Source: Ulota crispa (lineage: Eukaryota; Streptophyta; Bryopsida; Orthotrichales; Orthotrichaceae). Taken from it: a stretch of DNA of 64,000 bases. Position 1 is the first letter of the stretch, and each line of letters begins with the position of its first letter. The position numbers and the translations under genes were made by a program. Below the pieces are notes generated by a model. It was not told where the DNA came from and made no database searches. It worked only from the letters and a program-made list of their open reading frames with translations. The DNA is taken from the NCBI GenBank assembly GCA_963920765.1, contig OY987243.1, positions 30,875,060-30,939,059 on the forward strand, in the 5' to 3' direction. Shown here in pieces: positions 1 through 64,000 of the stretch.

Positions 1-714
1 CTTTGTATTGATAGCTGGTTCTCCCTGATCATTGGTTCAGTTGCTCGTGAGACGTTTGAATACTAATCAGTGCAATTTTAGTACCTTTCTCGTACATTGT
101 ATTTTAATTAACATCAAGTGCATTTTAAAACTTTTTTTTTTAGGTGTGTGTTGCATGGTATGCGATACACTATAACATGTTTACTCTGACTGCGTGGTGT
201 CCCAGAGAAATGAAGTGACATAGTTTGAATGTCTGACAAGTTTGCAGTAGTCAATGACAGTGTATAGCGAGTGTATTCTACACTGAATAGTGCATTTAGG
301 TTGCCCCACTCTAGTATCTTAATATTTCACACTATATAAATACTTACTGATATTACAATAATTGGCAACAACAATGCTGCAGAAATAAAAACCAGCAGCG
401 TCAAGGTTGTAAACCATGTGAAATCCTAGTATCTAGAGAGAGTTGCATGCGCCTCCAAGTGACTAAGCAATGAGTCATGAAGTAACTTTCCAAGGTAAGG
501 CAACCTAATTGTGAAGGCAACCTAATTGTTGGTAAGGCAACCTAAATGCACTATTTGGTGTAGAATTTAAATTTAGAAGGAAGCCGTATTATAACGGTCT
601 GAGTGAATACATTGAGAAACATTTGACCCTTAGAGTTTAGAACGAGTTTATTAGAATTAGTAGATCTGTTTAATTATTTGGGCGAGAGAGCTAGAGAAAT
701 TTTCCTTGGCAATA
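1..714. other. Gene-free 5' end of window / upstream region of the MltB-like gene
   Basis: I see no coding potential here. The stretch is AT-rich and holds an inverted-repeat element at 276-565. It also contains a short motif around 411-441 (aaccatgtgaaatcctag followed by tctagagaga) that recurs at 15650-15680 inside an intron of the E2 gene, so it is dispersed repeat sequence. Whatever promoter serves the gene starting at 715 should lie in the last few hundred bases, but I can point to no specific element. Confidence 0.5.
276..565. mobile_element. MITE-like inverted-repeat element (290 bp)
   Basis: The two ends are near-perfect inverted repeats of about 28 bp. The left end reads ttctacactgaatagtgcat and continues ttaggttgcc; the right end is its complement (ggcaacctaaatgcac...ggtgtagaa). 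Extra copies of the ggcaacctaa motif sit just inside the right end. I could not find a clear target-site duplication, so the superfamily is unassigned. It lies just upstream of the lytic transglycosylase gene. Confidence 0.55.
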
Positions 715-3700
715 ATGTGTGTAAGTGCTTGGCAGATCAATCAAGGTGCGAAGAGGACTCTTCCTAGCAAAACCAAAGCATCAAGGAGTTTATTTTTTGC
801 ATCGAAGTCACTGTCATCTAAGGAAGGGCTCACACAGCTTGAGGTGAGATTTGTTTCTAAACATCCCTTACTAGGCTGATAAACTTACTAATGGTAAGCT
901 GATGTTAGGATAATAGATCAGTATGATGTAAAACTAATATTAATTCTCATGCTGATTCAATGGTTATTTGATAGTTACAAGTGTAATATTCGGTTACAGC
1001 CAATGACACTGGCTTATTAACGTTTCCCATGAGGACTATATGAGTCAAGTGTCTGTTATCTGTTTAGAAAGTTTGTGAATCTCTTTTGTGATGTTTTCTA
1101 ATCAATACATACATGGCTCTATTGCCTAGAGGATTAGGACTGTCCTCATTTTGCAACGGCGTTGTGCATCAGAACCAAAAAATCGACGAAGCAAGCGATG
1201 AGTTCGTTGCATGGGTGGACAATGTGAGAAAAGATGCACTGAATGAAGGAGTGAGTGATGAGGTGCTGAAATGGGCCCTTGAAGACGTGACAGTGTCCAA
1301 GGACTCTATAATGCGTAGAAAAACTGCGCCAGAAGTGAAACTTACGCTGGACGCGTATCTAAAGAGGTCGTCATAAAACACTCCCCTCCGATGAGATTGA
1401 CAAAGTTTTTATTGGATTTGTATTGTCTTCATATTGAATGAATATTGGTGTAACTCAAGTTGTTATTAATAACTAGTGTAGGTATCCGTCGGTCCGACGG
1501 GAGACAAATTAAATAATTTCAAACCCAGTTCCACAAAATGTTTCTCACATAGTAAAACATTTGTTGTTTGTAATAAAACATTTTTTGTTTTTTGGCCACG
1601 CCATAAAATAATTTTGGTTTTTATTCACGCAGTAAAAGGATCCATTTTTTTGTTATTACTCTCACAATGAAAGGATCTATTTTTTTGTTTTTACCAACAT
1701 AGTCCAGTTTACTCATGTAGTAAAAACAATTACGCGCACAATCCAGTTCATACATGCAGCAAAATATTTTTTATTTTTACCCATGAGTTTTTTACCCTCA
1801 TGGTAAAAGGATCACTAAATGGGTAAACTGAATTCTGTTATTATAGTAGATAGTGTGATGTTAACGTCTTTGGCGTCAACGTTAGTGCCATTGACGCTGA
1901 CTTGATCTTATGTTGTTATGAGCATTAACTTGACGTCGTCTTAAAAAGTTCTCCTAATATTTACTGATCTTCGGTTAGATTAACAATAATTTTTTATTAA
2001 CAACTTTAAGAACCTAATCGGGGATTTTCGATTGACCTCTTGCTCTTCAACTAAAGGATGCACGCTGTTTGTGGAGACATGTGTCTTTTCTGTCTTTTAA
2101 GAGTGGTACTTATTGTTTCTGAAAGTTTCTGATTGTGGATGTTGAAAATTTCAATTACAGAATGGTGGTCGAACAAAGGGTGTCAGCTGGTGCATCGCGG
2201 TTTAAAGAGCACTCGGAGTTGCTTACTGAGGTTTCTCAGAAATTCGGCGTCCCCGTTCAGTTTTTGGTGGCAATATGGGGTATCGAAACGAAGTAAGCTG
2301 TCTACTGCAGATAATTTAGGTCTCCTGAAAACTCCTGAGTATATTCAAGCTTGAATCTCAACTGCCTGCGTTGTCTTGATGCTTACAGCTATGGATCTTT
2401 CACGGGAAACTGGGACATTATTCAATCCCTAGCAACGATGGGCTTCTCCGAAGTGCTGGTATGTATTCCGTCTCATACACAATATGAATGTAAATTCATT
2501 TTTCTGTAATTTACATAAACCCTGGATTATATGGCTGTTTTCGGTATCATTGAATTGCACTCACCACAAAGGACTCCTCATTAGATGGACACAGGTTTTA
2601 ATATTAAGTCAAAGGCTATTTGATTCATATAATCGTTGTATTGAGTATATGCTAAGGGGCGCTTCACACTATGTCCCACGTCCGACTGATATCTGAGAAT
2701 CTGATTAGTGTAGAGCCAAAAATTGGGACACTAAGTCCCAAGTTCCCCGTCCCGGTTATTGTTTGCTTACGTGGCAGCACTTTTTGGAAGTTTTAGCACC
2801 AAGAAGGTGAAACATCACACAAGGTTTGAGTTGACTATTATGCTAGCCCCAATTCTCAGCCCAATTCCAACCAATATTTTTGCATAAAATATTCATGGTC
2901 TTTTTTAGTACTTCTTTTAGCCCTTAATAACCCAATGAATAATAACCTCATGAATGAAGCTGGGATCTCAACTTGAGGTGGCACTTGCACAGATGGGACG
3001 TGGGACGTAGTGTGAAGCGCCCCTAAGTTAATGGTATTGTCCAGTAAATGGTGTTGACTGAATGTAAATTTGACCTTAATGTCCTTGGTAGTTTGATAAT
3101 AATGGCAACTATCAAGTTCACTCTAAATTCACACTAACATACCGTAATTTCAATTGTAATCTAATATTTGATTAAATTTACATAAATTTCTCATTAATAC
3201 TTTTGTGAATGTAGGCGAGGATCTTTGGAGATGCTTGTAGTGACGAACAGTGGCCTGGCGTACTTTCCATTTAGCAGAATGAGTTCCATGTAAATATGGA
3301 ACACATCAATGAGTTTTGTTGGACTGACAAGCGACTGGAAGTTGTATCCAGGAAGGCCGTAGAAAATACTTCCGAGGGGAGTTGCTTGAGGCTCTGCTAA
3401 TGCTGCAGAATGGGACAGTAGAGCGAGGAGCAGGGCCTCATGGAGAAAAGAGATTACGTGGTTCATGGGCTGGCGCTATGGGGCAGTGCCAATTCATGCC
3501 TACCAGCTTCCGTGATTACGCCGTAGATTATGACGGTGACGGTCGCAAGGGTACAGTTTCATCCCTTTTCCAATTTCTCTTGTATCAACCAACCCTTGCG
3601 GTACTTCGTTTTCGGCCCCTCACTTTTGATTATTAAGGGGAATTACAAATAGGGGCATGAAAATGAAAAAAATTACAGATAGGGGCATAGTTTCAAAATA

Positions 3701-5638
3701 ATTACAAATAGGGGCACAATTTCAAAATAATTTGTAAATTTTTATGAATTTGTTGGTTTGGACATTGGTTGAGTTAGATACATCACATTAAATGTTATCA
3801 AACTTCCAAAAAGTTTAGAAGTCTCTCCAAAAGTTGCCATTCCCTTTACTAAAGTTTCTTTATGTAGGCTTGATTTGGAGAAGCCTTTAAGTTTTTTGAA
3901 AGTTAGGTAACATTTAATGTGATGTACCTAAAATCAACCAATTTCCAAACCAAAAAAATTTACAAAAATCTATAAAATATTTTGAAATTGTGCCCCTATT
4001 TGTAATTATTTTGAAACTATGCCCCTATCTGTAATATTTTTCATTTTCATGCCCCTATTTGTAATTCCCTGATTATTAATGTATTTTGAAGCCTTGGCTC
4101 AACTCTTTGAAGATCCACCTCTCAGAGTATGAAATTGTTTTGTTTGCCCAACAGATATCTGGGAATCCAAAGCAGATATCTTTGCATCAATCGCCAACTA
4201 CTTCAAAGAGCATGGTTGGAAAACAGGTGGTCCAATCTTCCAGAAGGTAACAATCCAAAACTTGGGAAACACGTAGTTAAAAGTGGACAGTCGCATGGCA
4301 GAAACCGTTCTATCGTTTGAGAAAGATGGAATTTTTTTCTCATGGAACAATTTCATTACAACGTTAAGCAACAAAGTGAAATGGACATGAAAGGGTACAA
4401 CCTGTGTACACAAACAGAAGTTGGCTTACACAAGATTGCAAAGATATTTAGTGTTAGCGTTTGGTGGAAGTAGGTGAACATATTCGTTACGTTGATCATC
4501 TAATAAGACCGACCATTTCTACTTTTGATTCCTAAATCCTAATACAAATCCTTGTATATAATAATTCTAAGCAACTTTGAACAGAATTTTAAAGTTCTAA
4601 TCAGTAATGAATCATAGATGTGAGCACTTGACAGAAGAGACGAAACAATCATTAACTGGAATTGCTTTGCAGGTTCAAGTGCCAAAGAAGTTGGACAAAA
4701 ACCTTTTAGGTATAGGACTTGTACAGAGCGTTCTAGATTGGGAGCACAAGCATGGGGTTCATTTGAACCCTGGAAAAGCACCTCCTCTTCCTCCAGACGA
4801 GATGGCGAGCTTGGTACAGTCCTCCACCTCTAAACACTCGTTTCAAACCCTTTTCTAATCCTTTTCTTTTATTAACCCCAAAGTGGTAAGAAGATACTCC
4901 GCTTGGGAAACTGATAGTTGATTGTACTCCCTCTGTCCCTCTAAAAATGTCCAAAAAGCTTCCTTGCGAAGGATTAATAGCGTTTTTAGTCTTTGTGCTA
5001 GTGACACATGCATTCTAGAATCAATACACCATCTACCAAATGCATGCAAAATCTCCAGCTTTGATGTCGCTGTTTGGGCACCCAAATTCCATGCAAAAAG
5101 TATTATATTTGTGCTTGCTGCCAGCTCCTCATTATTGATGATTTAAAGATTAGTAGCAACAATGGTACCTCGTATGGGCAAGGCCAAGCTTGCTAGGAGA
5201 GGAATGCTCTCCAATTGCTCAACTTGCCCCCATGAGATCATTGAGCATGGCAAATGCTTTCTCAACGTTTGAAATCAGCAAAAGGGAGCTTTTTAGTGGT
5301 ACAAGAAATTTGTCTGATTTGGAGCTTTTTAGACGGACAGAGGGAGTAGTCGATAGTAATAAATTCCAAAACATTTATCAATTCTCAAGCAGCAGTTTTT
5401 TCTTAACCATGTGAACCACGAGAAGTTGAGATCTGGTTTTCTTAACTTTGCTCACAGCTCCGCTTGTTGATTGCAGTTGATGCCTAATGGACCTAAAGGG
5501 GATGCTTACCTTGTGTGCGACAATTTTCGAGTTATTCTCCGGTACAATACAAGTGACCTCTACGGCTTCGCAGTGTGTGAATTGGCACGGCTGATTGAAG
5601 AGAGAGCCTCGAATCCTTACCCAACTCCACAATTGTAA
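715..5638 (+). CDS. MltB-type lytic murein transglycosylase (SLT_2 family), intron-containing
   Basis: Spliced model: 715-843, 1173-1366, 2161-2292, 2389-2458, 3352-3550, 4155-4246, 4673-4813, 5477-5638; 1119 nt, 372 aa, all junctions GT-AG and in phase. The product matches bacterial lytic transglycosylases of the MltB family, which cleave the MurNAc-GlcNAc bond of peptidoglycan to give a 1,6-anhydro end. Visible motifs: AIWGIETNYG, whose Glu (residue 150) is the catalytic acid; GSWAGAMGQCQFMPTSF (212-228); AVDYDGDGRKDIW; IANYFKEHGW; and a C-terminal NFRVILRYN (335-343). It resembles the alphaproteobacterial subgroup and lacks a C-terminal peptidoglycan-binding domain. The first 43 residues, from a separate exon, are Ser/Lys/Arg-rich with few acidic residues, like an organelle transit peptide; targeting to a plastid is inference. 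An alternative start at 1113 (ATG in frame with exon 2) would give 349 aa without that exon. Three MITEs lie in the introns. I am sure of the family and less sure of exon 1. Confidence 0.88.
2656..3023. mobile_element. Tourist/PIF-Harbinger-like MITE in intron 4 of the MltB-like gene
   Basis: 368 bp. The TIRs begin ggggcgcttcacacta (left) and end tagtgtgaagcgcccc (right). The flanks carry the 3-bp direct repeat taa (2653-2655 and 3024-3026), as expected for PIF/Harbinger TWA target sites. A larger relative with a similar terminus lies at 37609-38492. Confidence 0.75.
3636..4070. mobile_element. hAT-like MITE in intron 5 of the MltB-like gene
   Basis: 435 bp with very long inverted arms (about 130 bp). 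The left end reads aggggaattacaaatagggg and the right end is its complement finishing gtaattccct. The flanking direct repeat gattatta (3628-3635 and 4071-4078) is an 8-bp target-site duplication, typical of hAT elements. The arms contain repeated aggggca motifs separated by A/T runs. Confidence 0.8.
4927..5346. mobile_element. Stowaway/Tc1-mariner-like element, copy 1, in intron 7 of the MltB-like gene
   Basis: The ends are ctccctctgtccctctaaaa on the left and the complement ending ggacagagggag on the right, flanked by TA on both sides (4925-4926 and 5347-5348). This is the classic Stowaway terminus and target site. The 420-bp body is shared with a longer copy at 25473-26060 in the HMG-CoA lyase gene. 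No intact transposase is visible. Confidence 0.85.
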
Positions 5639-6536
5639 TCTTAAGCCTGCCCCCATCTGAAGGTGGGAGCAGAAACTGGTGCTCAAGTAAGCTCTTATTC
5701 GAATTTCCTCTTCTTCACTGTTTAATGGCAACCTTTATCAATGCAAAGCCCTCTCCCCCTTAAAACCCGAGCTAATAAAATTAGAAAATATCTACTATCC
5801 CAGTCTTTCATGAGCCGTGATCTCTACTGTTTCTGCACATTATTCATTGTTGTTTACGTGAAATCATTTGGTCAAGTTCTGTATTCCTGTAAGCTTTGCC
5901 TGATTATTGGGTTCCTGTACTATATGCCTGATTTGGAAGAGACATCTGCGAAACGTTGTTGTTGCCACAAAACCAGAATTATATCATTAACTACTTGTAG
6001 TAGGGTGTCTCTAACTCTTACAACATTAGGTACCTCGTTAGTGAGGTGTAAGGCCATTTCATATAATCCTGCCGTAAGAATCCAATGGAGGAATTATCTA
6101 TCTGAGTGTTTTTAGGGAGTTTTTCAAGCTTTTCCGATAGGTCTTCTCCATTGACAAGAACGCAACGGTTTTTTCGTGAATTATCGCTGGCTTTATCCTC
6201 TTGATTCCAAAGTCTTCCGGTTTTATTCTTCCAAAATCCTTTGTACTACCTCATTGTCTTTAATCTGAAGTTTTCACTAGTTTTAATCAGTTTAGGAACT
6301 TAAAGTACTCCTTTTCATAATAAATTTGGCATACCCTTATGTAGAGGCTTATGATCCTTCCAGCTCCCAGTCTGAGTTGGAATTTATAAAGAAAAATTTG
6401 CACGAAATTAGATAAAAAGAAATTAGAGTTTAGGCTTTGAAAACTGTGTTCGAGTAAGGTCCAATATCAGTGGCTTGCCTAATTGTCCCATACTTGCTCC
6501 TCAAGTAAGTATGGGGTATTTGGTATGATAATTTTA

Positions 6537-7836
6537 GGAATTTGATATGGGCATACTCTAGGTTTGATATATGCACACCTCCGGGTAAAGCCGAATTTGA
6601 AAATTTTGAATTCAAATTTGGACTTAGAGACCTTGATTTAGTCCAAAATCATAAGGGAGGTTACAATTAAACAATGCCCAATGAAAAATATTAGATCTTT
6701 TTATAAATTAATGTAAAAGTAATAATTTTCCTTGGAGATAAGCTTTTTCATTGGATGTTGTTCAATTATAACTTCCCTTAACCTCTAAAGGACTAGGCTC
6801 TTTTCTCTATGAAAAACACTGAAAATTGCCACTTTTGGGGATGAAGGAATGGTAATTTTTTTTTTTTTTTGAAATCCAATTGTAAGATCTTGCTCTAGAC
6901 AGTATGAGGTACTTGGGAAAAAAAATGAGCTTATTCCAAATGAATAGGAGTGAGATATTTACATGTGAAGTGAAGAAAAAAAAAATTGTACTACCTAAGA
7001 ATTTCAAAAGCCGTTGACCACTCCTACATCAAAAAAATTACTCTACTCAAAGTTGAGGTTTTTTTTTCCCATGTAGAGGACCAAGTTAGGTATGTGTGGG
7101 AGAATTTTCAAATCAATTGGAACTATACAACACATGGGAAAATTTAGTAAGTAAAAAGAAGTAGAGAATGAGTCAAAACACTAAATTGTTAAGAATTTAA
7201 TTATTGAAATGAAAAATGCAAATCCCAACTTGTTATAATGTTGTGATAAATAATCTTTGTCCTTTGATTTGGTTTTTTTTCCAAAATAATGAAAATTGAG
7301 TAAAATAAAGGACTTCAAAGTTTATTTTAGAGTAGAGAATCTAGAACTGCCTGCAAACAAAAACTCCTCATAACTTTCATCTCATCAATCAAAATTGAAT
7401 GATTCAAAGCTCCCCACGTCTATATAAGTCTAAAGAACCTATTTCAGATTTTTATTTGAAAAAAATGAAATTTCTAAAGAAGTTTTTGGCTGCCTGGGGA
7501 GCAACATTTTCTAGATTTTCATGCATAACTTCTTCAATAAATGTTGGAATGAAGAAAAAATTACATTCCCATTTAGATCTTTGAATTCCTCACTTTCCAT
7601 AAAAGTTTTAGAAATCATGCAAAGTAGTTTAACCATAGGTACATGCCCGAAATCCCATTTGTCCCCTGAAGGAACAATGGTCCTTTAGGGGTTAAGGTTC
7701 TAGATTAAATCAAGGTCTCTTAGTCCAAATCTGAATTCAAAATTTTCAAATTCAGCTTTTGGATGGTAAAAATCTAATTTTTATCCCCAAGGGGGTGTGC
7801 ATATATCAAATTCTGGGTGTGCCCTTGTCAATTCCC
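6537..7836. mobile_element. Large member (1.3 kb) of the ggaattgatat TIR family
   Basis: The left end (ggaatttgatatgggcatac) and the right end (ending gggtgtgcccttgtcaattccc) are inverted repeats. Inner arms such as gatatatgcacacctccggg at the left pair with a complementary stretch near 7792-7815. The 8-bp flanks taattttattta-type match exactly: taatttta lies at 6529-6536 and again at 7837-7844. Inner sub-repeats match those of the 15181-15600 element. No transposase was recognised, so it appears non-autonomous. Confidence 0.7.
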
Positions 7837-9002
7837 TAATTTTAATGAAACTTGCAAATATCTATCTTCTATTAGATGGCAGTTTTTCCTCGTGTTGAAC
7901 GTTATGATTGAGTGACCCTGGATAGCCTACAATAGGTAACCATGACTATTTGCAAATCTTGTTGCAATACACTTACATATTTGTATTTAAAAATGCCTGG
8001 TTTTTAAACATTTGAATTTAGGATTGATTTGCATACATCTGTAATCAACATTTGGAAATTCATGGTTTATTCATGTAGAGTTCTAAAAAAAATGGGATTT
8101 GAAATCTTCTTTCCAATGCCCACATAATAGAGCAATAACTAAAATAATTTCATAATGGCAACTACATTCAAATTAAATTTTTATGCATTTAGAGATGGTT
8201 ACTTTATCAGTTGTAGTTGGCAACTTATTGTGTAAAGTCATTAATTTGAGCATTTTTGAATATATGTTATCATGTGGTATTAAGAATGGTGTTTGCAAGA
8301 GGTTTAAGATTGTAATCACTATGCAAATACCACCACACTTGCTAAGTGGCAATGTACCTCAAGTTGCAATGATGAAGTATCAAAACATTTTTGACTTTCA
8401 TGCACTTACGGTCGCAAATAGTGTGCAACTTTTTTACTTCTGTTATAATGTAAATGCAGCTGTTGATTGGCACGTTGCAATTTAGCTCCTAAATTGATTA
8501 AATCTAGAACCCATTTCTTAAGCTCTACAACTTGTATCACTATCAATCCTAGCCCACCATATTAAAATCTCAATACCCTAAACAAACAAACCATAATTTC
8601 AATGAATCTTTGAATCAAAAATGTTCCAAATTTAGCTGGACAAATGCTTGTATAGAACATTCTTTTCCAACTTGACTGCATAATGTCTAACAACACTTGT
8701 CAAACATCACTTGTCTTTTGATACGAACTTCAGAAAATAGAAAATAGTTTTCAAAATCATACACATTTATTATAACACATGTTGATCGATTTCATATCTC
8801 TCGGTCATATCGGAGCAAACGCCATCAAGCATGACGGAGACATACACTTGAAATTTGATGAGTATGGAAACTCCATGACAAATGGTCAACAAAATTTGGT
8901 TTAAAAAGAAAAAAAAGACAATTTTCTTTCAACAAATTTCAAATTTTCCCAAACATCTGAAGCATCTGCAACAAACTTAGAATATAACGTATTACAAAGT
9001 AT

Positions 9003-9145
9003 CACCAAAGAAAAACATGTTTTGAACAATTGGTTCACAACAATTGCAAATGTCTTAAACAAATGTAATTGAGTCATTGTATAATTGTTAAGGATATTTG
9101 CAGTTGTTGTGAACTAGTTGTTTAGGACACATTTTTTATTTAGTG
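9003..9145. mobile_element. CACTA-like MITE, copy 1
   Basis: A 143-bp palindromic element starting caccaaagaaaaacatgttt and ending ggacacattttttatttagtg. It is flanked by a 3-bp direct repeat, tat (9000-9002 and 9146-9148). The cac...gtg ends and 3-bp duplication fit the CACTA superfamily. A related copy lies at 10531-10672. Confidence 0.7.
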
Positions 9146-10306
9146 TATGGACTCAAATTTTTTCAAAATCAAAATTTCAGATTCCATTTTTCATGGAATA
9201 TTCCTCTATTTTTTGGAATCTCATGTTGTTGTTTAGTACCAAAATTTGTCCTTGTTTTTTGAAAAATATAGTGGGAGGTTGCACCAAACTAAACCACAAT
9301 CTAGCTATAAATGAGCTAAAAATTTGAAAATTTGGTAATGTAAAATAAACTCCCATTTTTTATTAATATTGAATATTTAGACAAAAATGAGTATAAAACT
9401 CATTTGATTAAAGATTTGTTTATAAGATATACATAAAAGTCCAAACATGTGACTTCCACCATTAATATCTATTCTCTTGATAAAAACATCTAAACAATTC
9501 TTCCTTGCTCCATTACTCTATAGTGCTACCATTATCAACACTCTTAGTGAGAGAATTAGTGTACCCAACTTTGAATCATCTCACTAATGATAAAACCCTA
9601 AATTCTAAACTTCCAACACAAATTCAACCTTAAAAAAATGGCAAAACACCTACTGCATCTTAACAACAGACAAAACCAAAGTCCAAGATGTGGAAAAAGT
9701 CAAACACATTTATGCTTTGAAAGCACTATAAAAAAAGGTGAAACTTAAGAAAACAAAAAATTCCATGAAAAACATGGGGTCAAAATAATTTGGTTAAAAA
9801 AGAAATAGAGAAAGTAGAGTCTTCTTTTTTCCAAATATAGTAGTGCTTGACAAAGATGAAGGTATCTGGATAGAATATTCATTTCATTCTAGGAAAGCAT
9901 TCATTGTAGCCAAACATTCCTTGGAGCTCCCCCAACTAATAGGGACAGCAATCTACTTCATCTTAGCCAAGCGTTTTTTCTTATAAAGGTTCATCTTAGC
10001 CAGGCAGTAGTGTATTTTGTTCTCTAGCTTCTCTCAATTATTTAAAATGAAGATATAATGAAATATTTACAAAACACGGCCTCCATTTTTAACTAAAGGC
10101 ATAAAAATCAAAATTTCACATTCCATTTTTTCATGGAATACCTAAAAAGGTTGTTTTATTTTTGTTATTTTATTTTTGAGTTTCAAGCTATTGGTTTAAT
10201 CCCTCCACGCCGGGGAATCTCAAAATACACAAATAAAAACAGGCGGAATTTTGGCCCCTTGGGGATTGAGGGGTTAAGAGTTTAGGTTTTGTGTGGGGAA
10301 GGAGGG

Positions 10307-13300
10307 CTAGTGAAGAGTCAAGAGCAAGCGTTCTGGCTGCTCAAGCAGCAGTTTCCATTCATTGCAAAAATGCGCCACGGTGGCTCCGTCTATTACTCGG
10401 TGATCGGCTCCCCATGTTACCTGAGCCACCACCCCCCAAAACCAACTCCAACTTTAATATAAGCGACATGAATTGGATTAGAATTAGAGAGGAGAAAAAG
10501 AAAGAAAACATGTTAGAAAAAGAATAAAAACACTCGAAGAAAATGTGCAATAAACGACTAGTCCACAACCATTACAAATGTTCACAACTATTAGAATTGA
10601 GTCATTTCATAATCACTGTGGATATTTTCAATTTTTGTGGCCTAGTTGTTTAGGACACATTTTTTTCTAGTGAAAGAGATGTGAATAGGGTTCTAGAAAA
10701 AGAATTGTTGGGATTGTTAATTCTTGTTGCTGGACTATTGTTTTTCTAAAGCTTGAACCCAACTCTTAAAGGAAGTCCCACTTCTTTATGCAAGAATTTT
10801 CCAAAAGTGCTCTCATGTAGGCATTTCTAAGTGTCACCACGTTGAAGAATTGGTTTCCAAATATGTTATTCATAAAGTAGATCAAGTTACAAATTGAATT
10901 GTTAAATATGCAAAATGAAACTCCTGTTTTCGCTTCTTATATGTTAGCTACATCACAAAAGCGCCTACTCATCAACAATCAGTACTTTGAAGTGTTTTTC
11001 CAATTTAGTTGAATCGGATATGTATCCAAACAACAATTATGTCAATGCCAATACTATTACTATTGTAACATACACAAAAACAACATAACTACAAAACACG
11101 TTTGAAACAATGATAAAATTCTTTGAACATAAACTTCTATACATATAAATCTATATGCATATGTATACAGTTTAGTGGCAATGCTAAGTTAAAGTTGATT
11201 TAAAATTATTCCAATGACTCTTTACTTCATATTCGTTGATTTATTCAGCAAAGAAATGTAAAAAAGGAGCACTAGTTCTAAATGAAATACTGATGATTAG
11301 TAGGAAGGAACTTTTGTGACAAAAAAAAACCAAGCTTAGCCATATTATCTGCATAATTCAAAAAATGTACAAACACGAGTTAGAATACCCACATGGATGA
11401 CGTGGCCGTCATCGACCCGTTGCATGCGACCAATGGCCACGATGGCAACTTCAGGAACGTTGAGGGTTGGCATGCCAAACTTGCCTCCTATGGCTCCAAA
11501 ATTGGACACCGTAATGGTGCCACCTGTGATGTCCTCATTAGTCAAAGAATTTGTGTTTGCCAGCTGAATTAAACGAGATATCTCCGTTGCAATCTGCAGA
11601 AATCCCCAAAATGCCTCAGGTCAATGTTGCACAAATGTTACAAAATCAACCCAAAAGAAAATCTAATAACATTATCCAATGGATGGGAAAAAAAGAAAAA
11701 AAGAGAAAAAAAAGGAAAGTTACTGTTTCCGTATACATGGCAGTTATTTGTGTTTATTGTTCAAATTTTGCATGCTTGGTCCTTCAGAAATTAAAAATGG
11801 TATTATAGACGTCACCATGATGGAATAACATAAACATTTGACAGTGTATTTCATGTTTTTGTTAGATAATGTTAAACTTGTCAATCAAATAGGGACAACT
11901 TTTCTTTTGAGTTGTGATACTTAGAACTAACACAATAGTTGCAATTGTACACACAAAGACAAGGTGGGATAAGATGGAAATGACCCATGTCTTTTTGAGG
12001 TGGCCAAAACAAACAACTTATTTGGAGATCCCCGAGATCCCTCATATTCCTTTGTATGTCCTAGTTAAAAAAATGCTCAAGGCAACTTACCTCAAGGACA
12101 GAAAGACGTTGCACATTTTTGATATTGGGTACCACAAGCCCATGGTTTGTCGCCATCGCAATGCCAATGTTATGTGCAGCTGCAATGCAACAAACAAAAA
12201 CATCTCAAGAGCATGAGGCTCATCATCCCAACAAGCAACTACACAAAAAGGCTCTAGCAACAAGCAGCTACACTACAAGAAGCTTAACATTTCAACAAGT
12301 AGTTATGCTACAATGCTACAAGAGGCTCTATAGTACAAGACACCATGACCAACAAATTTTTGGTCACAAATGTCAAAGAGTCATTGATTTTGAATGACAA
12401 TAAAAATTTTTTGGCAAAGAATAGCTCCAATCTATTTCTGTAACTTTTATCCTAAGACCTTACTTATAGTTATTAAGAGTTTCAACTTATTGAGAGGTGC
12501 TATGAATAACTCATATGGTTGTTAAATCTTTATTACTTTATGTCTTGTACCATAGCAACAAGCAACTACGCTACAAGAGGCTCATTGTTTCAGTAAGCAT
12601 ATATGTTACAAGAGGCTCATCATCCCATCCCAAAAATAACTACGGTACAAGAGGCTTTCTAGTGATGTTAGTGTGATTAACAATGCAAATGATTTTGTAG
12701 TAAGGCAAGAGGTTTCAATTCCGACCATGTTCTAATTGTGTTTCCTTTCTAGGAATGAGTGACATGTTCCTTCTAATATCTACTACTGTTATTGATGAGT
12801 TAGGTAGGCTTAAATGGTTGGTAAACCTACCTAACTCATCAATAACAATAATAGATATTTACAAGAACATGTCACTCATTCCTAGAAAGGAAAGGCAATC
12901 AGAACATGGTCGGAATTCAAGCCTCCTACCTTAGTTGTAGTTTTTTTGCAATTTTTTTTGGTTTTATGTTGCAAAGTTTGGGTTTGGGAACGTGGGTGGG
13001 GTACCTCGAACATGGATCTCCGTGACCGCATCGTCGACAGTGCTGTTCATGACTGGGAACTTCTTGAGCGCCACGGACAAGGCTTTGAGCAGAAACGGCA
13101 GCAGCGTCAGCTTGACGCCGGCTTCCAGCGGCACCTCCTCAGTCAGGCTCCGCCGCAGCTCCGCCAGACTGCCCACCTGCATCTCCTCCACGTAATGGAA
13201 GTGCGGCACTGCCGCTGCCGCCGTCATGGCCTTCGCCATGGCTCGTCTATGCCCCCTGCCCCAGAGCCCATCCATCCATCATATGTCCATCATCATACTA

Positions 13301-16300
13301 CTAAAATCACAGTGACCTCTGTAATATCACATATGACCTCTGTATATCACAGCTTCAGTACTTGTGACAACGTACTATCCTTGATTGCAACTTTACTCGT
13401 CAATGTTGCACTGCTATTCATCAAACAAATTTTGAGTGGTCGCTTGTTACACCCTGAACTTGTCAAGTTACATAAACTCTCATTGTACAGTGTCAGTGAA
13501 TCTCAACAAGTTGCAAAGTTATTCATCACTGAGAAAGCGCAAAGAAACATGCATCCGAAGCCTGCGGGTGCTCTAATGTACGCAACAACAAGTTGTTTTG
13601 CAACTCGACAAATAACTCTGCAACTGGTTGATATTCACTAACATTGAATGACTAGAATTTATGTAACTTGACAAGTTGAGGGTGTAACAAGCAATGAGTC
13701 AAAATTTGCTCAATGAATAGCAGTGCAACAGTGACAAGTAGAGTTGCAATCAAGGATACTAAAATCACAAGGACCTCTATAATATCGCACCTTGACTTTC
13801 GTAATTTCATATCTCCACTCTGTGTGATATTATCACATAAAGATAATTTGAAAACTTGCTGAAATTTTTACTTTGCATTCTATATACGATATGAAAATCC
13901 TAATAAAATTCAGATGGTGAATGAGTAGCGTAGCAAGCGCCAAGCACTAGTTGTTTATAAATAAAAAGAAATGCACTTGGCTTTTTGAAAAGCGCACTTT
14001 TTATGAGTCAATTCTAAGTTAGATCATTTTCGCACAAAAAACGGTCCTCAAAAATAGATGGAAAGAGGGGAGACAAACATGTAACCGTCCGTCTAAGCTT
14101 TACTAACTGCACACAATGAATCCAATGTGGTTGAAGATTATATTGTAGAGGTGGACGGAGATACCAAGGCAGAAGAAAAGCAAGGCATAGATGGTGCATG
14201 GAGATTTCAAATCTCGTACCTGATAGGAATGCAGGTGTCGGCGCCATCGAAACTGCCATGGCTGGGGCCTTGAGGCAGAGGGGTGTAGTCTTGAGGCACA
14301 CTACTACTGCTCTTCACTGTCGGCACTTCAGGGGCTTCGTTCAATGACTGCAACACATGCCCAGAAAATATATTCAAGAGGATTGACAAAAGAGTTGAGA
14401 GTCCCCTCCAAAATATAAACAACCATGGTGTATCAATATGTGCAAGAGGTTTATGAAGTATGCCCTCTTGGCCTCTTGTATCAAGGTGGTAAGATTTTCA
14501 CACTAAAATCCAAAGAGGTAGAATGATCTAGTCTTCTCCAGAGCTCAAGAATTTAACACACAAGCTCAAAAGAAGACAAATCTGAGAATACACTTTTAAA
14601 GAATGAGGGTAAAAGCTGGCAGCAAATTGGAGAAAGTTTTTTGGGTTGTGCAAGCACACAAAACAAAGAGTGGGCCTTTGTTTACTGGTAACACTACCGT
14701 ATCTTTTTTTGGCATGCTCACATATGACACCCCAATTCTAGTACTACATAATGCTATGCTATATGAACCTTTCTTTGCGAAGTCTTAGGTAGATAATGAG
14801 TGAGAAGGTTTGTATGGCAAAGCCAAAGTTTTAGCTGTATCACAAAGCCTACATGTTTAGCATGTGATAAATTGCCACGTGTCTCAATTCCTTCCTCTTG
14901 TTAGCCAGTTACAAACAATAATGGCCACAATGTGGGCCAATCTGATTAGTGGTTGTGTTGTCGCTCCTCCGCAACTCAAGAGCAACTCCATTACAAACCA
15001 TACTGGCTCACGGCCATTACCTACACTATATATTACATTTATGTTGCAGCACAATACGTTTTTGACATTTTACATTATACAAATACTTACTACTACTACA
15101 ATATTTTCATCAAATAATCACTACAATAAACAAAGTTTGAAGGGTCTAGCAAAAACAACAAAGTTGCAAAAAAAAAACAAGGGAATTGATATAGAGGCAC
15201 ACCCAATGTTTGTTATATGTACACCGGGGGAGGGGGGTAAATTTTAGACATTTACCATCGACAAGTTCAATTTGAAAAATGTGAATTCAGATTTGAATTT
15301 AGAGACCTAGATTTAGTCAAAAACCACAAAGGAGGTTACAATTCAACAATGCCCAATGGAAAAGTTTAGCTTTTCTTTACAAACAAGGGTAAAAAGTAAC
15401 AATTTGCCCCTTCATAAAGCTTTTCCATTGGGCGTTGTTCAATTGTATCCTCTTTTGTGGTGCATGCTAGACTAAATCAAGGTCTCTAAATCCAAATATG
15501 AACTCAAATTTTTCAAATTCAACTTGTTGATGGTAAATATCTAAAATTTACCCCCCTGTGTACATACAACAAACCCCAGGAGCGCCTATAATCAATTCCC
15601 AAAAACAAATCAGCATCATTTAGGTCATAAACTATGTGAAATCCAACCTAAACCATGTGAAATCCTAGAATCTAGAGAGAAATCCCAAAGTGGGAAAAGC
15701 ACCGCAGTACCTGAATGTCATCCTGAGCGTTTTCTCTCAAAGTCACGGAGTGCAACACATCCGCTTTGGTGATGCGTCCACTGCTGCCAGTCCCCACAAC
15801 CTCGTGTAAGTCCAGCCCATACTCTCTCGCCAGAGCCCGAACTGCTGGCGTGGCAAGCACTGCTGCTGCTCCTCCATCCTGGTGACTGTCCTCCTCCTCC
15901 TCCTCAGTGGTTTTAGGGTTTGGGGACTCCAGGTCTGATGACATGGACGATGACGTGGACGATGTCTGCGACTGAGGAGGGGTGTTGTCGGTCTCGGCCT
16001 CGGCAGCAGGTGAGCCTTCGAGCAGCATCAACTCGAGCAGAGTGTCGCCCACTTTGACGATGTCGCCGGGCTGGTGCAGAATCTGCGACACTCTGCCTTT
16101 GTAACGACTGGTGATCACCACCGACGCCTTGTCGCTCTGCACCTCGCACACTGGCGCAAACTCGTCCACCATGTCGCCCTTCACTCCGAACACAATCACT
16201 AATCATGTTGAGAATGTAAAGAAAAAAAGAAAAAACAGAAAAACAGTTCGTTTAGGTTATCGATTTATTGAAACTCCCGTGTTGATGAGTTTGTTATCTC

Positions 16301-17422
16301 TCTATGCAAGTCTCTCTCTAGACTTCTTGTCCAAGATATCATTGAAAAGCTGGAATCCACCATGTGCAAGTCTCTCTCTAGACTTCCTAGATATCGTAGT
16401 GCATTAAAAGTACATATGCAAGTCTTTGTCTACGCTTCTCTCCCTAAATACAGTTGAGAAGTTGGAACCAATGCAAAAATCTCTCTGTGCAAGTCTCTCT
16501 CTAGATTTCTCTTCCCAGATACAATTGAGAAGTTGGAATCAATGCACAAGTCTCTCTCTAGACTTCCTAGATATTTTAGTGGATTTCAAATAGATATGCA
16601 AGCCTATGTCTACACTTCTCTTCCCAGGTACAGTTGAGAGTGTGGGATCCACATGCAAGTCTCTCTCTAGACTTCCCAAACATCATAGAGGAGTAAAAGT
16701 AGATCCGCAAGCCTTTATCTACACTTCTCTTCCCAGATACAATTGAAAAGTTGGAATCAATGCACAAATCTATCTCTCTATGCAAGTCTCTCTAGACTCT
16801 CTTCCCAGATACCTATCTCTCTATGCAAGTCTCTCTCTAGACTTTCTCTTTCTCTTCCCAGATACCAACAAAAACACGGGGACCGATGTGCAAGTCTCTC
16901 TCTAGACTTTCTCCTTTCGAAAACGCATGAAGCAATCGTGTGGGTGGTGCATGATTCTCACCTGACTGACAAACCAGCGAATGAGTTCACAATCTGCAAT
17001 TCCCTCTCCAGTTTGTGCCAAAGGAATCTCCACAATTCCTCCTGTAGCTTCTACAGCCCGCACCTCACTGGAACTAAACCCTCTCTCCATCTGCTGCATC
17101 CACTACAACAAAAAAGGCCTAATAAATTACCAAATACCAAAAAAAAAAAAACAGAAAAAAATAACAGAACATGAAACAGGTTCGAAGGGGGAAATACCAG
17201 GGTGGGAAAGACGGCGATCGGTCTCCTCGCCATAGCCAGAGCTCCTCGAGGTAGCAAAGTAGACCGAAAAAAGAGCGGCTGGAAAGTTTTCAATTGGGAG
17301 GAAGCATTCGAATCCTTCAAGTGGAGACCTTCGGTAGATTTCTCAGGACAAACACAAGAAATTCGTGCAGCTCTGGGGATGAGTCTCCGGCCGAGCATTT
17401 TCATGCTTGAAACCGTCCTCAT
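10307..17422 (-). CDS. Dihydrolipoyl acyltransferase (E2) of the branched-chain 2-oxoacid dehydrogenase complex
   Basis: Exons in transcript order: 17422-17198, 17102-16962, 16178-15711, 14347-14220, 13255-13005, 12179-12091, 11593-11393, 10420-10307; 1617 nt, 538 aa. It is the mitochondrial core subunit that passes the acyl group from E1 to CoA in valine, leucine and isoleucine breakdown. The first ~90 residues are Arg/Ser-rich, like a mitochondrial presequence. The lipoyl domain (~96-172) carries the lipoylated Lys in EVQSDKAS (Lys139). An Asp/Glu/Ser-rich linker follows, then the E3-binding domain (~230-267, [29 protein letters not shown]). The catalytic acyltransferase domain contains [54 protein letters not shown] and the active-site HRVIDG (His508, Asp512). 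The start was chosen at the ATG preceding MRTVSS; upstream in-frame codons are not ATG. One doubt: at the junction of exons 7 and 8 the protein is about five residues shorter than relatives, so a micro-exon or another donor (exon 7 ending at 11389) is possible. The identity is secure. Confidence 0.93.
10531..10672. mobile_element. CACTA-like MITE, copy 2, in the last intron of the E2 gene
   Basis: A 142-bp palindrome starting cactcgaagaaaatgtgcaa and ending ggacacatttttttctagtg, related to the 9003-9145 copy. The flanks are aaa on both sides (10528-10530 and 10673-10675), consistent with a 3-bp duplication, although A-rich flanks make this weak evidence. It lies about 110 bp upstream of the final coding exon. 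Confidence 0.65.
12200..12660. repeat. Degenerate minisatellite in an E2 intron
   Basis: Multiple imperfect copies of a roughly 40-bp unit, with core caacaagcaactac followed by gctacaagaggctc, occupy 12200-12345 and 12550-12660. The two blocks are separated by a stretch (about 12340-12545) that resembles 62345-62575. The repeat is purely intronic. Confidence 0.6.
12701..12933. mobile_element. Near-perfect hairpin element (233 bp) in an E2 intron
   Basis: Two arms of about 110 bp are inverted copies of one another at roughly 85% identity by eye, separated by a loop of only about 15 bases. Shared stretches include attccgaccatgttct, tttctaggaatgagtgacat and ttattgatgagttaggtagg. The ends are taagg and cctta. 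The flanks share ttgtag, which may be a remnant target-site duplication. It could be a MITE; if transcribed with the intron it would fold into a long hairpin. Confidence 0.65.
13366..13762. repeat. Inverted repeat in an E2 intron
   Basis: The left arm (13366-13475) and right arm (about 13650-13762) are inverted copies; for example ccttgattgcaactttactc pairs with gagttgcaatcaagg, and cttgtcaagttacataaa pairs with tttatgtaacttgacaag. Outside the arms, a direct repeat (actaaaatcaca followed by gacctct) occurs at about 13300 and 13757. It is probably a TIR element; I could not define an exact target site. Confidence 0.55.
15181..15600. mobile_element. ggaattgatat-family TIR element in an E2 intron
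   Basis: A 420-bp element beginning gggaattgatatagaggc and ending with the complementary cctataatcaattccc. The direct repeat aaaaacaa flanks both ends (15173-15180 and 15601-15608). The arms also pair internally around 15290-15350 and 15440-15500 (aacaatgcccaatgg against ccattgggcgttgtt). The same internal sequence appears at 6600-6780 and around 31820-31960. Confidence 0.75.
16296..16920. repeat. Minisatellite (about 11 units of 50-60 bp) in E2 intron 2
   Basis: The core gcaagtctctctctagactt recurs at about 16306, 16363, 16488, 16543, 16652, 16780, 16822 and 16885, with degenerate copies at 16416, 16595 and 16706 (gcaagcctatgtctacactt type). Units are joined by cttcccagatacaattgag-type spacers. 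The alternation of strict and degenerate copies suggests a higher-order dimer. The array ends about 40 bp from the donor of exon 2. Confidence 0.8.
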
Positions 17423-20400
17423 GGTAGCACCTTTAGTCTCCAATTCCTGACCCCAATTCCTAAACTACTCCACAACTAGAATCGTAACACCTTTCAACAA
17501 CAAAAATAAAAGACCAACCTTGGGAAAAACCCAGCAACGGCATAAACCTCAGCGACTAACGTAATGAATTCTTTCTAAATAATCAACCTAAAAACGGCAT
17601 TGCGATTGCAAAAGCGAAGGTGGTGATGTGGCGATCAGCAAGGCGAGTTGGCGCCGTGGGCGTGCGATCAAGTCCATGGCTTTGAATTAGCTTCGGAGAG
17701 AGCTCTGAAGGGGATTTTATTTGCAAGAGGTATGCTTGATGGTGGGGGTGATGATGCAATAGAATTGGGCAGCGTTGTCAATGGATTGGAAGGGAAGAAT
17801 TGAAGAATTGATGCGTTGAAGAGTTGAGGTGGTGCACGAGGTTGGTGCGAGCATGGCTGGTTGCGCTGTTGTGATTGTGGGGGGTATTATGGGGGAGTGG
17901 GGATTATCCTCCAACGCACTGCCACGTTGGCAGCGTGCGCATTCCTTGTGCTCGCTCTTGATTGCCTTTTGCTTTTTCACTCTCCCTGACGAAATGCTCT
18001 TCGTGTGGCAAAATCAGGCAAAATCACGGGGAACGCCTCCAGGGCCGCCTGGATTTGTTGGGGAGACGATGTTCTCTGTTCCCAGCCTTGAGCGCTTCAT
18101 GGGAGGGGGGCTGTTCACACTGCCACGTGTACTGAACTTACCAGTTTGTAATCTAGGGGTTGCTAAAGCTTAGATCTATTTATAAACAAGGATAAAAGTA
18201 ATAGTAAATACGTCTCTCTATCTATTTTCAGTTTCAGTTGGTCAATTTTCTTTCCTCGCCCTTGGAAAGAAATTCAAAGTCCACAAATTGGTGTGTTCAC
18301 TATATATCTTGTTGTTTCTCACTAAGGTAGGTATACTAATATTGACCTTGAACTTTAGGTCCTCTCGCTAAGGTACAAGTTAATACATTTGCAGTGACCT
18401 AGTCTTTAGGACTTCACGCATATGAGATATCTTCTTAAAATAAATTAAAAGGATTTATTAGTTTGAGATGATTGAGATGATGACATGCAAATGATTGAAG
18501 TTTAGAAAATAAAAATGAATCCCTCACTTATGCCCGTTTTCCATTGGCATGTCCAACAACAGTTCTGTAAGTCATGAACACTATTTGGAATGGATCATCA
18601 AAAATCTCATTCTCATTTGCAAGGTGCATCACAAGACTGAACATGAATAACATAGCATAAATAAAAATTGAAAGCACAAGAAGGGTTTGACACCTCACCA
18701 CCTATAAGGTCCCACATCATCGCTACCACTTTTTGAGGTCATATATGGAACCTTCTCATTGGTTGCTTGTAATGGGAGGATGTTTCATTTAAAAGAATGT
18801 GATTTATTGACACATTCCAAATACATTTTAGAAACTCATTTTAAAACCATGATGGTGGATTTGCGTCAAGGAAGAAAGTAGAGCTCTTCTCACCCAAACA
18901 CATCCAACTGTCCAATGGGAACGGGCCATCAAAGTGAATGCACCTAATACTCACATATAAGCATTTGAGCATGGATTTTGTACTTTGGTTATGAAGGTTT
19001 TTGTTGGTTTTGTTTGCATTTGTCACAAGATTTTGATCCCTCTATAATTTATCTTAGCATGTGCACTTTGGAGGTTGTATTTACACATTGAAAGTTTTCA
19101 ACTTGTTGATTTTAGTTGTAGGATTCACACAAGATTGGAGCCCTCTATCTTGCTACAAAGTCCTAAAATTTTTTTGCAACTTCATGAAAGCTCATTTTTA
19201 AATTTAGTGGCCATTCACATGCGCATAAGTTTTTAACACCTAAGTACAAAAATATACATAGTTTGTCTTGAACCATCAGTTTTGCAAAAAAGAATTCATA
19301 CATGAGAGAAAATATACAAATATTTAAGACGTTGTCACAATAATACTTTTGAGTAATTTTGACTCAATTGCAATGCCAAAAACCCTTGAACTCAGTTGTT
19401 TTTACTTGCTAAAATAGGACATACTGTACAAACCTAGATTTCTAGGTAAAACAATATAAAATCAATAAATCTTGAGTTGTGCTCTACTAATACCCAGATT
19501 TTCCCTCATGTCAAGGCAGCGAAGATCCAAACTTGCAAACACAAAAATCTTGAAAGTGCGTAGAATTGTACAAATTATCAAAAACATGACCTACACTCTT
19601 GGTGAGCTCCAATCATATAGAAGGATTTTTAGTACTCTCTATATCCCCTTGCACTGTTTTTGAATTTGAATTTATTTGTGTGTTTAACCCTATAGTGCCC
19701 GGTTGACCACTTTTGGATTGATTTTGGTACTCTGTGGTTCTTGTCATCTTTGTTTTATTTAATTTGCAAAAACACAGAACGTAACAGAGTTGTGGGTTTA
19801 GTTTGTGCTCCTACTAGAACAAATTTCAAAGCAAGGCATAAAGAGACATGGTAGCTATGCGTGTTTTACATATAAAGTTGGGAATCTCATAGAGGTGTAA
19901 TAAATGAAATACTCATTTAGTGCAACTATGACGTGGCCCCAAAGCCCAAATATTGCACCCAAAGTATCCGGTGCTAACTCTCTAGTAGTTGTGCAAAAGA
20001 TGCATGATTTATTTTAGAAGTTCTACGTATGGCATATTTCAACTACAACATTATGTATTCCATGAAATCTTAGGCTCCAAAGGTTTGTTATGCTAAATGT
20101 GGGACCTTGTACCTCAAATGACACCCAATGCATATGATCTTGACCAATGGGATTTTGTAGAAACCTATTCCATGCATGCTGTATGCAAACGCATATGTGT
20201 GGCCACATTCATATTCTTCCAATGCTCAATTTCACAAATTGTGCCGTGAAATGCACAAATTGACTCAAATTTTGTATTTTTTTTAGAAGTGCAGTACCTT
20301 AGAATGGCGCAATAGCCTCTACAAATTTCACTAGTATCAAAAGTTTCAATTGCACAATTGACACTAATTAGTTAGAGTGTCCATGTTTTTGCACAATAAG

Positions 20401-22502
20401 TCTTTTTGGATCGTCAAGCTTCTCGCAATCCTCACATGGAATTGTTTCGATAGATCAAACTTTTTTTTTATATTCATGTTGCCAAAGTTTATAGCTTTGA
20501 TATGTCCGGTCCAATTTGATTTTAGAAACACAGATTTTGTCCTTGAATATGTTTTGCAGACTATATAGTGAAAATATGATGTGCCCCCCAAATGGGTGAC
20601 AGACACTAAAGGGTTAAAGTACCTAAGTTCCTAAGAGCATCTCTAGCATTGCCCTCACATGGTTTGACACACTTCAAGCATGGATGATAAGTGATCAAGG
20701 TCTCTTGAAATACTCTTGTGGCACTTCATCCTAGCATGTCAAGCAATGGTCCTTCAAATCACTATCCATCATAGGTTTAGTGAGTTTTATAATATATTTC
20801 CATTGGCAAATGGTCAAATGAATATCCATAGGGCACACAAAATGCAAGGGTGCAATAAAAGAACTTTGAAGCCCTTTCAAAATAGATGGTAAGGTAGGAA
20901 CAACCATAAGAATTAGTTTAAGGTTTTTCAACATGATGACTATTAATAAACATCTAGCAAATTATAGGATCCTATTAGGAACAAAAAAGTAATGAGGTTT
21001 GCACTTTCAAATGTATTATTTGGATATTGTGAAAATAAGTTAAATTTTTAAAGAGCAAACTGCCATTGTATCCATAACCAACACTAATGTTTCATGTTCA
21101 CATGTTGTACGTCCTTGTAATTACATCTATTTACTTCCACAAATTTTCCAGGATTTTAGGGGTGACGATTATAGGGACACTAACTCTTATGGGTGTTCCT
21201 ACCTTATCTCATTAAGTGTCAAGTTTGAAGTGCAACATTGAAGATGCTCTCTAATGGGGCTCCCCAATCAAGCTTGGAAGTTATGTCTACAATGAATCTG
21301 ACCTCATATTGAAAAGGTGTTGGTATTTGGGAAGAAACTATATAGATTGGTTTCCATCATCGTCCTTTCGTGGTAACTCCTTTGAAACTGCAATTTTGAG
21401 ATTTAAAAAAAAACATTTGAAAGGAAAAATATCCCTCCTTACAAAAGTTTGAATATGGAAAATCCCTCAATTTAGTATTACAATGTTGTGAACCCTTGTA
21501 AGTGTTTTTGCGCTCTCTCCTACCCATGATAGATTTTGATTTTAGAATGTAGTCGTTGTAAACACGGTAATCCTCATCATTTTGTTGAATCTTTATTTCT
21601 GCCCACAAAATAGTTTCATTTTTACTCACTGTCTTCTCTTTAACCAATTACATTGCTGCTTGTACATGATTTCCTTAAAAAGAATACTCTTCTAGTTGGT
21701 TCAAAATTAATATGATTAAAACACAGCCATATTTGGTAAGAAACAATGAAATTGGACAAATAAAAACTACGAACTTGGTTTGTTCTTTCTATTGCTTCAT
21801 CAAATGGATTGGAGACAGGATACGGAAGAGTATCACAATCTTGTCTATCATAAGTACACTAAACACACGACGTTCTTACGCATCAGGCAATAGTGTTTTA
21901 AACATATGTACAATATGACGCTTTCAGTGAATCACAGACCTACCAAATAGAGAATCATACGCTATCAACATTTTTTATGCCCATAAATCTACCTTCGGAG
22001 CACATATCAAAGCTGAACTGAAACGCAGGGTTAATATTTTACATCATTTCGAACAAAACTACCATTTCCCAGCAAGGTTTAAAAAGCGAATTCTACACAA
22101 CGACGTTCAAAACAATGCTCAGAAGAAGAAGGAACAGGACAATTCTGGAATTATTAAAAGACGAAAACTTTCATGCCATCAACCTGGTAAAAGCAAGACT
22201 TCAGTTCTCTTTGTGATATTTCGTCACCAAAAATCAATTAAATTATAAAACATTCAATTATTTTTTGCAAGCTGGGGAGCAGATAGAGCTTCGTCTGTGC
22301 ACGAGTTATTGTTCATGTCAACAGCGAAGGACATCCTACCAGCAGTCACGCTAACGTTTACAGAGTCTCCTGCAATAAGCAGGTTTTTATCAAGAAGAAT
22401 GAGCTAATTAGCAAGTTTTGAATGCGGTAGGAGTAATGTGTGGTTACCAGCTGATTCTCGGAAGTGCCACTGGTTTAGAGGGAGCTAGAGCAAGGAAAAT
22501 TT
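17423..22502. other. Gene-free intergenic stretch between the E2 and HMG-CoA lyase genes
   Basis: The first ~700 bases (17423-18170) are less AT-rich than what follows and presumably contain the E2 promoter and 5' UTR. The rest is AT-rich, with one TIR element at 20890-21206 and no coding exon that I can support. The last ~300 bases before 22502 should hold the 3' UTR of the HMG-CoA lyase gene. Confidence 0.55.
20890..21206. mobile_element. taaggtagga-family TIR element, copy 1
   Basis: A 317-bp element whose ends are taaggtaggaacaaccataa and the complementary ttatgggtgttcctacctta. The interior (about 20975-21180) is similar, in inverted orientation, to 34660-34860 within another copy (34624-35355). 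I see no clear target-site duplication. Confidence 0.6.
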
Positions 22503-25500
22503 TCAGATGTTGGCTTTCTCTGCTTTAAGCTTGGCCATGGTGGCGACAGCCATCTTGGAGCAGGACGTCCGTCCCAGTTGGTCGCAAATAAATTCGCCCA
22601 CAGCCATCACCTTGTTCAGATCGACGTTGTGCTGGATACCCAGGCCGTTCAAGAGGTAAAGGACGTCCTCTGTGGCTACGTTTCCTGTGGAGCCTTTGGC
22701 GTATGGACAGCCTCCCAAACCTGCCACTGAGGAGTCCACCACGTTGATGCCCATCTGCAAGCAAAGTCGATCGCCACAAAACAAAACCTCAGCTTTTGCT
22801 TTGATAAACCAATTACATGCACTTGAACGATTCAATCCATACGCTTGAATGAATGAATGAAAGAATCGACTATTTTTCAATTATGTGCTCTAGCCTAGAG
22901 TTTTCTTTTTTGGTTGTGTCAGGGTAGACCGAATGGCACCCCATACTGTACGCAGAAATGGCTAAAATTGGAACAAACGAACGATTTGTGCATGTTCATC
23001 CAATAACTTTACTAATATAAGCTACTTTCATCCAACATTTGACGAACTTGGTGTTTGGGTAAAGAGGGAGGTGGCGATTTCATCCACTTTTTCTCACGAA
23101 TTTCTTAGAGTATTGGTCGCCAGAGCCCAACTGAGGTAAGATTTAGGCGAAAATTCGCCAGAAAAAAAAATCCTAGCCTCTAGTTACAGTTCGCATCATA
23201 CCTGGAGTGCAATGAGGATGTTCACCAGCGCCTGACCATAAGTGTCGTGGAAATGCACCGCAAGGCACTCCACTGGCACCACCGCCATCACGGCTTCAAG
23301 CATTGGTGCGACCGTTCCTGTAACCAGCATTGCCTTGAAGCTCAGACATCTTGAACGTGTAGAAGAAGAACTTCACCGGAGATACATAGGTAGGCCATAA
23401 TTAAAGCCTTCAACGACATATTAGGTAAATTGGAGAAAACAGTACATTCTGGGACTCACTATTTCTGCCATTATGTACAATTTAGCATATTACAAAAAAA
23501 AAAGGCGTGCACTTTCTTGTACAATAGTGAAGTCTCAGTGATTGCCTCCAAGAATTTCAAATAATTACAACTTTGAGCTATAGCTATGCCTACATTTACT
23601 GTATGTCAGATTAAGGCGTACAAAATGGTCTCTCCGTTTTTCCCAATTTGCCTAATATGGTGTTCTTCACAGATGGAAGGAAAAGAGGGGCGAGAATTGT
23701 GGATTTTTTGTAGACCTGGGGTGCCAACACCAATGGTGTCTCCGAGGGAGATTTCGTAGCAGCCCATGTCGTAGAGCTCTTTGGCTACATGGGCAACTTT
23801 AGCTGCCGACATGGGCCCTTCAATGGGACAGGCGATGGCGCAAGATACATACCCTCGGACGGGAATGTTGCGCTCCTTGGCTGCCTTGCAAACCGAGCGG
23901 TAACGGACCAAGCTCTCTTCAAGACTACAATTGATGTTGGCTTTCACAAACGACTCCGAGGCTGCTGTGAAAAAAGCCACCTCTTTCACTCCGGCTTCCA
24001 CTGCTGCCTCGAAACCTTTAAGGTTGGGTGTCAACACGGGGAACCGGCACCTGCTCTTGCAATAGCGGACGTCGTTCATGACATCTTTCGCATCAGCAAG
24101 CTGCCAAGAAGAACAAACCACTCCCTTAGCAAAGGCATTCTCCCAAAGGCAAATAATTATCCAACATTAGTTCTAGAGTAGCAAACAAAAAATTGGGTTA
24201 AAAATTATCGTAACGTTCTTGAAAGGAGCTCGTTGGGCCAATCTGCTAGTTCAAGGCAAAATCAACGTTTCCAAGGTGCTCCCATCTTCTGACATTGCCT
24301 GACATACATCTTACATCTTGAGTTAAAGAAATTAAGAGATGAAAGCTCCTGACATCGATCACTCCAAAAGCTCTCCTGATAATAACCCTTGGGCTGACGC
24401 TTGTGAGAGAACAGAAGTAGCATGCTCTGGCACACTATTTTCGATTGAATCCAAAATCAAGGCGTGTTCTTTTGTATGATCTCGTGTGATTGTTAAGATA
24501 GGTGTTTCATTAAACAGTTCAAGAATGTCATGAATGGCGTAGTACCTGGGGCACCCACTTCGGGGAGACAAAGCTCGTTGCTTCCACAACCGGTAAGCCA
24601 GCAGCAGCAAGTCGGCGAATGAGCTCCACTTTCACCGAGGTGGGGACAGTGGACTTCTCATTTTGCAAACCGTCTCGAGGTCCGACTTCTACTATTTTCA
24701 CATAGCTGGGCAATCCTCTCAGCATCTGCAAGAATTCACATCGTCAGCAATCTGTTACCAAAACAATTCAACGCATCAAAACCAGAGACGATTAAATAAA
24801 GGGAAAAGTTCATAGATACCCCTGAAGTTTGCAGTATTTTCATAGATACCTCTGCTTTTTCAGAAATATCACATATACCCTTGGACCAAAAAATTTAGGC
24901 GTTTGTTTTATTGTGCATGCCGCTTCCGTTCTTCCTTTGTGCACGCATAACAAGAAAGAAGTAGTGTGCACACAAAAGGAGAAGGAAGTGATATGCACAA
25001 CAAAACAAACGCCTAAATTTTTTGGTCCAAGGGTATTTGTGATAATTCTGAAAAAGCAGGGGTATCTATGAAAATATTGCACACTTCAGGGGTATCCATG
25101 AACTTTTTCCCTTAAGTAAACTCAATGCAAAAAGTTTGAAGAAAATGGTAACTAGAAAATTTACTTTAGGCCGGAGGCGCTTCATCCCATCTGCGTTGCC
25201 GTTTTCAGAGTCGCCATCCTCTTGCGATGTTATCCAAAGGCTTCCGTGACCATTTGCCACGTTATGGTGCCGTTTGCCACCTTTTCTCGGAGCTCGAACA
25301 CGTGACATTTCGGGCGTGGCTGCCTTTGACCCTAAATGATTGCGTAGCAGGGCTAACCTCTCCGCCCTTTCTTCACTGCACAGCCACCACCACGGAATCT
25401 CCGCACATTCAAATTACTGGAAAGCATTCTCAAGCCTTGCATTCCAACGCAAGCACAACCACCAAGCATGCACTCCCTCTGTTTCTCTAAAAATGTCCAA

Positions 25501-26309
25501 AAAGCTTCATTGCATTGCAAAGGATTAACTGTGTTTCTAGTCTTTGTGTTAGCAACACATGCATTCTAGAATCAATATACCATCTACCAAATGTATGCAA
25601 AATCTCCAGCTTTGATGTCGCCCTTTAGGCACCCAAATCCCATGCAAAAAGTATCATATTTGTGCATAGTTTGTGAATGTTGCCAGCTCCTCATTATTTT
25701 AGTCTTTGTGTTAGTGACACATGCATTCTAGAATCAATATGCCATCTACCAAAAATTAAGCAAAACCTCCAGCTTTGATGTTGCCGTTTAAGCACCCAAA
25801 TTCCATGCAAAAAGACTACATTTGTGCATGTTGTCAGCTCCTCATTATTGATGATTTAAGGATTCGTAGCAACAATGGTACCTCATATGGGCAAGGCCAA
25901 GCTTGTTAGGAGAGGAATGCTCCCTAATCTCTCAACTTGCCCCCATGAGATCATTGAACATGGCAAACACTTTCTCAGCGTTTGAAATCAGCAAAAAGGG
26001 AGCATTTTAGTGGTACAAGAAATGTGTCTGATTTGGACGATTTTAGAGGGACAGAGGGAGTAGTAAACCATAAATTAAGAATGTAGCAAACAGCGGGAGA
26101 AGAAATTCTTACATGTGACCATCAAAAGACCGTGGTTTGCATCCTCCTTCGGGCTCCCTGTCATCCATGGAGCATGCACCATTGCTGGAAGTTCCACTGC
26201 TGCAAGTTCCAAAGCTTTTTTGTGTACGAGGCCAGAAAATTCCTAGCCCTGAAGACTCGCTTTGTGGGGGCAACAAGTCCCGCTCACAAAGTCCTCCAAC
26301 ACTAGCCAT
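22503..26309 (-). CDS. Hydroxymethylglutaryl-CoA lyase
   Basis: Exons in transcript order: 26309-26113, 25285-25165 (start tentative), 24725-24546, 24100-23716, 23317-23202, 22754-22503; 1251 nt, 416 aa. It cleaves HMG-CoA to acetoacetate and acetyl-CoA, the last step of leucine breakdown, normally in mitochondria. The TIM-barrel enzyme starts near residue 107: [13 protein letters not shown] (catalytic Arg123 and metal-binding Asp124), [25 protein letters not shown], then [10 protein letters not shown] with the metal-binding His316 and His318, and the family signature [13 protein letters not shown] with the active-site Cys349. The ~106-residue N-terminal extension is low-complexity and polar; plant homologues also carry long N-terminal extensions. 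Exon 2 is inferred because it has an AAA/GTAAAT donor in phase with exon 3 and open codons; its acceptor (CCGAG/A) is weak. The protein ends KANI, with no canonical peroxisomal tripeptide. Introns contain a MULE-like MITE and a Stowaway-like element. Only the 5' exons are uncertain. Confidence 0.92.
22905..23170. repeat. Dispersed repeat in an HMG-CoA lyase intron
   Basis: This intronic block is similar over about 260 bp to 33265-33520 (same orientation) and to 34380-34640 (inverted). Shared stretches include catgttcatccaata, actaatataagctacttt and aatttcttagagtatgg-like sequence. It looks like one arm of a larger TIR element whose paired arms are seen at 33265-34650. Confidence 0.55.
24801..25111. 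mobile_element. MULE-like MITE, copy 1, in an HMG-CoA lyase intron
   Basis: A 311-bp near-perfect palindrome. The left end is gggaaaagttcatagatacc and the right end is ggtatccatgaactttttccc. The flanks ttaaataaa (24792-24800) and ttaagtaaa (25112-25120) form a 9-bp target-site duplication with one mismatch, as expected for Mutator-like elements. Because it is palindromic it produces near-identical spurious open frames on both strands. Confidence 0.85.
25473..26060. mobile_element. Stowaway/Tc1-mariner-like element, copy 2, in HMG-CoA lyase intron 1
   Basis: The ends ctccctctgtttctctaaaa and agagggacagagggag match the copy at 4927-5346. The right flank is TA; the left flank is CA, probably a decayed TA. 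It is about 170 bp longer than copy 1 because an internal block (gtctttgtgttag... to ...gccagctcctcattatt) is duplicated in tandem at about 25540-25700 and 25700-25850. Confidence 0.8.
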
Positions 26310-27404
26310 CCTGCACAATCGTCAACAAACCCAACAAAACATATCTTTAAAGCAACAATTCTCTTAATTCATTCCACATTCTCCACAACCTTTTCATGTA
26401 AGAATGCTATTTCTTGCAAAAAAAACATGAACACCTACGAAGAACCCCATAGCCAAGAAAAGCAAACGCCATGGCAACCAACTGCGAGCTATGACAGTAC
26501 CGAATATAAAGCATGGAATATAAGCAAACTAAACCCTTATCAATTCAGTCACACCCTGCTCATGTTTTTCACCAACACAACACCACGGCTTCTTAAATTC
26601 CTTTTAAAAAACAAACGAGAAAATTGCATAATTGTCGAATGATTGCACTTCTCACGTGTCAGAAGAATTAAGCAGATACAAAGAAGAGCAGTAAAGCTTC
26701 CTACCTGGGCAAATAGCTTCAGACAAACCCGGAGTTTTACGTGCAAACCCTAACGCAATTGGAAACCTTTGCTTCTTCCTTTCAACCGCTTCCACAAAAA
26801 CGATAGCTTTAATCACAACCAACTCTCACCACACGCACAAGTTTCTGCACAACATGCAAGACCTGTCACATGTTCAATAGAGACGAACTCAAATTGGTCG
26901 TCAATCAAATAAGTTGACAGAATTTTTGTGATGCTTGCTTTTAGACCGATGATTGTAAAAGATTGAGAGTTCATACATACTCATAAGCAAACGGAAGAGT
27001 GGAAGACGAAGAGAGTCGTCGGTCCTCTCACGAGTCACAGCGTTGGGATGGGGTAGGTCAAAAGCGTCAAGCGTGTGGGGGGGGCTGTTGGTGTGGGCCC
27101 ACAAAACTCCCACAATTGAAAATGAGGGGAATAAACCTCATGGTCAGGAAACAGATGAAGGTCGTTCAGAAGTCACCCTCGGCTGCGAAGGAGGTGGGAA
27201 AGGCGTGGACTGAAACCCTAAAAAGGACCCAGAAGCGACTTCCAACGTCGCCTGGGGCCACTTTTACATGACTTTTTTATATTTTACCTGAATTGGATTT
27301 GTGTTGTTGTGTTACGACAACATCAGCTATCAGCCTTGCGACATATCGATGGAATTAAAAGGTCCATCTTCGCAGTTCGGCATCGTCAAAGTCAATGCAT
27401 GGTA

Positions 27405-27749
27405 CTCCTTCCTTCCCAAAATGATCTTCCTATTATAGATCTTGAAAAGAATCATCTTTCAAAAAAGATGACTTATGAATAAGGTTTGATGTCCTCTTAT
27501 TGTTCTGAAATTTTGAGTTTCAAATTAGTTTTCAAATTGTGGTTTCAAAGTGTTTGAAATTTGAATTTTGGAAGCACTTTTGAAGAGCACCTGTGACCAC
27601 TCACTTGATGGCATGGGATTGGTTAACATGCCCATGCTTTTGGACTATGAGCAAGTGTCACTAGCTCCCTTCCTCCTCCAATAAGACGATCATTTTGGGA
27701 CATTAAATAAAGGTCAACAGGACAGAAGATAATTTTGGGACAGAGAGAA
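27405..27749. mobile_element. Degenerate Stowaway-like MITE
   Basis: The left end ctccttccttcccaaaatga and the right end (ataattttgggacagagagaa) are imperfect inverted repeats with TA on both sides (27403-27404 and 27750-27751). The internal motif gatcatttt with tttgggacat recurs near 27690-27720. It is an older or different subfamily from the 4927 and 25473 copies. Confidence 0.6.
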
Positions 27750-29079
27750 TATTAGTCTGCAGCAAGTAGAGAATTAATCGTCGGTGCTTTGCGTTCGACA
27801 GTATGCTCCGGATCTGTTGGAACGTTGAACACCCCGACAATCAATTCTTTTGTTATTCTGTGTGTTAAGCTTGGCGTTGGTTCAGCCAACATATTTTGAT
27901 CAACGTCGGGCTCTTCTACTTGGTCTGTTTGCGGCCTATATAACTTATGTCTTCATGTAGGAGTGAGGAGTAATTTTTTGGAAGGAAGAGGATGAAGCAG
28001 GTCATGGAACAGCAACTGCACATCGATTTCAAAGAGTTGCACTGAAAGGTGCGTTGGATCTCGAATCTTACCTCCTTTGAGGACCTGAATCCCAGTCGCT
28101 CTGGATGAGCACGATAGATTACATGGTTTGTAGTTAATTTCTAACGTCACTTGGAAGTGTGATCCTGAGTTCAATCGATTTCTGTAGAAAAAGCCAGCGA
28201 GGAATGGTTAGGGTTGTCAGAAACATGTGCTAATTCCATGTAACAGCGTTGAATCGAGCTTCAAATCTTTTCTCTTTCCAGAGATAAAAAGGATTTCATA
28301 TAAGCTCTTTTTTTAAGTTTCATGCCAGAGAGAATAATGAAACACGACCAGATGCATGTGAAATCCCAAACCTTTGCTGATATGAAGAAGAATTTATTAC
28401 GTTTAATTCTCATGGTGGAGCTGAATTGTCAGCCACGTTGACATTGCCTTTATTGTATACCGTAGTTGCGAACAAGGCCGTGAGTTCTAACAATTGCTGT
28501 TAAAAGCGCGTTGCGATGCTACGTTAGGGTTTCTAGAATCGTTCAGTTTTGTAGTGACATAAATGAAACCAGCGGTAGGATCTTTTCTTTTCTGCTTTCT
28601 AGCGGGAAGTGTCCTCACTGTCCTGACAATTATGAAACTCAACCCTCACAGTTCAGTTTACCTGCTTTTACTCTTTTTGTCCAAACTTCATTCCTTGAAA
28701 ACTTTGTGTTCAAAGAGAAATGGTAGCAAACGGTAAAACCTTGAACTTATACGAGGAAGAAGAGCATTATGACAATCGGCATTACTCTGTCAAATCATTC
28801 GTCGTTTTACATTAGATCCTATCACGTGGACTTCTGTTACGGACGGCAGGAGTACACGAGACAAAGTGCTGACGTCCTTATCTAATTCTGGCTTGCGTTG
28901 GAGTCCTCCGAAGATTGTTTCTGGCGTGGAACTAAGGTAGAAATACCATAAATGGTTAAAATAAACCACTTAGCCTAATAAGATATGAGGAATTTCTTGA
29001 GAAATTAAGTTCAATCTATGCAGAAACAAGGATAAGGAAGAATGAAAAAAAAAAAAAATCAAATCAAACAAGGATAAGG

Positions 29080-29111
<32 letters not shown>

Positions 29112-29663
29112 CTCAAGCATAAATATTTCATGCAATATAAATGTAAATTTTTCATTGGGACCTGCCTATTCTTATTTCATAGGTATATTTTAAATAGGTA
29201 CCTCTAGAATCTTGTTCCAAAATAGGTGTGAACCAAACAAATGCAAAAAAATAACATCTTTTCAAAATATTTTAGAATCTTTTTTAGAGCTAGCTATTGT
29301 TAGTTTTAGAACAGTCTACTCTCCAACTAGAGGGGGGGTAAACTGTTTATGGTATTCTTCCCTTATCTAAGCGAGAGATTTTGCAAGAGATTATGACAAT
29401 ATCTTGTAGCAAATCATACATGATATTGTCCTAGCGTACGATTCTAATAGACCGTAGCAGTGCACACCTTGTTCTGGAATGTCATGAGTAGTGGCTTTTC
29501 TTCAATAGTGGCTATCACCTTCATGAATCCACAGCTTGTCCTCCTGGCACTGTACCTTTTGTTCTACTCTTGAAACGTGAACTCACGGTGAACGCTCCGG
29601 TGAGCGGGAGTGGCGATGCTGCAAGACCTCCTTGAGAGCAGAGTACCAAAGTGTACAGCTATT

Positions 29664-30303
29664 ACAGCTGAGCATTCTGTCTCCATAGTTGTAATGAACA
29701 GCGTTTGAGCTTTCCAGTTCAACATTAGTTTTAACAATTTTCAATTACAACTAAGCTTACAAGGATCAGCGCAAGAACAAAACAAATAGAAAAAACATAC
29801 GACTACTAGAAAAAGGTCATTTTATGACTAGCAAGATAACTAGTGCATATGACTCTTGATTGCCATCCAAAATGAGTCATATTTTGGAAAGCATACAATA
29901 TTACACTATATATGACTTTATTATATGACTTTCCAAAATACAACTCATTTTAGATGGCAATCCAGAATCATATGCACTAGTCATCTTGCTAGTCATAAAA
30001 TGACCCTTTTCTAGTAGTGTACAAAGCAAAAAGAGAAGTCCTAGAAAATCCACTCCGCAATTTCTGACCATGATAGAACAGCTGAGCATCCTGTCTCCAC
30101 AACTGAGTTGCAATGAACAGCGTTTGAGCTTTCCAGTTCAGCATTAAGTTAGTTTGAACGTTTTTCAATTACATCTACGAGGATCAGAGCGAGAACAAAA
30201 GATATGGCAAAAGCAAAAAGAACAAAACAGATAGAAAAAAAGTACGAAATTACTGAAGTAAGCAAAAAGAGAGTCCAAGAAAATCCACTCTGCAATTTCT
30301 GAC
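29664..30303. repeat. Tandem duplication (about 200-bp unit), first copy interrupted by a MITE
   Basis: Unit 1 runs from acagctgagcattctgtctc at 29664 to caatttctgac at 30068, and unit 2 from acagctgagcatcctgtctc at 30078 to caatttctgac at 30303. Both contain aacagcgtttgagctttcc and a run of aacaaaacaaatag-type sequence. Unit 1 is longer because it contains the CACTA-like element 29801-30019. Confidence 0.75.
29801..30019. mobile_element. CACTA-like MITE inside a tandem repeat unit
   Basis: A 219-bp palindromic element starting gactactagaaaaaggtcat and ending with the complementary cccttttctagtagtg. Arms of about 90 bp share gactagcaagat, actagtgcatatga and ttttagatggcaatcc-type sequence. 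The flanking 3-bp repeat is tac (29798-29800 and 30020-30022). The first base is g rather than c, a single substitution from the canonical cactactag terminus. Confidence 0.8.
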
Positions 30304-30461
30304 GTGCTCTGTCACAAGTCACAAGACACGCCTCTCGTACAGGATCATGGACTCATGGTCAGGCCAGAGTAGACCGTCAGGTGCAGTCGGTCATTCATGA
30401 AGCGACCTTTTGCAATTCCAAGTCAAAACGTATGAATGTATGATTACCATTACCCCTAAGG

Positions 30462-30882
30462 TAAGGTAGGAGCACCCAAACGCAACATTAGTCGTTTAGC
30501 AACATTTACAATTGAACCTAAAGTAGACATTTCTGCACTTAAACAAGACACGCATGCACCCAATCAAACACGCAAATGAACTTAAGAGAACAAAAATTGT
30601 GTAGGTGGTAGTTTGGGATTGGGTGGGACATGATCTTTTTGTTATCATGACATGATCTTATTGCTGTTGTTTTTTTGGGATCTAGTATGTACAATAGATA
30701 AGTCTAGGGAGTTGTTTTCAACAGTTCATAATTTATTCATATGATCTCAGAAAATTCCAAAAATAAATTTCCTTGCATCTAGCCCCATTTCCTAACAAAT
30801 CCATGCCATTAGATTCTGAGAAAACCCTCTCAATTAATTACCACATCTAAGGTAAGTGTTGCATTTGGGTGCTTCTACCTTA
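30462..30882. mobile_element. taaggtagga-family TIR element, copy 2
   Basis: A 421-bp element with left terminus taaggtaggagcacccaaac, continuing gcaacatt, and right terminus tgttgcatttgggtgcttct, continuing acctta. Inverted-repeat length is about 26 bp with a few mismatches. No target-site duplication was identified. Confidence 0.65.
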
Positions 30883-31247
30883 AAACTATATCGAGCTCGG
30901 GTTTCACGAAGTGGAGCAGCTTCTCATCAAGCTGATGTAACAGATACACATTGGCAACACTTCCAGGATTTGAGGTTTTGAGCACCGATAATTGGTGCTG
31001 CGCACAACACCGAGTAAAACTTTTCTCCTGTCAATTTTCTCGAATGAAATCCAAGCTCGCTGTGATGGCCAGGGTGAACTGACTCCCTTATTGATTGTCC
31101 CTCCTCCGCCTGGATGGATGGGCCGGGAGCTTGGTCAGCTGCTTTATGAGTTTGTGGGACAGAGACACAGAGTTCACTTTTCACATTTTAAAGATTCGGA
31201 GAGTTTGGAAACTTCCCATCAAGATTGAATTTTTGGGAATTTTGAAT

Positions 31248-31814
31248 GGGAATTGATATACGTACTACAACCTTTCAACTATTTTATCACATTTACTATA
31301 CATGGTCAATATTTATGATATTAGAATAGGTGTGGATCAACAATTTTTAGCTAAATTTCACAAGATTGCTACCAAAAAGATTATGCAGCTAAAAAGTCTT
31401 TGAACTTTACAATGTTAAATTTGAAAATTTTACCTTTTTGGCAGTGTTTTTAGACACTTGAGCTAAAAGTAAAAATCATGTTTTCAATTGTTGGTGTGGA
31501 CCATAGGCAAAACATCACTAACTTGAAAATACTATTTGACATAGAAGTTGCAACTTTGGTTTTTCTTTCTAGCTCAAGATCCTACTTATAGTATTGATTC
31601 AAAAATCTAAATTAAATTTAGCATAACTTAGATGTTTTAATTGTTATTTTGAATGGAAGAGTTGAAATTGAATTGCAACTTCTATGTTATGCAATATTTT
31701 CAAATTAGTGATGATTTGCCTGTAGTCCATACCTTCCATAATATCATATATATTGGCCATATATAATAAGTGTGGTAGAATAGTCAAAAGGGTGTGGTAC
31801 AAATATCAATTCCC
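31248..31814. mobile_element. ggaattgatat-family TIR element nested in an older relative
   Basis: A 567-bp element starting gggaattgatatacgtacta and ending gtggtacaaatatcaattccc. It is flanked by an exact 9-bp direct repeat, attttgaat (31239-31247 and 31815-31823). Removing the element and one repeat copy restores a sequence that matches the inner arm of the related element at about 15255-15310 (tcaagattgaatttt... to ...ttagagaccttgatttagt). The insertion is therefore nested. Confidence 0.8.
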
Positions 31815-33264
31815 ATTTTGAATTCATACTTAGATTTAGAGACCTTGATTTAGTCTAGAACTTCAACATTGGAGGGGCATACAATTGAACAACAACAAAA
31901 TAGACTGCAAAATTTGTTTTGGCCCTTGTTTGTAAAAAGGCAAAACTTTCATTTGCCTTGTCTAGAGAACATGAATTTGAATTTATAGTAGATAAAGTCT
32001 CTGGCTCCATTCATCTAGGTGAGAGGCAATTAGGGGCAAAACACTAAACTTCGAGTGCTTTCAAGAGCAAGATCATCTATAGAGGTTTCAAAAATTCAGA
32101 AATTTTGATTTTTTGTTAACTTTTTTTGCTTCAACTATTTATTTTCACACAATATTTGGTCTTGTTGTGAGCAAATTGAAAAGCAAAGATGATTGATTTT
32201 TCTCAAACATATACCTATTTTTATCATGATAAAATCACAAAAAATCTTGCAAATCAAGAGGCTAAAAAATTTGAATGCATTCCTTCATTTGATTCTCTTG
32301 CAAAATAAATCAACAAAAAAGGACAAAAAATTTGAGTGAAAAGACAAGAAAACAACTTCAAAACCATTATGATGAAACACAAGTTTTTTTTTCTCACAAA
32401 ACGGATTGGTAAAATTTATGTTCAAGAAAAAAAATTGGTGCAAAACCAACAAAGACTTGGAACCTTTCAACAAGGAGAAAACCCATAGGAAAGGAATAGA
32501 ACCAATACAATTAGACTAATTGTTAGGAAACTTTGAATCTTTATTTTTGCTCTAAGCAACTAATTTTGAATCTTCGATGCATGAAATGAGTTTCCAATTA
32601 CAAAGCATAGTGATCAATCTTTAACAATAAAAGTCACTTCTCTTTGGAATGAGTGACAACTTTGAACAACAAAAAGATTGTTCAAGAAATTTTTGTGAGC
32701 CATACTACAAGTCTCGTCCATTACCAAGGGCATTTTAGTCTACATTGTACATTTGAACTCTAGTGTTTTTGCCAATTTTGAGTTGGGCTCAAAAGGGGCA
32801 AAACAAACAATAGTAATTAATTTAGACATATATGTTTTGCTCCAAAATTTGTTGGAAATTTGGCTCTTGAGTATAGTTATAGCTTCTTTTTACTTGGTCC
32901 AACTCTTGAAGCAAAACTTCTACCTTTTTGGTGCCAACTTTCCAAAAAGATACATGTTTAGGCATTTTAAAGTGTAATAGGACATCGGACTTGCCACACA
33001 ATGAAAAGTTCCAAAGCCATACTTCCACCACTTGATCAATTATAATTCAATGAGACTTTAGACATGGGATCTAATGTGAACCAACCCTAAGGACATTCAA
33101 TAAATAAAATATCTGTTTTGGAACCTAGTATTGAGGAATTTCAAGCTTCTACTCATTTCTCACCCACATTTGTATTTGCAAAGGAAATTTCTCTATTGTT
33201 CCTAACAAGAGAAAAAACTTTGTTTCTCTTTGTGGTTCAAAACAACCTTTTTTTTCTTTTGGAT

Positions 33265-34650
33265 TTTGTTAGGGTAGACCCACATGCACCCCAAATTACA
33301 TGCAAGTAAGGAAAAATGAGCTAAAATTGGAAATAATAAACAATGTGAGCATGTTCATCCAATAAGCTTACTAATACAAGCTACTTTTATCCAAAATTTG
33401 GTAAATCAGGTGTTTGCAAAAGGAGAGATTAGGCAATTTCATCCATTTTTTCCCCAATTTTTCTTAGTGTATGGATAACCAATGACAATTTTAGGTAAAA
33501 TTTAGGCAAAAATTTGTCAAGAAAAAATACCATGATTCGAAATCAAAAACTCTATTTTGAACTGGTAGTTTTTTTATCTATTTATGTTTTATTCCTACGG
33601 TTTCTCACACCAGAAAGCCCTCTTGGAGTTATTTTGCATTTCTTGGTGTGCAACAAAGTTTTAAATTGTCTCGTAAAAAAACCTGATCTACATGAAATAA
33701 GATTGTTTTCCCTTGGAAAGCTATCAAGGTGGCAAGCAAAATCGCCTAAAGAAAAAGTAGATTTTCCTGAACTTTGAAAGGCTTACTAAAAGTATTAACC
33801 TTAACATTAGGAAAATTTTGAGCCCTGAAAGAGCCCCCAGTATTTGATAAAGCAAGTTATTCTTTGAGGGCTAGGCATGCTAGCGTGAGTACAAAAGAAA
33901 TGACTCATATTTATTACTATCTTGTATGAAGGACCTTAGCTACATGCACAATTTGAAACAATACAAAAAACATTGTCCCAATAAATATGTAAAAGGACTC
34001 ACTAGTCACTATCCAAGTACTTCACTCATCTATACAAATAGGAGTAAAATAGAATTTTTGGTATTATTATACCCACATCTTTGTTGAATTGGGATGGCAT
34101 AACAATATAACTTTCATGATTGCATTGAACTCAAAAGGTGGAAAAAATAGGGAGTTTGTGATTTGTTTGTTGTAATAAGTACATATCTTGAGATCTTTTT
34201 AAGACTTTGGAAGGGGCGCTTTGAGGGCTCAAAATTTTCCTAATGTGAAGAGGAATGCAGTTCAACACCCTAGAATAAACCATCCACAAGTCCACAACAA
34301 TCATCCATAGCCATGACCCATACTAATCATCCAAAAACTTGATCCATAAAAGACCGTGTTCACATTGGAAGTGCAGACATTGTGCTCCTAGCCTAGGGTT
34401 TTTTTTGGCAAACTTCACCTAAATCTTACCCCAATTCATCATTGGCAATTGTAACACAACAAAAAACTGATGAAAAAGTGGATGGAATTGTCAATTCACT
34501 CTCTAGGCAAACACCAAGTTTGCTAGATTTTGGATGGAATTTACTAATATGAATACAAGTTATGGATGAATGTGCACTTGTCACTGATTATATCCAATTC
34601 TGTTCACTATTTCCTTACTTGCTTAAGGTAGGAACACCCATAAGCGTAAG
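33265..34650. repeat. Large inverted repeat (about 260-bp arms) with an inner TIR element
   Basis: The left arm (33265-33520) and right arm (about 34380-34640) are inverted copies; the left arm also matches 22905-23170. Between them sits a second inverted repeat at 33805-34245, with ends cattaggaaaattttgagcc and ggctcaaaattttcctaatg and inner gagcccccag against ggggcgctttgag. I read this as one TIR element interrupted by, or carrying, another. The flanks are too diverged to prove target sites. Confidence 0.55.
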
Positions 34651-35355
34651 TGTCCTCATAACTGTCCCCTCTAAAATCTTAGAAAATTTGTGGAAATGAA
34701 TAGATGTAATTACAAGGATGTACAACATGTGAACATGAAATCTTAAAAGTGGTTATGAGTGCAATGGCAATTTGCTCTTTAAAAATTCACAACTTATTCT
34801 CATTTTATCCAAACAATACATTCAAAAGTGCAAACTCAATTTTTTTTTGTTCCTAACAAGTCTTGTAAACCCATTTACCAAGGTAAATGAATTCCTTAAC
34901 ACATTCTCAATGTCTCAGTTATTTTTTGTTTGACATTTCTAATTTATAATAGTTACACTTCCAACTTACGTTACTACAACAACTCATGAACCTCACCTGC
35001 AAGTAAGCATAAATGCTACAAAGTAATTGAAGCTACAAAGATCCAAAACCTCACCGGCAAGCACAAAGAAAGTGCAAAGATCCACAACCTAACCACCTAA
35101 GTGCCAAGTACATTTGTTAGGGTTTTGCAAGTCATTGTGGGAGAGACAAAGCCTCACCGGCAACCTAACTGCCTAACATTGATTACAAACTATTTTCTGA
35201 CAACATGTAAACGGGTTGATCAGTGACTATATGGACAGATCACCAACTTAAATTTTTTATTAATTGTAAACAGAATCCTATAATTTGTTAATTGTTTATT
35301 AATAGTCATCATGTTCAAAACCTTTAGTTTGACATTTATGGGTGCTCCTACCTTA
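34624..35355. mobile_element. taaggtagga-family TIR element, copy 3
   Basis: A 732-bp element with ends taaggtaggaacacccataa and ttatgggtgctcctacctta. The left interior (34650-34860) is an inverted relative of 20975-21190. The right end abuts a compositionally different block starting at 35356. Confidence 0.65.
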
Positions 35356-35935
35356 TATTGCTGGGTGCCGGTCGGCCTACCACTCTACCTACGAAAAAAC
35401 AAAAACAAAAAAGCCTGCCCCAGTCGTTATTCTGCAGAAATTGTGGCCTAACTTTATACACTGCTTCTATTTCCGTTCCGACCCTAAAATTCCGATCAAG
35501 GGCACGAGTTGCTATTGGGCCAGGTTCAAGTTCAAGAATAAAGGAAATATATTTGAGTTTGAAACTGGCTAAAATGGGGTCCGGCAATAGGGGTTCCTAA
35601 ATTCTAGGGCGTACATGACCGTTTAGTAGATGAATGAACTTATATCGAACGAATGAAATTGGGCATATTGGTATTCGGTCCAGCGAAAGTTGGGAAGATT
35701 CGTTCCTCGGAAGCGATGAATATGTTCCCGTTGTGGGGCCCGAGGACGAGCCACGACCGTGACACTTGTCCATTAAAGGAAGTACCCATCTGGTCTTTTC
35801 GACTCCATTATGAGGCTTTGCCCCAAAGTGATTTGGACAGACGAGCGATGTTGTGGAGTTTGGACTTCCCAAAACTTAACCCTTTCTTCTTTTCTTCTTG
35901 TTGCCTTTATTTTCCTTTTTATTTCATTAAATGAA
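35356..35935. other. Compositionally distinct block; possible organelle-derived insertion
   Basis: Against the surrounding AT-rich repeats this stretch is clearly richer in G+C, has few homopolymer runs, and opens open reading frames in several registers at once. Its texture (ggggttcctaaattctaggg, attcggtccagcgaaagttg) reminds me of plant mitochondrial non-coding DNA. That is an impression rather than a match. It begins exactly where the taaggtagga element ends. No gene was recognised. Confidence 0.25.
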
Positions 35936-37608
35936 ATGTCAGGGTAAAACCTTACAAAAAATTCTTCAAGTTGAGAGTTTTGCATTTGGACTCTCATTGC
36001 CAACAAATGCAAGTATGCCTAATGACAAATAAAAAAGCTTTTTTAAAATTCAATATCTCTTTAGTAAATACCAAACGAAATTATATTAGGAAATGAAAAT
36101 AATCAATATTAAATATTGCTTTGAAGAGAGCGACTGTGATTGACTATAATGTGCGCATTAATTTTGCTTAGGTGGTTTCACTAACCATATGACACAAATT
36201 TTCATATGCAATTTGACTATTTACAGCCTCATGGCAAAATTGGTACTTGGAGATTATATTTCTTATTGTCATACCTTGTATGACTCCATGAACTTTCAGG
36301 AATTCATGTAGAAAAACTGTGCCTAATAGATGTTCACATTCATGTTACTTTGTTTATTGGACATGACCCTTTTATGCTTTTCCAACAATTAGCAAGAATT
36401 TTGTGCAGCATGTCACAAACTAGTAGCTCCACAACTTGAGCCTATGTCGTTGTCAACTCTATTCCCCTATTTTTCAAATATGGTCATATCCAAACATGTT
36501 ACATCACAAACTAGTAGCTCCATTGCGAACGCCTTTGTCTTTGTTGTATTTCCTTGCATTTCAAATATGGTTGCACTCAAACAAAACCTCTCCACTTCTA
36601 GTCAAGATTCCTAAACTAAAAGGTCCATACTTTACACATTGCATGCTATGTTAGTTCCTAGACGTCGAGGAGGACAAAAAATGTCCTCTGGCTCTACAAA
36701 AAGATTTTGTAATTCAAAAAAAAGTTATTTTTCATCTGCTTTTTTTTCAAAAGTGACCACAAACACATGGTCCATCATGGAAGGCAAGAAATTACCTCTT
36801 GAGATGCATTCATTTTTTTTGTAACTCAAATTGTGATAAGATTCAAAAACATGATGTTAGCTCTCAAGATGCCCTTCTTGCAATTTTCATGAGGGCACCA
36901 TGCACTATTGACTTTTCCAACTTTTTGAAGCAATACTCTTGATGCCCATGTGTAAAACACTATAGAATGCCACAGGTAGGACAAGCCACAATGATCCATC
37001 CGTCCTTTAAGGAAATATACACGATCTTCTCAAATTCCAATTCCACTTTGGTATGGTTACAAACACCCAACCTACCCCTAAACAATCACAAGTAAGTCAA
37101 TTTAAAATCAACTCACGCATTATCTCCAATGATCACAATAGTAGTCAAACTTAGGAAACCTTCCAAAAAAATTCGAATGATTACTCATGTAACTGCTTTC
37201 TAAGATCAAGTTATTTCTCGTAGCTTTATCTTTCATGATTAGCTGAAGTGCCTCAAACACAACTCTGTAAAAAATGTAAATATCAAAATCTAAAAAAAGC
37301 ACATGTAACTCTCTCTGAAAGTCACTTGAGCTCATCATATTTGAGATCACCACTTATAACCAAAGAACGTCACTTGGTACAGGTAATTTGATCAATCAAC
37401 CACCCACTCCTACAAGGCCGCATACTGTTGAGATGAATTTTGGTACTAAAATCGAGAATTCCCCGAAAACAAACTCGCATTCCTGAATGCAACTCATGTT
37501 TCCACAGTCACATCTAGCATTCTCAATTGTAGCTAGATTTTACAAAACACAAAAGTAAAAACGGCAAACAAGGCTGCGAATGGAAAGTCTCAAAGTTACC
37601 AATGATTA

Positions 37609-38492
37609 GGGGGCTTCACACTTTAAAAAAATTGGGTGACTCACTAGGGAATTCACCTTTGTGAATTCACTAGTGAGTCTCATGGTTTATCACCTACCGC
37701 GTTCCCTCCTAACATGATTCACGTCAGGAGGGAACTCCAAAAACTCACTCTCACGTCTTTGCGCAACTCGTTGCTTGTCTTCTTGGAATGTTGTTTTTGG
37801 TTAGGGTTTGCTTTTGGCTGTTTTTGGTTTGTGTTTGCTGCAACTTTTCCTTCAGTTGTGAGAGGTGAAAGAGCAAGATTGACATGGCTGATTGTGATTC
37901 AAGAGTTGCGAGAGCAAAATTGGAGGTGAAGGAAGGTGACAATACTGCATGCCATCGTGCTGCAGCCTTGAAGGTGGTTTTTGGAACTGCAATGTTTTTG
38001 GTGGTTTACAAAACTGAGGCAGTGTCAGAGGTGGTTTACAGAATTGAAGGTCTAGTAGAAGCAAAGGAATTTCAAAATGAAGACCTCTGAATTTTTGAAT
38101 GCCATGTAGCCGCCAGAAAACATTTGCCAAGGCCAAAAATTGCTTGATTTCTCCCCTACTCATAACTCGACCCCTCCAGAAAACCCTTCTCAACTAAACC
38201 TAATCTAGCATACACTGCCACAAATCTCCAAAAATTCTGAGCCTCCACAATCTGGCACACGAGAAAATGAACCAAGCGAGATCCCCGACTTCTACAGAAT
38301 ACCTTATTTGAGGCGAAACGCAAACTCAGGAGTGTTTCAGAATGCTCGGAGTCCAACTTGTGCACAAAACTCATGTCTACCTTACCAAAAACTCACCGGG
38401 TCTCAAACTTTCAGCACGTGAGTGGACAAAAATCGACCTGACAATGTGTGAGGTGAGAAACTTGTAAGACTCGTTTCATGTTTGAAGCCCCC
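37609..38492. mobile_element. Larger PIF/Harbinger-like TIR element
   Basis: An 884-bp element with ends gggggcttcacactttaaaa and tgtttgaagccccc, similar to the Tourist-like MITE at 2656-3023. The left flank is tta and the right flank tat, so the 3-bp target site has decayed or is mis-set. The interior has a small palindrome (ggaattcacctttgtgaattc, about 37649-37669) and a repeated gtggtttacaaaactga motif. No transposase was recognised. Confidence 0.55.
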
Positions 38493-39552
38493 TATTTTGG
38501 CCACCTGAGCAAATTATGAAAATCACACCTGGGAACACTGGGAAAGTGGGAACAGCAAAACCTGTCACACCTGCAGAAAGAGGAAAAGGGCGGCCCTGAA
38601 GGCAGGTGGGCGAAGACAAAGTCAAAGGAAGAAAAAACCAAAGTGAAAGGAAAAGAACAAAAAACGTTTAAAAATTCTGGCAAATTAGCTGTAATCTGCA
38701 TACTGTAATCAAATCTTTACTACTACACTCTACAGTAGTAAGCTACTTGTAACTTAACTGCTTCACTGTCGAATTTTCTCTGCTGCATCCCAGAACTGTC
38801 ACAGCACTGATTGCTGCTGGGCCCCTGCCCAGCCTCGCTTGCGTCGACCGGCGGAATCCTCTTCAGCTTTGCCACCTTTGCATCCCTCATCGCACTTCTT
38901 CCCCCAATCTGTTGATCCAATTCCGTCCCTCAGGCGATCGAATTCCTCCTGGATTCACCCCATCCGTTAGGGTTTTCAGTACTGCTTTGACAGGGTTTTT
39001 TCCAGGACCTTTTTTCGTCAAAGGGGCGCTGTTGCGAGCTGGATCATCATCACCATCGCCGTGTTTTGGCGTGGATTAGTAGCGTACCATCGACTAGCAG
39101 TGGTCGCGGAGCTCGCTTGAGAATTTTGAGCTCGTGGGGTTGCTGGTGTGTGTGTGTGTGACTTGCCTTTGCCACTACAGTCGTTGAACGAGTCATGATG
39201 GTGGTTGGTCTGTCGTCTTCCCCATTGTCTAGGATTTCGACCGACGTCGCGAGGATTGCGCGGGGAGTGCGAGGTTTAGATCGCCGTCATTGCTAAGAGA
39301 GATTCGAGGATGAGTTTGAGTTTGAATTGCTTCGTCGTGTTTTGTACAGATTTCGGTTGTGGTCGATCTCGCACTGACCGGGAATGGTTTCAACTGCGAC
39401 GGAGATTGTAGGATCACGTGGCAGTGCTGACGTTGAACTGATGGTGCTAATGATTTGGAAAATTGTGCCACGGATGGCGGGGATTCGGTTCGGGAAGAGC
39501 TCGCCACCGACTATGGTGGTGTGAAAGAGCGTTCCAGTCCCGGACGGGAGTT

Positions 39553-42500
39553 ATGCAAAGGTCGGTCGTCGCGAGAATGGCGCTTCTCGCCGTGCTAGTC
39601 ATCGTGCTTTACGCGTCACTCGCAGGTGCGTCCCGGACATGATTCTCGTACCATCTCGATACAATTGCGGCGTGACGTGGCGTGAGATCGTCTGTCATGA
39701 TGGTGAATCATTTTGCGTGTGTTGTGTGTGGCATTGATGGACTCTGACAGATGCGACCAGCATCGGCGCCGTCTACGGGCGTAACGGCAACGACATCCCT
39801 TCCGCCGCGACAGCCGCGGCCCTGATGCAGCAGTACGAGATCACGCGCGTGCGCATCCTGGACCACGACCCGGCGGTGATCCAGGCGTTCGCTAGTACTC
39901 AAATCCGCGTGATGATCTCGGTCACGAACGACGAGATTCCCGTGGTGGCGTCGTCGCAGGCGTCCGCGGACGACTGGGTGAAGCAGTACGTGGCGCCTTA
40001 CATCCGCCTGACTAACATCAACGCCATAGCCGTGGGCAGCGAGGTGATTACCACCGTCCCCTCGCTCCAGTCCTCGCTCGTGCCCGCCATGCAGAACATC
40101 CACACATCGCTCGTCAACCTGGGCTACGACGCCAGCGTCAAGGTTTCCTCGCCTCACGGCCTGGGTTTGCTCGACATTTCCTACCCCCCCTCGGCCGGCA
40201 ACTTTTTCGACTCCTTGAGCACCGTGGTGAACCCGTTGCTGGCTTTCTTGCAACAAACCGGTGCGCCTTTCATGCTCAACGTGTACCCTTTCTACTCTTA
40301 TGAGAATTCGGTGTCTACCGTGCCGCTGGATTACGCTCTTTTCCAACCTGCCACCCCAGTAGTGGACACCAACAACGGGCTCGTCTACAACAATCTCTAC
40401 GATGCGCAGGTGAGTCCTCACAAATACCCCCAACTAAAAGTCTTGCAAAGGTCAAGTTAACTTCCTATTCTAGTACCAACTAAATCTCTTGCAAAGGTCA
40501 AGTTAACTTCCTATTCTAGTATGCAGGCACCCGCTTTGCGTGAGTTGGATATGTATGGGTAATGCAACATTCAATTTTACCTAATGTTCATATCTTACAA
40601 ATCAATTGGGCTAGAATCTAATCTTGATGTACTATACAAAAAATCAATATCTCATAATAGGTTTAGAATCTAACCCTCATGCACCATCATTTTGATATTT
40701 TTTTGAGGCCAACAACACCAATTGGTTTCATCATAATGCTACTCTCTAATATTTTGCTAGGGGGAGTTTGGCGTTTTGTTGATTTCTAACACATGGTTGG
40801 AGGGTGTTTGGTGGGTTTATACTTGGAGCATCCTATATTATTTCAACCTCCACAAAAAGGTTTAAAAAATCTTGGAAAAGGACATGATTGGAGGGCACTT
40901 GGTGTTCTATATCTTGGGCGTCCTTGGGAGTGTCTTTTGTTGCTTGAACTTACAACAAAAAGTTCTAGAAGATTCTGAGAAAAGGAAAAATCTCATGGGA
41001 AAAAGGGTTCTGAAAAATGGTGCACTTAGTGAAATCCGAAATGCCTGTTTTTCTACGTAACGTTTTTTGAACTGAGAATACACTTCAAATAATCTCAATT
41101 GTGCACAAAAATACCTTTTTTCTGTCCATAAGGCGCCTGTTTAGCTCCTCCACTTTCTCCCACCCCGTCTCCACACCCTATCCATCATTCTAAGATTGTT
41201 ACATACAATTTATGACCCGGGGATGAGCCCATTTTCTAAATGTTTTGGTTTGCAAGGGTGTTGTAACTAGTGAAGCTATTGACGTGGCTAGTGGGCAAAA
41301 AACTGTGTGAATGCACCAGGTGGACGCCGTGATCGCGGCTATGGCGAAGCTGAACCAGACAGTGGCCGTCATGGTCACGGAAACGGGTTGGCCTTCAGAC
41401 GGTGATCCGTCCTACGAGCCTGCAGCGAACTACAACAACGCCAGAACATACAATCAGAACTTGGTGAAGCGCACGATGAACAACAGTGGTACCCCCATGC
41501 GTCCCAACGTGGAGATCGACGCCTACATTGTGAGCCTGTATGATGAGAATCTGCGGTCCACGCCGCCGCTGTCCGCGCAGCACTGGGGTCTGTTCTACAC
41601 CAACGGGACCTTCAAGTATGGGTTCAGTTTCTTGAACGGGAGCGATACCACCGGCGGGAGTGGTGGCGGTGGCGGCGGTGGAGGTGGAAACGGGACTACG
41701 CCGGCACCGCCACCGCCGCCGCCACCGCCAGGGTCGTCGGGGGGGACTGCTGGTGGGGCTATCGCTGGGCGAAAGGTGTGGTGCGTTGCAAAGCAAGGAG
41801 CCTCGAACAGCAGCTTGCAGCAGGTATGGTATTCGTGAGGGTTACAAATCTATCGATCAATGGAAAAATAACATACTTGTATTGATGGATTTCTGCAAGA
41901 GAAAAGTCAGAGTTCTTCTTGCTTCGATTTCTCAGGCCCGGTCAGGCCCGGTCAGACCAGGACGTGTAGGGGGCAGTGCACAAAATGATAAGCATTCTCA
42001 TTGGTCAATTCCAAGGTTTTGTATAGTATAGCATTCACACTGGAGGTACGTTCACTTGGTTATGAGTCTATGTTGTCAATCACTCCTGCCAAAATTGGAG
42101 AGGAGTCTACTTGTAGTGAACAAGATTTGGGATCACCTTGAGAAGTGATCCCAAATCTTTTCTATTCTACAAAATATTCCCTCTCATTTCATGCGAGGTA
42201 AAGACAAAATCATGTCAAGTGAAAATAGAAGGAATAAAACTACACCTCCACTGGACGTTTGGTGCCTAGTGTGAAACCATTCACTAAACAAACTAGTTCA
42301 TGATGACATGTCTATATCCTTCCAAACCCCACCGGATGAAGCACTAGACAAGCGTTTTTGTCAGCTGGGCTCTAGACGTCTTGGTCTGAACTAGGCTGAG
42401 TGACTGCGAAACCCAAGTTTAGGATCGGGGTTACAAGAGGCTACATCGTTGAGAGAGGACTAGGATGGGAATTTTAGGGTTAGCTAAGAGTGTAGCCTAG

Positions 42501-43440
42501 GAGTGACGTTTTTTGAGTTAGCTCTTGTGATGGACGAATTGGTGGTGTGCATGTCATGTAGGGAATAGACTGGGCTTGTGGACCAGGCAAAGCCAAGTGC
42601 GACCCCATTGAACAAAACGGCGACTGCTACTTACCAAACACGGAATACTCTCATGCATCCTACGCATTCAACATTCATTACCACTGGTTCCAAACAGACC
42701 CCAGGTCGTGCAACTTCGGCGGCGACGCAGAACTCACTTACACCGACCCTAGTACGTCCCTCACCTCAGATTCTCCGCCGTCTTTGGGACACAGCTTGCT
42801 TATTTACGTTCACAATCTCTAAGTGTTGCCTTGACAATTATTTTGCCTTACCCCATAAAGTCATCTCAGAACTCATCACTTGACTACTTGGAGGTGCATG
42901 CAACTCTCTAGATACTTGAATTTCACATTTTTTACAACTTAAAAGCCACTATTTTGTTGTTCCCCAGCACAGCTTTGTTATTGTTGCTAGTCCTTTAAAA
43001 AAAATTCTTGCAGTAATGATTGATGAAAGTTACTGGAGCAGCAGTGAACACTTATGTAGTGTAGAATGTGAAGAAATCAGTATAGCGCAACCTAAATGGT
43101 ATAGTTATTTTTCGGTCAAGAGTCTTGTAAAACCCTAAACCCTAAGAGATTTCTGAGCTGGTATGTGTTGTTTGTGCAGGTTACGGAAGCTGCTACTACG
43201 TACCGAGGTGAATATTCCTTGCAAGCTTGGAATTCTTGCGGATTCTTGCTGATTTTTGCAGATTCTTGCAGATTCTTGTTGGTAAGCTTTGTAAGCTTTG
43301 TTAAGTTACTGCGTTTCCGAGTTGGATTTTAGGGTTGTGACGCTCTTGGTGTGCTTGTGCGCAGTTCTGCAACGCGAGTGATGGTGCGGAGCTTACTGAT
43401 CCTTGCAGTCGTGTTGACATTGTCTCTGCTCTTCGTGTAA
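39553..43440 (+). CDS. Glucan endo-1,3-beta-D-glucosidase (GH17) with X8/CBM43 domain and GPI-type tail
   Basis: Exons: 39553-39625, 39751-40409, 41320-41823, 42562-42751, 43181-43208, 43365-43440; 1530 nt, 509 aa. It should hydrolyse callose (beta-1,3-glucan) at the cell surface. Exon 1 encodes a hydrophobic signal peptide (about 1-24). The mature part opens SIGAVYGRNGNDIPS, the usual GH17 start. Glu122 in AIAVGSEV is the expected acid/base and Glu265 in VMVTETGWPSDG the nucleophile. A Gly-rich then Pro-rich linker (about 355-385) leads to the X8 module (KVWCVAKQG, WACGPGKAKC, CYLPNT, HASYAFNIHYH, DPSYGSCYY). The last exon encodes a small-residue site followed by about 18 hydrophobic residues to the stop, a GPI-attachment pattern; similar plant proteins localise to plasmodesmata and the plasma membrane. 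Linker and domain order match the long plant GH17 class. Intron 2 carries a 46-bp tandem repeat. Confidence 0.95.
40430..40521. repeat. 46-bp tandem duplication at the start of glucanase intron 2
   Basis: Two adjacent copies, 40430-40475 and 40476-40521, both contain cttgcaaaggtcaagttaac followed by ttcctattctagta. They differ at only a few bases (aaaagt against aaatct) and begin 20 bp after the donor. They look like a recent slippage duplication. Confidence 0.9.
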
Positions 43441-45690
43441 CCCTGAATTCATTGACGAGCCACAACTCGCGAATCTTTTAATTTTGGGCGGGCGGCGTCG
43501 CTGCCATTGACGATTACCATTTTGCACTTGAACCCCGACTCGGAACAAATCTGCGTCGGGGTGGATTGGCTGCTTGTGCTGGCGATCAGTCTTCAATAAT
43601 CTCTGATAGTTATCGGGGTAGGCTAGCCGAGCGGCTTGGCTGTATACATGTTGTCTATGATCTGACTATCTATACCTGTCCAAGATGCACATTTTTCTTT
43701 GATGCGTCTTTGGACATCTCGGAGTTTTACGTCTACCCGCCTTGTGTTTGCGTCATTCTCAGTGGCTGGTTCAAATCCTGGTCCAGTTTCTGCTGCAGAT
43801 GGTGAATCTTTGATGTTCAATGGAATTGTGACATGTAGTTACAGGAAGAGGGACATGATGATAATAATTGTTATCAAGGCTTTTGAGCTTCTTTTTGAAG
43901 CGGGGTATCGGAGCTTAGAGCAAAACACACCCGGAAGACCCTTGCTTGCTGGCTCCACTTGGCGTGCCTCACTGCAGATGTGCTAAAGCCATATACAAGC
44001 CAAGGCTTGCTCAATTATAGCTTGAAACATGAATGTCAAGAGTTTGGTTGTTAGCGCGCCCACCAAATCCGAGATGGTCAAAATTTGCCAGTTGGTTAGA
44101 AACAAAGGCTCATAATTGAAGCTCAAAATCTCAACACCTGTCCTTTGGTATATGCTTTCCATTCCTACTCGAAGGAGCTTGTGGTAGTGGATGCACCCTT
44201 GACACTTGCTTTGCTCCAGGTTGCAAATGCTCATACAGTGAGGGGATTTTACATTAGGGCCTGGTTGGTGGTTATAGTTAAGAACTATAAACATATCCCG
44301 ATGGGATTGTTTGAAGTTTTAAATTGGGCTCAAGCCAAAAAGATTGGGTATTGCATTGACTCAGATTGAGCACATGAATTGTATTTCTTATTTGAACTGG
44401 CCATTTATTGGTCGCAAGGATTTATATTACTTTGGCGTATTGGATAGGGCCATCAATTGTGAAGTAAATGTTGATCCAATGCAACTGTTACGCAAGAATT
44501 GTGGTGCAAGCCTGCTTTGAGATTCCTCTTCACATCTGTATGTTGAGTCAACAAGGTCAGCAGAGAAGCAGTAAAGAAAAAGGTCTTGAGGCTCGATTGA
44601 GGATGCCTGAAATCTGCAACTCAGGTTTTCAAAGGGTTTAAACAATTTAAAAGGAGCTGCACAATTTTTTTAGGAGTTCTTAGACACCACCTTCTATGGA
44701 GGAGTACATAGAATCCCTTGCGTTTATATTCTGGACTTGCTCCTACAATTCACTGTTTACTTCCAGCAGTACTTTGTAATCATCACATTACCAGGAAGAC
44801 GAAATCCCATTCAGGCATCCGTCCCCCTTGGAAAATTTTACAAAGAGCCTAAACTCAGGTATTGAGTATGCTTCTATCTTGTATCACTTAATGCTGAGCG
44901 GAGAGGAGACGAAATGAAAAAGCTATCTTTTAGTACAAGCAAACATTGCAGTAACGTAGGAATCTTAACTAGATAGTGAAGACGTTTCTGTTACATTACA
45001 ATGGTCATTATACAAGTTAACAGCAGCTGAATATGTAACTGCTAAATGCAATCATTTCAAAGTACAAATTCTGCAATATATCATACCCAATGAAGCCCCA
45101 GATGTTAAAAAGATAGTGGACCGTTTTCCTTTCCTTTAACTCAAAAAACGAAGTAGAGAAGTATACAGAATTAGGTCTAAAACATTGGTGGTCAACAGTG
45201 CTCCACAGCACCAGAAGAATCGTTGAAAACTCTTCCGTTGGCTAACAAGTGAGACGAAGAGCTTGCGCATTGTCCATTTCTCCTAAAGGATGCGCAGTGA
45301 GCTTGCCTCAGCTCCGCAAGTCTACCAGTTTCGAACTTTTCAGAATTAATATAGTGGCAAACCCTAAAGAAGCCGACAAGCTCATGTCACCTACAACTCG
45401 ATAAACGAGATTCATAAAAAAGTAGGAAGGAGCGGATTGTAACAGCCTCGTATCCTAGTGCTTCCGCAAGTACAAGTCCTCACTTTCTTATCAGCAAACT
45501 GTAAAAACGAAGCAGTACAAATTTCTCAAGATTCTTGAACCCGACCCGTTCAAATCCTTTAAAACCAATAGGAAAAGTGTGAAACCCTAGCAGGTATTGT
45601 GATCAGAGCTCAAGAGCGATGTTGTCAAGTGGTGTACACCGAGATGTTTAGGGACGAAGAGAATAAGCGAAAAACCTGAAAGGATTTGGT
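43441..45690. other. Intergenic region between glucanase and Cgr1-like genes
   Basis: This contains the 3' UTR of the glucanase gene and, at about 45250-45690, the 3' flank of the minus-strand Cgr1-like gene. No further gene is supportable. A pair of sequences resembling RNA polymerase III A and B boxes (about 43625 and 43768) lies here but does not fold as a tRNA. Confidence 0.55.
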
Positions 45691-46224
45691 CTACTTAGGA
45701 GCAGGCCTGAGCAATTTTCTCTGCTTCTTCGACATCTTTTTCAACGTTTTAGGGTTTGTCACTTTCTGCACGCCCTGTCCTCGAAGCTCGTTCTCCTTCT
45801 TCATTCTCACGCGCTCCTCCATCTTCTTCCGCTTCTCAACCTTGTGAGTCCGAATCTGCTCCTTGAGTTCAGTCATGCGCTCCTTGTACGCCCGCTTCAC
45901 CTCCTTCTCCCGATTCTTCTCCTCCAAAGTCGACTTCCGCCCGACCTGCTTCAACGCCGACGCTCGCGTCGTCTTGTTCACCTTCCACTTCCGCCCCGAC
46001 ACCTTCCCCGCCAACACGCCGTCGTACGTCGGCCGTCCATACACGGGCTTATTCTCGTCACTCCCGGCCACTGCTGCTCGCTTGCTGGCATGCCGCGTCT
46101 CCCCCTCCGCTGTGTCCATCGCTTCTAGAGCGGCCGCTTCCTCCTCCTCTTCCGCTCTCTTTCGTTTCCTCTTCGCACCTCCCAATCCCTCGTCCAAATA
46201 CCGGAAATCAATTGTGCTCGCCAT
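45691..46224 (-). CDS. Cgr1/CCDC86-like rRNA-processing (nucleolar) protein
   Basis: A single-exon gene of 177 aa. The family (yeast Cgr1, animal CCDC86) acts in the nucleolus in 60S ribosome biogenesis. The N-terminal ~60 residues have a KRKRKR cluster followed by an acidic and alanine-rich stretch. The conserved block KPVYGRPTYDGV and GKVSGRKWKV (about 59-83) is typical of plant members. The rest is a highly charged coiled-coil helix (EKNREKEVKRAYKERM, KEQIRTHKVEKRKKMEER), ending in the family tail NPKTLKKMSKKQRKLL. The ATG at 46224 was chosen because it begins MASTIDFRYLDE; the open frame extends further upstream only through the 5' leader. It is divergent from the M28 peptidase gene, and its leader or promoter contains a telo-box, as is common for ribosome-biogenesis genes. 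Confidence 0.88.
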   Translation of the reverse strand: MASTIDFRYLDEGLGGAKRKRKRAEEEEEAAALEAMDTAEGETRHASKRAAVAGSDENKPVYGRPTYDGVLAGKVSGRKWKVNKTTRASALKQVGRKSTLEEKNREKEVKRAYKERMTELKEQIRTHKVEKRKKMEERVRMKKENELRGQGVQKVTNPKTLKKMSKKQRKLLRPAPK

Positions 46225-47440
46225 CGTTACACGAATCTCAACCACAAGTCGAAGTTCTGGACTCAAAACACACCAAATACGAGAGCAAAAAACCGAAAAG
46301 GTATAAACACAAGCACAATACGACTCCAAGAGGAGAAAACACAACTCCAACTAGCCGGGAACTGGAAGAATCCAAAAGAGACTCCCACAAGCGCCCAAAA
46401 CCCTAAGCCCTAAAATCACGGTCATAGGTACGACCCCACGGCCCTAGGTAACACCACACGGTCATAGGCAAAACCACACGGTCATGCAGAATCCGCCCCC
46501 ATAACCGCGGAGCTGAAACTATCTTCCTCCAAATCTTCAGTGCCACCTCAGTTCCTCCCGTGCCAACTGGGCCTTTTCCGCAAGTATTCGCTGATCACGA
46601 GGCTGCACGAGTGCACTCCCCTTTTACTGGTGGAGAAAGGCCAGCACTCCAAATTTCTGCTTTCTCTCCCTCGGCCGCTTGTCCTGTTGTTTTCATTTTC
46701 ATTTTCATTTTCCTCGCGCTTGTTGCACGGATTGCAATAGACAACTGAAATGCGGAGCAAATTTGGACGGAATTGCCAGGTTTTTTTTGCGCAATGAAAA
46801 GCTTGTCAGTTGTATGAGGAGTGCAATGTAGTTTCTGCGGTTTTTTAGGTTGTCGTGTGCTGTTGTAATGGGCGATCAGGACGCTTGTATTGATTACGCC
46901 GATGCAAATTGTGGCATGTACCGATTAAGTTCTATCACTGTCGTTTTGTTGCATTTCTTCTCCTGTCTGTTTCTTTCTTTGAACTTAGGTCGTGAATTTC
47001 GATGTGAGCTTAAGCTACTTTGCGAGCTCTTGTTTTAAGGCGTTTCAATTGATGTATTGTGGCCATATTGTGTGCCGATTGAGGAGTCTGCGTCGTTGAG
47101 GAAAAGTTCTAATGCTACGATGTTAGCTTGTCGATGCGCTTTGCGTACATTCAGCTTAATTTCTTAGAATGTATGTCGTAAATTTTGATGCGAGCTTAAG
47201 CCTTGTATTTAGGATTTTATTTGATGAGCAGACATGGCGTATATGCTTTGTGTGCATTTTAGTAAGCTTTGCTTGTGGTATGCTTGACAGGATTGGAGTA
47301 GGAGGTAAGAGATGGCTGGCTGCAGTTGTAACTTGAGCTCTGCATCTGGTTTTCGAATATTGCAAGATCAACTTCGGTGTTGACATTCGTCGGGCTACAG
47401 TTTTTCCGCAGCTTGAGCTGTAGTAGTCTTTTTCCTGGTC
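46225..47440. promoter_or_regulatory. Shared upstream region of the divergent Cgr1-like and M28 peptidase genes
   Basis: About 1.2 kb between two start codons on opposite strands. A telo-box (aaaccctaa) lies at 46398-46406, about 175 bp upstream of the Cgr1-like ATG, with ccctaa repeated just after it. A site II-type motif, tgggcc, lies at 46568-46573. This pair is common in plant promoters of ribosomal and ribosome-biogenesis genes. At 46415-46490 four degenerate tandem copies of a roughly 20-bp unit (cacggtcataggta) occur. No intron is evident in the coding parts, but the M28 leader may contain one. Confidence 0.5.
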
Positions 47441-50191
47441 ATGTCTTCTGCTGCCAAGATGTTGAGAAAGAAGAATACCAAGTCTGAGTCGGGTCTGAAG
47501 GCATTAGACGACAACGGAGAAGAAGCAGGATTCAACCAGGACGCATCACGGGCAGATATTGCTGATGAGAAGAAGAGGAAGAATTATGTTCCTAATGCGG
47601 TGAAAGCTCCGGCGAAAGACTCTGTCAAGCTCAGCCTGGGTGGACTCCTGGTGCTCACCTTGTTTTTCACGCCGTTGATCTGGCAAGCCAGGCGATACAT
47701 GTACCAGAAGCATGTCACGCCGTTACCCGAATCGGCGCCGCTGAACAAATTCTCGCAAGAGAGAGCGATGAATCACATCCGGGCGCTTGCTGTCGACATA
47801 ACGGGCCGCCAGGAGTCCACGTCTGGTCTTGAGCAATCGTTTACGTACGTCACCGGCGTGATAAACGACCTGAAAACACGAGCACGCTCGGATCTCAGCG
47901 TGGAGATGGACGACGCGCGAGTGGACGGGTCATTCAATTTTCGCGACTTCCTCGGACATCCAGTGTCCAACACATACCAAAACCACCGCAACCTGGCCGT
48001 GAGGATTGCAAGGAAAGACGCTCTACAAGGGGAGGCAACAGTGCTGGTGAACGGGCATCTGGACGGGCCTTTGGGATCTGCTGGAGCAGCCGATTGCGCC
48101 TCGTGTGTAGCAAGCATGCTGGAAGTGATGAGGTACATCGTGGATACAAACTGGCTCCCTCCTGCTCCATTGGTGTTTCTTTTCAACGGAGCAGAGGAAG
48201 TGTTTTGCTTGGGCGCGCACGGGTTTATCACTGCTCATCGGTGGAAAGATGCTCTCGGGGCAGTCATCAACATTGAAGCGTCGGGTGCGAGCGGGCCAGA
48301 CCTCGTGGTGCAATCGGGGCCCGGGACATGGCCTGCTAGGGTTTACGCCGAGAGTGCAGTGCATCCCATGGCGAACACCGTGGCGCAAGATGTCATGCCG
48401 CTCATCCCTGGCGACACTGACTATCGTGTATTCACAAAAGATTTCAGCGACATTCCTGGCCTGGATATCATCTTTGTCCTGGAGGGCTATGTCTACCACA
48501 CTGCTTACGACACGGCAGACCGAGTTTCACATGAGAGTTTGCAAGCGCGAGGGGAGAATCTCATTGCATTGCTGGAAGGATTCACCACCGCACCGGAGCT
48601 TAAAAACTCGTCTATGCGAGCTTTGCATCCCATCTCTACAGAGAAGCGACCTATCTTCTTTGATTTCTTTGGCATCTTCATGATCAGCTACTCGCAATCT
48701 GTGGCGCTGGTATTGCATGCCTTGCCCCTGGCGATCGTGTTTCTAGTGCTGAGGCTGGGATCGGCCACCGAAGGAGCACCTGCGACTGTTGATGCTCGCA
48801 TGAGAGCTATTCTGAAGGGCGCCGGCCTGCAGTTCGTGGGAGCCGTGCTCAGCTTCATCCTGCCTATAACGGTGGCCATCCTCCACCTCATAGTCTTCAG
48901 AACAGCGATGCCATGGTTTGCGCATCCGTGGATATCTTATCTCATGTTTGTTCCTGCGTGTGTGGCGGGATTTCTGACTCCGCGAGCATTGCTCTACGAC
49001 AAGGCTATGTCGGAGCAGGAGGAAAATGATCTCGACTGGAGTGCTCATTGGGGAGGCATTGCGCTGAACGCGGCGTTGGCTGTCTTGTATAAATCTCTTG
49101 GGATCAGTATCGGCTACATGAACTTCTTCTGGTCCTTCCTTATGATCCCCGCGCTCTCGATTATGCGGTGGTGCCAGAAACGCTTCGGGAAGGACTCCCT
49201 TGTGGCCTTCGCTGGGTACATCTTGCCTGGCATGTTGCCCGCGGGTTACATGTGCTACTACTCAGGGATCACGCTCCAACTGATCACAGAGAAGATGGGG
49301 ATGAGTGGTACCTTTCCCCCAATTATCTCCCTTTATGTTGCCGATGTGATCCTGGCTGTGGTGTTTGGAGTCTTCGCCGGTGCCACTGTGGGACCTTTGC
49401 TTCCCGTTCTCGGCAGATGGATTGGGAGACTTCCAGCTCTTCGCATTCTCTGTTGTGTGAGCATCGGCTCTGCATGTCTTTCATCTCTGTTGTTCCCGTA
49501 CTCCTTTCATGCCCCGAAACGGGTGATTTTGACGCATGCGTACCAGACGAATAGCGCAAGCGAAGTGCTCGAATCCGGGTATTCGTTTGCCACCATTGAT
49601 CCTAATCCCATGGACTTTGTGTGGCGGCACTCGCCTGGCGCGATTCGCGCGCTGCACGTCCATCCTCAAGATTCGAGCTTGTCAAAGCCCAACCCCAACG
49701 TGTTCCTCGCTTTGTACCCAATCTCCACGCTTTTGACCTTGTCTCCCGAGATTCCAACATCTCAAGCTGCGCCTGTGGCTACTCCTTTGCCGTTTATTGT
49801 TGTCAACCAAGACTTTGAAGATCGTGAGAAGACGGAGAATCGACGGCGAGTGCACCTGGAGGTTCATATGGGAGCACTGGACCAGGTCTGGGCTACGGTC
49901 ATGAACATCACAGGCCTGCTTGCTGGCTGGTCCATGGTGGATGGGGAGCTTGTACATCCAGACAGCGTGGATGAGAATGGCGTTCCTTCGTACATTTGCC
50001 GTCTGTCTGGTAAGCCGCCAGGAGGCGTCTGGCGCTTGTGGATTGAAGCTGAAGGCCCTGAGAATCTGAGTGTACAGCTTGCAGTGCTGGACCAGGCCGT
50101 GGATGAGAAGACAGCCCAGCTTTCCAGAAGTTTTCCACCCTGGGTGGCTATGGTGGCTGGCTCTACTTATATCTCAACTTACTTAGTCTAG
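47441..50191 (+). CDS. Endoplasmic reticulum metallopeptidase 1-like protein (peptidase family M28)
   Basis: An intronless 916-aa protein. Members of this family are zinc exopeptidase-like membrane proteins of the ER; their plant substrates are poorly known. Order: a polar, charged cytosolic N-terminus (1-60), a first membrane anchor (about 63-82), then the luminal M28 domain. The two-zinc site appears complete: His206 in NGHLDG, Asp218 in GAADCASC, the catalytic Glu252/Glu253 in LFNGAEE, Glu279 in NIEASGA, and His353 in VYHTAYDT. From about residue 410 there are eight or so hydrophobic segments, followed from about residue 690 by a soluble C-terminal domain. Length and order match the plant and animal ERMP1 family (roughly 870-920 aa). 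The ATG fits the family N-terminus. G+C is clearly higher than in the flanks. It ends 512 bp from the convergent ABCG gene. Confidence 0.92.
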   Translation: MSSAAKMLRKKNTKSESGLKALDDNGEEAGFNQDASRADIADEKKRKNYVPNAVKAPAKDSVKLSLGGLLVLTLFFTPLIWQARRYMYQKHVTPLPESAPLNKFSQERAMNHIRALAVDITGRQESTSGLEQSFTYVTGVINDLKTRARSDLSVEMDDARVDGSFNFRDFLGHPVSNTYQNHRNLAVRIARKDALQGEATVLVNGHLDGPLGSAGAADCASCVASMLEVMRYIVDTNWLPPAPLVFLFNGAEEVFCLGAHGFITAHRWKDALGAVINIEASGASGPDLVVQSGPGTWPARVYAESAVHPMANTVAQDVMPLIPGDTDYRVFTKDFSDIPGLDIIFVLEGYVYHTAYDTADRVSHESLQARGENLIALLEGFTTAPELKNSSMRALHPISTEKRPIFFDFFGIFMISYSQSVALVLHALPLAIVFLVLRLGSATEGAPATVDARMRAILKGAGLQFVGAVLSFILPITVAILHLIVFRTAMPWFAHPWISYLMFVPACVAGFLTPRALLYDKAMSEQEENDLDWSAHWGGIALNAALAVLYKSLGISIGYMNFFWSFLMIPALSIMRWCQKRFGKDSLVAFAGYILPGMLPAGYMCYYSGITLQLITEKMGMSGTFPPIISLYVADVILAVVFGVFAGATVGPLLPVLGRWIGRLPALRILCCVSIGSACLSSLLFPYSFHAPKRVILTHAYQTNSASEVLESGYSFATIDPNPMDFVWRHSPGAIRALHVHPQDSSLSKPNPNVFLALYPISTLLTLSPEIPTSQAAPVATPLPFIVVNQDFEDREKTENRRRVHLEVHMGALDQVWATVMNITGLLAGWSMVDGELVHPDSVDENGVPSYICRLSGKPPGGVWRLWIEAEGPENLSVQLAVLDQAVDEKTAQLSRSFPPWVAMVAGSTYISTYLV

Positions 50192-50702
50192 GTCGATCCG
50201 TAGGTAATGTGTAGAGCGGGTCCTTTTTTTTTTCGAGTTAGAGGATATCTTTTACCAATTCTATTGTCCCTTGTATTTTTGCTCTAGGTCAGAGTCAACG
50301 CTTATACTTTCACCGATGCTCTTATTTTTGAAATTGACCAGCGTTGACAAAAGGTCATCATAGTTGATCACAGCAAACCATTCTTTCACTTTTGAAACCC
50401 CTTTTACGGTTAGTACGGTTTCTGTTTCCTCACATTAATGATTCGATATTGATGTAGACAGAATGAAAAATAATATGACAATGCAATGAGGCCTTGGTAC
50501 TCGTTTTGTAAACGAGTGTTTGTAGAAAGTGGGTGGAACACTGACATTGTTTTCTGCATATGCTAGTGTACATGATTGAAAAGCATTTAGCTCAGTTCCT
50601 GATTGTAGCAAGCTGCTTGTTTAGTGTACACAAAATGTTATAATATTCGAATTTTTTTCAAGAGTTCGATTCTAAATGATGCTGAATGTGCTGCACCGTA
50701 TA
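50192..50702. other. Convergent 3' flanks of the M28 peptidase and ABCG genes
   Basis: A 511-bp AT-rich gap that must hold both 3' UTRs. A long T run at 50226-50235 follows the M28 stop. No coding feature and no recognised repeat. Confidence 0.6.
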
Positions 50703-53700
50703 TCATATTCTGTGGAGACTGATGTAGGACAAGAGACGGTATCCGAGGGCCATGAGAACCAGCACCCACGCTTCCTGCACTCCTGAGTTGAGCTGCAACT
50801 CATGTAGAGCTGGAGATGTTGCAATCGACTGACATTGTGTTGCGCAGTTGTACGTCTGGTCTGGCGAGTATTGGATCTTCTGGAGAAGGCGGAAGCTGTA
50901 GTATACGAAGGACAGGTACTTCACCCACCTCATGAACGGCGGCATCTTCTGCAAGTGAGCCACTCGTCCCAGTCCGTGAGTTTGTGTTTCAATTTTGTTG
51001 AGTAGAAAAATGGACATTAGGCCACATCATTTATTGGCTTTGGGCTGAAGAGGGGAGGAGGCTTTGTATTCACAGAACTCTAGTGTTTATCATGTTGAAG
51101 ACTGTCTACAAATTCAGCCAATACAAACAGCATATCTCCGAGAAAGAGCTTTAGCCTAAAGTGACTTGTTTTAGGTAGCGACCGTGAATAGAACAACAGT
51201 GTAGCTGCAAACTCGAACACTAGAATCGCTTGTCTATAAGTGTTAGTGTTGCAGGAATTCACGTATTGAAAATGGGATTCGAAGGTTTAGGGTTTAGGGG
51301 ATTACTTGAACGTAGTATCCTCCTGCAAGGAGAAACACGAGGAGGAAGAGCGATGCGATCACGCCTGCCGATTTCAAGCTCAACGTCGCTGCTCCGAACA
51401 TCTCTCCAAATCCCTGTGAAGGGTAAGGATTTCCACCCAATTGAATATTATCAGGAGATTGAATGAGGCTTTAAGCTAGAATCACATAGCATTCTTGAGA
51501 TGTTGCCTGAACACCCTTGGAATTGTTGAAAAGGGGAGCCAAGAAGAGGGATCCAGGTTCGTCTCGAGCTCATGTTATGTTTGCAATGGCAGGCGTGGCT
51601 CACATTAGACTTTATTTTATTTCCTTTCATCCAATTCTCGGTCGGCATGTTTGCACGTGTAATGATTGGACATGCCTGGCAATGGCTTCAAAAGTGGACC
51701 ATTGTTCAGTATCGAAGTTGCTTCAAATTTCTTTTTGTGTTATAGGTGCAAGTTGTAAGCTATGCTGCAGAGTGTTATGCAGTTGTGTTTGAAATTGGCT
51801 AAGAGTTGGAAAGACATGCCTGACCCGTGATGCCGATGAGAAACGTGGCAAGCAGGGTGTAGAAGAAGGCCTCCACGCTCCTTCGCAAACCCGTCATGAA
51901 ATAGACGATGGCTAGGAAGAGAGTAGGGTAGATGAGTTGAGCCAAACCGTCCGAGATTGTGCTGCTCAAATAGTAGGCGCTTAATCTGTACATGTCGGCC
52001 GCTCTCTCCTTGGTGAGGAACTGGCGCTCCATGGGGAAGGTCATCAGGGTGGTCCACATGGCGAAGGTGGTCCAGAAAATGCAGATGTAGAAGAGCAGCC
52101 CCTGTTGGTCTTGGATGTTGGCGTTGGTGTCGAGCTTCCCCTGCCACCACAGAAGGCCCAGGAGCAACGCCACCCCTATTGCCTGCATTCAGGGAGTTTT
52201 ATTGTTATTGTGAAGGATTTCTATAACGTGAGAGAAGCTTGTCTTTTTTTTTAAAGAAAGGTTACAGTGTTTGACCTGTAAAAATTTTAGGGCGCTGAAG
52301 TAGTCTTTGCGTCGCTCCGTCCATGTGCGTTTGAAGAGGATGCGGAACTGACTTAGCCAGGAGGATGTCCACTCTTTCTTTTCTCGGGTGGCTCGACCGA
52401 GGTCCTTCGAGATGGCTAGCTGCTTGTGCAGGGATTTTTTCTCCAATTGCTCCACCAAGGATTTGTAACTCCTCCTCAGGTACTGATTCAAATCCAGACA
52501 AAAAAATCTGTCACTATTTGACTAGAGAACCCTCTCCTCTCCTCTCTCTCCCCCAAAGAGAGGCATCTCTCACCACTTAGTTGCTTTACAATTGACAGGG
52601 TTTATCTCAGAAACTGCAGAATGGCGTTGAAATTAGTTACCTCGAGAACGATCTCTCGCTGAGACTCTGCTTCCTCAATTTGAAGTGATGAATTTGGTTG
52701 GATGCTGCGTTGACTGCTGTCGAGGTCTTCTGGCAGCGTGATGTCACTCGTCACGCCGGTGGCCAAGTCCAGAAGAAACTCGGCGGGGTTCATTGCCAGT
52801 TGAGGCGCAATGCTGAGAGAATCGAAGTACGCCATGGCTTCACTGGCATACCCTGAGTACAGAGGATAGCCTTCCGAAAGCAGGACGAGCTTGTCGAACA
52901 TGTGAAACATGCGGCTCGACGGCTGGTGTATTGTTGTCACAATCACTCTGCCCGCCTGCATCAAGGGATCGGATCGTTACTGCTATTTTTTTGCTTCACT
53001 TGTGAGCTTTTTTGCTTCACATTTGAGCTTTTAGTTGACCAGTATGTCGGGAGTGTGCGTTCATTGGGAGATCCTTCAATAGAGCTCACTGGCGAGACCA
53101 CGTTGGGAACAAGAGAGCCAGGCTTTTGAGACCACATTCTAGATAAGTTGCTGTTGGTACCAGTGCTCAGTCAATTGTAGACTGAATATCAGGTTGCGTA
53201 GCGGCTTTAGTTTCCTCTGCCTTTAAAACGCTTCAAACGGTTACCTCATTTTCATGGTTTTTAGGCTCTCTCTTTTTTTTGTTGCAGATTGGCTGAGTAC
53301 CATACCTGGGCGTTGTTTTGAAGCACGTGCAGTATTTTGAGCGCAGTGGTGGAGTCGAGGCCGGAGGTGGGCTCGTCCAGGAACAGCAGAGAAGGGTCGA
53401 CAAGAATTTCGTATCCAATGCTGGTCCGTTTCCTCTCCCCCCCGGACACTCCTCGTGTAAATGGTCCTCCTATGCTTGTGTTTTGACATCTGATGGTGAT
53501 TAGAAAACAATAACAACAACCAGTGAATAGAGAGGACAAAATGGGCTTGAAGTTTTCCCCCCTTTCCAACACAGCGTGTCATGTTTTCTCTCTAATTTAT
53601 AAAGTCCTTTTCCTGATTTGAGAAGATGAGAGTTTATTGCAGGTTAGGTACCTTTCAAGGCCAAGTTCTTGCAGCACATTGTCAGCTCGCTGAATCTTCT

Positions 53701-56081
53701 GCACCTGGCTCATGGAGTTGGGCAGCCGCAAGAGAGCGGCAAACACCAAAGACTCCCTCACGGTGAGCGTTGGAAACAGGACGTCGTCTTGCGTTACAAA
53801 GCCCATCCTGGACGCATCTCAACGTCATGTTACACACAGAAAGTGAGCAATAGCTACGCTTGAATGGCCGAGTTAAAATTCTTTTAACTCAAGATGTGAA
53901 ATTGTTTGTGCAGGTGTCAGAGAAACCGAAACATCGTGGATAGGCTACTTAGCATTTTGGCCCCTTTTATGGAGAGGGGAAAATTTCATGCATACCCCTG
54001 AAGTTTGCCATATTTTCATAGATACCCCTGCTTTTTTAGAAATTTCACGAATACCCTTGACCCAAAATTTTCAGGCGTTTGTTATGTTGTGCATGTCATT
54101 TCCTTCTCCCTTTATGCGCACACTACTTTTTTGTTATGCGTGCACACAAAGGAAGAAGGGAAGTGGCGTGCATAACAAAACAAACACTTGAAAATTTTGG
54201 TCCAAGGGTATTTGTGAGCTTTTTGAAAAAGCGGGGGTATCTATGAAAATATGGCAAACTTCAGGGGTATCCATGAAATTTTCCCTATGGAGAGTTGTTA
54301 TTGAGGTGTGGTTTTTTTGAGTAAATTGTGCACCAGACAGACCTTCTCTTGAGAGCGCTCGTGTAAGGCCGGCCGTTGTACGTGACGCGACCAGCCGTGT
54401 TCTTGTGATGCAGATTCAAGCGCCCGCCCAGGATGTTAAGAAGCGTGGTCTTACCGCTGCCGCTGGCGCCCATCAAGGCCAGCATCTCCCCTGGCGCCAC
54501 CGAGGCCGTGATGCCCTTGAGGATGCTCTTCTCCTGTGGGCTGACGTGGCGCACCTTGGCCACGGATCGCATGAGGTGAGCCCTCCACGATTGCGCCGCT
54601 GGCTTCAGCTCCACTTTGTAGCTCACATCCTCAAACTGCGTATTTCGCACAAGATTTGGTAAAAACCAGTTCTCAGCTTTGCTCTAAAAAAGTCAGCATG
54701 TCTTAACCCCAAACCGAAACATATAGTTTTCTTGTGTTTCTTGAGTACAATGTGGGCCGACAGGCTCTTAGTTTTCATCGACCTTAAAAAGAGGTTGAAG
54801 TTACATTCTTTTGGAATGTGGAGGTTGTCCAGTTATGTGAGTACCTCAGGAACATATTCTAAAGAATGTGAGGCTAAAGAGTATGATAATGAGGAGATTT
54901 GGATGTAAAGTCTACAACCAAATGTTGCAGTTTTAAGTAGTTGTAAGAAGAAATCTATTGTTTGGGCCTTAACACTACTCCTTATTTTGCTATGCTTTTT
55001 TGCATGGCTCTCATTTTTCATGAGATACCAGAACTTTGGACCGTTGCTGAGTCGCTGACCTTGGGGTATACAAACAATCAATGGTAAAAACCTGACGAAC
55101 TGTATTGGTGTTGAGCGTCTTGCCTTGAGGAGGATGGGAAGCGGTGCTGATGCCGCTGCCGCTGCCGTTGCCGCGGCGTCGGTGGACTCGCCCTCCACTG
55201 GATTGATGCGGAACTGCGCGTTGTCGGTGAGGTCAGAGCTGCTGCTGGATTTGGGGCCGTTGCCGTAGCGTGGATGGCGGTGGTGGTGGTGTTCGTCCTC
55301 GATCTCTAGCAAGCGAACAATCAATAACAGACCCTGTCAAATCAAAAGTAATCTTGACATTGCTGAAGAATAGGCTGAATTCTGTGACAATGTACGGTGC
55401 AATTAGAGCTATTTTTCATACTTCGCTCAAGTGGCTAAAAAAAGCACTGCTAAATGTGCTGAAAGCCGGGCTAACTGTCCAAAGTTCACGCTGTGGATTG
55501 AACTCACCTTTTTTTTTGTAGCTTGACTGATTTTCTGCTTTCATGGACAGTGTTCCTTACTGCAACAGTGAGAGGAAAACTAGAAGCCCGAATTGCAATG
55601 AAATGGAAGTAGAATATGTATGTCATTGGTCCAGCATTATCATTATTTTGCTTTATTTCTGATACAAAGACGTCCACTCCACACTAGTGGTCCTCTGAAT
55701 TGGTTTGAAAAGCAGGCAATGTACTACTGGTGGAAGGATGTTGGTTAAAAGTTAAGTCTTCTTCTTCCTAATCCTTGATTGTGGTATTGGTAAGTAAGTA
55801 CCTGGATGGAACCGCAATGGGGGGATCATTCCAGACTCGGGGATGTGAAAGCTCCGGGTCCGACCTGTGGACAAGTAGCGCAACACCTCCAAATGATCAG
55901 CAGCGTCCCTGTCACCGTCCAATTTGATTTGCACCTCATGCTCGCCCTGGCTGGCCTCGCCCGCGACGGCGCCGTCCCCATCCCTGCCATGAAAATGTGG
56001 TACCGCCACCGGTACCGCCATCGCCACCGTCACCGCAGGTGCTTTGGTACGTCGACTCGTCGTCCCTTTGGCGGTGTCCAT
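50703..56081 (-). CDS. ABC transporter G family half-transporter (WBC type)
   Basis: Exons in transcript order: 56081-55802, 55305-55124, 54635-54343, 53807-53652, 53489-53306, 52955-52641, 52482-52276, 52182-51820, 51413-51306, 50948-50703; 2334 nt, 777 aa. These plasma-membrane half-transporters dimerise to export lipids, hormones or cuticle and spore-wall precursors; the substrate here cannot be told. Layout: a long, low-complexity, His- and Ala-rich N-terminus (1-150); the nucleotide-binding domain with Walker [10 protein letters not shown] (210-218), signature VSGGERKR (from 318) and Walker [13 protein letters not shown] (338-349); then the H-loop in [10 protein letters not shown]; then six membrane segments. 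It most resembles the ABCG9/22/26 group. Two introns need GC donors: after ILLK (AAG/GCAAGA at 55124) and after GITGQ (CAG/GCATGT at 51820). Nearby GT sites would break the frame. The start is the ATG before DTAKG; an upstream non-coding leader exon is likely (TTTTTGCAG/GCGGAC). Confidence 0.93.
53977..54285. mobile_element. MULE-like MITE, copy 2, in ABCG intron 3
   Basis: A 309-bp palindromic element with ends gggaaaatttcatgcatacc and ggtatccatgaaattttccc. It is flanked by an exact 9-bp duplication, tatggagag (53968-53976 and 54286-54294). It is clearly the same family as 24801-25111; both share atttcatgaatacccttg-type and caggcgtttgtt-type sequence around a central gcatgcac-like loop. Confidence 0.9.
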
Positions 56082-58326
56082 TTCTGGCTGGCGTTGTGCT
56101 GAAGTCCGCCTGCAAAAAGCAAAGCTAAATAAAAAACATAATGCTTGGCTCATGTCCGGATTATGCAGTTCTGGTTTTTGGATCAGAAGTGCGGCATCGA
56201 AGAAGATATACCGGGTGTCATGCAGTGGTCGTGGTGAGGAGGATGGCAGGTCTCGAATCTTTGGACGTACTCCGGTGGGCCTTGTTGACCGGGGATGGAG
56301 GGAGCTTGGTTGTCAACGTTGCAACGAGCTTGGCATGCGCACACCTACGGGGCCAAATCTGGGATTGCTGCAGGTTGTTGCGTACCTACCTTACCACCCC
56401 CTTTGCGTGCATGCATGCATGCATGCAGGCCCGCCTGCCCGCCTGCATTCCTTGTTGTTGTTGCTGTTGACACTGGCCTGGTGTTGCTTTTTTTGTGTTG
56501 TGTTGTTTGTTTCTCCTCCGAGCTGTCCTGTTGGGTGTTTGTGTTGGGGTTTTGTAGGACTAGCTAGAATACTCATCCTTTGGCGACGAGCTTAGTTTAC
56601 AGGTTTAGTATTTTAGTTTGACTAGTATTTACTTTGATTGGGTGTGTGAGTGTTACCAAAGGAAACGAGGGTTCCAATAGCACCCAGAAATGCTGCATTT
56701 GGATATTGGATGCAAAATTTATAGGAAAGTTCAGAGTTTTGTTTGGTGGGTGATTGAAAAGTACTTGGAGGTTTAGGTGGTCTGGCAATTCTGGGTTAAA
56801 CCCGTAAGCGTGCAGGTGTCCAATGAATAAAGGGTTTATGTAGGAGCTGGATGAATGGATGAAGTACATCCAAGTATGGTTAAGAAAGCTATTTTTGCCT
56901 GCCTATTTTTCTAGCAATGGTACTTGTTTGATTATTGGGTATTTGGGTGAGCTTTCATGATTCTTTCGTACGATTTGAGTCAGTTTATGTCGAGAATGGA
57001 ACCAAAAAAAACAACTTGCAAAAGGGGAAGATCTCTAGTTAGGCTCTTCAAAAGCAAAAGCTCCAGGTGTGCATGCTTTACCCCTGCACTATTTTAGGGG
57101 TTAATGGAGGTTCAAGTGATGTGGCGATTTTGGGTTAGTGACTACTATGAGGTTTGCCTACCTTATGCCTGGATCTTCATGAAAATTAGTGGATTCTCCT
57201 TTGGAGTAAAATCAAATTGGTAGATTTTGGAAGATCTTTTTTTTTGTGGAGATGTTTCGGGTTGAAGGCCGATGTCAAACAAATTGAAGTTTGTGAAGTC
57301 AAGCTGCAATTTTTTGAGGGTTTCGAATGTGTTGTGTGAAGAGATGGTATGAGTGAAAAACGTGACCTGTCATGTTTTTATTGATTGCCCGTGAGGCTCT
57401 TAGCTTGCGTAAACATTGCTTTGAAGAAAATATTACCACGTGTCCTTTCTATTGGTAGGAGTGACATTACACAAAGTGACACCATTCCACAATTTTCGTC
57501 GTTGCATTCACAAGTATTAGGGCAACCAAAATTGCAAAGGATTTTACTCAAGTGATGTTTACTTTGCGGAGAGAGATTTATAAGGAAGAGTTGTTTTTGG
57601 CATGTGGTATGGGACTTGGTTTATGGACATTTGGGATGATAGAGTGTGGAGGGGTTGTGTCTCTTCGATGTTTAAGTTTCAAGTTTTCATGTACAACTTG
57701 ACGCTTTTTTTTGTTTGTGCATATTTTTTAATATTTCAAACTTTTCTTGAGAATTGCTTCCATCAATTGATCCAATCGCTACTTTTGAACACAATTGATA
57801 GACTTTGGCTGCAACGTAAAGCCTAGTGCTTGTATTCCGTTGAACAGCTTTTGTTCCATCTTACTGACGTTTGAAATGAAGAAAATAGCCATTGTTCATT
57901 TGTTCATGTTTAAAACTCTTCCAGTAGTTGTTTATATGAATCGTGAGCGTTTTCAAAATACAAAATTTGGGTTTGGGTAGGAGTTGTGATGTAGTGGGTG
58001 GATTCTTAACAATCACCCACTACGGACATTATTGTTTTGGTGTTTTATTTGATGAACATAGAGCAAATCAACATTCCCCAATTTTGTTAGAAGCATACCA
58101 GACTTTCTTTTGTTTTTTGCCTTTTACTTTCATTCTTTGTCGTTCCATGAAAAGACAAAAGAAGAAGCCATAGATGTTTGATTGTTGTAACAATCAAATC
58201 TTTGGCAACGTTTATTTATTGTGTAGAAAATAGTATTATGTACAAACTTTGCAAGTGAAATTATACTTTGACACACTTTTTTTCTACTTCCAAATACAAT
58301 TTTTTTTGGGTATTTTTGTATTGAAA
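56082..58326. other. Intergenic region between the divergent ABCG gene and the cysteine-rich gene
   Basis: The first few hundred bases should contain the leader and promoter of the ABCG gene. A (gcat)n microsatellite followed by a gcctgcccgcc run lies at 56407-56447. From 56600 on the sequence is AT-rich with no recognised element. Open frames at 56044-56595 (+) overlap the ABCG leader and have no family resemblance. Confidence 0.5.
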
Positions 58327-61300
58327 ATGACGACAAGTACAAGCAAAGGAACTATCAATCCACTGAGCAAAGTGAGGCAAATGTTGATGGATCCTGCAAC
58401 AAAATGGGACCATATGCAACCAGCACAATTGGCTAAACTCTTTTTAAATGCTGATATTGCTGACCTCAACGATGCATGGGCCAAGCTCAACAAAGTGGAA
58501 ATACAAAATAGATTGTTGGACTTTTTAGAATGGACGCCATCCATGTTAATGGATGCCGAAAAAAGAGAATATCACACTTATTTTCCTATGCTTATGGAAA
58601 TGAACACCACGGATTTCCGATGTGTTTCATGCAGGTATATCTTTACTTAAAACTCAAGAAATATTTAGTTTATTTGATTTATGTCCAATAGGTTTCTCTT
58701 TAATAAGTTAATATTTTCAAAACCTACCAAAAAAAACTCTAAAAAAATCTACTTTTTACCATATTGAACTTAATATGGATTACTCATGTAATTATGAATT
58801 ATGCTCACAATTGTGGATTCTGCAAAACATCACAAAATGATTGATGTTTATGTAAAATATTAGAAGATCTCTTGAGCTTGAGAAAAGCATTGGAAGATCT
58901 CCCATCATTTTTTTTGCATTTATCTCTAAACTCACTTTTAGATCGTTCTTTATGGACTTCACAAAGTTTGTATTTAAGTCATGAGTCGAAATATTGTCTT
59001 ATTAAGGTTTGATTTTGATACTTGGAAACAACATCTTAATGGTTGAAAAATCATAGATACATATATTTTTTGTGGCAGATGAATATTATCTAAATTTCAT
59101 TTTTATTTTTAAACACACTAGTATCAATTCCATTTGCAATTTATAATAAATAAAAATTCGGTTTAAGTGAACTAAAAAAAGAATCTTAGTAGAAAATTGA
59201 TATTGGCCGTTTATTTGAACAAGTATGCCTTGCCCACGCTCTACACAATTTCACTTGCATTATTTCTTGTTTTTTACTATTTGTTTTGTTGTTGCATTGT
59301 TTCTTGCTATTTACTATTTACTTTGTTTAACTTGTTCCTCTCTCTATCTTCCTCTCCCTCCCTCCATAATAGAGAAGTTTTGAATATCCAATGTTAATAG
59401 AAAATTTGAATTTCCTCTGACGAACAAACACTTTGTAGAAATCATTGTTTCTTTTGTTTTTTTACTTATGGATATCAGGTGTGTTCCAACTAATATAGAT
59501 GGTCAAACTTGTCCAACCCATGGTCTACCCCAGTTAGCCTACCAAATGGAGGACTGGTACGCCACCCCTAGTTTGAAATACCTCCCACCTCAAGTCACCA
59601 ACATTCTAGGCGGTGATGGGGGCCTTTGGTTGTGTGAAGGAGGAACCCAACCCCGCGCCCCCATTGAATACACAAGAGCCATTCCTTACGTAGAAACTTG
59701 GGAGGATGAGCTTTTTGAAAGAAATCAATCCATCATGTGTGTCACCAACCCCCTAACCAAGGAGTATTGCTACTTGCCCCCCTTCACTTACAAGCTTAAC
59801 CAAAAATCTGCCATGTTAAGAACAGTAGATTGGGATGTAGACATGGATGACATCATGGCGTGCATGGCATGGGGCTCCGGCTCTCTTTCTAGGCCCTCCT
59901 CTAGAGGAGAGTGTTCCCCCAAAATTACCACCACAAGAAGTGAACCCACATCTCCTAATAGAACTAAAAAAACTCCAAAATCATCTCCCCTATCTCCGTG
60001 CTCTCCTTGTAGCAAATCCAAAGCCTATGCTCCCCCTCCCAAGAAAAAAGCAAGAATGGTATATAAAAAAAAGGTTAGACCATATTGGGAAGATGTACCT
60101 GAGAAGAAGTGTACCGGGGGAAAAATTTATTTTGAACCCAATTGTACCGGGGCCCCTAAAGTGAATCCAAGGTGGACGTGGAACCCAAGGGACAAATTTC
60201 ATCCCTTGCCTTGCATTCGTTGCCACTCAGATTACTGTGCCACCAGGTTTGAACATCCTCAAGAATTTACTGGGAATTTTCCTACGGCCAAAGAGTGGCC
60301 TTGTGCCAAAGGATGTACCACTGACCATGGGTTTGTTGTACCGGTTTATGAAACTCCGGCACCAACCCATCGAGAGTTTGCTAAATTATTAGAGCTTCCT
60401 ATTGAAAAACATAAAGAGCCATGGCTAGTGAAAGGAAACGCCATGCCTATCATGGTTCCCCCTGGTTATAGTGTTCCCAGGTCCCCCAAATATATTGGAC
60501 CCTTAAGTGCGTGTTAACAAAATTTATTAGGAATTTGAATATTCTTTTTTCAAAAAATATTTGCTGTGTTTAACTAAATCAATGCTGCTCATGTGATTTT
60601 GAACTTTGTTTGTAAAATATAGTAGTATCTTGACGTTGAGTTGCATAAGTTTCCCAAGCTTTCACATACTAGATCTCTCAATGTTTAACATACTAGATGT
60701 TTCAAGGTTTACATATTAGATCTCCTAAGTTTTTATAAATTAGATCTCCTAAGGTTATATACATCAGATCTTCCAAGGTTTTTATATTAGATCTCCCAAT
60801 GTTATACATACCAAATCTCCCAATGTTTTACAACTAGATCTTTGAATGTTTTACACACCAAATTGCTCAATGCTTTGTATATAAAGATATGCAAAACATC
60901 AAGAGATCTCCCAATGTTTTACATGTGGATTATTATTTTTGAACTTTGCATTGTCAAAAGCAGTTAAATACATCATATATTTGCATACACAACAAGTAAA
61001 GTACTTGTCATCAATTAATGGACTTTTCTATGACTACAATTTTTTGGTTATATTGCATTGCTTCATTCATAACATTTAACGTGAACATATTTATAAAGCG
61101 TGTTTTCAAAGACATTTTGTTATCTGATAATTTGATGTGTTTATATTTCTAAAAGAAATTACAATAAGTTAAAATTAAAACTTCAAAAAGAAACATGTAT
61201 ATATATTTGTAAATGAATTTTTGACATAAATAACAAGATTGCATAGAATGTTGCCCATACTGTTTTTGTAGGTAATCAAGATTTTAAAGACGATGAACCA

Positions 61301-63155
61301 GTTATCTTGATGGATTTAAACGGCCGTGAAATTGGGCTTGGACAAGTTTGGAAACAAAAACCAGGTGATGTGATGGATTGGACTCCATTAAAAAACTATG
61401 AAACGGCAATAGTTGTAACTTGGAGCATTATTGATGTGGACTTAGAATGGGAGCGTGCACGTTACTTTAACAAAAAACTAAGGAAGAAAAAAATCTTAGG
61501 AAGCAAGGATGTTGGAAAAAACAACATGATGTGTAGTTTGCCTATAAGATGGCCCTCAAGTCTTTTATTGCACCCAAGGGAAGCAAGCGAAGCTATGAAG
61601 TGTCAAATGAACACCAACCATCTTGAAGGGAGGGACAACCCAGCATTTGGAAACCCAACTCTTGCGAGAATCATCAAGGAACAATGTGACGAGGTCAAGC
61701 ACCCAACTCGCCAAGACTCTTGCTCCACGTGCGGCATGTGCTACAACAAGTGCCAGTTTGGTACCTCAAAGAGATACATTGTGATAGCAATGGGCTACCA
61801 TTACTTGAAAGAGTTATTTAAGAGGTTGGAGGAAGACCTTGTTGTCGGCATTTACGAGTCTTTTCTAAAGCAATGGACGTTCAAGAGACTGACCACCAAT
61901 CGTTGTCGGCTCATGCCCGAGAGTCAAGGCAAAACTGGCGTTGCTTTACTAGGAGAAGATCCTCGTGAAATGGCTGTCATTTTTGGAGGATTGGCCATCA
62001 ATGTCAAGCCAGGGAGACAGAAAGATGAGGAGTATTTTGAATCAACCATTTTCTATTGCCCCTTGTAATAATCACAACAACTTCTATCTAACCTCTTTCT
62101 TCAACCTCAAATATGTTTTAATCTCTATTATAAAGCATCTTGTTTTTGTCTCACACCCACAAATTTGAAATTCTTTATTAGAATGAGGGTACAAAGAGGA
62201 CAATGCAAGGTAAGGGAAGGGGAAAAGGGAAGGCATAAAGAAAAACAAGTTGAACGAAACAAACATTAGAAAGAAAGAGAGGAGGAAAGAAGCAAGTGAG
62301 ACAATACAAAATGCAAGCAAGGCATACTTGTTAATTGTGGGACATATATTGCAAGATGCCATGAACCGACAAGTTCTTGAAGTGAAATGTCACATAGTTG
62401 CCAACTTTGAATACCAACAACTTCTTTTTTGCAAGATATAGCTCCAATTTGTGTTTGTAGCTTTCTAAGACCTTGCTTATAGTTACAAAGAGTTCCAACT
62501 TATTAAGGGATATTATGAACAAATCATATAGTTGTTTTGTCTTTATTGTTTACGCTATCTTGCATAGTAAATACACACTTATTTTTTTACACATGATCAT
62601 GTATGTTTGTGTAGGTATTCTAAACAACAATTGCGAAAACAATTCTTATTTCATGGGCGAAAGATTGACCCCACTAATTGCCATCAATTATTCAACTATG
62701 AGATGTGGCCGCCCATTGTTGTACAACCATTTCAAAAACGAGGACAATTCTCCGCCCAAGCAGTGACAAGGAAGTACAACAAGTTTCCTGAAATTGCAGA
62801 AACCATATACGTTGTGAACATAAATTTGGATGAAGACATGGTTCCTACAGGATTTTTTGACCTTCTCTCTCGAATGCCCCAAGACAACTTCCAAGCATTG
62901 CTTGCTAGCTCCATTGCTTTTACTCCCCAGTCCATGGAGCATGCCTCTGCTGAAGGCTTGATAGTTTTCAAAATGGGGCACAGTCCTCACCTTGTAATCT
63001 ACGACGTGTTTTGGGACCGTTGGATTACCACCACATATCCACAACAACAAGAAGGGGAATTAATGAAGCATTGGCAACTTTGTGATGGTGTTTGGAAACC
63101 GGATTGGACTCAACGGAGTGGAAACAATGATCTCTTACTTTCTTTGCATCCTTGA
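58327..63155 (+). CDS. Unrecognised cysteine-rich protein, four exons
   Basis: Model: 58327-58634, 59479-60506, 61272-62031, 62615-63155; 2637 nt, 878 aa, every junction in phase. I do not recognise the family. Residues 1-90 look helical. A putative zinc cluster spans exons 1 and 2: Cys99-x2-Cys102, Cys104, Cys114-x2-His117. A second cluster follows at 348-356 (CIRCHSDYC, with WPCAKGC further on) and a third at 596-606 (CSTCGMCYNKC). Residues about 245-305 are Ser/Pro/Lys-rich with KKKAR and KKKVR, a possible nuclear localisation signal. Segments such as CVTNPLTKEYCYLPPF, VGIYESFLKQWTF and LVIYDVFWDRW vaguely recall the blades of kelch/F-box-associated proteins abundant in mosses; that is a weak inference. 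The exon 3 donor (GA/GTATTT at 62032) is the least certain; reading through would end the protein at 62068. Codon use is AT-rich like its surroundings. Confidence 0.7.
60660..60925. repeat. Degenerate tandem repeat in intron 2 of the cysteine-rich gene
   Basis: About nine imperfect copies of a 25-30 bp unit. The core is tagatctcccaatgttttac, with variants such as tagatctcctaag and caaatctcccaatg. It lies downstream of the exon 2 donor and upstream of exon 3. No function is implied. Confidence 0.75.
62345..62575. repeat. Dispersed repeat shared with an E2 intron
   Basis: This intronic block resembles 12340-12545 in the same orientation. Shared stretches include agctccaat, ctaagaccttgcttatagtta, agagttccaacttatt and atggttgtt-type sequence followed by ctttatt. 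Identity is roughly 70-75% by eye over 200 bp. The preceding exon-proximal part also carries an inverted relation to 62170-62200-type purine-rich sequence that I could not resolve. Confidence 0.5.
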
Positions 63156-64000
63156 TGATAGACAATACAATATATGGTGACTTAACCCTACCCTACATAT
63201 ATATAAATATATGCAGAATATCTCTACTATAAAGCATAGGGTGTTTGTCCATCATGAAAAATTTGAAATTTTCTAATATAAAGTATTAGGTGTCAATTTG
63301 TCATTAGAAAGTGATGCATGGGATGATAGGTGTCTATTTGTCACCAGAAAGTGTTGCATTGGGTGTCTATTTGTCACTAGAAACTGTCTCACTAGAATTC
63401 AAAACTTTTTATTTACTCCAAATTTTTTAATTCTCTATTATAAAGTTATGCTTAGAATTACATTGAAAATTTCATACTATCTTGGCAAAAATTAATGAAA
63501 ATTTGAGAATTTATCTTGTGTAAATCTTTAAAAGAAAGGATTTCATAAATCAAAACAAAAATTAGTGCCAAAACCTTCTAGAACTTTGATGTATGTTGTA
63601 GAAGCCCAACATGGCCAATTTGTGCAGAGCACGTGTATGTGTACTAGTATTTATAAAAAAGCCTAATGTTTGAGCATTGTCTAAGGTAGGAGGCTTATAA
63701 ACTGACCATCTAAGGACTAAAATTAAATTTTGATGGGGTGAAACTTCTTGAAATGTTTTTCAATAAATTTTTCTTGAAAAACAAGAGGATTTGACATCTA
63801 ACCCAATTGTTGTTTCATATTTTTTGAAGTTTTGTGGAATTAGTTATGAAATTTTGAAGTCAAAGTGGCATAGGCTCTAAAATTGTCCACCTCCTCAAAT
63901 GTACACTACTTGTACATTATTGAAGGCTTTGAAAAATATGAAAAACGGCATGTACAAAGCAAGTACATTTGGGAAGGTGGACAATTTTAGAGCCTGCGGG
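63156..64000. other. 3' flank of the cysteine-rich gene to the window edge
   Basis: AT-rich. At 63220-63390 three to four imperfect copies of a gggtgtctatttgtcaccagaaagtg-type unit (30-45 bp) occur. A short MITE lies at 63873-63994. No coding feature was seen. Confidence 0.5.
63873..63994. mobile_element. Short MITE (122 bp)
   Basis: A perfect 19-bp inverted repeat, ggctctaaaattgtccacc at the left and its complement at the right, extends with mismatches into an inner pair (caaatgtac against gtacatttg). No target-site duplication is visible in the few bases left before the window ends. Confidence 0.65.

What the first reader, a model, noticed from the sequence alone, without database searches (positions are those of the whole stretch)
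715..5638. Intron-split MltB-type lytic transglycosylase in a plant nuclear genome
The eight-exon model gives a complete 372-aa SLT_2 protein with the catalytic Glu (AIWGIETNYG) and all main motifs, most like the alphaproteobacterial subgroup. Established knowledge: MltB enzymes cut peptidoglycan. Early-diverging land plants retain peptidoglycan-synthesis genes and, in mosses, a plastid peptidoglycan layer. Inference: this may be an old bacterial transfer, or organelle-derived gene, now nuclear and perhaps plastid-targeted, acting in plastid wall turnover or division. Alternatively it could act on bacterial walls in defence. I am not aware of a described plant MltB, but cannot search.
Basis: partly seen in the sequence, partly recalled or inferred. 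Interest (0 to 1): 0.88.

Follow-up and report, generated by a model that had tools for sequence, protein, structure and literature searches.

The report
Plant copy of bacterial wall-cutting enzyme
A plant nuclear genome, probably of a seedless plant, carries a real, intron-split gene for a bacterial-type enzyme that cuts peptidoglycan, very likely the same kind of gene already reported in moss to help chloroplasts divide, so it is a sound but not new discovery.

Summary
The 349-aa alternative model, which holds the same whole domain, is a strong SLT_2/MltB_2 lytic transglycosylase (Pfam 4.8e-98; TIGR02283 291.4 bits, cut-off 248.45). The catalytic-position Glu150 is kept. An HMM from 80 bacterial relatives picks exactly seven of 2,735 window ORFs above inclusion, all collinear in this gene.

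It is not contamination: a 37-Mb contig, seven introns, and at most 44% identity in the 80 bacterial loci kept. No second SLT_2 gene was found in the genome. The same genome shows class A PBP, MurJ, VanY, MurB, MurE-like and MurF-like exons, so plastid peptidoglycan is the likely substrate.

It is not new as a kind. A moss MltB transcript was listed in 2005 (PMC1079823), and moss MltB is cited second-hand as important for chloroplast division (PMC13075712 citing Utsunomiya 2021). The alphaproteobacterial affinity is not supported; the donor is open. Exon 1, transcription and plastid targeting remain unproven.

The parts
715..843 (+). Exon 1 (provisional): N-terminal 43 aa, rich in Ser/Lys/Thr/Arg, transit-peptide-like by eye
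   Evidence: Joins in frame to give 372 aa, strong donor; no homology support; alternative start ATG 1113
1173..1366 (+). Exon 2: start of SLT_2 domain (starts at 1113 in the alternative 349-aa model)
   Evidence: ORF 1092-1373 hit by bacterial HMM, E 1.6e-12; splice model
2161..2292 (+). Exon 3: contains AIWGIETN and the catalytic-position Glu150 codon at 2285-2287
   Evidence: E 1.1e-13; GAA codon and Glu150, Glu in 80 of 80 bacterial rows
2389..2458 (+). Exon 4: YGSFTGNWDIIQSLATMGFSEVL
   Evidence: E 4.5e-4; splice model
3352..3550 (+). Exon 5: GRRKYFRGELL...GSWAGAMGQCQFMP...DYDGDGRK
   Evidence: E 4.6e-26
4155..4246 (+). Exon 6: DIWESKADIFASIANYFKEHGW
   Evidence: E 2.5e-10
4673..4813 (+). 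Exon 7
   Evidence: E 3.7e-4
5477..5638 (+). Exon 8: C-terminal exon with stop codon
   Evidence: E 2.7e-11
2653..3026 (.). MITE-like insert in intron 4: 32-nt inverted ends, TAA on both sides
3638..4069 (.). Fold-back MITE-like insert in intron 5 (122-nt arms, 93% complementary)
4925..5348 (.). Stowaway-like MITE in intron 7 (CTCCCTC ends, TA on both sides); two stretches 90% alike near 25.5-26.0 kb
   Evidence: the name Stowaway is recalled

Best explanation
The window holds a nuclear gene, the only one of its kind found in its genome, of a peptidoglycan-retaining land plant (probably a bryophyte or other non-seed plant) for an MltB-type lytic transglycosylase, the likely equivalent of the moss gene MltB. 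The protein is inferred to be imported into plastids. There it would cut the MurNAc-GlcNAc glycan bond of the thin peptidoglycan wall between the envelope membranes by the lytic transglycosylase reaction (Glu150 as catalytic acid/base, 1,6-anhydro product), so that the wall can be opened and remodelled at plastid division. Shown here: open gene structure, family, catalytic-position residue, and peptidoglycan genes in the same genome. Inferred: transcript, import, substrate, activity, division role.
For: 372-aa eight-exon model. Bacterial HMM finds seven collinear exons and nothing else above inclusion in the window. On the 349-aa model: SLT_2 4.8e-98, TIGR02283 above curated cut-off, solved SltB3 at 1e-58. 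32 of 35 columns invariant in 80 bacterial relatives are kept, including Glu150 and GSWAGAMGQ-QFMP. All 7 protein matches and all 4 SLT_2 family matches in the 274.8-Mb genome fall in this gene. Same genome: class A PBP, intron-split MurJ, VanY exons, MurE-like and MurF-like exons, MurB exon. Moss MltB in print: transcript and chloroplast-division role cited second-hand.
Against: Plastid targeting rests only on the composition of an exon 1 that homology does not support; the alternative start at 1113 gives a different, shorter leader. No RNA evidence. Nine of 62 columns conserved at 95% or more differ (R92, A95, G170, M192, F258, I269, F270, Q271, C333), so activity is likely but not certain. 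The PF00905 whole-genome search returned no match at E<=0.001; the transpeptidase domain was recognised only from hand-picked exon pieces joined by X. The MurE-, MurF-, MurB- and plant MurJ exons score below the NCBIfam whole-protein cut-offs, as single exons would, though above Pfam's domain cut-offs. MurA, MurC, MurD, MraY, MurG and Ddl were not looked for individually. The moss MltB sequence was not held, so orthology was not tested. The one source seen for the division role words it loosely, calling MltB and VanY homologues of MurJ.
Confidence: 0.82

Rival explanations
1. Secreted or vacuolar antibacterial lysozyme-like enzyme: the plant uses it against bacterial walls, as Rensing et al. 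implied when they filed moss MltB under cytotoxicity.
For: PMC1079823 Table 2 category 'cytotoxicity'; such an enzyme would be expected to cut bacterial peptidoglycan as well.
Against: Neither possible N-terminus (MCVSAWQINQGAKRT..., MALLPRGLGLSSFCNG...) looks like an ordinary long hydrophobic signal peptide (read by eye; no predictor run). The genome has peptidoglycan synthesis genes. Moss MltB is cited for chloroplast division.
Confidence: 0.08
2. Bacterial contamination or assembly artefact.
For: The assembly may carry bacterial contigs: C97 and C20 hold uninterrupted MurJ genes, with GC 0.62 and 0.53 around them.
Against: The gene has seven introns, three with MITE-like inserts, on a 36,975,619-bp contig. 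The 80 best bacterial loci are only 36-44% identical. Neighbours include genes split into several frames that match eukaryote-like domains.
Confidence: 0.01
3. Decayed or repurposed copy without peptidoglycan-cutting activity.
For: Nine of 62 highly conserved columns differ, three of them invariant in all 80 bacterial rows; long branch in the tree (2 changes per column).
Against: All exons open, Glu150 kept, 32 of 35 fully invariant columns kept, whole domain length matched.
Confidence: 0.08

Closest known systems
MltB of the moss Physcomitrium (Physcomitrella) patens (transcript PPP_2925_C1, Rensing 2005; Utsunomiya 2021)
   Same: Plant MltB homologue; moss MltB and VanY are cited as acting in chloroplast division, and this genome also has PBP and VanY exons
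   Different: Probably another species: the assembly here is 275 Mb with a 37-Mb contig (that the moss genome is larger is recalled). The moss sequence was not held, so identity and intron positions were not compared
TIGR02283 MltB_2 / Pfam SLT_2 (bacterial lytic murein transglycosylases)
   Same: Whole domain, catalytic-position Glu, GSWAGAMGQ-QFMP core, DYDGDG loop; above the curated cut-offs
   Different: Split by introns, 7-residue insert RGAGPHG shortly before the GSWAG motif (alignment), no bacterial lipoprotein signal seen by eye, 36-44% identity to the 80 loci kept
Pseudomonas SltB3 (PDB 5anz; the organism is recalled)
   Same: Best solved relative, residues 28-333 of the 349-aa model, E 1e-58
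   Different: Bacterial soluble enzyme

Membership tests
Pfam SLT_2 (PF13406) | Score above gathering cut-off over the whole profile | tested here: met
   349-aa model: 328.4 bits against 24.3, profile 2-292 of 292
TIGR02283 MltB_2 subfamily | Score above curated cut-off | tested here: met
   349-aa model: 291.4 against 248.45 bits
TIGR02282 MltB equivalog | Score above curated cut-off | tested here: not met
   214.7 against 281.4 bits; PRK10760.1 MltB also below its cut-off, 158.9 against 449
MltB-type lytic transglycosylase | Catalytic Glu in the A-x-W-G-x-E motif | tested here: met
   Glu150, 80 of 80 bacterial rows have Glu there; its catalytic role is recalled from the Slt35/MltB literature
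MltB-type lytic transglycosylase | Cleaves peptidoglycan to 1,6-anhydromuropeptides | not testable with these tools
   Needs protein
Moss-type plastid MltB | Nuclear gene in a plant with plastid peptidoglycan synthesis genes | tested here: met
   PBP, MurJ, VanY, MurB, MurE-like and MurF-like exons found; MurA, MurC, MurD, MraY, MurG and Ddl not sought individually
Moss-type plastid MltB | Plastid import | tested here: inconclusive
   Leader composition fits only if exon 1 is real; no predictor or GFP
Moss-type plastid MltB | Orthology with P. patens MltB | not tested
   No plant MltB sequence was at hand; Utsunomiya 2021 not held

The most novel reading that the evidence does not exclude
The plastid wall hydrolase of this plant lineage was not inherited from the cyanobacterial plastid ancestor but came by transfer from a proteobacterium- or desulfuromonad-like donor and was recruited to plastid division. 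Its lying about 250 kb from the PBP gene on one chromosome might reflect linked inheritance.
Probability: 0.3. Interest if true: 0.35.

Novelty: new member of a known kind. Interest (0 to 1): 0.18.

Why it matters
It indicates that a plastid wall-hydrolase gene accompanies peptidoglycan synthesis genes in a plant genome that is probably not the moss already studied. It gives a cleanly placed, apparently single-copy gene for comparative work on when plastid peptidoglycan turnover was gained or lost. It opens no new question, because moss MltB has already been studied.

Tried and rejected
Contamination was considered and rejected. The alphaproteobacterial donor was not supported: in a tree of 81 rows the plant branch is long, joins weakly (79/83) beside a 12-row mostly gammaproteobacterial group, and has one Chloroflexi bin and four Desulfuromonadia rows as nearest by path. 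Holding it together with nine Desulfuromonadia rows and the Chloroflexi bin is not rejected (p-AU 0.107); that group was chosen after seeing the tree. An AU test of the alphaproteobacterial grouping was not run. Cyanobacterial origin: SLT_2 rang in 3 of 14 control genomes and not in Synechococcus elongatus; this is one cyanobacterium only. In one search two trial models had the wrong phase at exon 2 and gave stops. The PF00905 whole-genome search found nothing at E<=0.001 although exon pieces are there.

Literature: nine searches of open PMC papers. 'PpMltB' anywhere: 0 papers. Utsunomiya 2021 is not held; I saw its title and citations only. My memory that its abstract reports chloroplast GFP, fewer chloroplasts in the knockout and zymogram activity is recalled, not seen. 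Seen as passages only: PMC1079823, PMC13075712, PMC12681378, PMC9434261, PMC9954125, PMC4815162, PMC7154730.
Full report
Observation. Exons 715-843, 1173-1366, 2161-2292, 2389-2458, 3352-3550, 4155-4246, 4673-4813 and 5477-5638 join to one open frame of 372 aa and a stop, with GT-AG at all seven introns. To avoid building the model towards the answer, I made an HMM from 80 bacterial relatives (the window protein left out, although the relatives had been fetched with it) and ran it over the stop-to-stop ORFs of 15 aa or more in six frames of the whole window (2,735 ORFs). Seven ORFs passed inclusion, all on the + strand, collinear, one for each of exons 2 to 8; the next best had E 1.7. Exon GC is 0.478 against 0.358 in introns.

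Uncertain 5' end. Exon 1 lies before the domain and no homology supports it. Its donor is strong (99.4th percentile of window GTs by a rough matrix) but the acceptor is middling (75th percentile). An ATG at 1113 in exon 2 gives a 349-aa seven-exon protein with the whole domain; the family searches and the tree used this form, and the two forms share every residue of the domain. The 43-aa exon-1 leader is rich in Ser, Lys, Thr and Arg, with two acidic residues, which would suit a plastid transit peptide; this is inference.

Identity. Pfam SLT_2 4.8e-98 over the whole profile. TIGR02283 MltB_2 is above its cut-off, while TIGR02282 and PRK10760.1 are below theirs. Solved relatives: eight distinct sequences, best SltB3 5anz at 1e-58. 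Against 80 bacterial rows, 32 of 35 fully invariant columns and 53 of 62 columns conserved at 95% or more are kept, including Glu150 (codon 2285-2287) and the GSWAGAMGQ-QFMP core. The nine that differ are R92, A95, G170, M192, F258, I269, F270, Q271 and C333.

Genome context. The window is C2:30875060-30939059 of an assembly of 274,817,297 bases in 157 contigs; C2 is 36,975,619 bases. All 7 matches of the protein search and all 4 matches of the SLT_2 family search fall in this gene, so it appears single-copy; the tool warns that it scores only its best candidates. The same genome has PBP transglycosylase exons at C2:31130062-31130940, about 250 kb from the MltB gene. Downstream frames carry STFK, SLN and KTGT (read; motif meaning recalled), and nine pieces joined by X score PF00905 at 6.2e-34, although the whole-genome PF00905 search alone gave no match at E<=0.001. 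MurJ is split over three places on C1 (one piece matches TIGR01695 at 1.1e-36). VanY exons are on C4. MurE-like and MurF-like exons are on C6 and C1; a third Mur-ligase match on C4 was not identified. A MurB exon is on C7. These pieces pass Pfam's domain cut-offs but, where scanned against NCBIfam, not its whole-protein cut-offs, being single exons (VanY not scanned). PMC12681378 states that a bifunctional class A PBP gene was not found in angiosperms and that among seed plants it was found only in gymnosperms (passages). With a 275-Mb genome, too small for a gymnosperm by general knowledge, that points to a non-seed plant. The species was not identified.

Not contamination. The 80 best bacterial loci of 572 confirmed are 36-44% identical. 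Introns 4, 5 and 7 hold MITE-like inserts, the last with partial copies 90% alike at 25.5-26.0 kb. Neighbouring ORFs match lipoyl/E3-binding (E2-type), HMGL-like, GH17, M28/ERMP1 and ABC-transporter domains.

Origin. The IQ-TREE tree of 81 rows leaves the plant protein on a branch of length 2 with weak placement (79/83). Nearest by path are one Chloroflexi bin and four Desulfuromonadia; of the 80 bacterial rows 38 are gamma-, 28 alphaproteobacterial and 9 Desulfuromonadia by title, 5 others. Grouping it with the Desulfuromonadia is not rejected (p-AU 0.107). SLT_2 did not ring in the control Synechococcus elongatus (3 of 14 controls rang). PMC7154730 cites Sato and Takano 2017 that most plastid peptidoglycan genes are not cyanobacterial (passage), so a non-cyanobacterial origin would be in line with print.

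Prior art. Rensing et al. 2005 (PMC1079823, Table 2) list P. patens transcript PPP_2925_C1 as membrane-bound lytic murein transglycosylase B, under 'cytotoxicity' (passage). Utsunomiya et al. 2021, whose title names MurJ and peptidoglycan hydrolases as required for moss chloroplast division, is not held. PMC13075712 cites it for an important role of MltB and VanY in chloroplast division, in loose wording that calls them homologues of MurJ (passage). The kind of gene and its likely role were therefore known.

Mechanism. Best reading: plastid-imported lytic transglycosylase that opens the plastid peptidoglycan wall for division. Shown: open gene, family, residues, peptidoglycan genes in the genome. 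Inferred: transcript, import, activity, division role.

Noticed in passing
G000 C97:3365-4669 and C20:63645-64934 (L092, L093): Uninterrupted MurJ genes on other contigs with local GC 0.62 and 0.53 (seven other loci of this genome measured: 0.36-0.50): C97 probably, C20 possibly, a bacterial contaminant in this plant assembly.
   Followed up: partly
L091 (G000 C2:31126500-31136400): Class A penicillin-binding protein gene split into many exons, about 250 kb from the MltB gene on the same chromosome-sized contig; both transglycosylase and transpeptidase parts seen.
   Followed up: partly
window 2653-3026, 3638-4069, 4925-5348: Three different MITE-like elements sit in introns 4, 5 and 7 of this one gene (TAA-flanked, fold-back, and TA-flanked CTCCCTC-ended).
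   Followed up: partly
window 47417-50191: A 924-aa stop-to-stop frame with M28 peptidase and ERMP1 C-terminal domains, unbroken by introns.
   Followed up: no
window 58234-63155: Four long + strand frames (58234-58647, 59384-60514, 61247-62065, 62571-63152) match no Pfam family at E<=0.001.
   Followed up: no
G000 C4:20041574-20043274 (L095, L096): Exons matching VanY-type D,D-carboxypeptidase, the other wall hydrolase cited for moss chloroplast division.
   Followed up: no
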